From Paenalcaligenes niemegkensis (GTDB lineage Bacteria; Pseudomonadota; Gammaproteobacteria; Burkholderiales; Burkholderiaceae_B), in the NCBI RefSeq assembly GCF_022230885.1, contig NZ_JAKGCT010000005.1:124001-188000 (forward strand): a DNA stretch of 64,000 nt. The letters run 5' to 3'. The notes under the pieces were generated by a model. The model saw only the letters and a program-made list of their open reading frames with translations. It ran no database searches and had not been told where the DNA came from. A program made the position numbers and the translations under genes. This document shows positions 1 to 64,000 of this stretch, in pieces. Numbering within the stretch: the first letter of the stretch is position 1; each line of letters begins with the position of its first letter.

Positions 1-339
1 GTGGGTCTTGATATGCGTTACCCGGCCTCCCTGCGAATGTGCAATAGCTTGTAAAGCACCGATCTGATAGATCAGCAGTGGCTCAATACTGGCCACATCA
101 TCTATTTTGATGTAGCGGCGGCCAAAGCCCCACAGATCCATAAAGCCAGGATGTGCACCGATATCTACTTTATTGCGAATAGCCGTTGCTGTCACCTGCG
201 TCATAATCTGTGGATCACCAGCATGGAAACCACACGCCACGTTAGCTGAAGTGACGATATCTAGCATGGCGGTGTCATCCCCCATCTTGTAAGCGCCAAA
301 CCCCTCTCCCATATCTGAATTCAAATCGACTCTTAGCAT
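1..339 (-). CDS. pxpA: 5-oxoprolinase subunit A, LamB/YcsF family (partial, cut by window start)
   Basis: Reading the minus strand from an ATG at 339 gives 113 in-frame codons that run off the window edge, so only the N-terminal part is seen. The product starts [20 protein letters not shown] and carries the family hallmarks: the DLNSDMGEG opening, the [13 protein letters not shown] segment at about residues 30-42 and [15 protein letters not shown] at about 60-74. LamB/YcsF proteins are the PxpA subunit of the ATP-dependent PxpABC 5-oxoprolinase, which opens pyroglutamate to glutamate in the cytoplasm. A strong Shine-Dalgarno (AGGAGGA) lies just before the ATG. The gene is divergent from the TRAP-pxpB-pxpC operon, an unusual split of a usually contiguous trio. 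The true substrate may be another lactam or cyclic amide, given the biotin carboxylase genes downstream. Confidence 0.93.
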
Positions 340-561
340 GCTGCTTTCCTCCTGATGAAAGTGTTTGTTTTTGTATGTGTTGGTAGGTGCTGGAAATATC
401 GATACATAAGAAAAACACAAAAAACGAAAAATGATGTACCATGGTATCCCATAAGTATTCCAATTAAAAACCAATTCATGAGGAATGTCATTAACCCATC
501 AGCAAACTGACAATAAATGGGAAATGACATCACTTCAACAAATGAAGATTAGGAGACAAAA
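340..561. promoter_or_regulatory. Divergent promoter region with a palindromic operator candidate
   Basis: This AT-rich gap separates the start of pxpA (minus) from the TRAP binding-protein gene (plus), so it must hold promoters for both. It contains a perfect 10-bp palindrome TACCATGGTA at 437-446, the kind of dyad bound by GntR- or IclR-family regulators. No regulator gene for this locus is seen in the window; it may lie to the left. A ribosome binding site (AGGAGA) precedes the ATG at 562. The operator assignment is inference. Confidence 0.45.
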
Positions 562-1602
562 ATGCTTAATAGTGCTAACACTCGCTCCATAGCTCATGTG
601 CGCTCGCTAAACGTTCCTCTGCACTATGTGCAGGCTTGGGTTGTCACCATCGGCATGGGGCTAAGCGGTCAGGCTTATGCTGCTACGGAATGGATTGCTG
701 TTACTCCCTGGCCTCAGAATAACTATCACGCTGTCAATCTACAGACCTTCGCAAACAAGGTAAAAGAAGTCACTGGCGGAGAAGTGACTATTCGTGTTCA
801 TACTGGAGGTGACCTGGGTTTAAAAGGGCCTGAACTACTCAATGCTACTCGGGACGGCATTGTTCAGATAAGCGATATGCTCCTTACTCAGCAGGTAGGC
901 GAAGAACCGTTGCTAGGTTTAGAGTCGGTCCCCTACTTGACACGGAGTTTTGAAGAATTGGCAATTCTCCAAAAGCACGTCAAGCCGTACTACCACGAAA
1001 TAGCCGGTGAAAACAATCAAAAATTCTTATATTTCACTCCGTGGCCTGGGCAAGGATTATTCTCCAAAACAGAGGTTACTGATCTGGCGGACATGAAAAA
1101 TATGAAGGTTCGTACGGTTGAGAAAAACGGCACGGACTTCTTTAATGCCATGGATGCCATTGCCATCCAAATGCCTTGGGGCGAGGTTATTCCTGGCCTT
1201 GCTTCGGGTGCAATTCAAGGTGTCAGTACCTCCAGTCCCTCAGCGACTGATGGCAAATTTTGGGAATTTATCGATTACTACAATCGCTTCAACTGGCAAT
1301 CTGCCTCACAGGCTGTTTCTGTCAATCTAGACGCCTGGGAGGCCTTAACTTCAACGCAGCGAGAACAAATTGAAAATATCGCTGCTGAGCTCCAGCCACT
1401 ATTTTGGGAGATTGCCCAGAACGAAGACAGCGCTAATATCGCTCGGCTTCAAGAAAGTGGCATGACTGTTACGTTGCCCTCCGAAACGCTATCTCAGCAA
1501 TTGACCGAGGCTGCCGAGCCTCTGTGGGGTGAATTCATCAAACGGGTCGGTGGGCCCGCCCAGAGCATCATTGATGACTACCGTCAGGAAGCCAACCGAT
1601 AA
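562..1602 (+). CDS. TRAP transporter substrate-binding protein, DctP family
   Basis: A 346-residue periplasmic solute receptor of a tripartite ATP-independent periplasmic importer. The N-terminus is a long signal peptide ending near QAYA-ATEW at about residue 41. The mature part has DctP features: an N-terminal lobe with the segment LQTFANKVKEVTGGEVTIRV, an alternation of pocket residues, and the family arginine in MKVRTVEKNG at about residues 184-193. It is followed 12 bp later by the small membrane subunit and then the large one, so the three form one operon. The downstream pxpB/pxpC and D-aminoacylase genes suggest a lactam, acyl amino acid or similar carboxylate as ligand; that is inference. 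It is clearly paralogous to the DctP protein at 19297-20262, sharing the pattern W...PxxNYxxVNxxxFAxxVKE near the mature N-terminus. Confidence 0.93.
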   Translation: MLNSANTRSIAHVRSLNVPLHYVQAWVVTIGMGLSGQAYAATEWIAVTPWPQNNYHAVNLQTFANKVKEVTGGEVTIRVHTGGDLGLKGPELLNATRDGIVQISDMLLTQQVGEEPLLGLESVPYLTRSFEELAILQKHVKPYYHEIAGENNQKFLYFTPWPGQGLFSKTEVTDLADMKNMKVRTVEKNGTDFFNAMDAIAIQMPWGEVIPGLASGAIQGVSTSSPSATDGKFWEFIDYYNRFNWQSASQAVSVNLDAWEALTSTQREQIENIAAELQPLFWEIAQNEDSANIARLQESGMTVTLPSETLSQQLTEAAEPLWGEFIKRVGGPAQSIIDDYRQEANR

Positions 1603-1614
1603 CCGTGAGTCATC

Positions 1615-2136
1615 ATGATTTTTCAATCCAAAGTGCTACATTTCCTGGATCGTCTGATACAGGCCTTGAGTAATACCTTGGGTGCATTGGCAGCGCTTTG
1701 CCTAGCCACCCTCTTTTTGCTGATGATGGCTGAAATCATCCTGCGTGGATTCTTTCATTACAGCTTGGGCTTTACATGGGAAATTAATGGCTATCTGATG
1801 GGTAGCGTAATTTTCCTGGGTTTGGGCAGCGCTCTCAAAAGCCGAAGCCATATCCGTATACGTTTATTGCTTGAGATGCTCCCACCGCGCTTCACTCGCT
1901 GGCTTGATATGGTTGCCACCGTAGGTGGCATTCTTATTACGTTGTACCTGCTGCGCGCCATGACGTTGCTGGCCTGGACATCCTATATACGTAACTCAGT
2001 TTCCAGCACTCCGGAGCAGATCCCTCTTGTCTTGCCGCAGGCCGCTCTTTGTTTTGGGTTACTGGTTTTTCTATTCCAATTGCTGGCAGCGTTGGCACGG
2101 CTTATCTGTACGCCTTCAACGACAACCAAGCTATAA
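1615..2136 (+). CDS. TRAP transporter small permease, DctQ family
   Basis: A 173-residue protein with four hydrophobic segments (about residues 20-45, 53-75, 95-117 and 135-160), the standard topology of DctQ subunits. The motif W-E-I-N-G-Y-L-M-G and then K-S-R-S-H-I-R-I in the loop between helices 2 and 3 are typical. DctQ pairs with the large DctM subunit in the inner membrane, and both take substrate from the periplasmic receptor using a sodium gradient. It lies 12 bp after the receptor gene and 23 bp before the large subunit. ATG start at 1615 follows GTGAGTCATC with only a weak ribosome binding site, so translation may be coupled to the upstream gene. Confidence 0.9.
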   Translation: MIFQSKVLHFLDRLIQALSNTLGALAALCLATLFLLMMAEIILRGFFHYSLGFTWEINGYLMGSVIFLGLGSALKSRSHIRIRLLLEMLPPRFTRWLDMVATVGGILITLYLLRAMTLLAWTSYIRNSVSSTPEQIPLVLPQAALCFGLLVFLFQLLAALARLICTPSTTTKL

Positions 2137-2159
2137 AACTCACTGAATAAACAGCCACC

Positions 2160-3473
2160 ATGACTACTATTGTCCTGAGCACCCTCGCTATTCTGGCTAT
2201 ATTTCTGTCCGTTGGTATCTGGGTCGGCGTCGGCCTTATGGGCGTCGGTATAGTCAGTCTTGAACTGTTTCGTAATATGCCGGTTGAGCGACTATTAGCA
2301 CAATCTATATGGAATACTGCTTCCAGCCCTGAACTTGTTGCCCTGCCTTTATTCATATTGATGGGCGAAATTCTGTTTCGTACCCGGCTGTCAGAAATGC
2401 TGTTTGATGGTCTATCTCCTTGGGTACGCCACATACCCGGTCGGCTCCTACATACCAACATCCTAGGTTGTACATTGTTTGCAGCGATTTCTGGCTCCTC
2501 CGCTGCGACTACGGCTCTTGTGGGACGTATCACAGCCAATGAGCTGCTATCACGCGGCTATAACCCGAGCTTAGCCGTAGGCTCGCTGGCTGGGGCAGGT
2601 ACTCTGGGTTTTCTGATTCCGCCTAGTACCATGTTGATTATTTATGGTGTCTTGGCACAGGTTTCTATCCTGAAAATGTTTGTTGCCGGCATAGTGCCTG
2701 GGTTGCTGTTGGCCCTGTCGTTCATGATTTATGTGGGCGTACGCAGTGTGATGAACCCTAGCCTGCTCCCTGAGGAAAAAGAGCAGGTTACTGCCCGTGA
2801 CTTGATCCAGGGCTTGCTAAAAATCGGCCCCGTCCTGATTCTTATCCTGTTTGTCGTTGGATCTATGGTTTTTGGGTTCGCTACACCAACTGAAGCCGCA
2901 GCGATTGGGGTGTTTGGGGCCATCTTGGTTAGTGCCTTGCAGCGCTGTTTTAGCTGGAAAGGTATCTGGCAGGCCTGCATCAGCGCCATGCACACTACCA
3001 GCATGATTGGGTTGATCATTGCGGGAGCCGTTTTCCTATCTATTGCAATAGGCTTTCTGCAAATTCCTTCAACCATCGCTTCGGCCATTTCTGCCTTGAA
3101 CCTTTCGCCACTGGCATTAATTGCGCTGCTGATCGTTTTTTATGTACTGCTGGGAACAGTGCTGGAAGGCATGTCACTGATCGTTATGACTTTACCTATC
3201 ACTCTGCCATTAGTTACCGCAGTAGGCTACGACCCGATCTGGTTCGGTATTTTTCTAATTCTGGTCGTGGAAATGGCCATGATTACACCCCCAATCGGAT
3301 TTAACTTGTTTGTTATCAATGGCATAACAGGTACGCCATTAGGCCAGCTTACTCGAGCCGCCTTTCCTTTTTTCCTGATTCTTGTGTTTTTCACTCTGTT
3401 GCTGGCGTTATTTCCTGACATTGTTACATGGCTACCCGATAACTTGAGTTTTGGGACGAGAGGGTTGAAATGA
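2160..3473 (+). CDS. TRAP transporter large permease, DctM family
   Basis: A 437-residue, very hydrophobic protein of the usual DctM length with about 12 membrane segments. Family-typical stretches include ALPLFILMGEILFRT, FAAISGSSAATTALVG, GSLAGAGTLGFLIPPS (the conserved GTLG..IPPS motif) and, near the C-terminus, VEMAMITPPIGFNLFVI. DctM is the sodium-driven translocation channel of the TRAP importer. Its stop codon overlaps the start of pxpB by 4 bp (ATGA), tying the transporter to the oxoprolinase subunits by translational coupling. The protein is strikingly similar along its length to the DctM at 20763-22058, so the two importers are paralogous. Confidence 0.94.
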   Translation: MTTIVLSTLAILAIFLSVGIWVGVGLMGVGIVSLELFRNMPVERLLAQSIWNTASSPELVALPLFILMGEILFRTRLSEMLFDGLSPWVRHIPGRLLHTNILGCTLFAAISGSSAATTALVGRITANELLSRGYNPSLAVGSLAGAGTLGFLIPPSTMLIIYGVLAQVSILKMFVAGIVPGLLLALSFMIYVGVRSVMNPSLLPEEKEQVTARDLIQGLLKIGPVLILILFVVGSMVFGFATPTEAAAIGVFGAILVSALQRCFSWKGIWQACISAMHTTSMIGLIIAGAVFLSIAIGFLQIPSTIASAISALNLSPLALIALLIVFYVLLGTVLEGMSLIVMTLPITLPLVTAVGYDPIWFGIFLILVVEMAMITPPIGFNLFVINGITGTPLGQLTRAAFPFFLILVFFTLLLALFPDIVTWLPDNLSFGTRGLK

Positions 3474-4204
3474 ACGATATGTCTGAGTTTCCGCGTTTTT
3501 TACATGCTGGCGAACATGCCTTACTGATAGAGCTTGGGGAAGTCATTTCCCCGCATGTAAACAAGAAAACGACTAATCTCGCCCAAACTTTACTTCGGAC
3601 TCTTCCTTTGGGTGCGACCGCTGTTATTCCGGGGTATTGCTCTGTTTTGATTGAGTACGATCCATTACAGACGGACGCCGCTGCACTAAAGCAGCATGTC
3701 CGTCAGCAGTTGGACTCCCTTGATAGCACCAGCTCAATTCGTCGTCGCTGGCATATACCAGTAGCCTACGGCGGTGAGTACGGCATAGATCTTGAGTTTG
3801 TTGCGCAGACGCATGGTATTTCCACTGAAGAGGTTATTTACCGTCATAGCTCACCCATTTACCGGGTGTATATGGTGGGGTTTTTACCTGGCCTAGCTTA
3901 TCTGGGCGAACTGGATCCATTGCTCCACACTCCCCGACGCGCTACGCCACGAACTATTACGCCTGCAGGCAGCATTAACCTAGGTGGTGCGCAAACCTTA
4001 ATTGCGTCGGTGCCTGGTCCTAGTGGCTGGCACTTGCTTGGACGTACGCCAGTGCAAGTATTCAACTTAAATCGTCCCACTGTTTTCATGTTGAATCAAG
4101 GCGATGAGATTTTATTTCAACCTATAGCTCACAGCGATTTTTATCGCTTGGCAAATGCGCTGAGCGCCCATCAAGGCATGCCAGAGCCGGAAGTACTCAT
4201 ATGA
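3470..4204 (+). CDS. pxpB: 5-oxoprolinase subunit B, KipI/AHS1 family
   Basis: A 244-residue cytoplasmic protein of the KipI (allophanate hydrolase subunit 1) family. Diagnostic segments are IPVAYGGEYGIDLEFVA at about residues 96-112, MVGFLPGLAYLGELDP at 135-150 and GPSGWHLLGRTP at 183-194. With PxpC and PxpA it forms 5-oxoprolinase. The same fold, joined to a KipA/AHS2 fold, makes the carboxyltransferase domain of urea carboxylase, which matters because a biotin carboxylase and biotin carrier follow in this operon. It overlaps the upstream dctM gene and the downstream pxpC gene by 4 bp each. In Bacillus the homologue KipI inhibits kinase KinA, but the context here is catabolic. Confidence 0.92.
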   Translation: MNDMSEFPRFLHAGEHALLIELGEVISPHVNKKTTNLAQTLLRTLPLGATAVIPGYCSVLIEYDPLQTDAAALKQHVRQQLDSLDSTSSIRRRWHIPVAYGGEYGIDLEFVAQTHGISTEEVIYRHSSPIYRVYMVGFLPGLAYLGELDPLLHTPRRATPRTITPAGSINLGGAQTLIASVPGPSGWHLLGRTPVQVFNLNRPTVFMLNQGDEILFQPIAHSDFYRLANALSAHQGMPEPEVLI

Positions 4205-5166
4205 CATCACTATATGTTGTCTCACCAGGCATTTTTACTACGTTGCAGGATGCAGGGCGATGGGGGTATCAACATTTGGGAGTCCCTCCTTCTGGCCCCA
4301 TGGATACCCTATTGCATTCCTTGGCTAACCGGTTAGTGAATAACTCTAGCGACTGCGGTGCCCTGGAGTTCACAATTAATGGTGGTCAGTACAGGGTTCA
4401 GGATGGCACCTGCCGAGTTGCCGTAGTAGGCGATGCAGACCTAAGCATCAATGGCGAACCTGTCAGTGCTTGGCGTAGTTATACCTTGGGCGAAGGCACG
4501 GTTCTACGCATTGGATCATTACGGACCGGGCTACGCGGCTACCTGGCTGTTGCGGGAGGCTTTGCCATACAGCCAGTGCTAGGTAGCGTCTCCACCCTAA
4601 CCAGAGCTGCTTTAGGGGGCGTAACGGGACAGGCTCTTAAAAAAGATGATGAACTGCCGCTTAGGCTGCATCAGGCGCCCGATGCTTCTTGTCTGAAAAC
4701 ACCTGACGGAACTAGTCTGCACACTCTGCCTTGGCATCAACAGCAAGGGCCTTTTCGCATCGTGTTAGGTCCACAGGATGATGCTTTTACTGCCGACGCG
4801 ATCCAGGATTTCCTGCGCGGAGATTACAAGATACTGCCAGCTTCTGACCGTATGGGTTATAGGCTGAGCGGCCCCTTAATCCGTCACCATACTGGCCATG
4901 ACATTATTTCCGACGCTATTGCATATGGAGCGATTCAGGTTGCAGGTGATGAGCAGCCCATTATCGCTCTCAATGACCGACAAACCATCGGCGGTTATCC
5001 AAAAATTGCTGTTGTCTCACGGACTGATCTTGGTCGGCTGGCTCAGTTACGCCCTGGCTCACAACTGAAGTGGCGAGCCATTTCAGTTGATAAAGCTATT
5101 GCGCTATGGCGCCACACATATGGCGTTTCACAACAATTTATTTCTAGGCTGACGCCGATCTCATAA
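4201..5166 (+). CDS. pxpC: 5-oxoprolinase subunit C, KipA/AHS2 family
   Basis: A 321-residue protein of the KipA (allophanate hydrolase subunit 2, biotin-dependent carboxyltransferase) family. The family signature TLQDAGRWGYQHLGVPPSGP sits at residues 14-33, followed by GALEFTINGG at about 53-62, GYLAVAGGF near 118-126 and SDRMGYRLSGP near 219-229. It works as a complex with PxpB; in the urea carboxylase carboxyltransferase domain the same two folds are fused. The ATG overlaps the pxpB stop by 4 bp. Full family length with no visible lesion. Whether this particular pair serves an ATP-phosphorylating oxoprolinase or a biotin-dependent carboxylase is undecided from sequence. Confidence 0.92.
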   Translation: MTSLYVVSPGIFTTLQDAGRWGYQHLGVPPSGPMDTLLHSLANRLVNNSSDCGALEFTINGGQYRVQDGTCRVAVVGDADLSINGEPVSAWRSYTLGEGTVLRIGSLRTGLRGYLAVAGGFAIQPVLGSVSTLTRAALGGVTGQALKKDDELPLRLHQAPDASCLKTPDGTSLHTLPWHQQQGPFRIVLGPQDDAFTADAIQDFLRGDYKILPASDRMGYRLSGPLIRHHTGHDIISDAIAYGAIQVAGDEQPIIALNDRQTIGGYPKIAVVSRTDLGRLAQLRPGSQLKWRAISVDKAIALWRHTYGVSQQFISRLTPIS

Positions 5167-5199
5167 CTGTCAGTCACCCCTAACCAATGAGGAGTTTCC

Positions 5200-6134
5200 A
5201 TGACCCCGCAACGCTTTAATGAACAATCACACGGTGTTTACACTATTTCCGCAACCCCTTTTACCGATAATGGGGCACTAGATCTGGAAAGCACCGATTC
5301 CTTAGTCGACTTTTACCTAGAGAAAGGCGTGGATGGTTTGACTATCCTGGGGATTCTTGGCGAAGCTCCCAAGCTAACTTTCGAAGAGTCGCTGCAGTTT
5401 ACTAAACGCGTGATTGCGCGTGCCCAGGGTCTACCAATAGTAGTGGGCGCCAGTAACGTCAGTACATTGCATATTCAAAATCTGACCGAAGCCGTCATGG
5501 ATGCGGGTGCTGCCGGTATTATGCTGGCCCCTTCAGGAGCATTGAAAACCGACGAGCAAGTCTACCAGTACGTTTCCGGTGTACTGAAAGCCCTGGGTTC
5601 GGATGTGCCCGTCTGCTATCAGGATTACCCTCAAGCCACTGGCGTATCTACTTCTCTAGATGTACTGAGTCGTCTAATTGATGAGTTTCCGCAGATCATC
5701 ATGATGAAACATGAAGAGTTTCCCGGGCTACGGAAACTGACACAGTTGCGTCGTCATGCCGAGCAGAACAATAAACGTCGCATTAGTGTACTGGTTGGTA
5801 ATAACGGCCTGTACATTCCGCAAGAAATGCGTCGAGGAGCTGATGGGATGATGACGGGGTTTTCCTACCCAGAAATGTTGGTTGAAGTAGCGCGTCTGTT
5901 CCGTGAAGGAAAGCCCGAAGAAGCCGAGGACGAATTTGATCTCTATTTACCTTTCCTGAAACATGAATTCCAGATGGGTATTAGCTTGGCCATACGCAAA
6001 GAAGTGCTGCGCCGGCGGGGGCTATTAAGTCAGCCTATACCCGCAAACCTGGTCCAGCGTTAGATGCTGATGATCTGATTGAACTCGACAGCCTGTTGGA
6101 GCGCTTGGAAAAGCGCCTTGCAGCACGCCGCTAA
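5200..6134 (+). CDS. DapA-family (dihydrodipicolinate synthase/N-acetylneuraminate lyase) aldolase or dehydratase, frameshifted near the 3' end as assembled
   Basis: A class I pyruvate-type aldolase family protein. Visible are the substrate-binding motif ILGILGEAPKL at about residues 49-59 (GxxGE), a tyrosine region VCYQDYPQATG at 138-148 and the Schiff-base lysine K170 in IIMMKHEEFPG. As assembled the frame closes after 287 codons at 6063. Adding one G to the G5 run at 6017-6021 continues into GAIKSAYTRKPGPALDADDL and a C-terminal ELDSLLERLEKRLAARR helix, the normal family ending, with a stop at 6132-6134 and a total of about 311 residues. An AGGAG ribosome binding site precedes the ATG. The substrate is unknown; operon position suggests a 2-keto acid produced from an amino-acid-like compound. 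Confidence 0.9.
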
Positions 6135-6202
6135 AATTTTCCTGGTTACCCAGATACCTGAGTGTTCTGGTATCTGGACACTCATCACGGATAGAGCATG
6201 CC

Positions 6203-7656
6203 ATGATTTCTTCTTTTGACACCATTTTGCGTAACGCCAATGTTATAGACGGTAGTGGCCAACCCGCATATACCGCGGACATTGGTCTGCTTAAGGACCG
6301 TATTGCCGCTATTGGTAATTTAGATGATGCCACAGCGACACAACAGGACATTAATCTGGAAGGCTTGAGTGTAGTGCCGGGGTTTATTGATGTGCACACC
6401 CATGATGACCGCGCCTTACTGAGCAATCCAGACATGCTTCCTAAATTGACTCAAGGTGTAACTACAGTCGTAACGGGGAACTGTGGCATTAGTTTAGCGC
6501 CGTTGTCCCCTAACATTGCTATCGTTCCACCACTGGATCTGGTCGCTACAGAAGAATGGCTGCGTTTTCCGCATTTTGCTGACTATCTTGATGCCTTGGA
6601 CGCTGCTGCACCGGCAGTCAACGTTGTTGCCTTGGTCGGGCATACGTCCTTACGTGCACAGACAATGACTGATCTCTCATTGCCTGCATCACAACAAGAA
6701 ATTTCTCAGATGCAGCAACTACTGGATGAAGCATTACAAAGTGGTGCCTGGGGTATGTCTACGGGTACTTTCTATCCTCCTGCGGCTGCAGCTCCTACCG
6801 AAGAAATTATTGAGGTCGGCCAACCCCTTGGCCGCCATAAGGGTCTCTATGCTACGCATATGCGTAATGAGGCTGACCGAGTTATGGAGTCACTGGAAGA
6901 AACCTTTGTAATTGGAAAAGAGCTGGGTATCAATGTGGTTATCTCCCACCATAAGCTGGCTGGTGTCCGCTATCACGGGATGTCTGGAAAAACACTGCAA
7001 CGCATCAAAGATGCTATGGCTGAGCAGCCTGTTTGTCTTGATTGCTATCCCTACAATGCCTCCTCCACCATGCTCCATCCTGACTTCATTGAGCGCGCCA
7101 GCAGCGTGATGGTGGCATGGTCTACACCGCATCCGAAATACGCTGGACGTATGCTAGCCGATATTGCAGCAGAGCTGGGATGTGACCAGAGAGAAGCCGC
7201 CAACCTCTTGATGCCGGCTGGCGCGATTTATTTTTTGATGGATGAGAATGACGTGCAGGCCATTCTGGCTTTCGATGAAACCATGATTGGTTCTGACGGG
7301 CTGCCACATGACAACCACCCTCATCCGCGTTTGTGGGGGCTTTTCCTAGAGTGTTGGGACACTATGCGCGCGATGTAGGTCTGTTTTCCTTGGAAACGGC
7401 TGTACATAAAATGTCAGGCTTGACCGCTACCCGGCTGGGCATACCGCAACGAGGTTTTATTCGTGAGGGCTATTTTGCTGACCTAGTTATATTGGATCCG
7501 CAAAAGATTGATGATGCAGCTACTTTTGACTCTCCCTGCACCCCCGCTACAGGCATTCATGCTGTTTATTTGAATGGGCAGCTTGCCCTAAAAGACGGCC
7601 GCTGCGTTACTCGTCAGGGCCGTGTACTACGCCGAGTACATTCCGATAAAAATTGA
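6203..7656 (+). CDS. N-acyl-D-amino-acid deacylase (D-aminoacylase), frameshifted as assembled
   Basis: An amidohydrolase of the D-aminoacylase family, which removes acyl groups from N-acyl-D-amino acids. The zinc-site pattern is present: H65 and H67 in VPGFIDVHTHDDR, C94 in GNCGIS, later ATHMRNE and ISHHK histidines, and the catalytic aspartate in GSDGLPHD. The frame from 6203 ends at 7378, while the continuation FPRVLGHYARDVGLFSLETA lies one frame over. Adding a G to the G5 run at 7335-7339 joins them as RLWGAFPRVLGHY and gives about 484 residues, the usual length. The C-terminal part (FIREGYFADLVILDP) is the standard beta-sandwich return of amidohydrolases. It fits a pathway for acylated or cyclic D-amino acids together with the neighbouring aminotransferase and pxp genes. 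Confidence 0.92.
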
Positions 7657-7692
7657 TGCTTTACCACCCTTATTTCTTCTATATAGAATGCC

Positions 7693-8913
7693 ATGATATT
7701 GACACCGCCTCAGCAAAGCCTAGCTAAACGCATGCAACGCATCAGGCCTTCCCCAACCTCATCAATCGCCCAAAAAACACGTGCCCTATGTCAAGCAGGT
7801 CGCCGTATTATCAGCCTTGGTGTAGGAGAGCTGGATTTCGATACTCCTGATGTAATCCGTCAGGCTGCCATCAAGGCGATTGAGCGAGGAGAAACACGTT
7901 ATACGGATACTGGCGGCACACCTGCTTTGAAACAAGCCATTATTAATAAGTTTTCTCACGACAATGGTTTGTGCTACACACCGCAGCAAGTGCTAGCTGC
8001 GAGCGGTGCTAAACAAATAATCTTTAATGCTTTTCTTGCAACACTTGACGAAGGGGATGAGGTCATCATTCCTGCTCCTTATTGGGTGTCTTATCCGGAT
8101 ATGGTGACATTGACGGGTGCTACTCCTGTCATCGTTAAACCTGGATCGCAAGATGCCCTGAAGCTCACACCCGAAACTTTGCGTCAAGTGCTCAGCAATT
8201 CTACGCGTTGGTTGATCCTGAATTCGCCTGGCAACCCGTCGGGAGCACTCTACAGCGCTGATGAACTTCGTTCCTTAGCGGCGGTATTGGAGGACTACCC
8301 TCGGGTACTTGTCCTGTCGGATGATATTTATGAAGAAATTGTTTACGAAGAGTCCTTTGCTTCCTTTGCTCAAGCAGCACCAGCGTTGCAGGATCGCACT
8401 CTGACCTTGAATGGCGTTTCTAAATCTTTTGCGATGACCGGTTGGCGGCTGGGCTACGCTGGCGGCCCTCAATGGCTGATTCAGGCAATTGAAAATCTGC
8501 AGTCACACAGTACGAGTAATCCTTGTTCCATCTCGCAAGCAGCAGCGTTGGCTGCATTAAGTACTCCGCGAGATTTTCTACCGGAGTGGCTTGCCGCTTT
8601 ACGCCGACGGCGCGATATTGCTCTGTCGGTCTTGCAAAGGGCCGCTCCTTTACTGCAGCCCCAATTCGCGCCCGCATCATTTTATTTATACATCGAGTGT
8701 AGTCAGGCTGTGCAACGTATAAAACCTGATGGCAGAACAATGGAGAGTGATGTGGCGTTTGCTGAATACCTGCTGGAAGAAGCGGGGGTTGCTGTAGTGC
8801 CCGGGACTGCCTTTGGCCTGAGCCCATATTTTCGATTGGCCTATGTCGCAAGTGACGCTGACGTATATGAAGCTTGTGAAGCTATTGCTGCCGCATGCCT
8901 CAAGCTGCGTTGA
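7693..8913 (+). CDS. Class I/II pyridoxal-phosphate aminotransferase (aspartate/aromatic type)
   Basis: A 406-residue fold-type I aminotransferase. Key residues: the cofactor lysine K244 in LNGVSKSFAMTGWRLGY, NSPGNPSGALYS at 177-188 with the conserved asparagine, the SDDIYEEIVYE segment at 209-219 and the C-terminal FRLAYVASDADV arginine that binds the substrate carboxylate. The SDDIYE motif has aspartate where glutamate is common. It lies 36 bp after the deacylase and 36 bp before the biotin carboxylase, in the same direction, so it is probably co-transcribed. It would move the amino group of an amino acid released by the upstream enzymes to a keto acid. Donor specificity cannot be read from sequence. 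Confidence 0.9.
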   Translation: MILTPPQQSLAKRMQRIRPSPTSSIAQKTRALCQAGRRIISLGVGELDFDTPDVIRQAAIKAIERGETRYTDTGGTPALKQAIINKFSHDNGLCYTPQQVLAASGAKQIIFNAFLATLDEGDEVIIPAPYWVSYPDMVTLTGATPVIVKPGSQDALKLTPETLRQVLSNSTRWLILNSPGNPSGALYSADELRSLAAVLEDYPRVLVLSDDIYEEIVYEESFASFAQAAPALQDRTLTLNGVSKSFAMTGWRLGYAGGPQWLIQAIENLQSHSTSNPCSISQAAALAALSTPRDFLPEWLAALRRRRDIALSVLQRAAPLLQPQFAPASFYLYIECSQAVQRIKPDGRTMESDVAFAEYLLEEAGVAVVPGTAFGLSPYFRLAYVASDADVYEACEAIAAACLKLR

Positions 8914-8949
8914 TCGCTGTACGTATCCTCTCTACCTTACTTCATCACT

Positions 8950-10313
8950 ATGAAACGTCTTCTTATTGCTAATCGGGGCGAAATTGCATGTCGCATTATT
9001 CGCGCCTGCCAACTTATGGGTATTGAAACGGTTGCCGTGTATTCGGATGCTGACGCCAATGCGTTGCATACCACGATGGCTGACCAAGCTGTGCATATAG
9101 GCCCTGCTGCTGCTCGGGACAGCTACCTGAACAGCAGCTGCATTCTACAGGTCGCTAAGAGCACTCAGGCGGATGCTATACATCCGGGTTATGGCTTCCT
9201 ATCAGAAAGTGCTGATTTTGCAAAAAAGTCCAAGATGCGGGCCTGATTTGGGTTGGTCCTAATGCCGATACGATCAAGAAAATGGGTGATAAAGATCACG
9301 CCCGCGCCATCGCCGTTGAGGCTGGTGTTCCTGTGCTGCCTGGTAGTCCTCGTATTCAGGCGGATATGGATGTCGATCTGGCTGCTCTGGCTAATGACAT
9401 TGGTTACCCAATACTGGTTAAGGCCACTGGCGGTGGAGGTGGCATGGGTATGAAGAACGTGATGTGTCAGGCAGAGCTTGACTCTGCCGTCCAAGCCGCT
9501 CTGCAACTGGCGGGTAAAGCCTTTGGTGAAAGCGCTGTGTTTTTGGAAAAGTACATCACTAGAGCTCGTCATATAGAAATTCAGATTTTTGGCTATGGCG
9601 ATGGCGATGTCATCCATCTTTATGAACGAGACTGTTCCATCCAGCGACGCTTTCAGAAAGTAGTTGAAGAAAGCCCTGCACCGGAAGTTGCTGAGAGTAT
9701 TCGTATGGCTATGGCTGAAGCCGCCGTAAAGTTGGCTGCTCATCAACGCTATGCTGGCCCTGGTACCGTCGAGTTCATTTTTGATACCCAGACACAGCGA
9801 TTTTACTTTCTGGAAATGAACACTCGCATCCAAGTTGAACATCCTGTTACTGAAATGGTCACTGGTTTGGACATTGTGCGTCATCAGTTAGAACTGGCAT
9901 CTGGGGTCTTCGAAAAAATAGCACAATCAGAGGTTTGTCACAGCGGTGTTGCCATTGAGTGCAGACTCTATGCTGAAAATCCGGAAAAGGATTTTCTACC
10001 TTCACCCGGATTGTTAAACGTATTTACGTTACCTGAGACCGGTTCGCACTGTCGTGTTGAAACTGGTTATCGGCCTAATGACCGTATCAGTCCGTATTAC
10101 GATCCCATGATCGCCAAATTGATTGTCTGGGGAGCGACACGTGCTGTGGCAATTGAGGCGATGCAGGACGCCCTAAAGCAAAGCGTTATTGACGGTCCCA
10201 AACACAATGTGAAGTTGTTGCAAGCCATTATGGCTGACCCAGATTACATAGCAGGAAAAGTACATACAGCTTTTTTGGAATCAAGAAAAGCTGTGTTGAT
10301 TAATACACCATGA
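8950..10313 (+). CDS. Biotin carboxylase subunit (AccC-like), frameshifted as assembled
   Basis: An ATP-grasp biotin carboxylase that charges biotin with bicarbonate. The N-terminus [18 protein letters not shown] is canonical. The frame breaks after [12 protein letters not shown]; adding an A to the A6 run at 9222-9227 restores [16 protein letters not shown] and joins [21 protein letters not shown]. Further motifs are the glycine-rich ATP loop [11 protein letters not shown] (usually KAAAGGGGRGM), [20 protein letters not shown] and [15 protein letters not shown]. The repaired protein has 454 residues, the normal size. It is followed 16 bp later by a separate biotin carrier. No acetyl-CoA-type carboxyltransferase is near; the only candidate partners in the operon are PxpB and PxpC, suggesting a dedicated amide or lactam carboxylase. 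Confidence 0.92.
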
Positions 10314-10329
10314 TTATCAGGAGAGCACC

Positions 10330-10560
10330 ATGAGCAGCATAGAAATTAAAGCAGAGCTGGGAGGTGTCATCAGTAACATACTTGTTTCTGCTGGTGCATC
10401 CGTATCGGCTGGTGATCCCGTAGCCGTTATGGAAGCCATGAAGCTGGAGATTCTGATCGAGGCCGGAGAGGACGGCATTGTTCAGGACATCCATGTCTCG
10501 GTTGGGGACGTAGTGGATGAGGCGCAAGTGATTGTCACATTAGTACGTCAACCCCATTGA
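10330..10560 (+). CDS. Small stand-alone biotin carrier protein (biotinyl-domain)
   Basis: A 76-residue protein that is essentially one biotinyl/lipoyl domain. The biotin attachment lysine is K38 in VMEAMKLEI, the classical A/E-A-M-K-L/M motif, with the mirrored beta-hairpin ends GGVISNILVSAGASVSAGD and GIVQDIHVSVGDVVDEAQ. It lacks the N-terminal extension and thumb of acetyl-CoA carboxylase AccB, so it resembles the single-domain carriers of minor biotin-dependent enzymes. A GGAGAG ribosome binding site lies before the ATG, 16 bp after the biotin carboxylase gene. It should shuttle carboxybiotin from that subunit to a carboxyltransferase, plausibly PxpB-PxpC. Confidence 0.92.
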   Translation: MSSIEIKAELGGVISNILVSAGASVSAGDPVAVMEAMKLEILIEAGEDGIVQDIHVSVGDVVDEAQVIVTLVRQPH

Positions 10561-10605
10561 ACCAATACATTTTTTATACGCTCATCACAACATAAGGAGT
10601 TGGCC

Positions 10606-11388
10606 ATGGACTTAGGAATTCAACATAAAACTGCACTGATTTTCGGTGCTGGCGGGGAGCTGGGAGGCGCAATTGCCTTGGCACTTGCCAGAGAGGGCGT
10701 GAAGGTAGCCATTGCGGATATCAATAAGGAGGCTTTGGGGGAAACTGCTAAAAAAATTGCTGACGTTGGTGGCAAAAGTCTGTCTCTACTTTGGGACTTG
10801 GGTGATCTCTCGCGAATCGATGAAAGCATCAGCAGTATTGAAGCCGAATTCGAGAGCGTGGATATTCTAGTCAATAACACGGGCGGCCCCCCAACTACCG
10901 CTGCCGGTCAGAACGCTGAAATCTGGCAGCAGTATTTCAACACTATGGTTGTACCGGTGATTGCCATTACCGATCGGGTACTGCCCGCCATGCAAAGGAA
11001 GGGCTGGGGTCGAATAATTACTAGCACATCTTCGGGCGTGCTGGCACCTATTCCAAACTTGGCTATTTCCAATGCTCTGCGTCTAGGCATAGTCGGATGG
11101 TCTAAAACTCTATCCCGCGAAGTTGCCGCTCAAGGAATCACCGTCAACATTACCGTTCCTGGTCGTATCGCTACAACACGGATACAGGCTCTGGATGAAG
11201 CTAAGGCAAAACGCGAGTCCCGTAGTGCTGCTGATGTTGCCGCTGAAAGTGTTTCCAGCATTCCAGCTGGCCGTTATGGTAGCCCGGAAGAATATGCTGA
11301 TGCAGTCTCTTTCCTCGCCAGTACCCGGGCCTCGTATATTACTGGCTCAATTTTGCGCGTTGATGGTGGTCTGATATCGGGTCTATAA
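10606..11388 (+). CDS. Atypical short-chain dehydrogenase/reductase lacking the catalytic tyrosine
   Basis: A 260-residue SDR-fold protein. The start is the ATG at 10606, preceded at 6 bp by AAGGAG; an upstream in-frame TTG at 10600 is less likely. The nucleotide motif GAGGELGG is at residues 14-21 and the NNTGG motif follows. The usual YxxxK active pair is replaced: in LAISNALRLGIVGWSKTL the positions equivalent to tyrosine and lysine appear to be serine and arginine. A subgroup of FabG-like SDRs is known to share this ISNxLR pattern, and their chemistry is poorly understood. It sits between the biotin carrier and an RraA-like gene and is probably in the same operon. Activity as a normal dehydrogenase is doubtful. 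Confidence 0.88.
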   Translation: MDLGIQHKTALIFGAGGELGGAIALALAREGVKVAIADINKEALGETAKKIADVGGKSLSLLWDLGDLSRIDESISSIEAEFESVDILVNNTGGPPTTAAGQNAEIWQQYFNTMVVPVIAITDRVLPAMQRKGWGRIITSTSSGVLAPIPNLAISNALRLGIVGWSKTLSREVAAQGITVNITVPGRIATTRIQALDEAKAKRESRSAADVAAESVSSIPAGRYGSPEEYADAVSFLASTRASYITGSILRVDGGLISGL

Positions 11389-11432
11389 GCCCTATAGCCA
11401 CTAAATTTTCCCGCTACTAAGGAGAGTACGGA

Positions 11433-12143
11433 ATGCTATTGGATGCCAAAGCAATTGAAACCCTTTCCAATATCACTACAGCAACTCTAACTACTGTTTT
11501 ATTAAAGCTCGGCTTGCGTAATACTTGGATACGTGGTGTGCGTCCACTTGCTGCAGGACAGCACAGGGTGGTCGGCCCTGCATTTACCCTACGCTTCGTA
11601 CCTGCACGCGAGGACTTGGCTACGCCGGCTTCTTGGAGTTCGCCTTGCTCAACCCGGGCGGCGATTGAAGCAATGCCCCCTGGATGCATTGCCGTAGTGG
11701 ATGCTTTTGGCACTACCGATGCAGGCGTATGGGGTGACATTTTATGTGAACGTATGGTCAAAAAGGATATTAAAGCTTTGGTTACCGATGGGGTTGTACG
11801 TGATGCCCGGGGCGTAGCTGTATCCGGCTTGCCTAGTTGGAGCCAAGGTTACGCTGCGCCTGCGTCTGTTACTAGTTTGACTTTTGTGGGGTGGAATGAG
11901 CCTATAGGTTGTGGTGGCGTTGCTATTTTTCCGGGCGACATAATTGTTGCAGACGAAGATGGTGCTATTGTCATTCCTATTGATTATTTGAACGCTGTTC
12001 TGGAGCAGGCTCCAGAACAAGAAATGCTGGAGGCCTGGGTTATAGAGCAAGTGCGAGCAGGCCATCCTTTAATCGGCTTATATCCCCCCAATGCGGAAAA
12101 CTTGCAACGCTATCAGGCGTACAAATCGAGTAAAGGGCAGTAA
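11433..12143 (+). CDS. RraA-like aldolase/decarboxylase family protein
   Basis: A 236-residue protein of the RraA/HMG-CHA aldolase family. The metal-pyruvate site motifs are seen: GDILCERMVKK at residues 101-111 and LVTDGVVRDARG at 117-128, whose arginine and aspartate correspond to the catalytic pair of 4-hydroxy-4-methyl-2-oxoglutarate aldolases. The C-terminal FPGDIIVADEDGAIVIP is also typical. Such enzymes cleave 4-hydroxy-2-oxo acids or decarboxylate oxaloacetate; some members only bind RNase E. Catabolic context favours the enzyme role. An AAGGAGAG ribosome binding site precedes the ATG. A homologue with the same motifs lies at 59969-60684 in another TRAP-linked locus. This is the last gene of the first operon, before a terminator. 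Confidence 0.88.
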   Translation: MLLDAKAIETLSNITTATLTTVLLKLGLRNTWIRGVRPLAAGQHRVVGPAFTLRFVPAREDLATPASWSSPCSTRAAIEAMPPGCIAVVDAFGTTDAGVWGDILCERMVKKDIKALVTDGVVRDARGVAVSGLPSWSQGYAAPASVTSLTFVGWNEPIGCGGVAIFPGDIIVADEDGAIVIPIDYLNAVLEQAPEQEMLEAWVIEQVRAGHPLIGLYPPNAENLQRYQAYKSSKGQ

Positions 12144-12219
12144 GCTTAGACTTACGCTACTGGCCTGCATGGGCCAGCTTTGCTCCTCTGCGTAGGCTAA
12201 AGGCCGTTACAACTAATTT

Positions 12220-12247
12220 AATGCCAGCTTTTGCTGGCATTGTTTTT
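12220..12247 (+). terminator. Rho-independent terminator after the lactam operon
   Basis: ATGCCAGC and GCTGGCAT form a perfect 8-bp stem around a TTTT loop, followed by TGTTTTTAAT. It lies 77 bp after the RraA-like gene and closes the operon that starts with the TRAP genes. The remaining sequence up to 12536 shows no gene; it presumably holds the promoter of the next gene. Confidence 0.85.
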
Positions 12248-12536
12248 AATTGCCGTAACCTTTTCGTTGTTTGGAACTGTGTTTTTTCTGTGAGGGGAAT
12301 TCGCTGCACCTCGTTGTATTAATAAGGCTTTGATATTTGAAGGGATAGGTCCTGTTATGCTGCCCAAGACTGTGCTCGTAAAGGCTTGCATTACTTGGAC
12401 TTAGACACAAGTTTATCTCTCGTTTCGTAGGGAGGGCTGGCGGGAATTGAAGCCTGAAGCAGCCGGTGTTGGGCCACTTAACATCGCAATAAGGAAGTTG
12501 GTTTAATAAAAACATAACTACTCTACAGGGAAAATC

Positions 12537-13106
12537 ATGAGTAACGGTTTGTCGAATCGTGTAATGGCCTTGCTTACCCATCGTCGCGAGCGCTGGTTGC
12601 GATATTTGATGGTGGTGGCAATTGAATGTGGCTGTATTACAAGTGCTCTTGCCGAGACAACAATAAATGATCAGCACACAGTGCTAAGTGTGACGGGGGT
12701 TGCAGAAGGAGAAGAGGCAGCTTCGGTGCATATGCTCAGCGGCGAACAACTGTTGGCGTTTCCGGCAGCGCGCTTACAGACAACAACCTCGATATCCTAC
12801 GGTTCGCATGTGTTCGCAGGACCATTGGTTCGCGATGTTCTGGACCATTTCAAGCTGACTGGAAACATGGCGCGCCTGGAGGCACTTAATGGTTATGCTA
12901 TTGATGTGCCTACCTCCGATTTTTATAACTACGATGTGATTTTCGCGTACTCCTTGAACGGCCAACGTCTGACTGTGCGACATTTCGGGCCTGTTTGGGT
13001 GATTTATCCTCGAGACGATTACAAAGAGCTGAACGATTTACGCTATGACGCGCGATGGGTTTGGCAACTGCGTCGCGTGACGCTTTTTAATACTGATGAT
13101 TATTAG
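12537..13106 (+). CDS. Periplasmic molybdopterin-oxidoreductase-fold protein of unknown function (COG3915-like)
   Basis: A 189-residue protein with a signal peptide: arginine-rich start, hydrophobic core near residues 23-33 and a likely cut after SALA at about 38. The mature part resembles the small sulfite-oxidase-fold proteins grouped as COG3915: LSVTGVAEGE, FPAARLQTTTSI, FAGPLVRDVLDHF, NGYAIDVPTSDFYNYDVIFAY and GPVWVIYPRDDY. The usual cofactor cysteine of sulfite oxidases is not seen, so it may not carry molybdenum. It stands alone between two terminators, with a separate promoter region (12248-12536). Homologues often neighbour two-component sensors; none is present here. Function unknown. 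Confidence 0.75.
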   Translation: MSNGLSNRVMALLTHRRERWLRYLMVVAIECGCITSALAETTINDQHTVLSVTGVAEGEEAASVHMLSGEQLLAFPAARLQTTTSISYGSHVFAGPLVRDVLDHFKLTGNMARLEALNGYAIDVPTSDFYNYDVIFAYSLNGQRLTVRHFGPVWVIYPRDDYKELNDLRYDARWVWQLRRVTLFNTDDY

Positions 13107-13140
13107 CGACTCTTTAATATGGAATGCCATCGCAGCGAGG

Positions 13141-13173
13141 AAGGCCCGGATCCGTCAAGGAATCCGGGCCTTT
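13141..13173. terminator. Bidirectional terminator between convergent genes
   Basis: AAGGCCCGGAT and ATCCGGGCCTT form a strong 11-bp stem around about ten bases, with T-rich sequence on the right and A/G-rich sequence on the left. It separates the COG3915-like gene (plus) from the permease gene (minus, ending 13228). Confidence 0.85.
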
Positions 13174-13227
13174 ATTTAGCTCCTATCAGGGTAAGCAGCA
13201 GCTAAAAGCGTGGTTTTTTTATTGTTT

Positions 13228-14766
13228 TTAAACTGAGCTTTGGTTTTCGTTCTCGTCATCCAGCGAGGGCAATCCCACCGGAGAGGGCAAGATAGCTGGC
13301 TTGAAGACCGAGAAGTAAAAGAACAATGCGGCCAATATCAAGTAACCAATCACGAAGTCAGGGGCTGCGTACCAAGCCATTTTAGGTGCGTGGATAATGC
13401 CTACAAAAGCCATGCCAGCGGTGATAAGCGCGAAGGCGGTTGCGCGCCTGAAGTGATGGTCAATGACGCAGACTGTCATGGCGCCCAGCATCATGGCGGT
13501 AAACATGGCTCCCTGGCCCAGCGGCACGATACCGGTAGAGATGCTTTCAACAACTTCGCCGGCCCTGTTTCCAAAGCGGGTTAATACGTAATTACCCAGA
13601 TAAGGCAGCATGGCGATAGCAACGGCAGGATAGTATTTTTTGGCGTTCGCCTGAAAGGCCGTTGATACCATTGAGATACCCACGAAGACCAATATCGGTG
13701 AAACCACGGCAACAGGAATAATGGCGGCCAAGGCGGCAATCAGTCCGCATGTTGTGGCGATTAAATAGACGACACCGTTGGCGATACTGTAGCCACGTCC
13801 GGCGCCCATCCATTTGGAACTGGCTGAGGCAATATACACAGTGGTTGGAAATAGACCGCCAAACAAGGCGCCCAGTACTGTTCCTATACCGTCAACGGCC
13901 TGGCATTCGCCCACATGGTAGTCGTCGCCCAATACTTTCATGGCTTCAACGTTGTTCATCGTTTCAATGGCGTTATACAGAGTGATGGGCAACACTACCG
14001 TGAGGATCCCCACCATCGTGGTGAACAGCAAACCCATCCCTTCGAACGGCGCCATGGTGAACGTGGGCGGGTAGAAACCCAGATAGTCAAATCCATCCTG
14101 GAAGTTTTTGGTGTCAGACTCCCCCAGCGCATAGGCTAGCCCGGTGCCGATAATGATGGCGAAAAAGGTAGAGGAAATACGGAAGGGCATGACTACCCGA
14201 CCGACCAATCCTAGAATGATGATGCCCAGCACCACAATGCCCACGATGGGCATTTCCAGTGTTTTAAACAGCATTTCCCCGGCAATAAAGGTCAGAGCCA
14301 CCCCTGCTACCGCGCCCAGCATGGCCGCACGGGGCAGCTTGCGCTGCATCCAGGGGCCGACAAAAGCAACCATCGCCTCAATCAGACCACTTAAAAAGCA
14401 GGCGCCGGCAGCGATTTTCCAGGCCAGATCGGCATCACCGGTGATGGTTTTGGCGGGCAGCAGAACACCAAATAAAAACACGAACATCACCGGTGTGCTG
14501 ATGCCATAGGCCAAGGCGGTAACATTGGTACGCTGCTCTTTATGAGCAAGACGATTGGCCATGTAGGCGTAGTAGAAGTTACCTGACATCACGGCAATGG
14601 CGGCGCCCGGCAATACCTTGCCGAAAACGATGGCAGGCGAAAAGCCCATGCCCAGCATCGTGATGGCGATCACGATGAAGTTCGCAATGTTATTTTGAAA
14701 TAGTGCAAAAAAGCCGTCGATATCGGTTTTTTTAAACCATGGATAATGAAATGACCCCTGACTCAT
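13228..14766 (-). CDS. NCS2-type (xanthine/uracil/AzgA-like) permease
   Basis: A 512-residue inner-membrane transporter with about 12-14 hydrophobic segments, read from the ATG at 14766 (MSQGSFHYPWFKK); an ORF extension to 14829 is not supported by a good start. The N-terminal D-I-D-G-F-F-A-L-F-Q-N-N-I-A-N-F segment and the VNPAMEA-like region replaced here by NAIETMNNVEAMKVLGDDYH, then G-A-L-F-G-G-L-F-P-T-T-V-Y, fit the NCS2 fold and particularly its less studied branch (COG2252-like). These carriers usually bring in nucleobases by proton symport, but this branch is poorly characterised. The gene is alone, with a 570-bp hairpin-rich upstream region. Confidence 0.82.
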   Translation of the reverse strand: MSQGSFHYPWFKKTDIDGFFALFQNNIANFIVIAITMLGMGFSPAIVFGKVLPGAAIAVMSGNFYYAYMANRLAHKEQRTNVTALAYGISTPVMFVFLFGVLLPAKTITGDADLAWKIAAGACFLSGLIEAMVAFVGPWMQRKLPRAAMLGAVAGVALTFIAGEMLFKTLEMPIVGIVVLGIIILGLVGRVVMPFRISSTFFAIIIGTGLAYALGESDTKNFQDGFDYLGFYPPTFTMAPFEGMGLLFTTMVGILTVVLPITLYNAIETMNNVEAMKVLGDDYHVGECQAVDGIGTVLGALFGGLFPTTVYIASASSKWMGAGRGYSIANGVVYLIATTCGLIAALAAIIPVAVVSPILVFVGISMVSTAFQANAKKYYPAVAIAMLPYLGNYVLTRFGNRAGEVVESISTGIVPLGQGAMFTAMMLGAMTVCVIDHHFRRATAFALITAGMAFVGIIHAPKMAWYAAPDFVIGYLILAALFFYFSVFKPAILPSPVGLPSLDDENENQSSV

Positions 14767-15340
14767 GACATGTACTCGCTTATAGTCAATTACCGTAGTG
14801 TTAATTAAGCATCCGAAACCGGACTGCATTTTTTAGTTGTCCCAGCGTGACTCTGTTTAGCTAAAAACGGTTTTTATTGCCAGCTGAGTTGTTTTTGGTG
14901 AGCCAAGTTGACGCTATAGGTGGCGTTAACTTGGTGTAAAAAGCAGCATATTGTGGTGCAAACTTAGCTTCGTGTAATAAGCCTTTTAACAAAGCTAAGT
15001 CTTAGATGCTTAACGTGGGAGGGGCACCACGTTTTATTTGTCTCCCTCTCGAAAGCGACCTGAATGCTATAGATTCTGTTATTGGTAAATTTCTCTAATT
15101 AAGAAAACAGGCAATTTACGTTATAACCACATTTTCTTTAACACAAATACTTCGTTTGTTATGAGCGTTATATTGTTTTGCCGCTGAGTATAAACCCTTG
15201 TTGCACGGTGTTTTCCCTGTTGCATCGCCATGCAGTCACGGTTTTTCGAGCGTTTTCTATGTGGGAGTGTTTATTTATTTGTGGTGCGCCTGTTTTAAAA
15301 GATACTCCAGACATAAAAATAAAGGCTAAGGAGCTTAGCG
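14767..15340. other. Hairpin-rich intergenic region between permease and D-amino-acid dehydrogenase
   Basis: No gene is seen in this AT-rich stretch between divergently transcribed genes. It contains three inverted repeats close together: CCAAGTT/AACTTGG arms with a second paired ACGC/GCGT inside (about 14902-14936), ACTTAGCTT/AAGCTAAGT (about 14962-15000) and AACGTGG/CCACGTT (about 15012-15032). They may be operators, a leader RNA of the permease or an untranslated RNA. I could not match them to a known riboswitch. The strong AAGGAG before the dehydrogenase ATG lies at the right end. Confidence 0.5.
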
Positions 15341-16593
15341 ATGCATGTGTTAGTGATTGGAGCCGGTGTAGTTGGGGTTAACTGCGCCTATTTACTGCTA
15401 AAAAAGGCTTTAAGGTCACCCTGGTTGATAGTCATTTCGAGCCGGCTAAAGAGGCCAGCTATGCCAATGGGTGCCAGCTTAGCTACAACTATGTTGCACC
15501 GCTGGCGACGCCGGGGGTATTTAGTGACTTGCCTAAATGGATATTCAATCCACGGTCGCCGCTACGATTTTATCCGCGCGCGGACTGGCAGCAGTGGCGC
15601 TGGCTGATGCAGTTTATGGCGGCCTGTACCCAGCGTCAATGCGAGAGCAGTACTGCAGAGTTACTGGCCTTGGCTCAGCGCAGCCAGGCTATTGTGCATG
15701 AGAACAGCCATGATCTGCAGCTCGATTACTCGTGGAGAGATTCGGGGAAGTTAATTATTTATCGCAATGCGAAGCAGTTTGCCAAGGCACGTAAGCAAGC
15801 GGAATTTCAAGCGGGACTAGGATCTCAACAGCAAGTACTATTTCCCGCCCAGTTGCTTGAGCTCGAGCCTTCATTAACGCCTATTGCAGGATCTCTGGCA
15901 GGGGGTGTTTTTACGCCGCTTGAGGAAGTGGGCGATTGTGAGCAATACACCCGGCAGCTATTTGATTATTTAATCAGGCAGCCAGGCTTTACTGCCCACA
16001 TGGGCGTAGATATCTTGAAACTGCATCGGGAAGGTGACGAGGTGGTGTCAGTTCAAAGCTCGGCGGGCGATATGCAGGCCGATCATGTCGTAGTCGCTGC
16101 AGGGGTGCGAAGCGTGCCCTTGCTAAAAGGTACCGGTTACACACCGCTGGTATATCCCTTAAAAGGTTATAGCCTCACGGTGCCCATCGAGGCCGATGCA
16201 CCGGCTGGTACGTCTCCCGGTCTAAGTATTACCGACTACGGGCGTCGTATTGTGTATGCCCCATTAGGCAAGCGCCTGCGTATAGCCGCTATGGTCGATA
16301 TAGGGGACACTGATGCAAGCTTGAGTGCCGGCCGCCTGAAATTGTTGCGGCAGCAAGTGGCTGAGACCTTCCCCCGGCTTCCTTTGGACCAGGCAACCGA
16401 ATGGGCAGGGCTGCGGCCTGCTACACCCACAGGCAAGCCGATTATTGGCCGCCATCCTAAAATAAATAATCTGTGGATGAACGTGGGGCAAGGTGCTTTA
16501 GGCTTCACCTTGGCTGCAGGAAGTGCAGAAGCTCTGGCTCAACAGCTTGCTGGCGAAGAGGTATCGCCCGTTTACCGGTGTTTTATGCCCTGA
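15341..16593 (+). CDS. FAD-dependent D-amino-acid dehydrogenase (DadA-like), frameshifted as assembled
   Basis: A DAO-family flavoprotein that oxidises D-amino acids and passes electrons to the respiratory chain. The N-terminus HVLVIGAGVVGVNCAYLL holds the GxGxxG FAD motif. The frame breaks immediately after it; adding an A to the A6 run at 15400-15405 gives LLLKKGFKVTLVDSHFEPAK, then EASYANGCQLSYNYVAPLATPG, the characteristic DadA stretch. Later segments include WAGLRPATPTGKPIIGRHP and LWMNVGQGALGFTLAAGSAE. The repaired protein is about 417 residues, the family size. The ATG has a good AAGGAG 8 bp upstream. It ends 11 bp from the convergent HAD gene. Substrate range is unknown, but D-amino acids match the deacylase at 6203. 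Confidence 0.92.
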
Positions 16594-16604
16594 TCGTTAG
16601 TGCG

Positions 16605-17270
16605 TCACTGTTGATCATAGTGGCGCAATAAATTGGGCAAGTCGCACATGCTATTGAACACGACGGCAGCTCCGGCATTCAGCAGGGGTTCGGGATTGTG
16701 TTTTGGATCGTAGGCAAAGACGGTTGCCCCCGCAGCGAAGCCAGCCCTGATGCCGGTAATACTGTCTTCTACAATAGCGCAATGTTGCGGGTCGGTTGCC
16801 AGTGCCTCGGCTGCTTTGAGGTAAACATCCGGGTAGGGCTTGTTGCGTGGTACATCTACACCGCTGAATAAGTGGCCGTCGAAAAGATCAATAAGCCCTA
16901 CCTTATTGAGTTGCAGATTGATTTTTTGCAGTTCAGCCGCAGAGGCACAGGCTATTTTTCCTGATCCTGCCTTGAGAATATCGCTCAGGCACTGGCGAAT
17001 ACCCGGTACGGCTACGAGCTTTTGTTTAAGCGCTTGATTGCGCCGCAGCTGAAACTCATCAATCCAGTCTTGCTCCAGCTTCTTTCCAATGCGATTTTGG
17101 ATGATCTGCAGTTCGTTGGCCGTGGATTTGCCGATGAACAGCGCTTCGCATTCGTCCGCGCTTAATTCCCAGCCCAGTTCGGCTAGCATATCGCGCAATA
17201 CCCCAAGGGTGAGGGGCTCGCTATCGACAAGAACCCCATCGCAATCGAAAATTACCGCTTCAAAACTCAT
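16605..17270 (-). CDS. HAD-superfamily phosphatase (beta-phosphoglucomutase/YieH-like)
   Basis: A 221-residue HAD hydrolase. Motif I is FDCDGVLVDSE with nucleophile D9 and acid D11; the cap domain follows, then motif II as ACASA, the lysine in RNKPYPDVYLKAAE, and motif III as VEDSITGIRAG. This layout matches YieH/6-phosphogluconate phosphatase and beta-phosphoglucomutase-like enzymes that dephosphorylate small sugar phosphates. It is convergent with the dehydrogenase and divergent from the LysR gene at 17391, so it stands as a single gene. The exact substrate cannot be read from the sequence. Confidence 0.85.
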   Translation of the reverse strand: MSFEAVIFDCDGVLVDSEPLTLGVLRDMLAELGWELSADECEALFIGKSTANELQIIQNRIGKKLEQDWIDEFQLRRNQALKQKLVAVPGIRQCLSDILKAGSGKIACASAAELQKINLQLNKVGLIDLFDGHLFSGVDVPRNKPYPDVYLKAAEALATDPQHCAIVEDSITGIRAGFAAGATVFAYDPKHNPEPLLNAGAAVVFNSMCDLPNLLRHYDQQ

Positions 17271-17390
17271 AATATGAACCGTGATGACATAGTGCGTTAT
17301 TGTCCCAGCATACTACCGCAGCTATCGGGTAGTTAGTATCATTCGCTACTATTTCAGGCATTGGCACCGGTGTGGTGCAAAGGAACGAGT

Positions 17391-18325
17391 ATGAATCTCA
17401 GATTTCTGGAAACGTTTATCTGGGTAGCAAAATTAGGCAGTTTCAGGGCGACCGCCAATAAGTTGCATCTGACTCAGGCCGCCATATCTGGCCGTATTGC
17501 CTCGTTGGAAAGCGAATTGGAACAGCAACTGTTTGAACGAGGCAGTCGTGATATACAGCTGACTAATGCGGGCCAGCGCGTATTGCGGTTCTCGGAACAG
17601 ATGCTTGGCCTGGAGCGTGACTTGCTGGTTGAGCTGCAAGGGCCGGTTGTGCTGCGTGGCCGAGTTCGCCTGGGCATCGTTGAGTCAATCGTACATACGT
17701 GGTTTACATCGTTTGTGAGCCAGTTGCACCGGATTCACCCCGATGTGGAGATTGAACTAACGGTTGAGTCCAGCATGCGCTTGCAGGATTTGATCAAGCG
17801 AGGGCTGATTGATGTTGCCTTGCAAACGGATCCTATTCTGGCAGAGGGTATTCGCAATGCACCGATGGGCAGTCTGGAAATGGGCTGGGTGATCGCTCAC
17901 GATAAACAGCCCGAAGCCGAGATCGATTTAAAAAGCCTGACAGAGCAATGGGCGATAGTGACTTTCCCCGTCACTCGCAACCCCATCTGTCCTTGCTGGA
18001 AGTCTTGGATCACACGGGCATTGCTCATCCCAAAATACACTTTGTTTCCTCCATTGCGGCAAGTATGCAGTTAATAGACGCTGGAATCTGCGTAGGCGCG
18101 GTGCCGTTGGCGGCCTTTCGTCAGGGGCTGGCAGAAGGACGTTTCGCGCCTTTGTTATGTCCGGTTCGTATCCCCGACCTTAGGCTGGTGGCCAGTTGGC
18201 GTCCAGACCCGGTCAGTGGTCTGGGTGAAGCGGTGGTAGCCGTGGGGATGGACGAAATGCGCGCTTATGCGCAGCGTTATGCGGATGCAACTGCGCCTGT
18301 CGATACCAGTGCTTTTCTTATTTGA
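17391..18325 (+). CDS. LysR-family transcriptional regulator, frameshifted as assembled
   Basis: The start is the ATG at 17391 with AAAGGAA upstream. The N-terminal winged helix-turn-helix MNLRFLETFIWVAKLGSFRA...LTQAAISGRIASLE is textbook LysR. The substrate-binding half begins near residue 92 (RVRLGIVESIVHTW). The frame fails in the codon stretch for WAIVTFP; adding a C to the C4 run at 17966-17969 continues as RHSQPHLSLLEVLDHTG and SIAASMQLIDAGICVGAVPL, giving about 311 residues. It is upstream of, and in line with, the TRAP/hydantoinase genes and is their obvious candidate regulator. The 229-bp gap to 18555 should carry its operator. Confidence 0.9.
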
Positions 18326-18554
18326 CGCGTTGCTACCGCCGAATCGAGTGATAGGCCAGATCGGGGTTTTCCCCTTAAGCCACGCTGGCGCGCCTGCCTG
18401 ATCTCTTGCTGAATACCGGTGGTCAGGGCTCTTTAGCGTCTGATAACAATTTCTTATTGCCGACGGCTAAAAAAGTTGGTTGAGCAAGTGCGTACGACAT
18501 TACAAAATCAGGGCACAGAATCCATAATTTTAATGCTCATGATGGAGATAGATC

Positions 18555-19220
18555 GTGGCATCACCCATTCGACAAGATCGCGCCGCTCAAGGGGAGCTGT
18601 TCATCTGGACAGATATCGACCCTGCGTATGAAGAAGACTTTAATCAATGGTATGACCGCGAGCACATGGAAGAGCGTGCTGCGATTCCTGGCTTTAAATG
18701 GGCTCGACGATATAAGGCGCGTCAGGGTGACCGTCGTTACTTAGCGGTTTACCGCACCGAGACGGTGAATGTTTTTACTAGCGATATTTATCGTCAGGCC
18801 TTTGAGCAGCAAACACCGTGGTCCATCACTAACTTTGGCCGCATGCGTAACACTAACCGCCGTGTGATGGTCGTTAGTCCGCTGGCCGGGGCAGGCACGG
18901 GCGCGGCGGTGGCGTTGATAGCATTAGGCAGTGTAGAGACGGCAGAGCGAATCGCGCAAATTGCCGAACGAGTCCTGGACGAGGTGGATGGAGTGCTGGC
19001 CCTGAGGGTGTTGACGCCCGAGCCGGAGCTGTCGACTCCCTTGCCTTCGGAGAATACGGAAGCTCGTGTGCTGGAACCCTTTTTAATTATTGATACCACT
19101 ACCGAGCCCGCAGCGGCAGCGGTATCGAGATTGATCGTAGAAGAGCTTGGGCTAAATGGCTCAAGCGCCGCTACGTTTTCGTTGCTTTGGGATCTACGGT
19201 CGGCAGACCTTAGCGCCTGA
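18555..19220 (+). CDS. Uncharacterised protein with a ferredoxin-like (dimeric alpha/beta barrel) N-terminal half
   Basis: A 221-residue protein not recognised as a named enzyme. The first 100 residues (ELFIWTDIDPAYEEDFNQWY, REHMEERAAIPGFKWARRY, AVYRTE) have the look of EthD/DUF-type dimeric alpha/beta barrel proteins, in which W..REH helices and a GF..ARRY strand recur. The second half has repeated beta-alpha elements (ALIALGSVETAERIAQIAER) and may be a second, degenerate barrel. GTG start at 18555 follows a GGAGATAGATC ribosome binding site. It lies 76 bp before the TRAP genes and the far end of the same locus is a hydantoinase, so it may be a small accessory enzyme or isomerase of that pathway. 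Confidence 0.7.
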   Translation: MASPIRQDRAAQGELFIWTDIDPAYEEDFNQWYDREHMEERAAIPGFKWARRYKARQGDRRYLAVYRTETVNVFTSDIYRQAFEQQTPWSITNFGRMRNTNRRVMVVSPLAGAGTGAAVALIALGSVETAERIAQIAERVLDEVDGVLALRVLTPEPELSTPLPSENTEARVLEPFLIIDTTTEPAAAAVSRLIVEELGLNGSSAATFSLLWDLRSADLSA

Positions 19221-19296
19221 GGAACAGTGTGATATCGATGGCGGCGCAATGTTGCCCGCTTTCGGAGACGTCACTTTCAGATTGGAGGAGTCAATA

Positions 19297-20262
19297 ATGA
19301 TCAAGAAACTTTTAAGCGTGGCATGTGCTATGGCGATGGCAGGCACCGTCAGTGCAGCCACTAACTGGAACATGACTGCTGAGCAGCCCGATAATAACTA
19401 CCTGACGGTCAATGCTCGCGAGTTTGCCAAAGAGGTCAAAGAAGCCACAAACGGTGAACTCAACATTAACGTACAGTCGAACAGCGTATTGCTGAAGCGT
19501 CCAGAGGTAAAGCGTGGTGTTCAGCAGGGCGTGGTTCAGGTGGGCGAAATGCTGGTGTCCGCTATTGGTAACGAGGACCCTCTGTTTGAAGTCGACAGTG
19601 TGCCATTTTTGGCGTCTTCCTTTGATGAGTCAGAGAAACTCTGGAAGGTAACGCGTCCTATGCTCGAAGAGCGCCTGGACAAGCAGGGCATTATTTTACT
19701 CTACGGCTCACCGTGGCCCCCTCAAGGTATCTACGTTAAAAAAGACATCACTGCGCTGTCCGATTTATCAGGCGCGCGATTCCGCGCTTACAGTGCGGCA
19801 ACCAGTCGCCTGGCCACCTTGATGGGAGCGACCCCCACTACCGTGCAAACTCCCGAAGTACCACAAGCCTTTTCAACTGGCGTCATTGATTCCATGCTGA
19901 CCTCTCCGGCAACAGGGGTGGATTCTCAGGCCTGGGATTACGTCAGTCATTACTACGACGCCAAAGTGTTTATTCCGCAAAGCTTCGTTATCGTGAACAA
20001 GCGTGCTTTCGAGCGTTTGTCTGAAGCCGAGCAAAAAGCTGTCAGGGATGCCGCTGCACGTGCTGAACAACGTGGCTGGGAAATGGGCAGAGAGCTTACC
20101 GATGACTTGACCAAAACCCTTGCCGATAAGGGAATGAAAGTACAGGAGCTGCCCGCTTCCGTGCAAGCCGAAATGAACAAGATCGGCGAGACCATGACTG
20201 AAGAGTGGCTGAAAAAGGCCGGCGCGGATGGTCAGAAGGTACTTGATGCGTATCGCAATTAA
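19297..20262 (+). CDS. TRAP transporter substrate-binding protein, DctP family (second system)
   Basis: A 321-residue periplasmic receptor. I place the start at the ATG 19297 because GGAGGAG lies 7 bp upstream and a clean signal peptide follows (MIKKLLSVACAMAMAGTVSA, cut near residue 20). The longer frame from 19156 would overlap the previous gene. The mature protein shows the DctP pattern, with the pocket arginine in SGARFRAYSAATSRLA. It is a paralogue of the receptor at 562-1602: both begin the mature chain with tryptophan, then an NNY-VN segment and a FA-VKEAT/VKEVT helix. The hydantoinase at the end of this operon suggests a hydantoin or lactam ligand; that is inference. Confidence 0.93.
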   Translation: MIKKLLSVACAMAMAGTVSAATNWNMTAEQPDNNYLTVNAREFAKEVKEATNGELNINVQSNSVLLKRPEVKRGVQQGVVQVGEMLVSAIGNEDPLFEVDSVPFLASSFDESEKLWKVTRPMLEERLDKQGIILLYGSPWPPQGIYVKKDITALSDLSGARFRAYSAATSRLATLMGATPTTVQTPEVPQAFSTGVIDSMLTSPATGVDSQAWDYVSHYYDAKVFIPQSFVIVNKRAFERLSEAEQKAVRDAAARAEQRGWEMGRELTDDLTKTLADKGMKVQELPASVQAEMNKIGETMTEEWLKKAGADGQKVLDAYRN

Positions 20263-20278
20263 GGCGGCGGATTAAGTC

Positions 20279-20770
20279 ATGAAATGGCTGGAACTTATGG
20301 CCAAAGCATGTGGCGGACTCGCCGCGTGCTTTCTCTGCCTGATCGCAATCATCGTTACCGGACAAATCATCGCACGTTCGTTCGGTGGGATTATTCCATC
20401 GTCTGATGACTTCGCTGCATGGGCAATGGCCTCGTCGGTGTTCCTTGCCTTGCCTTATGCGATGCTGCGCGGTGATCACATTCGTGTAAGCCTGCTGCTG
20501 CAGCTAATGCCTAAACGTTTTCATAAGCCTTACGAACTCGTGGCAACGACGTTCACGCTGGTGTTGAGCGCATGGTGTTCACAGCAGGTTGTGATTTTTG
20601 TGTATGAGTCATTTATGTATAACGAGGTGGCACAAGGCATGGTACGGGTACCGATGTGGTTGCCACAATTAGGCATGCCAATCGGAATGTGCATGTTGAC
20701 CGCAATGCTGGCTCGACGCTTGTTGCGTTGTGTTATGAATCAAGAGCTGGAGGCGACCGAGCATGGCTGA
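20279..20770 (+). CDS. TRAP transporter small permease, DctQ family (second system)
   Basis: A 163-residue protein with four membrane segments, the standard DctQ topology. The loop residues R-G-D-H-I-R-V-S between helices 2 and 3 parallel S-R-S-H-I-R-I-R in the first system's DctQ. It lies 16 bp after the receptor gene and overlaps the large permease by 8 bp, so the three are one transcription unit. Together with DctM it forms the inner-membrane part of a sodium-coupled high-affinity importer. Confidence 0.9.
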   Translation: MKWLELMAKACGGLAACFLCLIAIIVTGQIIARSFGGIIPSSDDFAAWAMASSVFLALPYAMLRGDHIRVSLLLQLMPKRFHKPYELVATTFTLVLSAWCSQQVVIFVYESFMYNEVAQGMVRVPMWLPQLGMPIGMCMLTAMLARRLLRCVMNQELEATEHG

Positions 20771-22058
20771 TATTACTCAAGCGGTTGTACTTTTCTCGTG
20801 CCTGCTGTTGCTTTTAGGCCTGGGCGTATGGGTAGCATTCGTGCTGATCGCGTGCGGTGTGTTATCAATTGTGCTGTTTGCCGATGCACCGGCAGGCATT
20901 ATTTTTGCCACCAAGTCCTGGGATTCGGCCGCCAGTTGGGCATTAACCGCCTTGCCCCTGTTTATCTGGATGGGTGAAATCCTGTATCGCACCCGGTTGG
21001 CCGAAGACATGTTCAAGGGCTTGGGGCCGTGGGTTCAGCGCCTGCCCGGTCGACTGGTACACGTCAATACCTTCGGCTGTGGCATTTTTGCGGCTGTCAG
21101 CGGCTCGTCTGCGGCTACCGCGGCAACGATCGGCCGTATTTCATTACCTGAACTGAAATCACGCGGCTACGACGACAGCATCAGCATTGGTTCGCTTGCA
21201 GGAGCCGGTACCCTGGGCCTGTTGATTCCGCCTTCGATCGTGATGATCGTGTATGCCGTAGCGGCGCAGGTGTCGATTATTCGGCTGTTCGTGGCTGGCG
21301 TCTTGCCGGGTTTGATGCTGATGTTCTTGTTCTCAAGCTATATCGCTATTTGGTCCATGCGCAATCCACATCGAGTGCCACAGGACATTGAAGTGATTAG
21401 CTTTCGCGAAAAAATCTATCGTCTGCGTCTGCTGTTGCCGGTAATGGTGCTGATTGCGGTGGTGATTGGTTCAATTTACACCGGGGTGGCGACAGCGACC
21501 GAGTCCGCTGTAATTGGTGTGATCGGTTCCCTGGCAATCGCAGCGGTAGGCAGGTCGTTAACCTGGAAGTCTTTTAGCGCAAGCCTGATGGGGGCGGTTC
21601 GCACCTCGTGCATGATTTCCTTCATCTTGATTGGTGCCAGCTATCTGACCAGTGCCATGAGCTTTACCGGGCTACCCGGAAATTTGGCTGCCTGGATTGG
21701 TTCGCTTGGGCTAAGCCTCTATGCGCTTATCGCCGTACTGACCATTTTCTTCGTTTTGCTGGGTGCTTTTCTTGATGGGATTTCCCTGGTGGTACTGACT
21801 ACCTCGGTGCTGATGCCGACGGTATTGGCGGCGGGCATTGATCCCATCTGGTTTGGTGTTTATTTGATCCTGACTGTAGAGATGGCGCAGATCACTCCAC
21901 CTATTGGTTTTAACCTTTTTGTTATTCAGAACATAACGGGTAAAAATCTTTTTGAACTGGTCCGTATGTCTTTCCCCTTCTTCTTGTTATTAGTACTGGC
22001 AACCGTGTTGGTGACGATATTTCCAAGTATTGTCTTGGTGCTGCCTAACGCGATGTAG
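20763..22058 (+). CDS. TRAP transporter large permease, DctM family (second system)
   Basis: A 431-residue integral membrane protein. It repeats nearly every landmark of the DctM at 2160-3473: ALPLFIWMGEILYRTRLAE, FAAVSGSSAATAATIGR, GSLAGAGTLGLLIPPS, SIIRLFVAGVLPGLMLM and VEMAQITPPIGFNLFVI. The level of identity points to a common ancestral importer duplicated or acquired twice. The ATG lies inside the end of the small-permease gene, and the next gene begins 6 bp after the stop. As the channel subunit it sets the sodium-coupled inward transport of the ligand caught by the receptor at 19297. Confidence 0.94.
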   Translation: MADITQAVVLFSCLLLLLGLGVWVAFVLIACGVLSIVLFADAPAGIIFATKSWDSAASWALTALPLFIWMGEILYRTRLAEDMFKGLGPWVQRLPGRLVHVNTFGCGIFAAVSGSSAATAATIGRISLPELKSRGYDDSISIGSLAGAGTLGLLIPPSIVMIVYAVAAQVSIIRLFVAGVLPGLMLMFLFSSYIAIWSMRNPHRVPQDIEVISFREKIYRLRLLLPVMVLIAVVIGSIYTGVATATESAVIGVIGSLAIAAVGRSLTWKSFSASLMGAVRTSCMISFILIGASYLTSAMSFTGLPGNLAAWIGSLGLSLYALIAVLTIFFVLLGAFLDGISLVVLTTSVLMPTVLAAGIDPIWFGVYLILTVEMAQITPPIGFNLFVIQNITGKNLFELVRMSFPFFLLLVLATVLVTIFPSIVLVLPNAM

Positions 22059-22064
22059 AACGAT

Positions 22065-22943
22065 ATGACTAGCAACTCTGAGATCACAGTTTTACTTGGA
22101 ACGCAGCGCTACCGCTTACTCAAGCACTGGCTAGGCGCAGAACACACTCGGGGCATCAGCAGTGTGGCTGTGCTGAGCGATGGGAGCGTTGCGGTGCTTA
22201 GCCGCACTCAGCCAGCCCTAAAGCTGTTTGACTCCATGGCGAGGCCGCTGGCCGAGTGGTCCATACCCGGGTTGCGCTGTGCCCATCAGCTCAGTGCGCT
22301 TCCGGGAGGGGGCGTGCTGGTCTGCGATGTGGATGGTCATCAACTGATAGCGGTTGATTCAAGCGGAGAAGTTCTGTGGCAACTGGGCCGACCGGATCAG
22401 CCTGGCTGGCAGCAGCCTTTTAATCACCCGACGCACGGATTGGTGCTGGCCAATGGCAACTTGCTTGTAAGCGATGGTTATGGCAATTCATGCGTGCACT
22501 ACTTTGATGCTCAGCGAAGGTTGATACGATCGGTGGGCACGGCGGGAGATCAGCCGCATTCCCGGACTGAGGTACTGCAGCGCGGGGTTCCCGTTCAGTT
22601 CAGCGTACCTCATCACATAACGGCTGACGGTAAGCAGGTGTTTGTGGCCGATCGTGAAAACAGTCGCGTGGTTGTGCTGGATCACGAAGGCACATTGCTG
22701 CGCGTGATCCGGCCCATGTATAAACCCATGGCACTGGCCATCACCCCGGAAGGTAATCTGCTGGTCAGCGATCAGACGGCAAGCCTCTCGTTATTTACGC
22801 CTGATGGCGAACTATTGGGTCGCTGTCGCGTCACGGCGGTGTACGGTCATGGACTCAGTTGCGATGCGGAGGGACGCATCTTTATTGCCGAAATGGTGCC
22901 CGACGGGCTGACTTGTTTAGAGCCCATTCTTGATGAGCCTTAA
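22065..22943 (+). CDS. NHL-repeat beta-propeller protein
   Basis: A 292-residue protein made of about six repeated units with the NHL/SMP-30-like pattern, for example HPTHGLVLANGNLLVSDGYG, HHITADGKQVFVADRENSRV, MALAITPEGNLLVSDQ and GLSCDAEGRIFIAEM. No signal peptide is visible, so it is probably cytoplasmic. The repeats resemble those of peptidyl-alpha-hydroxyglycine lyases, which cleave carbinolamides, and of lactonase-like propellers. It starts 6 bp after the DctM stop and precedes the hydantoinase, so a role in opening or processing the imported cyclic compound is possible but unproven. ATG start follows only a weak ribosome binding site, consistent with coupling. Confidence 0.8.
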   Translation: MTSNSEITVLLGTQRYRLLKHWLGAEHTRGISSVAVLSDGSVAVLSRTQPALKLFDSMARPLAEWSIPGLRCAHQLSALPGGGVLVCDVDGHQLIAVDSSGEVLWQLGRPDQPGWQQPFNHPTHGLVLANGNLLVSDGYGNSCVHYFDAQRRLIRSVGTAGDQPHSRTEVLQRGVPVQFSVPHHITADGKQVFVADRENSRVVVLDHEGTLLRVIRPMYKPMALAITPEGNLLVSDQTASLSLFTPDGELLGRCRVTAVYGHGLSCDAEGRIFIAEMVPDGLTCLEPILDEP

Positions 22944-23100
22944 GTGGCGGCTCTTCATCTAGATCCGCTGTGCAAATGCGAGCGGTCTTCCTCTTTTTAT
23001 TCTGACTTTCCGGGGCCGCCTTTGTCGCCCTGGGGCACTGTTACGTAAAAATCTCAGTGCTGCTATCGGATTCGATTTTTAAGGTTTAAAGGCAATCATA

Positions 23101-26100
23101 ATGACGACGAGCATAGGTGCGAGTACACAGTCTCAATGGCAGTTCTGGGTAGACAGGGGGGCACCTTCACCGATATAGTGGCGCGCCGTCCTGATGGAGA
23201 GCTGCTGACGCATAAGCTGCTATCTGATAACCCCTCGCAGTATCCTGATGCGGCGCTGGCCGGCATTCGGCATGTGCTGGGCCTGGCGAATGATGCACCT
23301 ATCCCCACTGAGTGCATTGAGGCCGTCAAGATGGGAACAACAGTAGCCACTAATGCGTTATTAGAGCGTAAAGGAGATCCCACCGTCTTGTTCATTACCC
23401 AAGGCTTTAAAGACGCCTTGCGTATTGGCTATCAGGCTCGTCCCCGTATTTTTGATCGCTACATCCAGCTGCCTGAATTACTGTATTCAAAAGTGGTAGA
23501 GGTAAATGAGCGGGTTAGCGCCGAAGGCGAAGTGGTGCTGGCGCTTGATCGTGAACTTGCCCAGACGCAGTTGCAGCAATGTTATGACGAAGGCTACAGG
23601 GCCATCGCGATTGTGCTGATGCATGCTTACCGTTACAGCGGACATGAAGCTGTGCTCGCTGAGCTTGCCAAAGAAATTGGCTACACACAGGTGTCGGTCT
23701 CGCATGAAGTCAGTCCCTTGATGAAATTGGTCGGACGAGGCGATACCACGGTGGTGGATGCTTATTTATCACCGATTCTGCGCCGCTACGTAAACCGGGT
23801 AGCCAGCGAGCTGGAAGGCGTGCGTTTGATGTTTATGCAATCCAATGGGGGCTTGACCGCAGCCAGTCAGTTTCAGGGTAAAGACTCTGTGCTGTCGGGT
23901 CCAGCGGGTGGCATCGTGGGCATGGCACGCACGGCGGCCGCGGCGGGGGCGAACCAGCTTATAGGCTTTGATATGGGCGGAACCTCGACGGATGTTTCCC
24001 ATTACAGTGGCGAGTTCGAACGTGCTTTTGAAACTATCGTGGCAGGGGTAAGATTGCGGGCACCCATGATGAATATCCACACTGTGGCAGCAGGTGGCGG
24101 CTCTATTGTGTATTTTGACGGCGCACGTATGCGTGTGGGCCCCGACTCTGCAGGTGCCTATCCTGGCCCGGCCGCCTACCGTAATGGCGGGCCCTTGACG
24201 GTGACCGACTGCAACGTGCTGCTGGGCAAGGTGCAGCCCGCGTTTTTCCCCAGTATTTTTGGTCCTGCTGCCGATCAGCCGCTGGATGTTGAAGTGGTGC
24301 GGCAGAAATTCATGGAAGTGGCCGAGCAAATTCGCCTTAGTACAGGCCGTGCCCATAGTCCGGAGCAGGTAGCCGAAGGATTTATCCAGATTGCAGTTGC
24401 CAATATGGCGAATGCCATCAAGAAAATCTCTATTGAAAGAGGCTATGACGTCAGCCTCTACACTCTGGTTTCCTTTGGTGGTGCGGGTGGCCAGCATGCG
24501 TGCCTGGTGGCGGATTCGTTGGGGATAAGTCGCGCTTTGATTCACCCCTTTGCTGGTGTGTTATCAGCGTATGGCATGGGTCTGGCAGACATTACAGCCA
24601 TGCGAGAAGCCAGCATAGAGAGTCCTTTAAACGAAGAAAGCGTAGCGCTATGCGCCGACCGTCTGACTGAATTGGGCGGCAGCGCCTATGCTGAAATCAA
24701 AGCGCAGGGTGTGCATGACGAGCGCATACAAGTGTTACATAGTGCTCATTTGCGTTATGACGGTACCGACTCTGCTTTGATCGTGAAGTACGCGTCTGCT
24801 GATGCCATGAAGGCAGAGTTTGAGGCGGGTTATCTGCAGCGCTACAGTTTCCTGATGCCAGATAAGGCGCTTATTATCGAGGCGGTGTCGGTAGAGGCGG
24901 TGGGCGCCAGCGGTGAGCAGACAGCCACATCACAGGCAGTCGAAGCCGCATCACAGCTGCCCGAGGCTATGGCGCGCGTGAGGCTGTTTTCTCATGATGC
25001 TGAGCATGCGACGCCGGTTTATCGGCGAGAAAGCCTGTTGGCAGGGGCGCGTCTGGTAGGGCCTGCCATTATTTGCGACGCCAGCGGTACGACGGTGGTC
25101 GAGCCTGAGTGGCAGCTTGAGATCCTGAGCGGGGGCGAGATTCTCCTGACTCGTGCGGTGCCCCGCCGAAACAGCACAGCCATCGGTACGGATGCCGACC
25201 CTGTGATGCTGGAAATCTTCAATAACCTGTTCATGTCTATTGCCGAACAAATGGGGGCAACCCTGGCCAACACGGCCTTTTCGGTCAACATTAAAGAGCG
25301 GCTGGATTTCTCATGTGCCCTGTTTGATGCCGACGGCAACCTGATTGCCAATGCTCCCCACATGCCTGTGCATTTAGGGTCTATGGGCGAGAGCATCAAG
25401 ACAGTAATACGTAAAAATGCAGGCCAGATGAAGCCGGGAGACGGGTATGTGCTGAATGATCCCTATAACGGCGGCACGCACTTGCCTGATATCACGGTGG
25501 TCACGCCGGTGTTTAACGACGCGGGCTCAGAGATTTTGTTCTTCGTGGCCTCGCGCGGCCACCATGCTGATGTAGGCGGCATTACCCCGGGCTCCATGCC
25601 TCCAGACAGCCGCACTGTCATCGAAGAGGGTGTGCTCATTGATAACTTCAAGCTTGTTGAAGATGGCCGGATGCGCGAGTCGGAGTTGCGTACCTTGATG
25701 ACAAGCGGGCCTTATCCGGCTCGAAATGTAGAGCAAAATATTGCCGATCTACGTGCTCAAATTGCAGCGAATGAAAAAGGTGTGCAGGAACTGCGCCGCA
25801 TGGTTGCCACCTTTGGTCTGGCTGTAGTGCAAGCGTATATGCAACATGTGCAAGACAATGCTGAAGAGGCCGTGCGTCGGGTTATTGGTGTGTTACGGGA
25901 TGGCTCGTTCCGCTATGAGCTGGACAGCGGCGCGATCATTAATGTGCAGGTGAAGGTAAATGCGGCTGAGCGTAGCGCAGAGATTGATTTTACGGGTACG
26001 TCTTCGCAGCTCGATGATAATTTTAATGCTCCCTCTGCGGTGTGTATGGCAGCGGTGTTGTATGTCTTCCGCACTCTGGTGGATGATGATATCCCGATGA

Positions 26101-26753
26101 ATGCAGGATGCTTAAAGCCCATAACCGTGCACATTCCCGAAGGTTGCATGCTAAATCCACGCTACCCGGCGGCAACGGTAGCCGGAAATGTCGAGACCTC
26201 GCAGTGCGTTACCGATGCGCTTTATGGTGCTTTGGGAGTTATGGCAGGAGCCCAGGGAACCATGAACAACTTCACCTTCGGTAATAATACCTACCAATAT
26301 TACGAAACGATCGCAGGCGGATCGGGCGCAGGCTTTTTGCGTCATCCCGAAACGGGCGAGCCTGTATTGTTTGAGGGTACGGATGTGGTGCAAACTCACA
26401 TGACGAACTCCAGGCTGACGGACCCTGAAATTCTGGAATGGCGTTTCCCGGTGCTATTGGAAAGCTTTGAGATCCGCTCTGGTAGTGGCGGGGCAGGCCT
26501 GGCTAGTGGAGGAAACGGTGGAACGCGCCGAATGCGCTTCTTACAGCCAATGACGGCATCCATTCTGGCGAATCGCCGACGTATTGCGCCATATGGCCTG
26601 GAAGGAGGAGAAACCGGCCAGTGTGGACGCAGCTATGTTGAGCGTACAGATGGTTCCGTTGAGCAAATAGGATCAACCGGCTCGGCAGAGATGCAGGAAG
26701 GGGACGTTTTCGTTATTGAAACACCTGGAGGCGGAGGGTTTGGCAAAGCCTAG
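23101..26753 (+). CDS. Fused HyuA-HyuB hydantoinase/5-oxoprolinase (OPLAH-like), frameshifted near the 5' end as assembled
   Basis: A single polypeptide joining the ATP-dependent HyuA half (to about residue 690) and the HyuB half (about 705-1217), as in eukaryotic OPLAH. It opens 5-oxoproline, N-methylhydantoin or a related ring using ATP. The natural start is the ATG at 23101; the reading [21 protein letters not shown] needs one G added to the G6 run at 23156-23161. The uninterrupted frame otherwise begins only at 23136. HyuA landmarks: VKMGTTVATNALLERKG, GFDMGGTSTDVSHY, VAAGGGSIVYFDG; HyuB landmarks: NIKERLDFSCALFDADG, VLNDPYNGGTHLPDITVVTP, SRGHHADVGGITPGSMPP and AGNVETSQCVTD. Repaired length is about 1217 residues against roughly 1290 for OPLAH. 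It ends the TRAP/NHL locus and is followed by a terminator. Confidence 0.93.
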
Positions 26754-26773
26754 GTAGATTGTTGCCATGAAAA

Positions 26774-26795
26774 AGGCCGCTGTTACGACAGCGGC
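26774..26795. terminator. Bidirectional terminator between hydantoinase and aspA
   Basis: GGCCGCTGT and ACAGCGGCC form a perfect 9-bp stem with a four-base loop, flanked by AAAAA on the left and CTGGTG on the right. It sits between the 3' ends of the convergent genes. The A tract on the left gives a U tract for transcripts coming from the right (aspA). Confidence 0.75.
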
Positions 26796-26820
26796 CCTGG
26801 TGCCTGGTGGTAATTACAAC

Positions 26821-28236
26821 TTATCTGTATTTACGCGGAGCAATCATGTTTTCAGGCCTTAGTACGTCGGCCAGTACCGATTCATCCAGCAAGCATTGTT
26901 CCTGCACCAGTTCGAGTACGCCGCGTCCAGTTTCCAGGGCTTCCTTGGCGATGCGGGTGGAGTTCTCGTAGCCAATGTAGGGGTTCAGAGCGGTAATCAG
27001 ACCGATGGACTGATGCACCAGATTTTGGCAATGAGCCTCGTTGGCAGTGATGCCTTCAATGCAGTAGATACGCAGCATATCAATGGCTCGCGCCAATACG
27101 TCAATAGAGCTGAACAGCTTGTAGGCAATGAGCGGCTCCATGGGGTTAAGCTGAAGCTGACCTGCTTCGGCAGCCATGGTTAGCGCCAGGTCGTTGCCGA
27201 TAACCTCGAATGCGACCTGATTCACGGCCTCAGGAATAACAGGATTGATTTTTCCGGGCATGATTGAGCTGCCTGGCTGACGCGCGGGTAGATTGATCTC
27301 ACCGAAGCCGGCACGTGGTCCGCTGGAAAGTAAACGCAAGTCGTTACAGATTTTTGAGAGCTTGACCGCTGTGCGCTTGAGCATGCCAGAGAACAAGACG
27401 AAGTCACCCATATCTGAGGTGGCTTCGATCAGGTCCGGAGCAGCCTTAATGTTCAGGCCGCTGATTTCCCCTAAAAACTCGACCGCTGAGGCTTGATAGC
27501 CAGGATCGGCATTGATGCCGGTGCCAATAGCGGTACCGCCGAGATTAACCGCTTCCAACAGTTCAGGGGCCATTACGCGAAGGCGGGCAACATCCTCCTC
27601 GAGAGTCGTGGCAAAAGCCTGAAACTCTTGGCCCAAGGTCATGGGCACAGCGTCTTGCATTTGGGTGCGACCCATTTTTAGCACTGTGGAGAACTCGCCC
27701 GCCTTAAGTTTTGTCGCCTCGATAAGGTGGTTCAGGCTGTCGAGCAGGCTTCCGACGCTAAGTAACAGGCCCACGCGGATGGCGGTAGGGTACGCGTCGT
27801 TGGTGGATTGCGCCATGTTGACATGGTTATTGGGATGCAAGTGGCCGTAATCGCCTTTCTCGTGTCCCATTATTTCCAGCGCCACGTTAGCAATGACCTC
27901 GTTGGCATTCATGTTCGTCGAGGTGCCGGCCCCGCCCTGGATCATGTCGACAATAAACTCACTCAGAAACTCGCCTTCAATAATGCGTCCGCAAGCGCTA
28001 TTGATGGCATTGAACTTCTGCTCATCCAGATGGCCCAGCTTATGATTGGCAGCGGCCGCTGCCTGCTTGACCATAGCCAGCGCAATAACAAACTTCGGGT
28101 AGTTTGCCAGGGTAATGCCGGTTAGACAGAAGTTTTCAGCAGCACGAAGAGTTTGAATGCCATAGTAGGCATCAGCAGGGATCACTCGTGTTCCAAGTAG
28201 GTCTTTTTCGATACGTGAGAGGTTGGAAGTGCTCAT
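26821..28236 (-). CDS. aspA: Aspartate ammonia-lyase (aspartase)
   Basis: A 471-residue class II fumarase/aspartase-family enzyme. I use the ATG at 28236 (MSTSNLSRIEKDLLGTR), the usual aspartase N-terminus; the ORF's 25-residue extension to 28311 is not family-like. The signature PGSSIMPGKINPVIPE carries the catalytic serine loop, and GAGTSTNMNANEVIAN, HPNNHVNMAQSTNDAYPT and GRTQMQDAVPMTLGQE are the other conserved regions. It interconverts L-aspartate and fumarate plus ammonia in the cytoplasm, feeding the citric acid cycle. The family also contains fumarases, but the AspA-type N-terminus DLLGTRVIPADAYYGIQT favours aspartase. Single gene, convergent to the hydantoinase. Confidence 0.93.
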   Translation of the reverse strand: MSTSNLSRIEKDLLGTRVIPADAYYGIQTLRAAENFCLTGITLANYPKFVIALAMVKQAAAAANHKLGHLDEQKFNAINSACGRIIEGEFLSEFIVDMIQGGAGTSTNMNANEVIANVALEIMGHEKGDYGHLHPNNHVNMAQSTNDAYPTAIRVGLLLSVGSLLDSLNHLIEATKLKAGEFSTVLKMGRTQMQDAVPMTLGQEFQAFATTLEEDVARLRVMAPELLEAVNLGGTAIGTGINADPGYQASAVEFLGEISGLNIKAAPDLIEATSDMGDFVLFSGMLKRTAVKLSKICNDLRLLSSGPRAGFGEINLPARQPGSSIMPGKINPVIPEAVNQVAFEVIGNDLALTMAAEAGQLQLNPMEPLIAYKLFSSIDVLARAIDMLRIYCIEGITANEAHCQNLVHQSIGLITALNPYIGYENSTRIAKEALETGRGVLELVQEQCLLDESVLADVLRPENMIAPRKYR

Positions 28237-28655
28237 AGGATTGAATAGTTCAAGACGCGGAGGCCTGTGCGGTGAAAATAAACAAAAAAGGATGTGATCG
28301 CCCCTTACCAAACCCAGTCGATGTAAGGCGATGCTGATCGAGCATGCGGATTTTTACGAATTCTTGAGCCGCAAGCACAGCAAGGGTTGCTCGTTGTGGG
28401 GACTGCAATGATCGTCATCTATGTTTTGGCAAGAAGCCTCGATGCCTGTCACCCGCTGTTGATAAGGTTAGCGGATTACGAAGCAAGCAACCCATACTAT
28501 CAGGCACAACACGGAAGTGACACCGTTCTGAATTATTATAGGTGCCTGCGACACTTTTTAGCGCCGAACGTTCTTTAATAGCAAAAAAAGTTATTTAACG
28601 TTGTGTGTCACTCACTTTTATCGTTTTATTGCTCCATCCTATTGTTATTAACTAT
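28237..28655. promoter_or_regulatory. Intergenic region upstream of aspA
   Basis: No gene is seen here. The region lies upstream of aspA and downstream of the AEC carrier at 28656, both on the minus strand, so it should hold the aspA promoter. Short open frames in it have no recognisable product. No clear terminator for the AEC operon could be picked out. Confidence 0.4.
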
Positions 28656-29624
28656 CTAGCTCGCAGGCAGCCAGGTAATCAGAGCAGAAATCGTGAATAC
28701 GGACAGCAAGGTCGATAACAAGATCAGTAACGAGGTCTCGCGTGTGTCATATTCATAGAGGTTAGCCAGCATAAAGGGGCCGATACCTATAGGTGTTGCG
28801 CTCAAAATGACCAATGTGTAAGCCCAGTATGGCGGCAGTGAAAACACAAAGTAGGCGAGCAGCCCTGTGATCAGGGGCTGCCCAATCATTTTTACGCTAA
28901 GTAACCAAACAATGGCCGATCGGTTGGGGCTGCTGTGTGTCGGCTGCTGTTCGGTGATCGAGGCCAAAAACAGGCCAATGGCTACCAGTGCGGTGGGGGC
29001 GGCAGCGGCTGCCAGTAAATCCACAAAATTGCTGATAGGCAAAGGCACGCCAATGCTGTTGGCAGACAGAAGCATGCCAATAACGGGGGCAAAAACCAGA
29101 GGGTTTAAGGCTAAGGCCCGAGCGATACGGCCCAGTACCGTCCACCATGAGGTTTTTTCGGCGCTGCCGCCGGCAATAAGAGCCACGGCTAAGCTGAAGA
29201 GTGCAGAGGCGGTCAGCAGAACCGTGGTGACGGCAGGAATCAAGGCCGTCTCGCCGACCAGCAAGGCCACCAGCGGCACACCCATAAACCCCGCATTTGA
29301 GTACGAGGCGTTCATGCCGTCCAGCGTCGCACCGGCTAAACCTTTGCCCCGCAATGCATCCCGCCGCCCATAAAAAACAAAAAAAGCGGTGAAAAAGCAG
29401 ATCAGCAGCCCGCCCCCGACGCTGATCACGACCCCCACATTAAGCAAATCGCGCCAGGGAGCTGATGAGCTAACTTTGAATAACAAGGCGGGTAGCGCTA
29501 TCAGCGCGACGTAGCGAGTTAAGGCGCTGGAGGTGGAGGCCCCCAGAATCTTGCGTTTGGCTAAAATCCAGCCTAAAAAAATCAAGGCAAAGACGGGGAA
29601 GGCTGAGCTTAAAACGGCGTGCAT
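28656..29624 (-). CDS. AEC-family (auxin efflux carrier-like) transporter
   Basis: A 322-residue protein with about ten hydrophobic segments in the two-times-five layout of the AEC family, which includes malonate, malate and other carboxylate carriers. Typical features are FPVFALIFLGWILAKRKIL at the N-terminus, NASYSNAGFMGVPLVALL (the conserved N-x-G-x-x-G-x-P motif) and the C-terminal LVILSATPIGIGPFMLANLYEYD segment. It lies 25 bp after a second AEC gene and probably forms an operon with it and the IclR regulator upstream. The transported compound is not evident; AEC proteins next to catabolic regulators often move organic acids. Confidence 0.88.
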   Translation of the reverse strand: MHAVLSSAFPVFALIFLGWILAKRKILGASTSSALTRYVALIALPALLFKVSSSAPWRDLLNVGVVISVGGGLLICFFTAFFVFYGRRDALRGKGLAGATLDGMNASYSNAGFMGVPLVALLVGETALIPAVTTVLLTASALFSLAVALIAGGSAEKTSWWTVLGRIARALALNPLVFAPVIGMLLSANSIGVPLPISNFVDLLAAAAAPTALVAIGLFLASITEQQPTHSSPNRSAIVWLLSVKMIGQPLITGLLAYFVFSLPPYWAYTLVILSATPIGIGPFMLANLYEYDTRETSLLILLSTLLSVFTISALITWLPAS

Positions 29625-29649
29625 TGATGACTGAACCGTAATTTAAAAA

Positions 29650-30558
29650 TCAATGAGGGTAAAAGTACTTCAAACCTGCAATGAGCAGCGGAGAAGTCGC
29701 TAAAAACACAAGAGTCGATACCAAGACGGCACTGGCTGCCACCTGACCGTTTTCTGGAGCAAACTTGGCTACGTACACATACCCTATTACGGCGCAAGGC
29801 ATGGTCATTTGCAACACTATAATTGGAGCCAGGGCAGTCGGGGTGCCAAGCAGCCAGCAGATCACCACCGCGCTGATGAAGCCCACACTCAGGCGCAAGC
29901 CCGCAATGACCGAGCCCGCCCTCAAGCCTTTAGTCGAGATACTTGCCAGTGTTACACCCAGGCTCAGAAGCATCAGCGGCACAGTGACACTGCCAATAAG
30001 CTCCAGGCCATCCAGAAGCCAGTTCGGCAGGCTGATGCCACCGAGCCGCGCGGCAATGGCGGCAATAGCCGACCCCATCACGAGGATTTTCCCATGACTG
30101 CCATCCCGACTGTCTGAGATAGTACGCAGGCCGACGGTATTATGCAAAAAGGTACAGATAGCGAAGAACACGATGGCGACTGACAGGCCAATCTCACCAA
30201 ATGCCAGTGCAGAGAGTGGCAGGCCCAGGTTTCCGGAGTTGGGAAAACTGACAATCTGCAAGTTGGGGCGCCGCTCAAACTTCAGGTACTTAAGGGCCAA
30301 GGCAGACAGCCCTAATGACAGAAATAGTGCCAGAGTTGAAACCAGCCCTATTTCCAGCAAGGCGGAGTTTTCAATTTCCGTGCTGTATAAGGTATGAAAA
30401 ATCAGTGCAGGAACCCCTGCAAGCGTCACGAGGTTGGATATGAAATGCGCATCAAAGCTCAGACGCTTTTTTCCCCAGATGAATCCGACGCCCCCACACA
30501 TCACGAGCGGCGCTACCGTTGCTAAAGCCGAAACATAAACTCGCAGTAATTCAAACAT
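29650..30558 (-). CDS. AEC-family transporter, second tandem copy
   Basis: A 302-residue AEC-family membrane protein. It shares the family architecture with its neighbour: GGVGFIWGKKRLSFD at the N-terminus, FPNSGNLGLPLSALAFGE (the N-x-G-x-x-G-x-P motif) and VLQMTMPCAVIGYVYVAKFA in the second half. Sequence divergence between the two is large, so they are old paralogues and not a recent duplication. It starts 6 bp after the end of the IclR gene. The pair may handle substrate and product of one pathway, or act together; nothing in the sequence distinguishes these. Confidence 0.88.
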   Translation of the reverse strand: MFELLRVYVSALATVAPLVMCGGVGFIWGKKRLSFDAHFISNLVTLAGVPALIFHTLYSTEIENSALLEIGLVSTLALFLSLGLSALALKYLKFERRPNLQIVSFPNSGNLGLPLSALAFGEIGLSVAIVFFAICTFLHNTVGLRTISDSRDGSHGKILVMGSAIAAIAARLGGISLPNWLLDGLELIGSVTVPLMLLSLGVTLASISTKGLRAGSVIAGLRLSVGFISAVVICWLLGTPTALAPIIVLQMTMPCAVIGYVYVAKFAPENGQVAASAVLVSTLVFLATSPLLIAGLKYFYPH

Positions 30559-30564
30559 TTATCG

Positions 30565-31380
30565 TTATTCTTTAATAGTATCTGTGGCACTGTGGCCCAT
30601 TTTCTTAGACAGACGTGTGGTGATGTCGAGAAGGTTGTTTTTTATCTGTTCGATGTCCGGACGTCGAAGCCCGTCGATACGTGCGATATGCGGCACATTA
30701 ATTGCTGCGCATACCTTAGCCCCTAAGCCACGTATAGGCATAGCGATATTTGTAACCCCCATGATTTGAGCGCTGGGCATTGTCGCATAACCTTGTGAAC
30801 GCACTGTTTCTAAAATCGAAAAGAGCTGCCCCGGATCAAGAGCTACTTCTCCATCTACCTTAACGTGATGATTGAGCATACGGGCACGCGTTATTTCATC
30901 AGCAAATGCGAGCAATACATGGCCGGAGGATGTGTCGGTTAATCCGATCAGGGCGCCGGTTTTCAAGCCAAAGGACCATCGTTCGGGGCTATCGCATTGT
31001 GCCATGACAATCACTCTGCCATTTTGGTACAGGGCCAGATGACAGGACTGCATGCTTCGTTCTGCCAGTTCAGTCAGCAGAGGGATGGCTTCCTGAATCA
31101 GCGCCTTGATAGGGTCTTGCCGATGAGCGAGCTCAAACATTTTCAGCGTTAATGTGTATCGGTCATTTTCGCTTATCTGGATGTATTCCCGGTGGTGCAG
31201 GGTACTTACCATCCTGAATATTTCATTGACGCTGCGATTCAGGCGGATGCTCAGTTCGTTCAGGCTATAGCCCTGGCTGCAGGAACTTAAGGCCTCCAGA
31301 ATATCCAGGCCTTTTTCTAGCGCAGGGGCGCTGTAACGCCGGCTTGTTTCGGTTGTGTTGACGCTGTTTTTTTCACTCAT
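30565..31380 (-). CDS. IclR-family transcriptional regulator
   Basis: A 271-residue regulator. The N-terminal winged helix (about residues 17-75; ALEKGLDILEALSSCSQGYSL) contains the IclR recognition helix NELSIRLNRSVNEIFRMVSTL, and the C-terminal GAF-like effector domain ends with VCAAINVPHIARID and a final helix. IclR proteins bind a palindrome and respond to a small catabolic intermediate. The gene leads the AEC operon on the minus strand and is divergent from the SDR-FAH-ABC operon, so it likely controls both from the shared gap at 31381-31609, where two related palindromes are present. Confidence 0.9.
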   Translation of the reverse strand: MSEKNSVNTTETSRRYSAPALEKGLDILEALSSCSQGYSLNELSIRLNRSVNEIFRMVSTLHHREYIQISENDRYTLTLKMFELAHRQDPIKALIQEAIPLLTELAERSMQSCHLALYQNGRVIVMAQCDSPERWSFGLKTGALIGLTDTSSGHVLLAFADEITRARMLNHHVKVDGEVALDPGQLFSILETVRSQGYATMPSAQIMGVTNIAMPIRGLGAKVCAAINVPHIARIDGLRRPDIEQIKNNLLDITTRLSKKMGHSATDTIKE

Positions 31381-31609
31381 ACAGTCTCCTGCCTTTTTAG
31401 AAATTGAAGACCATTCATATTTTGTATATAAAAAGTACTTTTTGCATATGGTGGATTAAAGGGCCTTTTTTGATGGTTTTTATTCCCTTATAGGGATTTT
31501 ACTAGCTCCAGTGTGTAGTCAAGCATGGCCTTATTTATATAGTCTACTCAAATCATATATAAAAAGCTTTTTCGTTAGTGAAGTTATTCTCTATCAAAGG
31601 ATTGCGTCA
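31381..31609. promoter_or_regulatory. Divergent control region with two similar palindromes (IclR operator candidates)
   Basis: The gap between the IclR gene and the SDR operon holds AAAAAGTACTTTTT at 31430-31443 and AAAAAGCTTTTT at 31561-31572, both preceded by TATATA. They are the same A-tract/T-tract dyad with a different centre, 131 bp apart. A third dyad, TTCCCTTATAGGGA, lies near 31484-31497. Two like sites flanking a divergent promoter suit cooperative repression or looping by the IclR protein; that is inference. Confidence 0.6.
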
Positions 31610-32356
31610 ATGAGTGGACGACTGGAAGGAAAGGTAGCGTTGATTACCGCAGCTGGGCAAGGAATCGGACGCGCTACTGCTGAATTGTTCTTGGCTGAAG
31701 GAGCAAAGGTTGTGGCGACTGACTTGCGCCCCGAATTGCTGGAAGGCCTGGAAGGAGCTGTGACCGCGCAACTGGATGTGACTGATGCGCAGGCGGTACA
31801 GCGCTTTGCAGCGTCATTGGGACCAGTGGATGTGCTCTTTAATTGCGCTGGCTTCGTGCATCACGGCACCATTCTGGACTGCGACGAACAGGCTTGGCAG
31901 CAATCCATGATTTTGAACGTGAGTTCAATGTATTACATGATCAAGGCCGTATTGCCTGGCATGCTAGAGCGTCAAAATGGCTCAATCATCAATGTGTCAT
32001 CGGCAGCCTCCAGCATTAAAGGAGTCCCTAACCGGTTTGTATACGGAACCTCTAAGGCGGCCGTCATTGGATTGACTAAAGCGGTGGCAGCCGACTACGT
32101 GGCGAGTGGTATTCGCTGCAATACGATCTGCCCAGGAACCATCGAGTCGCCTTCCTTGCGTCAACGTATTTCCAATCAGGCCGAAGCACTGGATCGCAGC
32201 ACGGCAGAAATCGAGCAATCCTTTGTTGATCGTCAGCCCGTAGGCCGTTTAGGCAAGCCGGAAGAAATTGCAGCCATGGCCGTTTATCTGGCCTCAGATG
32301 AATCACGATTTACGACAGGCACCAACATGATTATTGACGGTGGCTGGTCTAATTAA
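31610..32356 (+). CDS. Short-chain dehydrogenase, 2-keto-3-deoxy-L-fuconate dehydrogenase-like
   Basis: A 248-residue classical SDR. I choose the ATG at 31610 because the chain then begins MSGRLEGKVALITAAGQGIG, the standard SDR N-terminus; the longer frame from 31511 adds an unlikely extension. The NAD motif TAAGQGIG is at residues 13-20, NCAG at 78-81, the serine at 130-131 and the catalytic pair Y145/K149 in YGTSK. The sequence resembles 2-keto-3-deoxy-L-fuconate dehydrogenases, which give 2,4-diketo-3-deoxy acids. The next gene encodes the hydrolase family that cleaves such diketo acids, which supports this reading. A weak ribosome binding site precedes the start. Confidence 0.85.
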   Translation: MSGRLEGKVALITAAGQGIGRATAELFLAEGAKVVATDLRPELLEGLEGAVTAQLDVTDAQAVQRFAASLGPVDVLFNCAGFVHHGTILDCDEQAWQQSMILNVSSMYYMIKAVLPGMLERQNGSIINVSSAASSIKGVPNRFVYGTSKAAVIGLTKAVAADYVASGIRCNTICPGTIESPSLRQRISNQAEALDRSTAEIEQSFVDRQPVGRLGKPEEIAAMAVYLASDESRFTTGTNMIIDGGWSN

Positions 32357-32377
32357 TTAATAAGGAAGAGACAGGAT

Positions 32378-33235
32378 ATGAAACTATTGCGTTTTGGCCC
32401 GGTGGGCAGCGAGAAACCAGGTGTACTGGATGCAAACGGACAGGTAAGAGACCTTTCTGGTGTGATCGATGATGTGACGCCAGAGCAGCTTAGCGACGAA
32501 AGCCTAGCGAAACTGCAGGGCCTGGATCTGGAGCTTTTGCCTGTGGTTGAGCAACCCGGCAGGCTCGGTACTCCTTTTGCTGGTTTAGGTAAATTTCTTT
32601 GCGTAGGTCTTAATTACAGCGATCACGCAGCAGAAACAGGGGCAGAAGTACCTGCTGAACCGGTCTTGTTTACAAAGTGGTCCAAGCCCACGGGGCCTGA
32701 TGATGCGGTGGTTCTACCCAAGGGGTCGGTAAAGAGTGACTGGGAAGTGGAACTGGGCGTCGTTATTGGCAAGAAAGCACGATACGTCAGCCTGGAGGAA
32801 GCCTTAAGCCACGTTGCAGGCTATTGCGTTGTGAATGACATTTCAGAGCGCGAGTACCAGATCGAGCGTTGCGGAACCTGGGATAAAGGCAAAGGCTGCG
32901 ACACCTTCGGCCCTATCGGCCCTTGGCTGGTCACGCGCGACGAAGTGAAAGACCCTCAGAATCTGGGCATGTGGCTAGACGTTAACGGTAAGCGTTATCA
33001 AGACGGCAGCACGAGCACGATGGTGTATGACGTGGCCTATCTGGTGCATTACATCAGCCAGTTCACAACGCTCTACCCCGGCGATCTAATATCGACCGGC
33101 ACACCTCCCGGCGTAGGCCTGGGACAGAAACCGCCGGTGTACCTGAAAAATGGCGACGTGATGGAGCTAGGAATAGAAGGTCTGGGCGAACAGCGTCAGG
33201 AAGTGCATAACTGGACCAGTGATCTGCTTGATTAA
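32378..33235 (+). CDS. Fumarylacetoacetate hydrolase-family protein (2,4-diketo-3-deoxy-sugar-acid hydrolase-like)
   Basis: A 285-residue FAH-fold enzyme. The divalent-metal ligands E123 and E125 (SDWEVELGVVIG) and D154 (VVNDISERE) are present, with CVGLNYSDHAAETG at about 75-88 and STGTPPGVGLGQKPP near the C-terminus. The family hydrolyses C-C bonds of diketo acids or decarboxylates related compounds. Pairing with the preceding SDR is the arrangement of the L-fucose/L-rhamnose non-phosphorylative pathway, ending in pyruvate and lactate or glycolate. However, no aldose dehydrogenase or sugar-acid dehydratase is adjacent, and the following transporter is of the amino-acid type, so the true substrate may differ. 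An AAGGAAGAG ribosome binding site precedes the ATG. Confidence 0.86.
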   Translation: MKLLRFGPVGSEKPGVLDANGQVRDLSGVIDDVTPEQLSDESLAKLQGLDLELLPVVEQPGRLGTPFAGLGKFLCVGLNYSDHAAETGAEVPAEPVLFTKWSKPTGPDDAVVLPKGSVKSDWEVELGVVIGKKARYVSLEEALSHVAGYCVVNDISEREYQIERCGTWDKGKGCDTFGPIGPWLVTRDEVKDPQNLGMWLDVNGKRYQDGSTSTMVYDVAYLVHYISQFTTLYPGDLISTGTPPGVGLGQKPPVYLKNGDVMELGIEGLGEQRQEVHNWTSDLLD

Positions 33236-33258
33236 ATTCGTGTAACAAGGAAACAACC

Positions 33259-34056
33259 ATGAAAAAACTATGTTTAGCGCTGGGCTTGTCGCTAATGTTC
33301 GGCCTTGGCAGCTCTGCTTCGGCTCAAACAGATCAAAGTCTGCAACAAATTAAGGATAAGGGAGAAATCAAAATCGGTTTGATGATTGATTTTCCTCCGT
33401 ACGCGAGTGCAGGGGCCGGCAATAAGCCTGATGGCTATGATGCTGAAGTTGCAAAGATGCTGGCCGACTACCTAAAGGTGAAAATGGTGCCGGTGGTGAC
33501 CACAGGTCCAAATCGGATCCCTTATCTATTGACGGATAAGGCTGACGTGCTGGTAGCGTCCCTGGCGATTACGCCAGAGCGTGAGAAACAGGTTCAGTTC
33601 TCAAACCCTTATTCTGCGGCAAGCATGGTTCTGCTGGGGCCAAAGAACATTGAGATCAACGAACCAGCAGATTTCACTAAATACAAAATCGGTGTCCCGC
33701 GAGCCAGCACCACCGACATTGGTGTCATGAAAATAGCACCAGAAGGCACTGATATCCGTCGTTTTGATGACGATGCTTCGGCATTGCAAGCCATGATTGT
33801 TGGGCAAGTCGATGTGGCTGGAACATCAACGGTCATTGCCTCTGAGGTGCAAAAAAGACATCCGGAGAAATTTGAAATTCAATACGTGATTAACGAGCAG
33901 GTAATGGCGATCACCATGAAACAGGATCGTCCTGAACTGCTTGCAGCGGTGAATGACTTTATCAAGGAAAAAGTGGCAGACGGATCTCTGGACCAGGCCT
34001 TCCAAAAATGGCTGGGTACACCTATACCCGATTCGGTACGCGCACCGTCTAACTAA
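33259..34056 (+). CDS. Polar amino-acid-type ABC transporter substrate-binding protein
   Basis: A 265-residue periplasmic receptor of family 3. The signal peptide is MKKLCLALGLSLMFGLGSSA and the cut falls near residue 22. Conserved elements are IKIGLMIDFPPYA, GYDAEVAKMLADYL, then LVASLAITPEREKQVQFSNPY, the typical D/S-x-x-I-T-x-x-R ligand arginine region. Length and fold match receptors for polar amino acids, but related receptors bind opines and other zwitterions or acids. An ACAAGGAAACAACC leader supplies the ribosome binding site. It lies 23 bp after the FAH gene and 96 bp before the first permease. Confidence 0.9.
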   Translation: MKKLCLALGLSLMFGLGSSASAQTDQSLQQIKDKGEIKIGLMIDFPPYASAGAGNKPDGYDAEVAKMLADYLKVKMVPVVTTGPNRIPYLLTDKADVLVASLAITPEREKQVQFSNPYSAASMVLLGPKNIEINEPADFTKYKIGVPRASTTDIGVMKIAPEGTDIRRFDDDASALQAMIVGQVDVAGTSTVIASEVQKRHPEKFEIQYVINEQVMAITMKQDRPELLAAVNDFIKEKVADGSLDQAFQKWLGTPIPDSVRAPSN

Positions 34057-34152
34057 ATGCCGTGATGTCGTGTCATGTTCACAAGATTATGAGCGCTCGC
34101 TCGCATTCGGGCAGCGTCTCATGATTCTTGTGTAAAAAGCAGGGATGCTGTA

Positions 34153-34824
34153 ATGAACTATGTTTTTCAGTTTGGGCCTGTGTTTGAGGCATGGCCATTG
34201 TTGCTTAGGGGCGTCTGGGTCACTATACAACTGTCAGTGTTATCGATGGTTTTTGGGTTAATCATTGCCGTGCTTTGCGCAGCCGCAAAGATTAACGGAA
34301 ATGGGCTATTGCGTTTTCTGGTCAATGCCTACATTGAGGTAATCAGAAACACCCCGTTTATTATTCAGCTGTTTGTTTTCTTTTTCGTTTTTCCGTCTAT
34401 AGGCGTGAAGTTGAACGCCCATACGGCTGCCCTGTTGGCAATGACCGTGAATTTAGGTGCCTATGCCAGTGAGATCGTCAGGGCTGGCATAGAGTCTATT
34501 CCAAAAGGGCAGATTGAGGCGGGACGAGCTTTAAGTCTTTCAGGGGTCGAGGTTTTTAGATTTATTATTCTAAAACCTGCCTTACGTGCAATCTATCCAG
34601 CGCTAACCAGCCAGTTTATTTATTTGATGTTGGCATCCAGTGTGGTGTCAGTAATTTCTGCTGATGATTTAACGTCTGTTGCGGCCAGCCTCCAATCATT
34701 AACGTTCAGAAGCTTTGAAATATATATTGTGGTGACGCTTATTTATTTGCTCATGACATTGACGTTTTCTGCGCTATTTTCGTTGATTTATAAATATGCG
34801 CTTGACTATCCGGACCGTAAATAA
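34153..34824 (+). CDS. Amino-acid-type ABC transporter permease 1 (HisM/GlnP family)
   Basis: A 223-residue inner-membrane permease with five hydrophobic segments. The family EAA loop is IEAGRALSLSGVEVFRFIIL at about residues 118-137, which contacts the ATPase. The segment IRNTPFIIQLFVFFF after the second helix is the RxTP(L/F)xxQL signature of the His/Glu/Gln/Arg permease family. It overlaps the next permease by one base (TAATG), so the two are translated together and form a heterodimeric channel. Confidence 0.9.
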   Translation: MNYVFQFGPVFEAWPLLLRGVWVTIQLSVLSMVFGLIIAVLCAAAKINGNGLLRFLVNAYIEVIRNTPFIIQLFVFFFVFPSIGVKLNAHTAALLAMTVNLGAYASEIVRAGIESIPKGQIEAGRALSLSGVEVFRFIILKPALRAIYPALTSQFIYLMLASSVVSVISADDLTSVAASLQSLTFRSFEIYIVVTLIYLLMTLTFSALFSLIYKYALDYPDRK

Positions 34825-35468
34825 TGCGTACATTTAATATTGACGATTTTTGGTTCATTATCGACGCGACGCAATGGACAATTCTGCTCTCTCTTATTGC
34901 TTTTATCGGCGGTGGGGCCGTTGGCTTGCTGGTGGCGCTGGGACGGGTCTCGAAGCGACGCTGGCTGCGCATCGGTACTAAGGTGTACATCGAGTTCTTC
35001 CGGGGCACGCCTTTATTGTTGCAGTTGTTTCTGGTTTTCTTCGGCTTGCCTATATTGGGGGTCGAGGTTGATATATGGTATGCAGCTTCAATAGCACTGA
35101 TTATCAACAGTTCGGCGTTCTTGGCGGAAATCTGGCGAGGTTGTATACAAGCTGTGCCTCAGGGGCAAGCCGAGGCGGCTTCAGCCTTGGGCCTGACTTA
35201 CAAGCAAGAGATGATGGATGTTATTTTGCCCCAGGCCTTCAAGATTTCCATACCACCTACGGTTGGGTACCTAGTACAAATTATTAAGGCCACCTCGTTA
35301 ACGGCAATTATCGGTTTTATTGAGCTGACTCGAGCAGGTCAAATTACCAATAACACGACTTTTCAACCGCTGATTATCTTTAGTTTGGTAGCCGCTATTT
35401 ATTTTATTCTTTGCTGGCCATTATCTTTATATGCCACAAGATTGGAAAATAAATTTAATAGAGCTTGA
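34824..35468 (+). CDS. Amino-acid-type ABC transporter permease 2 (HisM/GlnP family)
   Basis: A 214-residue permease with the FFRGTPLLLQLFLVFFG signature and an EAA loop QAEAASALGLTYKQEMMDVI. It is the partner of the permease just upstream, whose stop codon overlaps its ATG. Membrane segments are at about residues 15-40, 55-80, 85-105, 150-170 and 188-205. The gap of 45 bp to the ATPase gene contains no terminator, so the operon continues. Confidence 0.9.
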   Translation: MRTFNIDDFWFIIDATQWTILLSLIAFIGGGAVGLLVALGRVSKRRWLRIGTKVYIEFFRGTPLLLQLFLVFFGLPILGVEVDIWYAASIALIINSSAFLAEIWRGCIQAVPQGQAEAASALGLTYKQEMMDVILPQAFKISIPPTVGYLVQIIKATSLTAIIGFIELTRAGQITNNTTFQPLIIFSLVAAIYFILCWPLSLYATRLENKFNRA

Positions 35469-35513
35469 TAAGATAAAAAACACAAATGTATTTATAAGCC
35501 AGTAGAGGCGTAT

Positions 35514-36299
35514 ATGATTGTAGAAGAAAATATTGCTTTGAATCCAGCCTCACAAGGCATCGTTGAAAAACCGTCGCTTATTTCGATGAGATCCGTCAAC
35601 AAGTGGTATGGAGACTATCACGCCTTGGTTGATATCAACCTGGAAGTCACTCCGGGCGAAAAAATAGTGGTTTGTGGTCCGTCGGGCTCGGGCAAGTCTA
35701 CGCTGATCAGGTGCATAAATGCTCTGGAGCACATACGTTCTGGCGAGATCGTTGTGGATGGCATTACTCTGGACCAAAACCCTGCTCATATCCAGGCTAT
35801 CCGTCGAGAGGTAGGCATGGTGTTTCAGCAGTTCAATCTATTTCCGCACATGACGGTTGCAGAAAACTGCATGTTGGCCCCGATGCGTGCACGTAATATG
35901 TCCAAAACCCAGGCCCGTGACGTCGCCCTTAAGTACCTGGACCGGGTACGCATTAAAAACCAGGCAGATAAGTATCCCAGCCAGTTATCCGGCGGTCAGC
36001 AGCAACGGGTTGCGATTGCCCGGGCACTGTGCATGAGCCCCAAGGCAATGCTCTTTGATGAGCCTACCTCGGCGCTTGACCCCGAGATGGTAAAGGAGGT
36101 GCTTGAGACGATGATGAGTTTGGCTGAAGACGGCATGACCATGGTTTGTGTCACGCATGAGATGGGCTTCGCACGTAGTGTGGCCGATCGGGTCATATTT
36201 ATGGCAGAGGGGAAAATCCTCGAGCAAGCCAGCCCAACTGACTTCTTCGATAGTCCGCAGCATCCCAAAACCCAAGCCTTTTTAAGTCAAATACTTTGA
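35514..36299 (+). CDS. Amino-acid-type ABC transporter ATP-binding protein (GlnQ/HisP family)
   Basis: A 261-residue ATPase. Walker A is GPSGSGKST at residues 55-63, the Q-loop is [13 protein letters not shown], the ABC signature is LSGGQQQR, Walker B is [14 protein letters not shown] and the H-loop is VTHEM. The N-terminus is about 20 residues longer than in typical GlnQ proteins. It powers import through the two permeases just upstream. It is the last gene of the SDR-FAH-ABC operon and is followed by a long hairpin. Confidence 0.93.
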
Positions 36300-36316
36300 C
36301 TTGGCTTATATAAAAG

Positions 36317-36359
36317 ACAAGACCCGTATGTGACCGGCTCATTGGCATACGGGTCTTGT
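36317..36359 (+). terminator. Long-stem hairpin after the ABC operon
   Basis: ACAAGACCCGTATG and CATACGGGTCTTGT are perfect 14-bp arms around a 15-base loop, 17 bp after the ATPase gene. The following bases are TGAATATG with no real T run, so it may stabilise the transcript end or work as a factor-dependent terminator. Confidence 0.7.
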
Positions 36360-36439
36360 TGAATATGCAGTGGCCTTATGACATTAACGCTGGCACATGC
36401 GACCTACGTATTGATCATTGTTGTAGCGTCGAGAAATGT

Positions 36440-36460
36440 AGACAGCATAGCGAGCTGTCT
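36440..36460 (-). terminator. Small hairpin at the 3' end of the MFS gene
   Basis: AGACAGC and GCTGTCT form a 7-bp stem around seven bases, just beyond the stop of the minus-strand efflux gene. On the minus strand it is followed by ACATTTCT, a weak T tract, so its role as terminator is uncertain. Confidence 0.45.
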
Positions 36461-36469
36461 AAAACTTAT

Positions 36470-37705
36470 TTAGGTCACATGATTTATTGGTCCAGAGCGT
36501 CCCGTGATTAAACGTGCCGCCATTAGGCTCAGCAACAATGCGAGCGCGCCGCAGACAGCGATAGCAAGTGGCAAAGACGCCGGTCCGGCAGCCGCAAAGC
36601 TGACGGCATAGCCGATGATGGCAGATAGCAGATAATGCAGGGTGCCCATCAGTGCCGACGCCGTGCCAGCCTGCCGTCCGGCATTAGCCATGGTCAGGGC
36701 AGTCAAATTGCCAATTACCATGCCTAAAGAACCCACTGCCAGGGCCAGTAACGAGAAGTACACCCACAGCTTTGCTATTTCTGTTCGCACCGCCAAAAAC
36801 AGCAGCAGGCCTGCAACGCTATGCACGATGATCCCGAGATACATTGCATGCTGTTCGCGCGTGCCTCGCTTGAGCATCTGATTGCTGATTTGACCGCCTA
36901 ACACCAGGGCCACCGAGTTGGCTGCGAACAAATAGCCGTACTGGGTGGGAGTTAGCGAGAAATGCTGGGTGAAGATAAAGGAGGAACCGCTTATATACGT
37001 AAAAAGCGAGCCGAAAATGAAGCCGCCCGCCAGTGTGTAGGCCATAAAAACAGGATTGCGCATCTGGCGGCCATAAGCCTGCACGATGTTCCTGAAACTT
37101 AATGGCACGCGGCGCTCTGCCGGCAATGAGTCCGGAATTTCCCGCAAGCCCCACAAGAAGCCGGCGATACCCAAAGCTGCCAATATCCAGAAAATGAGAC
37201 GCCAGTCGCCATGAGCGAGCACGTAGCTTCCAAGCAAGGGTGCCACGATAGGCGCGATCATCATTACTTGCATGAGCAAAGAAAAGATACGTGCTGATTC
37301 ATTCAGGTCGCACAGATCGGCAACAATGGCGCGCGGTGTTACAAGGCCTGCGGCAGCGCCTAGGGCTTGCAGAAAGCGAGCAGCGAGTAGCCATTCTACC
37401 GTCGGTGCCAAGGCAGCAAGTATGGAGCCGATCACAAATATAGCGACACCCAGAAGCAAGGGGAGGCGCCGGCCATAGCGATCCAGTAACGGGCCATAGA
37501 GCGCTTGTCCGATAGCAAGGCCCGCCAGGAAGATAGAGAGTGTTTGCTGGATGCGTCCCGAAGACGCTCTAAAATCGTTCGCCAGCGCGGGCATGGCGGG
37601 CAAGTACATATCGATCGCCAGTGCGTCCAGCCCCGTCAGCAGGGCCAGCAACAAGATCAAGGTGATGCCAATAGATTCAGTGCTATGAGTTTTAGCAGGG
37701 TACAT
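36470..37705 (-). CDS. Bcr/CflA-family MFS drug efflux transporter
   Basis: A 411-residue 12-helix major facilitator. The N-terminal segment LLTGLDALAIDMYLPAMPAL with the conserved aspartate, then QTLSIFLAGLAIGQALYGPLLDRYGRRLPLL (motif A region) and FLQALGAAAGLVTPRAIVADL, are diagnostic of the Bcr/CflA drug-proton antiporters (bicyclomycin, chloramphenicol and similar). I place the start at the ATG 37705 (MYPAKTHS); an upstream GTG at 37738 would add eleven residues. It is transcribed away from the ABC operon and toward its terminator region. Substrate cannot be deduced. Confidence 0.88.
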   Translation of the reverse strand: MYPAKTHSTESIGITLILLLALLTGLDALAIDMYLPAMPALANDFRASSGRIQQTLSIFLAGLAIGQALYGPLLDRYGRRLPLLLGVAIFVIGSILAALAPTVEWLLAARFLQALGAAAGLVTPRAIVADLCDLNESARIFSLLMQVMMIAPIVAPLLGSYVLAHGDWRLIFWILAALGIAGFLWGLREIPDSLPAERRVPLSFRNIVQAYGRQMRNPVFMAYTLAGGFIFGSLFTYISGSSFIFTQHFSLTPTQYGYLFAANSVALVLGGQISNQMLKRGTREQHAMYLGIIVHSVAGLLLFLAVRTEIAKLWVYFSLLALAVGSLGMVIGNLTALTMANAGRQAGTASALMGTLHYLLSAIIGYAVSFAAAGPASLPLAIAVCGALALLLSLMAARLITGRSGPINHVT

Positions 37706-37794
37706 GTTTTTGTTTACTTCTGTTGACCACTGGCGCACAGCAGCAGATGTTTGCTGCTTAGGAATGCCGGCGTTTCTGGATTTTAGGTGTTTTG

Positions 37795-38568
37795 CTAAAG
37801 AATAAGGCTTGCACTTGGGTTGGTCGCCAGCAGTTCGTCCCAGTGACGGAAGCTAAAATGCGACGATGCGCCTTTGAGGGCCTGATCTCCGTATCCGGAC
37901 TGATGCAGTACGAAACGAACCCCGGCGTCGCGGGCGCAGGCAGCATCTACCGAGGTGTCTCCGAAGTACAGGCATTGCTCGGGCGTGATGCCGAGTTCGC
38001 GAATGGTTTCCAGCAAGGGCACAGGCGAGGGCTTGGCTTCTGCCCAGGTGTCGGAGCCGGTGATGAAATCGAATAATCCGTTGATACCGACTTTCTGGGT
38101 AGCAGCCACCGCGCTGACATGAATTTTGTTGGTGCAGATGCCCATGGGCAATGAAGCGTCGCGGCAGGCATGCAGCACGTCAAGCGCTCCGTCATAAAGG
38201 CGGGTGCACTGGTGATCCAGTGTGGTGTAGTTCAAGAGGTACTGCGCTTTGAGGACGGTAAAGTCGGTAGGTATCGGCCATCCCATCTCGACGATGATCG
38301 AATGCAGGATGCCTTCAGCAGTACCGTGCAGGTCATCAGGAAAGTAGTCATCGGGCAGCGTTCCCAGGCCGCACTGTTCGAGAGTCAGGCGCATGCCATG
38401 GAGAATATCCGCAGCGCTGTCGATAATGGTGCCGTCGAGGTCGAAAACCAAACCGAGTACGTTGTTTTCGAGAAAGAGAGGGTGGAGATTGTTAGCTTGT
38501 TTCAGTGGGTCGGGCACGTTTGATAAGTCCTTCGGAGATGCGGCATAGCCGATCAGTGTGGCGTCCAT
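37795..38568 (-). CDS. gph: HAD-superfamily phosphatase, phosphoglycolate phosphatase-like
   Basis: A 257-residue HAD hydrolase. Motif I is VFDLDGTIIDS with D43 and D45, the threonine motif is GICTNK, the lysine region is AEAKPSPVPLLE and motif III is YFGDTSVDAACARDAG. This order and the helical cap match Gph, which removes phosphate from 2-phosphoglycolate. The first 37 residues before motif I are longer than in most Gph proteins and no other ATG is near, so the real start may be a later non-ATG codon. It is transcribed toward the MFS gene, with 89 bp between. Confidence 0.82.
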   Translation of the reverse strand: MDATLIGYAASPKDLSNVPDPLKQANNLHPLFLENNVLGLVFDLDGTIIDSAADILHGMRLTLEQCGLGTLPDDYFPDDLHGTAEGILHSIIVEMGWPIPTDFTVLKAQYLLNYTTLDHQCTRLYDGALDVLHACRDASLPMGICTNKIHVSAVAATQKVGINGLFDFITGSDTWAEAKPSPVPLLETIRELGITPEQCLYFGDTSVDAACARDAGVRFVLHQSGYGDQALKGASSHFSFRHWDELLATNPSASLIL

Positions 38569-38673
38569 ATAGCGTATGTGTCACGGGAGCACTTTGTGAG
38601 ACTACTTTAGCATGCGGAACCGGGCATCGGACTCAAGCTAAATCTCGTACGTGGAATTTGCATGTTTAATCAC

Positions 38674-39585
38674 TCACCTTGGCTCAGCCAGCCGTTTTGC
38701 TTCCAGATCTTCAATGATCAGATCAATGAATCGTTCGATGGAACTAGGGAGTAGCCGTCCCTCCATCACTTGTACTTGAATGCTGCGTGAGTGCATTTCT
38801 GCGTCGGTCACTGGTCGTACGACCAGATCGTTTCGCTCCAGCCGATCGGCCATGGACACATAGCTTGCAAACAGCACCGCAGAATTGCTGCGTACATAGG
38901 CATGTAGCGCTTCGGCGTAGTTGCTTTCGAGCACGGGTTCAATGTCAATGTTGCTCATATTGCAGGCCATGTCGAATATCTTCCGCGTGGAGGTGTCGGT
39001 ATCCGTCAGGGCAACAGGGTACATTACGATCTCTTTCAGAGAGAGCCGCTCATGCTTGGCAAGAGGGTGCTGCTTGTGCATGATGGCAAGCGCAGCTGAG
39101 CGATGTGCGTAACGTACCACCACATTGGAGGCAGGACGCGTGCTGAATGTGATTGCCATATCTGACTTTCCGGCGGCGACACGCTCGGAGGCAGCAAGGG
39201 CGCTGCCGACCCAGAGTGAAAATAAGGTCTCCGGACAGTCATGCTGGAAGGTGGCAATTGCTTTAGGAACCATTTCATTTGCCAGCCCCTGAGAGCAGGC
39301 AATACGGATATGGTGTTGCTGCAACCCCTTGAGTCGGGAGATGTCTTGCAACGCAGCCTCGGTCTCCAGCTTTTGGCGCTGGGCATGCGTCAACAGTAAA
39401 TGTCCGGCAGCCGTTAATGTCATTCCTCTAGCGCCTCGTTCGAACAAAGGCATACCTACCCGTTGTTCCAGCTGAGATATTTGTCGGCTGATAGCTGAAA
39501 TAGCGACATCCAGGCTTTCAGAAGCAGCGCTGAGGCTGCCGTGATGTGCAACTTCCAAAAAATATTTGAATGCCAGACTTTGCAT
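38674..39585 (-). CDS. LysR-family transcriptional regulator
   Basis: A 303-residue regulator. The N-terminal winged helix is MQSLAFKYFLEVAHHGSLSAASESLDVAISAISRQISQLE and the effector domain begins near residue 92 (HIRIACSQGLANEMVP). The segment MVPKAIATFQHDCPETLFSLWVG resembles LysR proteins of the NAC/Cbl-like or peptide-linked type. It is divergent from the dipeptide-type ABC operon, separated by 187 bp that should hold its operator, and is the natural regulator of that operon and the M20 peptidase. Confidence 0.9.
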   Translation of the reverse strand: MQSLAFKYFLEVAHHGSLSAASESLDVAISAISRQISQLEQRVGMPLFERGARGMTLTAAGHLLLTHAQRQKLETEAALQDISRLKGLQQHHIRIACSQGLANEMVPKAIATFQHDCPETLFSLWVGSALAASERVAAGKSDMAITFSTRPASNVVVRYAHRSAALAIMHKQHPLAKHERLSLKEIVMYPVALTDTDTSTRKIFDMACNMSNIDIEPVLESNYAEALHAYVRSNSAVLFASYVSMADRLERNDLVVRPVTDAEMHSRSIQVQVMEGRLLPSSIERFIDLIIEDLEAKRLAEPR

Positions 39586-39772
39586 TTTTGTCTCTTTGTA
39601 ATTGATGAATCTGCTAGCGCAAACATTGCTATCTTAGCAGTCTGATATTTCTAATAAAAGCAAAGCAATGACTATTTATTCTAATTATATAGAAAACCCT
39701 AATTGTGAGGCTGGGTTACTGACGCCTAGAATGGGCCCTCTTTGATGATCATGCCTCTATAAGGGAAACAGA

Positions 39773-41392
39773 ATGATCCTGAATATGCCATTATCCAAGT
39801 CTGCATTTTTGTTGCTGGCTTGTGCTTTAAGTTGCGGGGCCTCTGCGCAAACTCTGAAAATTGCGTTGGCATCAGAACCCACGGCGATTGACCCCTACTA
39901 TCATCAGACCACCCCTAACGAGGCACTGGTCTATCATATTTTCGAGCCACTCGTGCGGATGAGTCCTGACATGGAACTCGAACCTGCCTTGGCAGAGTCC
40001 TGGGAGGCGGTCGGTGAGACCACATGGGAATTCAAGCTGAATCCAAAGGCCAGGTTTTCTAATGGCGAGCCGTTTACTGCCAACGATGTGATTTACAGCT
40101 TCTGCCGTATTCAGAATAATGAAACTGCCATCGGTGGCGGGCTGACGAATGTGGCACGCCGAATTGTTGATATCCAGGCACCCGATGCCCATACGGTACG
40201 TCTTGAAACCGCTAAGCCCTATCCCGTTTTGCCTAACGAACTGGCGCGCGCGCCCATGATCTGGAGCGGCATCGCTACCTTTGATGAACTGCATTATGAT
40301 CCCGCCAATGGTTGCGGCGTGACTAGTGCCTGGCCCACCGTTACTGAATTCAATACCGGAAATCTGGTTGTCGGAACAGGCCCATACAAGCTGAAAACCT
40401 ACGTTAAAGGCTCTAATATTGTGCTGTCGCGCAACGATGGCTATTGGGGTGACACGGCTCCTGCCTGGGAAGAGGTTCGTCTAACTTCAGTTCCCTCTGC
40501 AGGCCCGCGATTGACAGGCTTGCTTTCGGGTGACTTTGACCTGATAGAAAACCCGGCTGCGCGCGATCTGAAGCGTATTGAGCAAAGTGGTTTCGAATAC
40601 GCCGTCAAACCGTCGGTTCGCGTCATGTTCTTCCAGCTGGATATAGGTCGCGATCAGAGTCCGTTCGTCAAATCTTCAAAAGGGGATAACCCCTTGCAAG
40701 ACGTGCGTGTACGTCAGGCCATGTCTATGGCGATTGACCGCAAGACCATTGTGGATCGCATCATGGATGGCGTGGCATCCCCCGCCAATCAATATTTGCC
40801 AGAGGGCATGTTCGGCTCGATTGAAGGTGCCCCTACTTTGGAATTCAACCCGGAGAGAGCTAAAGAGCTATTGGCCGAGGCGGGTTATCCGGATGGTTTC
40901 GAGCTAACGCTGGCATCAACCAATGATCGTTATATCAATGACGCACAGCTTACACAGGCTGTAGCGCAATATCTGACGCGTATTGGCATCAAAACTAGTG
41001 TAGATACGATGACGCGTTCTGTATATTTCCCGCGTCGTGCGAAGCAGGAGTTCAGTGCGTCGTTGGGCGGCTGGGGATCAGAAACTGGAGAAGCCAGTAA
41101 TTTCATTCAGTACTGGGTAACCACGCGTAATCCTGAGCTGGGCGTAGGCAGCAGCAATTACGGCAGCTATTCCAACCCTGAACTGGACAAGGTGTACCTT
41201 GAGGCTATCCGTACTATGGACGACACACATCGTAGTGAGCTGCTGCAGCAAAGCGTCAAGTTGGCGGTTGAGGATATGGCAAATATTCCGTTGCATTTCG
41301 AAAGCGGTGTCTGGGCGTTCCGCAAGGGTATACGCTACGAAGGCCGTGCCGATCAGCGCACCATGGCAACTGCCGCCACTCCAACCGAGTAA
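39773..41392 (+). CDS. Dipeptide/oligopeptide-type ABC transporter substrate-binding protein
   Basis: A 539-residue periplasmic receptor of family 5 (SBP_bac_5). A signal peptide of about 25 residues ends at GASAQ. Typical segments are LKIALASEPTAIDPYYHQ, YHIFEPLVRMSPDMELEPALAESWE, VRQAMSMAIDRKTIVDRIM and the terminal ANIPLHFESGVWAFR. Family members bind peptides, nickel, glutathione, sugars or acylated compounds. Position before two permeases, two ATPases and a peptidase makes it the receptor of one import operon. The ATG has AAGGGAAACAG upstream. Confidence 0.9.
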   Translation: MILNMPLSKSAFLLLACALSCGASAQTLKIALASEPTAIDPYYHQTTPNEALVYHIFEPLVRMSPDMELEPALAESWEAVGETTWEFKLNPKARFSNGEPFTANDVIYSFCRIQNNETAIGGGLTNVARRIVDIQAPDAHTVRLETAKPYPVLPNELARAPMIWSGIATFDELHYDPANGCGVTSAWPTVTEFNTGNLVVGTGPYKLKTYVKGSNIVLSRNDGYWGDTAPAWEEVRLTSVPSAGPRLTGLLSGDFDLIENPAARDLKRIEQSGFEYAVKPSVRVMFFQLDIGRDQSPFVKSSKGDNPLQDVRVRQAMSMAIDRKTIVDRIMDGVASPANQYLPEGMFGSIEGAPTLEFNPERAKELLAEAGYPDGFELTLASTNDRYINDAQLTQAVAQYLTRIGIKTSVDTMTRSVYFPRRAKQEFSASLGGWGSETGEASNFIQYWVTTRNPELGVGSSNYGSYSNPELDKVYLEAIRTMDDTHRSELLQQSVKLAVEDMANIPLHFESGVWAFRKGIRYEGRADQRTMATAATPTE

Positions 41393-41439
41393 GTTTTGTT
41401 AATTTACGCGTCCTGCCAGCTTAAGTAGGGGGTCACGAG

Positions 41440-42417
41440 TTGTCTGTATTTATTCTGCGCAGGTTACTGCAGAGTTTGTTTGTATTGCTGGCAGTTTCGA
41501 TCGTGGTGTTCTTTGCCGTTTATGCGGTGGGAGACCCGATTGAGCTGCTGATCAGTCCGGATGCCGGCCAGGCCGAGCGTGCAGCATTAATTGCACGTTT
41601 GGGCCTGGACCTGCCTATCTGGCAGCAGTACGGACATTTCCTTTGGCGCGCATTACACGGAGATCTGGGTAATTCCTTTGTCCATGGCATGCCAGCGATT
41701 GAATTGATTCTGCAGCGCTTTCCCGCCACGCTAGAGCTGGTTTTTGTGGCAATTGTTCTTACCTGTATTATCGGTATTCCTCTTGGCCTTGTCGCAGGTC
41801 TTTATCGAGAGCGTTACCTTGGCCGCGGCATTATGGCCACTTCTGTGCTTGGTTTTTCTCTGCCTAACTTTTGGCAGGGGATGGTGTTCATTTTGTTCTT
41901 TGCCGTCTGGCTGGGTTGGTTACCGGCATCAGGCCGAGGGCCGACAGTCAGCCTATTCAACGTGCCATTCAGCATTTTTACCGGCGAAGGATGGAGCCAC
42001 ATTATCTTGCCCGCGGTCAACCTGGCCGTAGCCAATATCGCGTTGGTGCTGCGTATGACCGCCTCGGGTGTTGCCGAAGCGCAAACTCAAGATTATGTCC
42101 GTTTTGCACGTGCCAAAGGTTTGCGTCCCGGCCGAATTGTGCGTCGCCATATCTTGCGCAACATTCTGATTCCAGTCGTCACGGTGATCGGCATGGAGTT
42201 CGGGACTCTGATTGCCTATTCGACGATTACCGAAACGGTTTTTTCGTGGCCTGGCATGGGCAAGTTGTTGATTGATAGTGTGTATCAGCTGGATCGTCCG
42301 GTCATCGTCGCTTATGTGATGCTGGTTACTCTGCTTTTTGTGGTGATCAATTTGATTGTGGACATACTTTACGCGGTACTCGATCCCCGTGTTCAATTGC
42401 TGGAGCCGAGTCATTAA
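41440..42417 (+). CDS. Dipeptide-type ABC transporter permease (DppB family)
   Basis: A 325-residue permease with six hydrophobic segments. It starts at a TTG (41440) with AGGGGG about 12 bp upstream, the start that gives the typical MSVFILRRLLQSLFVLLAVS. The hallmark LGLDLPIWQQYGHFLWRALHGDLG is the DppB periplasmic loop, and the C-terminal ARAKGLRPGRIVRRHILRN is the EAA loop. It forms the channel with the DppC-type permease that begins one base after its stop. Confidence 0.9.
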   Translation: MSVFILRRLLQSLFVLLAVSIVVFFAVYAVGDPIELLISPDAGQAERAALIARLGLDLPIWQQYGHFLWRALHGDLGNSFVHGMPAIELILQRFPATLELVFVAIVLTCIIGIPLGLVAGLYRERYLGRGIMATSVLGFSLPNFWQGMVFILFFAVWLGWLPASGRGPTVSLFNVPFSIFTGEGWSHIILPAVNLAVANIALVLRMTASGVAEAQTQDYVRFARAKGLRPGRIVRRHILRNILIPVVTVIGMEFGTLIAYSTITETVFSWPGMGKLLIDSVYQLDRPVIVAYVMLVTLLFVVINLIVDILYAVLDPRVQLLEPSH

Positions 42418-43371
42418 ATGAAGACTTCTCATTCCTCCACGCCTGCGGCGAGCACTGAGCTGACGGATCATCAAGACGTTGTGGAACGTATCAGGCCCTT
42501 GCTTGAAACACCCGAGCGGCGCCGTATTCTCAAACGGCTTCATTCCCGGCCCACAGTGCGTGGCTCATTGGTGGCACTGACCCTGCTAATTGCATTCATT
42601 CTTTTTGCCCCTTTTTTCGCACCGCAGAACCCTTACGATTTGCTGGCGTTAAACATTATGGACGGCCGGCTTCCTCCGGGTGCCAGTAACGCTGACGGGG
42701 GTACTTATTGGCTGGGCACCGACTCGCAGGGCCGCGATATGCTTAGCGCCATACTGTATGGCTTGCGTATCAGCCTGCTGGTGGGCTTGAGCGCGGTTCT
42801 GCTTTCCACGCTGATTGGCTCCATAGCCGGGCTGGTTGCCGCCTACAAAGGCGGGTGGGTTGATACTGCGTTAATGCGCACTGTTGATTTTATTCTGGGC
42901 TTTCCCACGATTCTGGTGGCTTTAGTGTTGCTTTCGGTTTTAGGCCGTGGAGTAGATAAAGTCATTATTGCGTTGGTTATTGTGCAATGGGCGCACTACG
43001 CTCGCATCATGCGAGGCCGTACGCTTCAGGAGCGCAACAAGGAATATATAGAGGCTGCGCAGAATCTGGGCTTTCCCACCTGGCGTATTCTATTTGTGCA
43101 CCTTTTGCCTAATTGCATGAGTCCGATCATGGTGTTTGCCACGATCCAGATTGCTACCGCCATAGTGCTGGAAGCCACGCTATCTTTTCTGGGGGTGGGT
43201 GTTCCCATAACAGAGCCTTCTTTGGGGTTGTTGATCTCCAGCGGTTTCGAATATCTCTTGTCCGGCGACTACTGGATCAGCATGTTCCCAGGCATTGCGC
43301 TTCTGCTGCTCATTCTTTCAATCAACATAGTGGGTGATCGGCTGCGTACCAGCCTGGATCCCCGACACTGA
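42418..43371 (+). CDS. Dipeptide-type ABC transporter permease (DppC family)
   Basis: A 317-residue permease. The hydrophilic N-terminus (about 40 residues) is longer than in many DppC proteins. The GTDSQGRDMLSAILYGLRISL motif is the DppC signature, and EAAQNLGFPTWRILFVHLLPN is the EAA loop. The family ending GDRLRTSLDPR is present. ATG at 42418 directly abuts the DppB stop, and its stop overlaps the start of the next gene by one base, which shows tight coupling. Confidence 0.92.
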   Translation: MKTSHSSTPAASTELTDHQDVVERIRPLLETPERRRILKRLHSRPTVRGSLVALTLLIAFILFAPFFAPQNPYDLLALNIMDGRLPPGASNADGGTYWLGTDSQGRDMLSAILYGLRISLLVGLSAVLLSTLIGSIAGLVAAYKGGWVDTALMRTVDFILGFPTILVALVLLSVLGRGVDKVIIALVIVQWAHYARIMRGRTLQERNKEYIEAAQNLGFPTWRILFVHLLPNCMSPIMVFATIQIATAIVLEATLSFLGVGVPITEPSLGLLISSGFEYLLSGDYWISMFPGIALLLLILSINIVGDRLRTSLDPRH

Positions 43372-44363
43372 TGACGACTAACAATACACTCCTTGAGGTG
43401 CGCGGATTGCGCACGGCTTTTCATACTGAGGCTGGCGCCTGGCTTGCTGTCGACGGGGTAGATCTAAGCGTTGAGCGCGGAGAAATCGTAGGCTTGGTTG
43501 GGGAGTCGGGTTCAGGGAAGTCTGTGACCGGCTTCTCTTTGCTGGGCCTGATCGACCCTCCCGGTGAGGTTGTAGCCGGAGAGGTGATATTCGATGGCAC
43601 CGACTTACGCACATTGAGCGAAGAACAGCTGCGCCAGCTTCGCGGCAACCGGATTGCCATGATTTTCCAAGATCCCTTAATGACGCTTAACCCTGTATTG
43701 CGCGTCAAAGAGCAGATGATGGAAGCGATCCATACGCATTATCCGAAGACGCCAAAGCGTGAGGCTGAGCAGCGATGTTTGGAAGCTTTAGCTATGGTGG
43801 GTATCCCTGCGCCTGAAAGCCGCATCGATAATTATCCTCATGAGTTCTCGGGTGGCATGCGCCAGCGCGTTGCGATTGCTATCGCGATGTTGAACCAGCC
43901 AGAGTTAATCATTGCCGACGAGCCGACTACCGCCCTGGATGTGACCATCCAAGGACAAATTCTCTATCAGATGCAAACGCTCTGCCGAAAAAACAATACT
44001 GCCATGATTTGGATCACCCATGATCTGGGGGTGGTGGCTGAATTAGCCGATAAGGTTGCTGTTATGTATGCAGGACGTATCGTAGAGTATGGTCCGGTCA
44101 GTGAAATCCTTGCTGCGCCACGACACCCCTACACCAAGGGGTTGCTGCAATCTATGCCCGGTACAGCTAAACCTGGCAGTCGATTGGCGCAGATAGATGG
44201 CATGGCTCCCACGTTGACCAGCCGCGAAGTCGGCTGTACGTTTCGCCCGCGTTGTCTCCATGCACTTGATCAGTGCGCTCAGTCCGTGCCACCGCAAACA
44301 ATAGAAGGAGCTCGTTATTTCCGTTGTTTTGCACCTATCCCGGCTTTGCAGGAGGCAGTATGA
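43371..44363 (+). CDS. Dipeptide-type ABC transporter ATP-binding protein (DppD family)
   Basis: A 330-residue ATPase. Walker A is GESGSGKSV, the Q-loop follows [15 protein letters not shown], the signature is FSGGMRQRV, Walker B is [14 protein letters not shown] and the H-loop is WITHDLG. The C-terminal cysteine-rich oligopeptide domain [15 protein letters not shown] is present, which in this family may hold a metal or cluster. Its last bases ATGA overlap the start of the DppF-type gene at 44360. It pairs with that gene as a heterodimeric motor. Confidence 0.93.
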
Positions 44364-45358
44364 GCACGCAATCCGTTATCGAGATCCACGATTTACGCAA
44401 AAAATTTGGCAGAAAGCCTGATTTGGCACAGCGCCTGATGGGCTTGGCAGGAAAGCCAATTCACAATCCCACTGTTCACGCAGTCAATGATGTCAGCTTG
44501 AACATTGCGAAAGGCGAGGTGCTTGGGCTGGTGGGGGAGTCGGGCTGTGGGAAGTCTACGCTGGGCCGCATGGTCGCCGGACTGATTCGTCCTTCTGAAG
44601 GAAGCATCCATTACCAAGGCAAGGATGTGACGACGTTGAGTCATAAGGAGCGGATGGCTTACATTCTGGGTGTGCAAATGATTTTTCAGGATCCCCAGGC
44701 ATCGCTGAATCCTAAACAGCGACTGCATCAGATTTTGGGGGAAGCACTTAAGGTGCATCGGCTGGCCCCCGAAAATGAAATTCCCGAAAGAGTGGATAAA
44801 GCGCTTGCCGAGGTAGGGCTTGAAAAGGACTACCGCAGCCGCTTTCCCCATCAGATATCGGGTGGTCAGCGCCAGCGTATCGGCATTGCGCGGGCACTGA
44901 TGGTGCAGCCTTCCTTTCTGGTCTGTGACGAACCCGTTGCCGCACTTGATGTTTCCATTCAAGCCCAGGTCATCAACTTGTTTATGGACTTACGCGATCG
45001 CTATGGATTTACCTATCTGTTTATTAGCCACGACCTCGGTGTAGTTCGTCATATTTCAGATCGGGTCGCTATTATGTATCTGGGCAAGATCGTGGAAGTC
45101 GCTTCAGCAGCCGATATTTTTAATCGTGCGGCTCATCCCTACACCCAGGCATTGCTGGCCGAGATGCCGGACGTACAACGGCAGAAGCGGGTTTTTACTC
45201 CTATAAAAGGGGAAATCCCATCGCCGCTCAATCCGCCATCTGGCTGTACGTTTCATCCCCGCTGTCCCCATGCGATGGAGCGCTGCAAGCAAAGCGCGCC
45301 AGTTTTGCAAGCGGTGGCGGGCGGTCACAAGGCCGCATGCCATCTGCTTTCTGCTTGA
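44360..45358 (+). CDS. Dipeptide-type ABC transporter ATP-binding protein (DppF family)
   Basis: A 332-residue ATPase. The start is the ATG at 44360, 4 bp inside the previous gene and with GGAGG upstream; the longer frame from 44273 runs inside that gene and is not real. Walker A is GESGCGKST, Q-loop VQMIFQDPQASLNP, signature ISGGQRQRIGIARAL, Walker B FLVCDEPVAALDVS, and the C-terminal GCTFHPRCPHAMERC motif. It completes the five-gene importer with the genes from 39773 on. The M20 peptidase follows 37 bp later. Confidence 0.93.
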   Translation: MSTQSVIEIHDLRKKFGRKPDLAQRLMGLAGKPIHNPTVHAVNDVSLNIAKGEVLGLVGESGCGKSTLGRMVAGLIRPSEGSIHYQGKDVTTLSHKERMAYILGVQMIFQDPQASLNPKQRLHQILGEALKVHRLAPENEIPERVDKALAEVGLEKDYRSRFPHQISGGQRQRIGIARALMVQPSFLVCDEPVAALDVSIQAQVINLFMDLRDRYGFTYLFISHDLGVVRHISDRVAIMYLGKIVEVASAADIFNRAAHPYTQALLAEMPDVQRQKRVFTPIKGEIPSPLNPPSGCTFHPRCPHAMERCKQSAPVLQAVAGGHKAACHLLSA

Positions 45359-45395
45359 TCTTCGAATAGCCCCTTACCGAGATAATACCGACATC

Positions 45396-46535
45396 ATGCC
45401 TGACGTTCATTCTGAAGCTGCACTTTCTATTCTTTTCAATATACGCCGCTGGGTCGAATGCGAATCCCCCTCACATGACCGCGATGCGTTGCTCCGTATG
45501 GCCGATGTGTTGGTGGCTGACGCTCGTGGGCTGGGCCTGCAGGTTAACGTCCAGGATATTGGCGGAAATACCGGCCCGCTGCTGCATTTTCATAACCGGG
45601 CGGCAGGCGACACGCGGTCGGGTATTATGCTATTGGCACATTACGATACGGTGCATCCAGTCGGTACGCTGAAAGACAGCAATCCTTGCCGGATCGAGGA
45701 TGACAAATTCTTCGGCCCAGGTGTCTACGACATGAAAGCAGGCACCTGGCTTGCCCTGGCTGCATTGGGAACGTTGTCGCAAGCTGGCAGCAGCGCTCTT
45801 CCTATTGATTTTCTGATTGTCCCAGATGAAGAGATTGGCAGCCATGAGTCGCGCAGCCACATCGAAACGTATGCAACGAAGGCCAAGTATGTATTGGTGT
45901 GCGAACCCGCACGTGCTGGTGGCGGGCGCTGTGTGACCGCCCGCAAGGGCACTGGATTTATCCATGTCAGCACACGCGGCCGCCCGGCACACGCAGGCGT
46001 TCAGCACCAGAAAGGACGCAACGCCATTCAGGAAATGGCACATCAAATTCTGGCACTTCAAGCCATGACCGACTACGAGCGTGGCATCACGGTTAGTGTC
46101 GGAAGTATTACGGGTGGCACCACAACCAATGTGGTGCCGGAGCACTGCCATATTGTGGCCGATTTCCGTGTGCCTGATATGGACGCCATTACCGTTCTGC
46201 GCGAGAAAGTGGATCAGTTGAAGTCGGTGGACCCTGACGTTGCTCTGAAGGTTGAGTTCATCTTGAACCGCCCACCCATGCCTCGCACTGAGGAAACGGC
46301 TGCCCTGCTTGCACGCGCTCAGATATATGCCGAAGAGGCAGGTTTTATGCTGGAAGAGGCACCCATGACCGGCGGTGGAAGCGACGCTAATTTCACAGCA
46401 GCATTGGGCATACCCACATTGGACGGTTTGGGCGCAGACGGTGACGGCGCGCATACCTTGTGGGAGCACATACTGGTGTCTACGCTGCCCCAAAGACTCA
46501 ATTTCTGGCAACGTTTGTTACGTAATCTGGACTGA
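45396..46535 (+). CDS. M20-family metallopeptidase (carboxypeptidase G2/ArgE-like)
   Basis: A 379-residue zinc peptidase, started at the ATG at 45396. Zinc ligands are recognisable: H82 in AHYDTVHPVG with D84, D112 in FGPGVYDMKAG, E145/E146 in IVPDEEIGSHES, and later the GGGSDANF and terminal HTLWEHI histidines. The dimerisation insert (RGRPAHAGVQHQKGRNAIQE) is typical of glutamate carboxypeptidases. It would cleave a terminal amino acid from a peptide or N-acyl amino acid imported by the ABC system. Its last codons (TTACGTAATCTGGACTGA) are repeated, slightly changed, 1.5 kb downstream after the Fic gene. Confidence 0.9.
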   Translation: MPDVHSEAALSILFNIRRWVECESPSHDRDALLRMADVLVADARGLGLQVNVQDIGGNTGPLLHFHNRAAGDTRSGIMLLAHYDTVHPVGTLKDSNPCRIEDDKFFGPGVYDMKAGTWLALAALGTLSQAGSSALPIDFLIVPDEEIGSHESRSHIETYATKAKYVLVCEPARAGGGRCVTARKGTGFIHVSTRGRPAHAGVQHQKGRNAIQEMAHQILALQAMTDYERGITVSVGSITGGTTTNVVPEHCHIVADFRVPDMDAITVLREKVDQLKSVDPDVALKVEFILNRPPMPRTEETAALLARAQIYAEEAGFMLEEAPMTGGGSDANFTAALGIPTLDGLGADGDGAHTLWEHILVSTLPQRLNFWQRLLRNLD

Positions 46536-46599
46536 CCTTGGCTGCAGCGCCGGAGGTAATTTGCCTGAATTGTGTTTCAACATCTGATTTTCCGAAGCC
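46513..46599. repeat. Imperfect direct repeat, left copy (3' end of M20 gene)
   Basis: This stretch begins inside the last codons of the M20 gene and extends past its stop. It matches 48024-48109 with about one-quarter to one-third mismatches and a one-base indel. Shared elements include TGTTACGTAAT-TGGACTGA, CTTGGCTG-AGCG, and ACATC-GA-TTTT-CG near the end. The two copies bracket the Fic gene and its upstream repeats. Confidence 0.75.
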
Positions 46600-46608
46600 T
46601 CACGACTG

Positions 46609-46850
46609 CTTCTCATATTTCTTGATAATTGAGAGACAGTGGGGTTTGTCTCTCAATTAGTACTTTCAACGTCATTTGATGCTCATTATTGTGTATTTTT
46701 GAGAGTCAAGTGGATTTGCTTCTCAATGAGCAAGCTCAAAAATATTTGATTATCATTATTTTGTTAATTTGATAGACAGCGCGAGTTGATTCTCATATAT
46801 TCAGTTCACATAAGTGTGACTATCATTTTTCATCTTAAATGATAGTCACG
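46609..46850. repeat. 70-bp tandem repeats with covarying dyads upstream of the Fic gene
   Basis: Three full units start at 46629, 46699 and 46769, exactly 70 bp apart, flanked by a partial tail (46609-46628) and a partial head at 46839. Hand alignment gives about 69% identity between units 1 and 2 and 60% between 2 and 3. Each unit head reads TTGAGAG or TTGATAG, and each preceding tail reads CTCAT or TATCAT, so head and tail pair across every junction and change together. The last junction is a perfect dyad, GTGACTATCATTT/AAATGATAGTCAC (46817-46850). A second dyad lies inside unit 1 (TTGAGAGACA/TGTCTCTCAA). They could be operators or structured RNA. Confidence 0.8.
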
Positions 46851-46886
46851 AGTGATGCAGTGTTTGATTGGTTGAGGATTAAATTA

Positions 46887-48012
46887 ATGATGAGCTTAGC
46901 TTTAGATGGAGCCATACACTACCATCATGGAAAATTTCCACCTGAGAAGTTAGATTATGAGAGGTTGCTGCCTGTCTTGCTTCGAGCTACAGATGCTATA
47001 GCAAGATATGATCAGATGCTAAAAAACATGCATAACAGTGAAATACTGTTAGCTCCTTTACGAAACCAAGAAGCTGTTATCTCATCACGAATGGAAGGTA
47101 CCGTAAGTACCATGGATGAGATTTTGAAGTATGAGGCAGATCATCAAAATGGCGAGTCAGGCAATATTGAGAACGTAAGATCTGAAGTTATAGAAACTAT
47201 TTTATATCAGCGCTCTTTAAAATTGGCTCAGCAAGCTTTGCTTGATGGATATCCTATAACGCAGTCAATGGTTAAATCTCTGCACCAGCGTCTGTTGTCA
47301 TTTGGAAGAGGGGCGAGAAAATCTCCGGGTGAATTCAAAACAGAGCAAAACTATCTTGCTGATCGATCCAGAAAAAAATTCTATTTGTGCCAATTAGCCC
47401 TGAAAAATTACAAGATGGATTGGATGACCTCTTTGACTATATAAAAAACAGCCCTATGCCCAGTTTGCTGAAAGCTGCTATTTCACACCTTGAGTTTGAG
47501 GCGCTGCATCCTTTTAAAGATGGTAATGGCCGTATTGGACGTATGCTAATTACTCTAATGCTCTGGCAGGCAAAAACCATTTCTGAGCCACACTTTTATA
47601 TTAGTGCGTATTTTGAAGAGAACAAAGATCTCTATATTGACACGATGAGGTTAGTCTCAGAGACAGGCGACTGGAGTGAATGGTGCATGTTTTTTTAGAA
47701 GCTGTAGAGCAGCAGGCAATTAGTAATTTGTCTATCGCCGAGAGCATTAGTGCTCTTTATGAGGAGATGAAGAAAATTTTTGCCGATACTCTTTCCTCTA
47801 AATGGAGTGTAACGGCCTTAGATTTTGTTTTTACAAATCCCGTTTTTAGAAATAATAAATTCACTTCTCAAAGTGGGATCCCACCAGCTACAGCAGCAAG
47901 ATTTACGCGCTCTATGCTCGATAAAAATATAATAATTACGTTGGAAGAGTCCGCGGGGAATAAGCCTGCGCTGTATTCTTTTGAACCTCTTTTAAACTTA
48001 GTAAGAGTGTGA
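46887..48012 (+). CDS. Fic-family protein with N-terminal inhibitory motif and C-terminal winged helix, two frame breaks as assembled
   Basis: A class II Fic protein, which transfers AMP or a related group to target proteins. The inhibitory helix motif is SSRMEGT (S-x-x-x-E-G) and the active-site motif is HPFKDGNGRIGR. The frame breaks twice: adding an A to the A7 run at 47372-47378 gives DRSRKKILFVPISPEKLQDG, and adding a T to the T7 run at 47690-47696 joins EWCMFF to LEAVEQQA. The C-terminal 100 residues contain a winged helix (KFTSQSGIPPATAARFTRSML). Restored length is about 375 residues from 46887, or 391 from an ATG at 46839. The earlier start would lie inside the dyad. The module is much more AT-rich than its neighbours, suggesting transfer. 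Confidence 0.85.
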
Positions 48013-48023
48013 TCTCTGACAGT

Positions 48024-48109
48024 GTCTGTTACGTAATTTGGACTGATCTTGGCTGAAGCGTCGATGGCAATCAGTCTGGAAGCATCTTAACATCGAGTTT
48101 TTCGGCGCC
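48024..48109. repeat. Imperfect direct repeat, right copy
   Basis: A diverged copy of 46513-46599 lying just after the Fic stop codon. It still contains a recognisable version of the M20 C-terminal codons (cgtaatttggactga), though no M20 gene precedes it. It therefore looks like the far edge of an inserted or duplicated segment. Confidence 0.75.
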
Positions 48110-48118
48110 GTACCGTAT

Positions 48119-48634
48119 TTAGCTATTAACGGAATCCGGCGTTTCGAATCGTTCAAGATGGCCGATGCGGGCGCCTGCTTCACTCCAACTCTCGATCGGC
48201 AGGTCAATGACGGCAAGGCCTGCCGTGGGGTATCCGAGTTGAAAGCGGGATAGCACAGAGGGGCGTCCTGTTTCAATAAGAGTCTGGGCCAAGTGCTCAA
48301 AGCCCGGGTTGTGCCCAATAAGCAGCAAGACGTGAACAGAGGCTTCAGTTTCCTTTATGGCTTGGCAGATGTCGTCAACTGATGCCTCATAAATGCGAGG
48401 GTCATTGCGCTGATCAATGTGTGAAGCAAAAGCCGGTTGTACAAGCTGCCAGGTTTCTTGGGTGCGGCGCGAGGTTGAAACAATGGCCAGATCGGGAACA
48501 AGCCCTTCTTTAGCCATGTACTCTCCCATGACTGTACTCTGTGATCGGCCACTTTTTGCCAGTGGTCGTTCGTGGTCGCTGACCGCATTTGGCCTGTCGG
48601 CTTTGGCATGGCGAAGAAGTATTAAGCGACGCAT
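48119..48634 (-). CDS. sixA: Phosphohistidine phosphatase SixA
   Basis: A 171-residue histidine-phosphatase-superfamily protein. I start it at the ATG 48634, with AGGAAAAC upstream; the TTG at 48652 is less likely. The RHG motif LILLRHAKAD contains R8 and H9, a second conserved region is STSRRTQETW, and the GHNPGFEHLAQTL motif holds the other histidine. This is the SixA arrangement. SixA dephosphorylates histidine phosphotransfer proteins such as ArcB or NPr. It stands alone, converging on the Fic module. Confidence 0.9.
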   Translation of the reverse strand: MRRLILLRHAKADRPNAVSDHERPLAKSGRSQSTVMGEYMAKEGLVPDLAIVSTSRRTQETWQLVQPAFASHIDQRNDPRIYEASVDDICQAIKETEASVHVLLLIGHNPGFEHLAQTLIETGRPSVLSRFQLGYPTAGLAVIDLPIESWSEAGARIGHLERFETPDSVNS

Positions 48635-48710
48635 AGATGTTTTCCTGGGCAAGGATTGCTTGAGTTTCGAATAGCCATGTTAGCAATAAGACAACGATAA
48701 CTCTAAACGC

Positions 48711-48741
48711 AAAAAAGGCACTATATCGTAGATATAGTGCC
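48711..48741 (-). terminator. Rho-independent terminator for tRNA-Thr
   Basis: GGCACTATATC and GATATAGTGCC are perfect 11-bp arms around GTA. On the minus strand the hairpin is followed by TTTTTT, a classical terminator 20 bp after the tRNA gene. Confidence 0.9.
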
Positions 48742-48760
48742 TTCTTCTTACTGCAAATAC

Positions 48761-48836
48761 TGGTGCCGGCTAAAGGAGTCGAACCCTCGACCTTCGCATT
48801 ACAAGTGCGCTGCTCTACCAACTGAGCTAAGCCGGC
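48761..48836 (-). tRNA. tRNA-Thr (anticodon TGT)
   Basis: Read on the minus strand, a 76-base cloverleaf with 7-bp acceptor stem GCCGGCT/AGCCGGC, the D-loop TTAGCTCAGTTGGTAGAGC, anticodon arm with loop CTTGTAA (anticodon TGT, reading ACA) and the T-arm GTTCGAC. The 3' CCA is encoded (TGG at 48761-48763 on the plus strand). TGT identifies threonine. A terminator follows at 48711-48741. No integrase or attachment site is visible next to it. Confidence 0.97.
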
Positions 48837-48915
48837 GAACTAAGAATTATACAAGAATTTTATAAAAAGGAAAGGGTTATTTCCTACTTTAAGAAAACAA
48901 CCCTTTTTAATGCCT

Positions 48916-50925
48916 TTAAGTTGTTGCTTCGCCCTGAGGATCGTTGTCATGGACCAGATGCAGGAAGTGACGATGACGCTCGTATTGATCAAGAATGTCG
49001 CCAATGACTTCGTCTTCTGTCCAGCCCATGATGTCATAGTCCTGGCCACCTTCGATCATGAAAACCTCGGCCCGATAATACACTTGAGCATCCGGGTTTT
49101 TCGCATCGGCGGGGGTGAGCGTGGGCCTGTTTTCTGAAATTGGCCGCACAGTATAGTGAAAGTCTTGATATTCACCGTGATGCTCTACATTCAGTTGCCA
49201 GCCGGCCTCGATGTCCTCATCGGCTTCCGATTGGCTAACGGTGGCATCAAACCCAGCTTTACGCAGTTCGCTGCACACGGCCTGCATGGCTGGTTTCACT
49301 GTCGTGTCCATGAAACGCAGTACCTGATCGCGCTTGGGCATGATGATCAAGTTACGCAGCCGTTTCTGCCACGACTGACCAGCAACCAAAGGCTGCGAGC
49401 GAGCTACTGTTTGATAACGTATCTGTCGCTTGGTCGCATCCAGCTTCAATGCCTTGAACAGCCCAAACATGGCGATTAACAAGATGATCGAGAATGGCAA
49501 TGCGCTGGCAATGGTGGCGGTTTGCAGCGCCTGGAGACCATCGGCCAATAGCAGCGCAATGGCTACAACACCTGTCAGGCTCGACCAGAATACTCGTTGC
49601 CACACTGGAGAGGGCATTCCTTCCTTGGATGCCAGCAAATCAATCACCAGAGCGCCTGAATCAGCTGAGGTCACGAAGAACACCACCACCATAATAATAG
49701 CTATCAGGGAGGTAATGCTCGCCAGGGGCATCTGTTCAAGGAATACAAACAGGGCCTGAGACGTATCGCCTTGTACAACGTTGGCAAAGTCCTGCAAGCC
49801 TCCTACGAGAATATAGTAGATGGCCGTATCACCGAATACCGTCATCCACAGCAAGGTAAAGCCAGCGGGTACCAGTAATACGCCGCGAACAAATTCGCGA
49901 ATAGTACGGCCGCGCGAGATACGGGCAATGAACAGACCAACAAAAGGCGACCAGGAAATCCACCAGCCCCAATAGAATAATGTCCAGCCACCAATCCAGT
50001 CGTTCGGTTCGTAGGCGTATAAGTTAAAGGTTTTACTGACGATATCAGCGAGATAAGAGCCGGTGTTCTGTACAAATGCTTGTAGCAAAAAGACGGTTGG
50101 GCCCAGAATCAGCACAAACAGCAGTAACAGTACGGCGAAGCCAAGATTGAGCTGGGAGAGGATTTTAATACCCCGATCAAGCCCGCTGGCTACTGAAACT
50201 GTTGCCAGGCCGCAAGCAATAATGATCAGGATAATTTGTGTACTGATGCCAACGGGCACATCAAACAAGTACTGTAGACCACTGTTAATCTGTGCGACAC
50301 CAAACCCTAGCGATGTTGCTACGCCAAAAACGGTACCGATAATGGCAAAGATATCTACTGCCTGACCGATGCGCCCATGAATCCGGTCGCCAATCAGCGG
50401 ATACAGGGCCGAACTTAATTTTAACGGCAAGCCATGTCGGTAGCTGAAAAAAGCCAGAATCAGGCCAACGATGGCGTAGATCGACCACGCATGCAGGCCC
50501 CAATGGAAGAAGGTGATGTTCATGGCCTCGCGGGCCGCCAGGGCAGTGCCACCCGTGCCAACCGGCGGGTCCACGAAGTGCATGACGGGCTCTGCTACAC
50601 CAAAGAACATAAGCCCGATGCCCATGCCGGTGGAAAACAGCATAGCAAACCACGTGGTGTCTTTATAGTCGGCCTGAGAGTGATCGGGCCCTAGTTTGAT
50701 ATCACCATAGCGGCTAATTGCCAAAAATATCGTAGCCAATAGAATAATGGCAACGGTGACGATGTAAAACCAGCTGACGTTAGTCAGAATCCACTCTTGT
50801 GTTTGCCCAAAGACCCTTTGGGTGAAATCAGAAGCAAAAATCGCAAAGCCAACCAAAATAAGGATGAGCGCTGCGGCGGAGAAAAAGACGGGCGGATTTA
50901 TGCTCGTTTGCTTAAAGGGCTTCAC
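48916..50925 (-). CDS. betT: BCCT-family choline/glycine betaine-type transporter
   Basis: A 669-residue carrier with twelve membrane segments and a long hydrophilic C-terminal tail of about 150 residues, the layout of BetT. Family motifs: STGMGIGLMFFGVAEPVMHF, the glycine-rich helix 3 region; HWGLHAWSIYAIVGLILAFF; and WTLFYWGWWISWSPFVGLF, the BCCT signature in helix 8. It imports a trimethylammonium-type osmolyte with protons or sodium. The C-terminal tail may sense osmolarity. The gene is divergent from the DpkA-like gene at 51040, with about 105 bp between. The exact ligand (choline, betaine or carnitine) is not certain. Confidence 0.88.
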   Translation of the reverse strand: MKPFKQTSINPPVFFSAAALILILVGFAIFASDFTQRVFGQTQEWILTNVSWFYIVTVAIILLATIFLAISRYGDIKLGPDHSQADYKDTTWFAMLFSTGMGIGLMFFGVAEPVMHFVDPPVGTGGTALAAREAMNITFFHWGLHAWSIYAIVGLILAFFSYRHGLPLKLSSALYPLIGDRIHGRIGQAVDIFAIIGTVFGVATSLGFGVAQINSGLQYLFDVPVGISTQIILIIIACGLATVSVASGLDRGIKILSQLNLGFAVLLLLFVLILGPTVFLLQAFVQNTGSYLADIVSKTFNLYAYEPNDWIGGWTLFYWGWWISWSPFVGLFIARISRGRTIREFVRGVLLVPAGFTLLWMTVFGDTAIYYILVGGLQDFANVVQGDTSQALFVFLEQMPLASITSLIAIIMVVVFFVTSADSGALVIDLLASKEGMPSPVWQRVFWSSLTGVVAIALLLADGLQALQTATIASALPFSIILLIAMFGLFKALKLDATKRQIRYQTVARSQPLVAGQSWQKRLRNLIIMPKRDQVLRFMDTTVKPAMQAVCSELRKAGFDATVSQSEADEDIEAGWQLNVEHHGEYQDFHYTVRPISENRPTLTPADAKNPDAQVYYRAEVFMIEGGQDYDIMGWTEDEVIGDILDQYERHRHFLHLVHDNDPQGEATT

Positions 50926-51039
50926 GATATAGTCCTATGTATTTTTAAGATGCGTCTCAGTGTATCAGGGTTGATTTGACTGAGATAGATCTAATCTTTT
51001 CTACTCTGTTTAGTAAATTTTTCTATAAAAGTGAAAGTG

Positions 51040-52059
51040 ATGGCGCCAATTCAATCAGAAAAACATATCTGGTTTTCAGAGGTAGAGGTACGTGAATTAA
51101 TTAGCACGTTTCTTTTAGCACAAGGCCTGAATCAGCCACAGGTGGACTCCATGGCCAATATGCTGACAGCGGCGCAGCGCGATGGCAGCTTATCTCATGG
51201 TTTACAAAGGTTACCGGGCACCCTGGATACCATGGCGCATCCCCGCTTTAATAAACAGGCTGATCCGCAGGTGCAGAACATAACTCCAGTGTTAACCCGG
51301 GTTGACGCACACCACGGTTTTTCGTGCTTGGCGGCTGAACGGGGGATGAGCTCGTTAATTTCATCAGCCCGTGATTTTGGAGTAGGGCTTTTGGCTGTGA
51401 ATAATGGTTTCCATTCAACAGCGCTGTGGCCGTTAGTAGAGCAAGCGGCGAACTCGGGTGTAGCCGCTATGTCTATGAATCCAACGCACAATTGGGTTGT
51501 TCCCAGTGGGGGACGGAGTGCACTTTTAGGTACAAATCCAATTGCTTTTGCATGGCCACGTCCGAACAGCCGGCCTTATGTCTTTGACTTTGCGACTTCG
51601 GCCGCTGCTCGCGCCGATATTGCGATGGCCAGAAATAAGCAACAGCAGATTCCCGATGATTGGGGCCTTGATAGAAATGGCCAGGCAACGACAGATCCGG
51701 CTGAAGTTCTGGCGGGCTCCATGCTTCCGTTCGGTGCCCATAAAGGTTCGGCCATTTCTACAATGATTGAGTTGCTGGCAGGCCCCATGATTGGAGACCG
51801 GAGTAGCTACCAGTCCAAACAGTTTGACGCTGATGCGGATGCGGCCCCGTGTCACGGTGAGTTATTTATTGCCTTCTCTCCTGAGTTAACCGGAGGACCA
51901 GACGCACTGCATGAGGCTGAGGCTATTTTTAATGGCTTTACGGACCAAGGGGCCCGGTTGCCAGGCAACCGACGCTATCAAGCGCGTGACACGAGCGCTA
52001 GGATGGGGATTCCAGTTTCAGTTGCATTGATGAACCGTATACGTTCGCTAATACCCTAG
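51040..52059 (+). CDS. dpkA: Malate/L-lactate dehydrogenase-like (LDH2) reductase, probably delta1-piperideine-2-carboxylate reductase
   Basis: A protein of about 339 residues in the LDH2/MDG2 oxidoreductase family. The family stretches are MLTAAQRDGSLSHGLQRLPG, HHGFSCLAAERGM, VNNGFHSTALWPLVEQAA, GGRSALLGTNPIAFAWPR and FGAHKGSAISTMIELLAGPM. The resemblance is strongest to DpkA, which reduces piperideine-2-carboxylate or pyrroline-2-carboxylate to L-pipecolate or L-proline in D-lysine and D-proline use. ATG at 51040 is chosen; an in-frame GTG at 51031 is also possible. It is divergent from the BCCT carrier and stands alone. Malate or ureidoglycolate dehydrogenase are alternatives. Confidence 0.8.
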   Translation: MAPIQSEKHIWFSEVEVRELISTFLLAQGLNQPQVDSMANMLTAAQRDGSLSHGLQRLPGTLDTMAHPRFNKQADPQVQNITPVLTRVDAHHGFSCLAAERGMSSLISSARDFGVGLLAVNNGFHSTALWPLVEQAANSGVAAMSMNPTHNWVVPSGGRSALLGTNPIAFAWPRPNSRPYVFDFATSAAARADIAMARNKQQQIPDDWGLDRNGQATTDPAEVLAGSMLPFGAHKGSAISTMIELLAGPMIGDRSSYQSKQFDADADAAPCHGELFIAFSPELTGGPDALHEAEAIFNGFTDQGARLPGNRRYQARDTSARMGIPVSVALMNRIRSLIP

Positions 52060-52279
52060 AAGATTGTTGAATAGCCAAGCTGATAAAAACGAAAAGGTCA
52101 AACAATGGTGCCCCTTAAGACTCATGCGCAGCTTTTATTATGCTATTTAGTTATATAGGAATGAATACAAAATTGTTCGGTTTCATATTCCTGTTACGCA
52201 TAATGAACCCAAGCTTCTTTAACAAATTGCTTAAGCAGCAGGGTTAAAGCCTGTTGAGGCAAACTTCCAGGGTAAATCA

Positions 52280-53284
52280 ATGAAACTAAGAAAAATTGTA
52301 CTGTCAGCCGCTGTTGTTGCGAGTGCATTTGCCACTACGGTGGGCGCGCAAACCACCTTGTTGAATGCCTCGTTTGACGTTGCTCGGGAAACTTTTGCAG
52401 CGGTAAACCCGAAGTTTGTTGAGTATTGGAAGAACAAAACAGGTGAAGATATAAAAATTGACCAGTCCTTTGCGGGCACATCTCGTCAAGCGCAGGACAT
52501 CATTCAGGGTAAAAAAGTAGATACCGTTACTTTTAATCAAGTCACCGATATCGAGATTTTGGCCGAGCGCGGCATTGTGGCTAGCGACTGGGCACAACGA
52601 TTTCCTAACAATAGTTCGCCTTACTACAGCACCATCGCGTTTTTGGTGCGCAAAGGTAACCCCAAAAACATTCAGTCTTGGGATGATCTGATCCGCGATG
52701 ACGTAAAACTCGTGTTCCCCAACCCCAAAACCTCGGGTAACGCGCGTTACACTTACCTGGCATCATGGCTATATGCTCACGACAAGTTTGGTGGTGACGA
52801 AGCGAAAATCAAAGAATTCGTAACTAAAGTGCTGTCTAACGTTGAAAGTTTTCCCACAGGCGGACGCGGGGCCACAGTAGCCTTTGCGCAAAATGGTCAG
52901 GGCGACGTGCTGCTGACGTTCGAATCTGAAGTGATCAACATCGCAAACGGTGACGAATTTAAATCTGATGAACTTGAAGTTGTGGTTCCACCGGTTAGCG
53001 TATTGGCCGAGTTCCCCGTTGCGGTAGTCGATAAAGTCGTTGATGCCAAGGGTACCCGAGAGCAGGCAACCGAATATTTGCAGTTTCAGTACACACCCGA
53101 GATCCAGCGTTTATTAGCGAGTTTTAACTACCGCGTCAACGATCCCGATGTGGTTAAGGAAAATGCGGATAAGTTCGAGGATGTAAAGCTTATTAATCCT
53201 ACCGACGTACTAGGCAGCTGGACAGAAATTCAAAGCAATCACTTTGCTACTGATGGTATTCTCGACCAGTTACAAGCTCAATAA
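52280..53284 (+). CDS. sbp: Sulfate/thiosulfate ABC transporter substrate-binding protein
   Basis: A 334-residue periplasmic receptor with a signal peptide ending at VGAQT (about residue 24). The sulfate-receptor family segments LLNASFDVARETFAAVNPKF, FAGTSRQAQDIIQGKKVDTVTF, TIAFLVRKGNPKNIQSWDDLI and NPKTSGNARYTYLASW are all present. It collects sulfate or thiosulfate for the permeases that start 13 bp downstream. The 220-bp gap upstream is AT-rich and could hold a CysB-type activator site, but I cannot point to one. Confidence 0.93.
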   Translation: MKLRKIVLSAAVVASAFATTVGAQTTLLNASFDVARETFAAVNPKFVEYWKNKTGEDIKIDQSFAGTSRQAQDIIQGKKVDTVTFNQVTDIEILAERGIVASDWAQRFPNNSSPYYSTIAFLVRKGNPKNIQSWDDLIRDDVKLVFPNPKTSGNARYTYLASWLYAHDKFGGDEAKIKEFVTKVLSNVESFPTGGRGATVAFAQNGQGDVLLTFESEVINIANGDEFKSDELEVVVPPVSVLAEFPVAVVDKVVDAKGTREQATEYLQFQYTPEIQRLLASFNYRVNDPDVVKENADKFEDVKLINPTDVLGSWTEIQSNHFATDGILDQLQAQ

Positions 53285-53297
53285 AATAACTTAGTTT

Positions 53298-54194
53298 ATG
53301 CCTACCTATAATCAGGTGGCCGCTTCGGGCGCAGCTACGGCTGCGCCCAAGTCACGTCCACGATTTTTCTTTAGACGGCCAGTCTTGCCTGGTTTTGGAC
53401 TTAGTTTTGGCGTTAGCCTTTTCTATTTGTCTATTATTGTGTTGCTGCCGTTGTCCGCCCTGCTTATCTACGTCAGCGATATGTCGTGGTCGCAGTATTG
53501 GCGTGCCATCAGCCACCCTCGTGTATTGCAAAGTTATAAGGTCACTGTCAGCGCCGCCTTTTACTCTACGGTCGCGGCCACGATAGTGGGGTTTTTAATT
53601 GCCTGGATTACCAGTCGTTATAACTTCTTCGGTCGCCGCATTATTGATGCGCTGGTTGATTTGCCGTTTGCGTTACCCACTTCGGTGGCGGGTCTGACGC
53701 TGGCTACCTTATTCGTTCCCAGCGGATGGCTGGGGCAGCTCTTTGCCCAATGGGACATCAAAATTGCTTACGCGTATCCGGGCATTCTGATAGCCATGAC
53801 CTTTACCAGCCTTCCCTTTGTGGTGCGGATTGTGCAGCCTGTGATCGAGGAGCTGGGCACAGAGTATGAAGAGGTTGCTCAAACGCTGGGGGCAAACCGG
53901 TGGCAGATATTTTGGCGAGTTATTGTCCCGCCGCTTATTCCGGCAACGGTAACCGGGGCTTCTCAGGCATTTATTCGCAGCCTGGGTGAGTTTGGTGCGG
54001 TCATCATGATTGCAGGTAATATCCCCTTCAAGACCGAAGTTACATCGCTGATGATATTTGTACGTCTTCAAGAGTTTAACTATCCTGCGGCAGCGGCAAT
54101 TGCATCTGTCGTCTTGATGGCGTCGTTGCTGCTGTTATTTACCCTTCAAGTTGTACAGGGGCGTCTGCTAGGCTGGCAGCGTCAACGATTATGA
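53298..54194 (+). CDS. cysT: Sulfate ABC transporter permease CysT
   Basis: A 298-residue membrane permease of the CysU/CysT family with six hydrophobic segments. Conserved parts are PGFGLSFGVSLFYLS, LPFALPTSVAGLTLATLF and the EAA loop EEVAQTLGANRWQIFWRVIVPP, with AFIRSLGEFGAVIMIAGN. It forms the channel with CysW; the two genes overlap by 4 bp (ATGA). The N-terminal 25 residues before the first helix are longer than usual. Confidence 0.92.
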   Translation: MPTYNQVAASGAATAAPKSRPRFFFRRPVLPGFGLSFGVSLFYLSIIVLLPLSALLIYVSDMSWSQYWRAISHPRVLQSYKVTVSAAFYSTVAATIVGFLIAWITSRYNFFGRRIIDALVDLPFALPTSVAGLTLATLFVPSGWLGQLFAQWDIKIAYAYPGILIAMTFTSLPFVVRIVQPVIEELGTEYEEVAQTLGANRWQIFWRVIVPPLIPATVTGASQAFIRSLGEFGAVIMIAGNIPFKTEVTSLMIFVRLQEFNYPAAAAIASVVLMASLLLLFTLQVVQGRLLGWQRQRL

Positions 54195-55021
54195 GAAAAA
54201 GTCCTCAAAACCTCGCTCAGTGGACGCAGGTCATCGTAGGAGCCGCACTGGTCTTGCTGTTGCTGGTGATCCCCTTGGCATTGATTTTCACGCAAGTCAT
54301 TGCAGGAGGATGGACGCTTTTTACGCAAAACATGCGCGAGGACTTCATGCTTCACGCCATTGGCCTGACGCTGTTCATCGCCGTGTTAACGGTTCCTCTT
54401 AATACCATGTTCGGCGTGCTGCTTGCGTGGTGCATGACGCATTATCAATTTCGCGGAAAAAGGCTGTTGAGCCTGTTCGTAGATATTCCGTACGCGGTAT
54501 CACCCGTGGTTGCGGGCCTTTGTTATTTGGTGGTGTATGGTGTCGAGACAGCAGTGGGACGCTGGTTCGTTGGACACAATATACAGCTGATGTTTGCATG
54601 GCCAGGTATTTTGCTGGTGACGATTTTTGTCACTGTACCTTATGTAGCTCGTATCCTGATACCCGTGATGCAGGCTCAGGGTAGCGATCACGAAGAAGCC
54701 GCGCTTAGCCTCGGGGCTAATGGCTGGCAAATATTCTGGCAGGTGAGTTTGCCCAATATACGCTGGGGCCTGATCTATGGTGTGGTCTTGACCAATGCGC
54801 GGGCTATTGGCGAATTCGGGGCCGTGTCAGTGGTGTCTGGCACCATCATGAATCAAACGCTGACCTTATCGCTATTGGTAGAGCAATTGAACAATGATTA
54901 CAAAACGGCGGCTGCTTTTACTGCCGCTGCATTATTGGCCTGCATGGCAATATTAACGGTTGCGCTAAAAAGCATACTCGAATGGCGCTTGCGCAATAGT
55001 GAAGCAGGTGCCCGGCGTTAG
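54191..55021 (+). CDS. cysW: Sulfate ABC transporter permease CysW
   Basis: A 276-residue permease with six hydrophobic segments, partner of CysT. Family landmarks are FVDIPYAVSPVVAGLCYLVVYG, the EAA loop EEAALSLGANGWQIFWQVSLPN and NARAIGEFGAVSVVSG. In most sulfate operons a CysA ATPase gene follows at once. Here the stop is followed by an 84-bp gap and an unrelated convergent gene, so the ATPase must be encoded elsewhere. Confidence 0.92.
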   Translation: MRKSPQNLAQWTQVIVGAALVLLLLVIPLALIFTQVIAGGWTLFTQNMREDFMLHAIGLTLFIAVLTVPLNTMFGVLLAWCMTHYQFRGKRLLSLFVDIPYAVSPVVAGLCYLVVYGVETAVGRWFVGHNIQLMFAWPGILLVTIFVTVPYVARILIPVMQAQGSDHEEAALSLGANGWQIFWQVSLPNIRWGLIYGVVLTNARAIGEFGAVSVVSGTIMNQTLTLSLLVEQLNNDYKTAAAFTAAALLACMAILTVALKSILEWRLRNSEAGARR

Positions 55022-55105
55022 GGTAGCGAGCGGGGCTGCATAGGCAATTTATAGCGCCAAAGCCAGCCCCCAAGCTCCTTTACTTACCGGGATCGCAGTA
55101 CAAGC

Positions 55106-56248
55106 TCATGGCAACGATTCGCCAGCACCAGAGCGCAGTATGATTTGCGTGATCTCGGAAGGACGCCCAAGCCGTATGGGCAGTCCGCTCCAGAGACCAG
55201 TGCCGTTACTGACATACATCAGCATGCTGTTCACCTGATACAGGCCCGAAACAAAACCTTCGTTGGCCCACTGCGTAAGCAGATGCGCGCCCAGAATCTG
55301 TCCACCATGCGTATGTCCCGATAATTGCAGATCGACTCCGGCATTGGCGTTGTCCACAGCGCTGACCGGCCGATGGCTTAGCAGAATCACCGGATCATCG
55401 TTAGAGGCGCCGTCCAGCGCAGCTGCCACATCTGGCAGGGGCTGGCCGAAGACAGCGGCGGCCCTGTCTGTGATGCCAGCCACAACCAGCTTGCGACCCT
55501 CATGCTCGATGGTCACATGCTGATTGAGCAGCATATGCAGCCCCAGCTTGTCGAACGCAGGAAGCCAGCTTAGGTAATCAACATAGTATTCATGATTGCC
55601 TGGTATGGCGAGTACGCCATATCGAGCAGTGAGTTTTTGCAAGGGTTTCATATCGGCATCGCGGGCTTCCGGCGTACCGTCAACCAGATCACCGGTAATG
55701 ACTGTCAGATCTGGGTTCAGTGCATTGGTCTTCGCTACGACTGCTTCCATCCACGGCGTTTGCAAGAGCTTGCTGGCATGCAGGTCGGTCAGCTGTACCA
55801 CGCGGAAGCCGTCAAGCTCTTGTGGTAGACGGGGCATCACTACTTCGATGGTTTTAATCCTGGGTACGCGTATGGCCTCCCAGACGCCTATGCCGGCCAG
55901 GATCAGTGCAGAAACTGCCAGGCCATACCGCCAGGCAGGTGTAGAAAGCAAGGCTTGGCCAAGCCTGGCAGAAAATGGATAGGATAATAGTCCTGCTATA
56001 TCGCTGATGAACAGCAGCATAGCAAGCACCAGTACAGCGCCAAACGCCCAGCCCAACATAATAATTACGGTTGTCGGAGCCTCGGGCGAGGCCATGGAAC
56101 CATACAGGGTGCGGCTTATCAAGTGGTGTTCAGCGATCAGCAGCAATATAACGGCAAGTAGCACTTTGGCTGTCCAGCCCCATGGAAGGGGCAAGACCAC
56201 GCGTGCGATCACGTATAAGGCAATAATTCCGGTGAAGACATGAAACAT
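55106..56248 (-). CDS. Membrane-bound metallophosphoesterase (YkuE/YaeI-like)
   Basis: A 380-residue protein. Four or so hydrophobic segments in the first 125 residues anchor it, followed by a calcineurin-like phosphoesterase domain: QLTDLHASKLLQT (D-x-H), VITGDLVDG (GD), IPGNHEYYVDYL (GNHE) and LLSHRPV plus LQLSGHTHGGQI (GHTH). These are all five metal-binding motifs. YaeI/YkuE-like enzymes act on membrane-associated phosphoesters, but the substrate here is unknown. It is convergent with the sulfate operon and follows the aldehyde dehydrogenase gene on the same strand, with a palindrome-rich gap between (about 56305-56375). Confidence 0.87.
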   Translation of the reverse strand: MFHVFTGIIALYVIARVVLPLPWGWTAKVLLAVILLLIAEHHLISRTLYGSMASPEAPTTVIIMLGWAFGAVLVLAMLLFISDIAGLLSYPFSARLGQALLSTPAWRYGLAVSALILAGIGVWEAIRVPRIKTIEVVMPRLPQELDGFRVVQLTDLHASKLLQTPWMEAVVAKTNALNPDLTVITGDLVDGTPEARDADMKPLQKLTARYGVLAIPGNHEYYVDYLSWLPAFDKLGLHMLLNQHVTIEHEGRKLVVAGITDRAAAVFGQPLPDVAAALDGASNDDPVILLSHRPVSAVDNANAGVDLQLSGHTHGGQILGAHLLTQWANEGFVSGLYQVNSMLMYVSNGTGLWSGLPIRLGRPSEITQIILRSGAGESLP

Positions 56249-56424
56249 GTTTAATTCCCTGCGCTAAGCATGACAGTACAAGATCATACTGCCTGCTCAA
56301 GCTTTACCCCTTGAATGCACCACACTCACAAGGGGTTACCGGGCGGCTCAAGCGCCCCTTAAGTAACGGAAGCTGCCAAGCTTTCTTGATGATTAAGAGA
56401 TGCGCTTGATGAGCGGGTTTTCGT

Positions 56425-57995
56425 TCAGTTGTCTATACGCTGGGGCACATTCCAGGGGTTTTTGTCCTGTATCTCCAGGGGTAAATAGTCGTTAGGAATG
56501 TCTTGATACGAGACCGGACGTAAATAACGGAAGATGGCGCTGCTTCCCACCGAGGTACTGCGACCGTCGGAAGTGGAGGGAAAGGTCCGCCATGAACCAT
56601 GGCATGACCGACTTCGACGCCAGTGGGAAAACCGTTGGCGAGAACCCTGCCCGCCTTTAGCTCCAGGGACGAGATCAGGCTGCGGATAAGCTGATTGTCG
56701 TCGGCAGCTTCCATTTGCAAGGTTGCGGTTAACTGGCCTTCAAGTACGGAGGTCAGTGCCAGCATTTCTTCTGTATCGGTACAACGTACAACCATCGAGC
56801 ATGCACCAAAAACCTCCGCTCCTAGCTGATGCGGTGCTTCGATGAAGGCAGCAGCAGTGGTGCTTAGCAATACCGCCTGACATTGATTGCACCCCTCGGC
56901 GATTTGCCCTTGCGCTTCCACTTTTACGGAGGAAAGCTGCGTGAGCGCCTCTACGCCTTTGACATAGGCTTCATGAATGCCAGGGGTCAGCATGGTGGTG
57001 CTTTGGCTTGCCGCAAGCTCTGTTTTAGCAGTGTCAACGAAGGCGTCAAGCTCGGGCGATTCCAGACCGATCACCAAACCAGGATTAGTGCACAGCTGAC
57101 CCGCGCTGCCGACCAAAGAGGCGACAAACTCGCGAGCAATGACGGAACCACGCTGTTTGAGAGCTTCGGGGAGCAGAAAAACCGGATTAACGCTGCTCAT
57201 TTCGGCATAGACAGGAATAGGCTCCGGACGTGCGGCGGCGGTTTGCATAAGCGCTACGCCACCACTGCGGGAGCCGGTGAAGCCTACTGCTTTGATATAA
57301 GGATGAGCGGCCAGTTGTTGACCTACCGCATAATCGAAACCAAAAATCAGTGAAAATACGCCTTCATGCAGTTCGCATTTTTTTATCGCGGATGCAATAG
57401 CACGGGCAACCAGCTCCGATGTACCGGGGTGTGCCGAATGTCCTTTTACAATAACAGGGGCTCCGGCAGCTAGGGCGGAGGCGGTGTCGCCTCCGGCAAC
57501 CGAGAACGCCAGCGGGAAGTTGCTGGCACCAAATACGGCGACCGGGCCAAGAGGAATGTGGCGCAAGCGGATATCGGCACGTGGCATTGGTGTACGTTCG
57601 GGCTTGGCATGGTCAATGCGCGCCCCATGCCAGGCTCCTTCGCGTACCACAGTGGCAAACAGGCGAAGCTGATTAACAGTGCGGCCTCGTTCACCTACTA
57701 AGCGGCCTTGCGGTAAACCGGTTTCTTGTTGGCCACGTTCGATCAGGATATCGCCCAGATCCATGATTTCGCTGGCAATGGTTTCCAAAAACACAGCACG
57801 TTGTTCCGGCGTGGTTTCACGGTAGCTGGCGAATGCGGCATTTGCCAGCGCTGCGGCTTCATCAACTTGGGTTTTTGTTGCGCCAGGATAAGCGGGCTCA
57901 AGGGTCTCGTTGCTAAACGGATTGATAGCGCGAATTTCGCGGTCATCGCCGGCGACCAGGGATTGGCCGATTAGCATGTTCCCAGTAAGTGTCAT
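56425..57995 (-). CDS. 2-ketoglutarate semialdehyde dehydrogenase-like aldehyde dehydrogenase, frameshifted near the 3' end as assembled
   Basis: An NADP-dependent aldehyde dehydrogenase. The start is the ATG at 57995 ([14 protein letters not shown]), giving about 523 residues after repair. The catalytic cysteine is in [11 protein letters not shown] and the glutamate in [32 protein letters not shown] is the family cofactor region. Near the C-terminus the frame drifts after MVHGGPFP. Adding one base near 56575-56577 gives [20 protein letters not shown] and a normal ending with a stop at 56425-56427, instead of the assembled stop at 56433. Oxidation of 2-ketoglutarate semialdehyde completes non-phosphorylative pentose and hexuronate pathways. 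The gene is divergent from the sugar-acid dehydratase. Confidence 0.9.
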
Positions 57996-58220
57996 GGTTT
58001 TTTGCCTTATATACAGTAACGATAGAGGAATCATGATGCGGCGCGAAAATAGTTGCGCCAATGTCAGTAAAACACTAGTATATTAGTATGTCAAATAGTT
58101 GGTGTGCGCGAGCGAGTACCTCCTAAAAAATAAAGAAGGCGAAGGAGCTTTTTGCGCGTCCATCGTTGCCACGCAGCGTTCACGCGCATAGTCCTGATAT
58201 TTATAAAGGCTAAAAAAACA
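57996..58220. promoter_or_regulatory. Divergent promoter region with a GntR-type operator candidate
   Basis: The gap between the aldehyde dehydrogenase and dehydratase genes contains ACTAGTATATTAGTAT at 58074-58089. The first ten bases, ACTAGTATAT, recur at 61859-61868 just upstream of the GntR regulator gene. GntR/FCD regulators bind short AT-rich dyads of this kind, so this is a good candidate for shared control of the locus. Confidence 0.6.
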
Positions 58221-59954
58221 ATGTCTCTACGAAGCTATGAATCTTTGCGCAGCGCGCGCTGGGTTGCTCCTGATGATCTGCGTACCTTCGGGCACCGCTC
58301 CCGCCTGATGCAAATGGGATACGGTCCAGAAGACTGGGCGGGTAAGCCGGTGATTGCCATTATCAACACATGGTCAGATATCAACCCCTGCCATGCGCAC
58401 TTTAAACAGCGCGTTGAAGATGTGAAGCGCGGTATCCTGCAAAGCGGCGGATTTCCCATCGAGCTTCCTGCCATTTCCCTGTCTGAAAATTTCGTGAAGC
58501 CGACCACCATGTTATATCGCAACATGTTGGCCATGGAGACTGAAGAGCTGCTGCGCAGCCACCCCGTGGACGGTGCCGTTTTGATGGGCGGTTGCGACAA
58601 GACAACGCCCGGTTTGCTGATGGGTGCCATCAGCATGAACTTGCCTTGCATCTTTATGCCTGCCGGTCCCATGCTGCGCGGAAACGTCAAGGGCCAGGTG
58701 CTCGGCTCGGGTTCAGACGCCTGGAAGTATTGGGATGAGTGGCGTGCAGGAAAAATCAATAAAACACAATGGCTTCAGGTAGAAGCCGGGATTGCGCGCA
58801 GTCACGGTACCTGCATGACCATGGGAACGGCCAGTACGATGACGTCAATTGCCGAGGCAATTGGCATGACCCTTACCGGGGCAGCGTCTATACCCGCCGC
58901 TGACGCCAACCACATACGCATGGCGAGCGAGTGCGGCAGACGGGTCGTCGACATGGTCTGGGAAGATCTGACGCCCAAACGCATACTTAGCCGCGAAAGC
59001 TTCGAGAACGCCATTGTGGTGGCCATGGCGCTGGGCTGCTCGACCAATGCAGTCATTCACTTGCTGGCCATGTCGCGACGGGCCGATCATCCGTTGACCC
59101 TCGATGACCTGGATGAAGCCAGCAGGCACATTCCCGTCATTGCAAACATCCGCCCCAGTGGTGATACCTACTTGATGGAGGATTTTTATTATGCAGGGGG
59201 ATTACCCGGCCTGATGTCGCGCTTGAAGTCAAAGTTGCACCTGAATACCACTACCGTTTGCGGACGTACTTTGGGTGAAAACCTGGAAGGCGCCGAAGTG
59301 TATAACGATGATGTGATCCGTCCCTTGGATAATCCCATCTATCACGAAGGGGCGCTTGCTGTCTTGCGCGGTAACCTGGCCCCTTTAGGCTGTGTCATAA
59401 AACCTAGCGCCTGCGCACCGAAGTATTTGCAGCACACCGGTACGGCGTTGGTCTTCGATGACTATCCCAGCATGAAAGCAGCAGTGGATGACGAAAACCT
59501 CGATGTTACCGAAGATCATATTCTTGTGTTGCGCAACGCTGGACCGCAAGGCGGGCCTGGTATGCCGGAGTGGGGCATGCTGCCTATTCCCGTGAAACTG
59601 GTAAAGCAAGGGGTACGTGATATGTTGCGCTTGTCCGATGCGCGCATGAGCGGCACCAGCTATGGAGCCTGCATTTTGCACGTGGCCCCCGAGTCTTATA
59701 TTGGCGGGCCTCTGGCGCTGGTCAAGACAGGCGATCAAATTACCGTGGATGTTCCAGCGCGTAGCATCAGGCTCGAGGTAGATGAAGACGAGCTGGCCCA
59801 ACGCCGCGCTGAGTGGACTCCGCCACCTAAACGATTTGAGCGGGGATACGGATGGATGTTCTCGCAGCACATACAACAAGCCGATTCCGGCTGCGATTTC
59901 GATTTCTTAGAAACCCAGTTCGGTGCGCCGAACCGTGAACCCGATATTTATTAA
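58221..59954 (+). CDS. IlvD/Edd-family sugar-acid dehydratase (L-arabinonate dehydratase-like)
   Basis: A 577-residue iron-sulfur dehydratase, started at the ATG at 58221; the frame from 58152 adds an unlikely extension. Cysteines for the cluster are in NTWSDINPCHAH, GGCDKTTPG and GCSTNAVIHL, and the terminal LSDARMSGTSYGACILHVAPE is the family's conserved C-terminal region. The profile is that of pentonate/arabinonate dehydratases and not of IlvD, which is usually recognised by different spacing. It would turn L-arabinonate, xylonate or a related aldonate into a 2-keto-3-deoxy acid in the cytoplasm. The aldehyde dehydrogenase opposite is its expected pathway partner. An RraA-like gene follows 14 bp later. 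Confidence 0.9.
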   Translation: MSLRSYESLRSARWVAPDDLRTFGHRSRLMQMGYGPEDWAGKPVIAIINTWSDINPCHAHFKQRVEDVKRGILQSGGFPIELPAISLSENFVKPTTMLYRNMLAMETEELLRSHPVDGAVLMGGCDKTTPGLLMGAISMNLPCIFMPAGPMLRGNVKGQVLGSGSDAWKYWDEWRAGKINKTQWLQVEAGIARSHGTCMTMGTASTMTSIAEAIGMTLTGAASIPAADANHIRMASECGRRVVDMVWEDLTPKRILSRESFENAIVVAMALGCSTNAVIHLLAMSRRADHPLTLDDLDEASRHIPVIANIRPSGDTYLMEDFYYAGGLPGLMSRLKSKLHLNTTTVCGRTLGENLEGAEVYNDDVIRPLDNPIYHEGALAVLRGNLAPLGCVIKPSACAPKYLQHTGTALVFDDYPSMKAAVDDENLDVTEDHILVLRNAGPQGGPGMPEWGMLPIPVKLVKQGVRDMLRLSDARMSGTSYGACILHVAPESYIGGPLALVKTGDQITVDVPARSIRLEVDEDELAQRRAEWTPPPKRFERGYGWMFSQHIQQADSGCDFDFLETQFGAPNREPDIY

Positions 59955-59968
59955 CAGGAGTAACAATC

Positions 59969-60684
59969 ATGTCCATGAATCCAGAGACTCGCGCCAAGCT
60001 GTCTACCGTTAGTACGGCTACCTTGTGTACGGCACTTTTTAAACGTGGTTTGCGTAATCAGTTTATTCAAGACGTGCGGCCATTGAATCCCGCATTGCCG
60101 AATATGGTGGGCGAGGCTTTTACCTTGCGCTATATTCCTGCTCGCGAAGATCTCAATCCCTTATCCGCATTTCAGGATCGTCAGCATCCGCAGCGAGTGG
60201 CTGTGGAGCAGTGTCCTGAAGGCGCTGTCATGGTTATCGATAGCCGTAAAGATGCACGTGCAGCTTCGGCCGGTTCTATTTTGATTTCACGCCTGATGAA
60301 ACGTGGTGCACGCGGCATCGTGACCGATGGCGGTTTTCGTGACTCGCCTGAAATTGCAGGACTGGATATCCCTGCCTACCATAATCGACCATCGGCGCCG
60401 ACCAACCTGACCTTGCACCACGCCATGGATATCAATGTACCCATTGGCTGCGGCGATGCGCCGGTCTTCCCGGGGATGTAGTGGTGGGCGACGCTGAAGG
60501 CGTCATCATCATCCCAGCAGAGATTGCTGACGAGGTTGCTGAAGAAGCCGTGCAGATGACGGTTTTTGAAGACTTCGTGATGGAACAGGTGCTTAAGGGC
60601 AAGTCGATCTTGGGCTTATATCCAGCGACTGATGAGCAAACCAATGTGGATTTTGCTGCATGGCGTAAAGAAAACAACCGTTAA
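59969..60684 (+). CDS. RraA-like aldolase/decarboxylase family protein, frameshifted as assembled
   Basis: A second RraA/HMG-CHA aldolase-family protein, related to the one at 11433-12143. Site motifs: AGSILISRLMKRGARG and IVTDGGFRDSPE (the R and D of the catalytic pair). The frame closes at 60481 after VFPGM; adding a G to the G4 run at 60472-60475 restores VFPGDVVVGDAEGVIIIP and gives about 238 residues. CAGGAGTAAC provides the ribosome binding site. In this locus it could cleave a 2-keto-3-deoxy sugar acid retro-aldol style, which would compete with, or replace, the dehydration to 2-ketoglutarate semialdehyde. This is inference. Confidence 0.88.
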
Positions 60685-60862
60685 ATTGGTTTGTCGGCTT
60701 GCCTATGGTGTACCAGATCAAGCCGGCTTTGCCGGCAAAATTACGCCAAGCACAGGCAAAAAATTACTCTCTAATAAAGGCCTGTGATACTTGTTGCCAA
60801 CAAGGCATAAAAAAGTGCACAGCTCGTTAGTTAGAGTCAAACGTTGAACCTGCCTCGTTGTA

Positions 60863-61024
60863 GCCACTGTCGTGGTGGTGTGAAAATCGGCTTCACGCTT
60901 TCCTGTTCGACGCCGTCGCGTCGAACCCAGCTTCGCCCCGTTCGTCCGCGCCTGTGCGCTGCCTTCACGTCCGTCGGCTGGCGGGCCGCGACGTCGCCGA
61001 TTTTCACACCACCACGACAGTGGC
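60863..61024. repeat. Perfect 29-bp terminal inverted repeat flanking a GC-rich 104-bp core
   Basis: The arm at 60863-60891 (starting GCCACTGTCGTGGTGGTG) is the exact reverse complement of 60996-61024. The 104-bp core is clearly GC-richer than its surroundings and itself has a GTTCGACG/CGTCGAAC stem. No open frame of conviction lies inside. The layout resembles a miniature inverted-repeat element or a large structured RNA. No target-site duplication is obvious at the ends. It lies between the RraA-like gene and the GntR gene, both pointing toward it. A smaller GCCGGC/GCCGGC hairpin near 60721-60736 may end the upstream operon. Confidence 0.8.
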
Positions 61025-61116
61025 GTGTTAAGAAATCCAGCACAACAAGAAACTTCACTCAGCGGCGTCTAAAGAAAACCAACGTAACAGTAGAAAGCCA
61101 CTGCCCTTAAAACTGC

Positions 61117-61803
61117 CTATACCTGTTTGAAAAAAGAAGGATGTTCAGCCTGAATCTTGGCAATGTACTTAGGCGTACCTGACATATGAACGCGTAAGCA
61201 TTGCTGTGCGCGATCGGGGTCTTGATCAACAATAGCCTGAAATAATTGCCGATGCTCATCGATAATACGGTCGCGTTTGCCGACAAAGGGAAGATGCAGA
61301 CGGCGTACCCTGTCGAGGTCACCGCTACGGCTACATATCAGATGCCAAAGCTCTTCTTTCCCTACCCAGCGATACAAGCTTTGATGAAAGTCTCTATCCG
61401 CTTGCGTGAATCCGGCCAGGTCCTTGGCGTCCAGCAGTTTCTTCTGCTGTTCCAGTTGTTCTTTTAACCTGTTGATTAGCGCCTCATCACGATTAAGGGC
61501 GACTTCCCGTACAACCTCCAGTTCGACGGCTCGACGTAGAAAGTGTGTTTCCTGGGCGAAGGATACGTCAATCAGGCTGACACGTGTGGAGGACTGTGGA
61601 AAAACGTCGACCAGACGCTCTTCTGCAAGCCGTAGCAATGCTTCGCGCACGGGTGTCTGGCTGACATCATAGGTATTCGCCAGTTTTGCCCTTGAAAGGA
61701 CAAAACCGGGTGCCAGATCCAGCGAGACAATTTTTTCGCGAAACAGCTCGTAAAGCTGCGGTGCAGCTTGTCGTCCTCGATCGAGTGTTATGTTTGTAGT
61801 CAT
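61117..61803 (-). CDS. GntR-family transcriptional regulator with FCD domain
   Basis: A 228-residue regulator. The winged helix spans about residues 14-80, with the recognition region RAKLANTYDVSQTPVREALLRLAEE. The FCD (FadR C-terminal) effector domain follows, with the metal/ligand histidines in ADRDFHQSLYRW and in DEHRQLFQAIVDQD. FCD-GntR proteins respond to sugar acids or carboxylates. It is the last gene of the minus-strand TRAP series, with an operator candidate just upstream that is also found in the divergent promoter at 58074. Confidence 0.92.
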   Translation of the reverse strand: MTTNITLDRGRQAAPQLYELFREKIVSLDLAPGFVLSRAKLANTYDVSQTPVREALLRLAEERLVDVFPQSSTRVSLIDVSFAQETHFLRRAVELEVVREVALNRDEALINRLKEQLEQQKKLLDAKDLAGFTQADRDFHQSLYRWVGKEELWHLICSRSGDLDRVRRLHLPFVGKRDRIIDEHRQLFQAIVDQDPDRAQQCLRVHMSGTPKYIAKIQAEHPSFFKQV

Positions 61804-61910
61804 TTTTGGCTAAAACAAGTATTGTGTAGGGTGATTTACGGGAGCGTAAAAATTCAATACTAGTATATCAACGCTAGGCTCGTGACCTATAAGATTTGCT
61901 GAATAGTTCA
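61804..61910. promoter_or_regulatory. GntR promoter with operator candidate
   Basis: The gap before the GntR gene contains the perfect palindrome ATACTAGTAT at 61857-61866, followed by AT. The ten-base core ACTAGTATAT (61859-61868) matches the one at 58074-58083. It is placed to repress gntR itself. Confidence 0.6.
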
Positions 61911-63193
61911 TTATTTTACGTATGTCGGCAGCCACATTGACAATGCAGGAATGTACGCAAGGGCCAGGGTAAATAGCGCGAGTATTGCCAGAAACGGCAG
62001 ACTGGCAACAATGAAATCCTCTATTTTGGTCTTGGTAATCGAACACGTGGCAAACATAATCGTGCCAAGAGGCGGTGTTAGCGTCCCGATTGCAATTGCC
62101 AGAACAAAGAAAATACCAAAGTGCACAGGGTCAATTCCATACTGGGCAAGCATTGGTATGAACAACGGCGTCAGGATAATAATCGTGATGTTGCCTTCGA
62201 CAATCATGCCAATAACCAGCAAGAATCCCAGAACTACTAAAAGAAGAGTTCGGGCGTGCTCACATAATGCACAATCACCTCAGCCATGCGTTGTGGCACT
62301 TGCTCAAAGGCAAGTACCCATCCGAAAGCGGCGCCGGCGGCGATGATGATCAGCACGGAAGAAGCTATGTGTACAGTTTCGACCAAGGCCTTCAGCAGCT
62401 GGTTCAGCTTCATCTCGCGGTACACCACCAAGCCGAGAAACATGGAGTAGAGCACGGCGATGGCACCGGCTTCGGTGGCGCTGAACATTCCGGCGCGTAT
62501 ACCGCCAATAATACCCACAGGCATTAACAGTGCCAGCGTGGCATCACGCAAAGCCAGGAAAAATTCTTTAGCGCTGATTTTTTCCGTGGGTTCGGTCTCG
62601 AGTTTGTGTTTCTTTGCGTAAAAGTGCACATACAGCATGAATACGCCGCAAAGGGCTAATCCGGGCAAGATGCCAGCCAGGAACAAATCCCCGATCGACA
62701 CGTTTCCTACGTAGCCATACATAATCAGGCCGATAGAAGGCGGAATAATACCGGTGATTAAAGATGACGATGCCGTCAGTGCGGTAGAGAATGAGCGGCT
62801 ATAGCCTTTTCTCTCCATTTCCGGCACCAGGATTTTCGACGTCATCGCCGCATCAGCAATGTTAGAGCCGGAGAGCCCGCTCATTAATGTGCTGAGCAAG
62901 ACATTAACCTGTCCTAATGAGCCTGGCAGCCGGCGGGTCACAATCATGGCAAAGAAAAGAACTCGTCGGGTGATGCCGGTGTAGTTCATCAGGATACCGG
63001 CGGTCAGAAAGAAGATAATCGCCAGTAAGGGAACGGACTCCATGCCACCGACCATGCGCTGGATCAGTACCATGGTGGTGAAGCCGTCGCTCAGAAAGAA
63101 GTACAGTGCAGTGCCGAAGATCATCGCAAAGGCGATAGGTACGTTTAGCAAAAATAATGCTAAAAGCGTAATGAGCATGATGCTGAGTGCCAT
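61911..63193 (-). CDS. TRAP transporter large permease, DctM family (third system), frameshifted as assembled
   Basis: A DctM protein of about 427 residues after repair. The main frame (62237-63193) covers the N-terminal three quarters, with LSGLSGSNIADAAMTSK, TASSSLITGIIPPSIGLIMYG and GILPGLALCGVF, then hits a stop after STPELFF. The C-terminal quarter (61911-62222 frame) continues with GMIVEGNITIIILTPLFIPM and GTLTPPLGTIMFATC. Adding an A to the plus-strand A4 run at 62239-62242 (a T on the coding strand) joins the two as ELFLLVVLGFLLVIGMI. The sequence is not close to the two DctM proteins earlier in the window. It lies directly after the small permease. Confidence 0.9.
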
Positions 63194-63194
63194 T

Positions 63195-63674
63195 TTAAAC
63201 TTCCTTGTTGGCGCAGTATTCGCGACGGTACTTGCTGACCAGTTGCGACGTGAAATGGATAAGGGTTAACAGGCCACCAAGCGGCACGGCGATATCGATG
63301 ACTTCGTAGCTGATACCGAGAATTGGGGTGATTTTGTCGCTAGCCTGGGCTGCCAGCTTCGAACCCAGGTATATAAATACATAGATCAATACAAAATAAA
63401 TGGCGCCTGCGCGGATAATTTCACTAAGAATCTTTAACGGTCGCGGGAGTTTGCGGACGAAGTAATCCACCCCTACGTGCCCATCGCGTTTCATTGACGA
63501 GCTGACGCCTATGAAAATAAACCAGATAAACAGGGCTATGGCCAGTTCCTCAGCCCATTGAATCGGGTGGTTGAGAGCGTATCGGCTGACTACGTTTAAA
63601 ATCGTCAGGCTGATCACGCCAATAACGGCGATGGTAGCGATAATATCGTCTATGTTCTTGAGCCAGTGTTTCAT
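63195..63674 (-). CDS. TRAP transporter small permease, DctQ family (third system)
   Basis: A 159-residue protein with four membrane segments. It carries the DctQ features RYALNHPIQWAEELAIALFIWF (the conserved W-x-E-E-L region) and SSMKRDGHVGVDYFVRKLP between helices 2 and 3. It starts 150 bp after the receptor gene and ends 2 bp before the DctM gene. With DctM it carries the sugar-acid or keto-acid ligand of this locus across the inner membrane. Confidence 0.9.
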   Translation of the reverse strand: MKHWLKNIDDIIATIAVIGVISLTILNVVSRYALNHPIQWAEELAIALFIWFIFIGVSSSMKRDGHVGVDYFVRKLPRPLKILSEIIRAGAIYFVLIYVFIYLGSKLAAQASDKITPILGISYEVIDIAVPLGGLLTLIHFTSQLVSKYRREYCANKEV

Positions 63675-63823
63675 TGTTTCCTCGAGCTTGAGTCCGGCTT
63701 TTGTATGACTCAGACTTTGATGATGTTAAAGGCTAAGCCGCCAAGAGGGCGAAAGCCTCACCGTGCAGCTGCTAAAGCAGTGACGTTGAGGCTAGGCTCT
63801 AACCGTTAATGCGCGACTAAAAG

Positions 63824-64000
63824 TTATTGCTGGGCCAGCAAAGACTGCACTGTGTCGTACAGGTTTGGGCTGAAGGTAGGGAATGTTCCGTATACGTCGC
63901 TGACGGCATCCTTAAAGAGCTGTTGGTCGACCTCATGCACGGTGACGTTGTCGGCTTTGAATGATTCGAGCACGGCTTTATCGTGATCCTCAAGAACCTG
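63824..64000 (-). CDS. TRAP transporter substrate-binding protein, C-terminal part (cut by window end)
   Basis: Reading the minus strand from the window edge gives 58 in-frame codons to a stop at 63824-63826. The chain QVLEDHDKAVLESFKADNVT, then HEVDQQLFKDAVSDVY and PNLYDTVQSLLAQQ, is the usual C-terminal helical end of a DctP-family receptor. It is followed by dctQ and dctM on the same strand, so it is the receptor of the third TRAP importer. The gap 63675-63823 shows small dyads but no gene. Confidence 0.85.
   Translation of the reverse strand, partial: QVLEDHDKAVLESFKADNVTVHEVDQQLFKDAVSDVYGTFPTFSPNLYDTVQSLLAQQ

Follow-up and report, generated by a model that had tools for sequence, protein, structure and literature searches.

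The copies of a MITE family share their terminal repeats, and REP, REPIN and BIME sequences are intergenic, dispersed hairpins, often in inverted pairs close to the 3' ends of genes, with a stem sequence shared within a family. Two further repeats are reported from Bordetella. The Beta-proteobacterial repeat element (BRE) is described as being 75-91 bp long, its copies often standing in tandem only a few nucleotides apart; the same report places it also in Comamonadaceae, with 29 copies in Polaromonas sp. JS666, and in several betaproteobacterial families (Hot et al. 2011, PMC3110155). Bor is given as a 26-30 bp Bordetella repeat (PMC1590033). As to how hairpin stems evolve, template switching has been proposed for RNA hairpins, as a process in which multi-base compensatory changes are copied across the stem (Monttinen and Loytynoja 2022, PMC8794818).

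The element studied here covers 162 bp (positions 60863-61024) of the window, the 64-kb stretch of DNA that was analysed. Its two arms (60863-60891 and 60996-61024, 29 nt each, separated by a 104-nt spacer) are 100% complementary (29 of 29 positions), as the initial annotation had noted. A scan with 12-mer seeds, outward extension and a spacer of up to 260 gave 29 nt as the longest inverted repeat in the window versus at most 13 nt in 10 dinucleotide-shuffled windows, and the repeat is not due to chance. We refer to the minus strand, which is the structured one, as the R strand. On this strand, positions 60996-61024 form the 5' arm and positions 60863-60891 the 3' arm of the closing stem P1, both assigned by arm complementarity and a covariance-model match. 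Between them lies a conserved 104-nt core (60892-60995, minus strand) that is common to copies of other genera, as seen in a core-only comparison and the covariance-model match. Inside the core, the palindrome at 60905-60926, which had also been recognized from the sequence, reads GTTCGACGC-CGTC-GCGTCGAAC and corresponds to hairpin P4 (minus strand), with 9 bp and a 4-nt loop; 6 of its 9 pairs show two-sided changes in the A5 alignment (helix 8). The best-conserved stretch of the core is arm P3 (60941-60966, minus strand), where GAAGGCAGCGCACAGGCGCGGACGAA on the R strand forms a short hairpin within a purine-rich internal loop; this stretch was also the source of the exact search motif used below. 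The RNA folding z-score of the element is -8.1, and equal stability was reached in 0 of 200 shuffles. The described GC-rich composition, unlike that of the surroundings, is borne out as well (0.66 versus 0.44-0.51 in flanking 200-nt windows).

The position is intergenic, as previously stated, between two genes whose 3' ends both point towards the element: an RraA/HMG-aldolase-like gene on the plus strand (59969-60684, end approximate) and a GntR-type regulator gene on the minus strand (61117-61803), 93 nt away. The aldolase-like frame is broken near 60480 (within 60470-60500), and the remainder of the protein is found in another frame up to ~60684; this gene is either a real pseudogene or the product of an assembly error. 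An integron attC site was considered and rejected: attC core sites have the motif GTTRRRY / RYYYAAC, and the termini here are GCCACTG / CAGTGGC. A search of Rfam 15 with positions 60600-61300 gave no match up to an E value of 1, and for five related loci only a microRNA model appeared, at 38.8 bits versus a cut-off of 150.

To what family the element belongs became visible from its interior. In a first search of 60 relatives, the interior was matched in two genomes (G024 and G015), where the loci have a common core and differing arms, the arms again pairing with themselves. The remaining matches were due to chance or came from the window's own genome; two early ones (L009 and L010) had unpaired arms and were dropped as chance matches. 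We then used a covariance model (R1) built from eight aligned copies with the window left out. It matched the window element over the whole model (1-160) at 97.6 bits, with an E value of 1.2e-14 in the family-genome search and of 2.1e-16 in the 64-kb window. Matches to R1 occurred in 32 of 151 genomes of the family, own genome included, and in 14 of 43 genera; the 19 best candidates were scored per genome and up to at least 19 matches were obtained in a genome, and copy numbers and absences are to be read as lower bounds. We could place 175 matches in 29 genomes. Among 300 genomes of the order, only family members gave matches (three of the 10 listed there), with none in the ~290 order genomes that, judging by the listing, lie outside the family (nine best candidates per genome). 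Within the genus of the window, the module was found in one of 11 genomes, namely the window's own.

The exact core motif was present in 42 stretches among 84,980 species, all with Alcaligenaceae names; as it was written with the window in view, this search shows the family range and is no proof of the window's membership. The carriers are Bordetella genomosp. 4, Bordetella sp. 02P26C-1, Pollutimonas, Candidimonas, Paracandidimonas, Pusillimonas, Mesopusillimonas and unnamed Alcaligenaceae; the lineage was looked up for five of these names, and Pusillimonas is a genus of the Alcaligenaceae. Independent proof of membership comes from the core-only comparison. The window core alone matched 67 of 169 other cores at E<1e-3, with a best score of 70.7 bits, versus a best score of 36.5 bits and at most four matched cores in 200 core shuffles. 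The window element is thus a member of a family, hereafter module A, of ~130-200 nt (127-199 nt as measured) that was met only in Alcaligenaceae. Its key feature is the combination of a conserved core, ~100 nt long and folded into a branched structure, with a free stem, the arms not being the conserved part, as read from the sequences of the copies. Copies cluster by genome: the nearest core was from the same genome in 115 of 157 cases, and the core tree required 51 changes of genome label versus 134.7 with shuffled labels. No match was found in plasmids for the window element, a related module or a whole unit of the G133 genome described below, in phages for a related module, or in viral contigs for the core motif (0 matches). 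A unit from another genome (G079) matched 913 plasmid records, and among the eight matches listed only the stretch of an inserted IS256-family copy was aligned. The literature searched yielded no description of module A, which is apparently undescribed so far.

The range of module A bears on whether it could be a known Bordetella repeat. BRE and Bor are likewise described as repeats of Bordetella that lie mostly between genes and are hairpin-forming or GC-rich (PMC3110155, PMC1590033). However, BRE has a wider host range, at odds with the absence of module A from the order genomes outside the family at nine candidates per genome, and all exact motif stretches bear Alcaligenaceae names. We consider an identity with either repeat highly improbable.

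At the window, the module stands alone. The full 162 bp occur once in the own genome (3.67 Mb, 7 contigs), and the covariance model gave one match only in the 64-kb window, with no second module. The exact 29-mer arm had 0 matches in the genome contig collection because the arms are copy-specific. The nearest other core sampled is at most 68% identical to the window core, the window locus was not found in genus relatives, and the 10 other genomes of the genus gave no module match. The best reading of these results is that the window copy is a solo, old and diverged module between two convergent genes, not a recent arrival.

The initial annotation had offered a choice between recent arrival, as for a miniature transposable element, and strong selection on a hairpin RNA. 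Each holds part of the truth, and the choice is incomplete. The idea of a mobile element fits the family, which is dispersed in other genera, but not a recent arrival of this copy. The perfect arms, from which recency had been argued, are no sign of it, because arms in the family stay paired while differing widely between copies. Selection on a hairpin agrees with the structural constraint described below. The search for further copies that had been advised found the exact element only once in its own genome, and related modules in multiple copies in other genera. It had also been proposed that a single sequence, located at the same place in all relatives and neither mobile nor transcribed, would speak against both options; the exact sequence is single, but the locus was not found in genus relatives and the family is multicopy elsewhere.

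The R strands of the copies have a common fold, consisting of P1 (~25-43 bp), a short inner P2, the P3 arm with its well-conserved purine-rich GAAGGNAG...GACGA, and the P4 hairpin. In 30 distinct rows, 94.9% of the cells were paired versus 63.8 after shuffling, two-sided changes were present in 55 of 61 pairs overall and in 31 of 31 stem pairs, and the covariation score was 0.579 versus 0.122 for shuffled and 0.05-0.08 for slid partners; the structure guided this alignment, which also contains two reverse-strand rows and one cut-off copy, and the counts therefore lean towards the structure. RNAalifold, run on a plain MAFFT alignment of 19 copies including the window, predicted 31 pairs; two-sided changes occur in 21 of these. 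A structural constraint on the module is supported because two-sided changes also occur in the inner helices, in all seven except one of 2 bp.

How the stem stays paired was approached by counting. Over the outer 20 stem pairs of 170 copies, 3271 of 3400 are Watson-Crick pairs, 79 are G-T, 18 are A-C and 32 are other; these copies were gathered with a model that rewards paired stems, and poorly paired copies are under-counted. There are 134 distinct 20-nt 5' arms among 169 copies, and in 99 of 169 copies every one of the 20 pairs is Watson-Crick. We then compared near-identical copies from the same genome (cores at least 95% alike, all 170 copies eligible), which gave 42 comparisons that are not independent of each other within a genome. 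Their 63 stem changes comprise 33 compensated doubles, 29 singles (14 G-T, 7 A-C and 8 other) and one other change, and 20 of the 33 doubles are transversions for which no G-U step is possible. Thinning, in which each combination of genome, position and state is counted once, leaves 25 doubles (15 transversional), 19 singles and one other. With cores at least 90% alike, we obtained 86 doubles, 50 singles and one other (50, 25 and one when thinned). Among copies with good stems only (145 of 170, cores at least 95% alike), 33 doubles stand against 12 singles, a filter that leaves out the 25 copies with poorer stems and favours doubles. Stems thus change mostly by matched pairs while the cores are little diverged. 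An example is a pair of copies in one Bordetella genome: their 102-nt cores are identical, and their stems differ by four compensated changes, of which three are transversional, without any single change. The orthologous copies L168 and L170, which lie behind one and the same gene in two congeneric species, differ by five compensated changes and three singles.

The reading that we favour, with a confidence that only slightly outweighs our doubt, is that the window element is a solo, old copy of an Alcaligenaceae module whose stem is kept paired partly by templated rewriting of the arms and whose core is constrained. In the proposed mechanism, the hairpin would form on single-stranded DNA and one arm would be copied from the other. 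Since the arms would be kept alike in good part by such templated correction, a mutation in the stem would be either erased or copied to the partner arm. The core would be held by selection, something recognizing it, probably as minus-strand RNA. At so little core divergence, double transversions would be hard to reach stepwise, and we infer that templated copying is the simple explanation. Against it, singles in the unfiltered counts are nearly as common as doubles (29 versus 33, or 19 versus 25 when thinned). In addition, in six other comparisons whose cores passed the 95% threshold, more than 7 of 24 stem pairs differed, and these were counted separately; they fit a transfer of cores between different stems by gene conversion or recombination, a process that would inflate the contrast between doubles and singles. 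With these six added, there are 109 doubles, 38 singles and 16 others.

Alternatively, the stem could be paired only by selection on an RNA or DNA structure, with ordinary mutations followed by compensating ones. In favour of this possibility, which we regard as distinctly less probable, are the covariation of the inner helices, the share of unfiltered singles (29 of 63 changes) and the tolerance of G-T above A-C pairs that an RNA helix would show. It accounts poorly for the 20 of 63 changes that are double transversions without a G-U path, for the pair with identical cores, and for the 99 copies with complete Watson-Crick stems. After thinning, non-Watson-Crick pairs on the R strand amount to 72 G-T versus 17 A-C (p = 3e-9). 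This excess could reflect either G-U-tolerant pairing of an R-strand RNA or more C-to-T change on that strand, and with either source one would expect the R strand to be the transcribed sense; strand-biased mutation as the source, instead of RNA, would count against the favoured reading. A bolder version, which seems rather unlikely to us, is that the stem is rewritten as a unit, via a single-stranded hairpin, when the element is copied, replicated or moved, so that the stem would drift fast in matched fashion while the core, recognized in trans, would remain fixed. If so, such an element would forgo recombination between copies as well as any sequence-specific recognition of its stem, and would keep its shape.

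In other genomes of the family, modules also occur in pairs. All 53 inverted pairs of neighbouring modules (53 of 53) have the same order, with the R strands pointing apart, and are spaced by 229-1839 nt (median 532), closing units of 0.55-2.2 kb. In another 69 loci only one module is present, and for 45 of these the search covered 1.9 kb or more on the inner side; in view of these 69 sampled solo loci, an inverted partner on the inner side is not a required feature, and its absence at the window is no exception. Each half-unit also has a second hairpin with copy-specific complementary arms (L008 1712-1775, L014 1680-1740, L073 and others), preceded by a box like GAAGATYTTGCRGGGCTGC with which the hairpin loop could pair in some copies. 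By eye, the window copy showed no inner box and no second hairpin. In L071 and L072 (both from G111), the same two types of second hairpin lie on opposite sides, as if recombined or inverted.

The genome of Bordetella genomosp. 4 (G133) has nine units that share their sequence up to sharp ends followed by unrelated flanks, a weakly G-rich lead being the sole shared part beyond these ends. Five of these sites were examined in relatives and two are clearly empty. At the first, three relatives align straight without the unit and a fourth with a short gap. At the second, the unit is absent in relatives such as G085 and G152; in G024, however, the right flank adjoins such a unit at a contig end, and this second site may be occupied there. 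At the other three sites, the flanks are far apart or partly missing in relatives. The G133 units are dispersed and relatives have empty sites, and therefore units come and go. No target duplication was seen at the unit ends; the empty sites in relatives are only 70-75% identical over the joined flanks, with a diverged junction. No gene family recurs among the ORFs of at least 140 aa between modules, except for an IS256-family transposase or what is left of it, present in five loci of G079 and one of G111, the family name being taken from L069. A transposase with matching ends, which the initial annotation had suggested looking for, was thus not found as the family's own.

These IS256-family copies or remnants lie inside the units of L069, L070, L071, L144, L146 and L147, and near position 1501 of L059 an apparent IS256-type IS end abuts the module; IS256-family elements may favour the units as targets. 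Y1 transposases were considered as partners and rejected: Y1_Tnp was present in 6 of 32 genomes with modules versus 25 of 119 without (Fisher p = 1.0), a comparison that takes two 151-genome draws as the same set, and no Y1 transposase match was found in the window's own genome. Another intergenic repeat, GGTGTCTGACACC... / GTCAGACACCTGGC, is seen in Bordetella relatives (L238 1040-1520, L240 1660-2060, L232, L237 and L239) in gaps where G133 has units; in L238 it forms a tandem array with units of ~40 bp.

Dispersal in one well-studied genome and absence at orthologous sites would also be expected of a classical MITE, of which the window copy would be a recent arrival, its 29-bp arms being the terminal inverted repeats. 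Yet the arms differ between copies (134 distinct among 169), the window copy is single with a core at most 68% like any other, and no gene family of the units' own was found inside them, the transposase met there belonging to the IS256 family. We judge this explanation improbable. Templated rewriting in a constrained module remains our preferred reading for the stem, and the place of these modules relative to genes adds a separate aspect.

For 144 copies, an ORF was called no more than 300 bp away on the outer side; 124 of them face its 3' end, at a median distance of 78 bp, and 20 face its 5' end; ORFs were called heuristically, eight of 170 copies overlapping an ORF were set aside, and the window was excluded, its broken aldolase-like gene being uncalled. 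The gap behind hemB and opposite dsbD, as we take these genes to be from their protein sequences, has modules in seven genomes of four genera; dsbD is visible in six of the seven, and in the seventh the contig ends. A single ancestral insertion for all copies in this gap is unsupported, as the majority group with other copies from their own genome and only L168 and L170, from one genus, pair with each other. At the window, the element lies downstream of the GntR gene, and its R strand is the sense strand of GntR read-through RNA.

Modules could accordingly be a working 3'-end device between convergent genes, stopping or protecting the read-through RNA of the opposite gene, with the minus strand as the sense strand at the window. 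The orientation towards 3' ends, the recurrent occupation of the hemB-dsbD gap and the position after the GntR gene are consistent with this possibility, to which we give tentative and limited credence. Modules are missing in relatives at two tested sites, however, the downstream R-strand flank is A-rich in the family, and 3' ends may simply be places where elements are tolerated. We also rejected the reading of module A as an intrinsic terminator, since a U-run is missing: at the window, none follows the hairpin on either strand, the flanks being TACAACGAGG (minus strand) and GTGTTAAGAA (plus strand).

The origin and upkeep of long perfect stems is a standing question in RNA evolution. With its many close copies and their matched, often transversional stem changes, module A allows templated rewriting of arms in bacteria to be tested by counting and is a good site for studying how DNA hairpins rewrite themselves. 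It also marks gene 3' ends in Bordetella and relatives, and bears on the separation of convergent genes or on where such elements can settle.

Compared with known systems, module A resembles MITEs and foldback elements in its structured inverted ends, its lack of a gene of its own, its dispersal and its presence or absence at orthologous sites; it differs in that its ends consist of a branched core and a free stem, with no terminal sequence shared across genomes. It is like the REP, REPIN and BIME sequences, which are mobilised by RAYT, a Y1 transposase, in forming intergenic, dispersed hairpins in inverted pairs near 3' ends, whereas stems are shared between copies of a REP family and differ between copies of module A. 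With BRE it shares being repeated, mostly intergenic and GC-rich in Bordetella; on the published description, BRE is set apart by its 75-91 bp and often tandem arrangement, against 127-199 nt and Alcaligenaceae only for module A (PMC3110155). The closest likeness in mechanism is to the template-switch RNA hairpins, for which cross-stem copying was proposed; by that account the histories of RNA genes were reconstructed there (PMC8794818), whereas here the process would operate on an element that is dispersed in bacterial genomes and present as many close copies.
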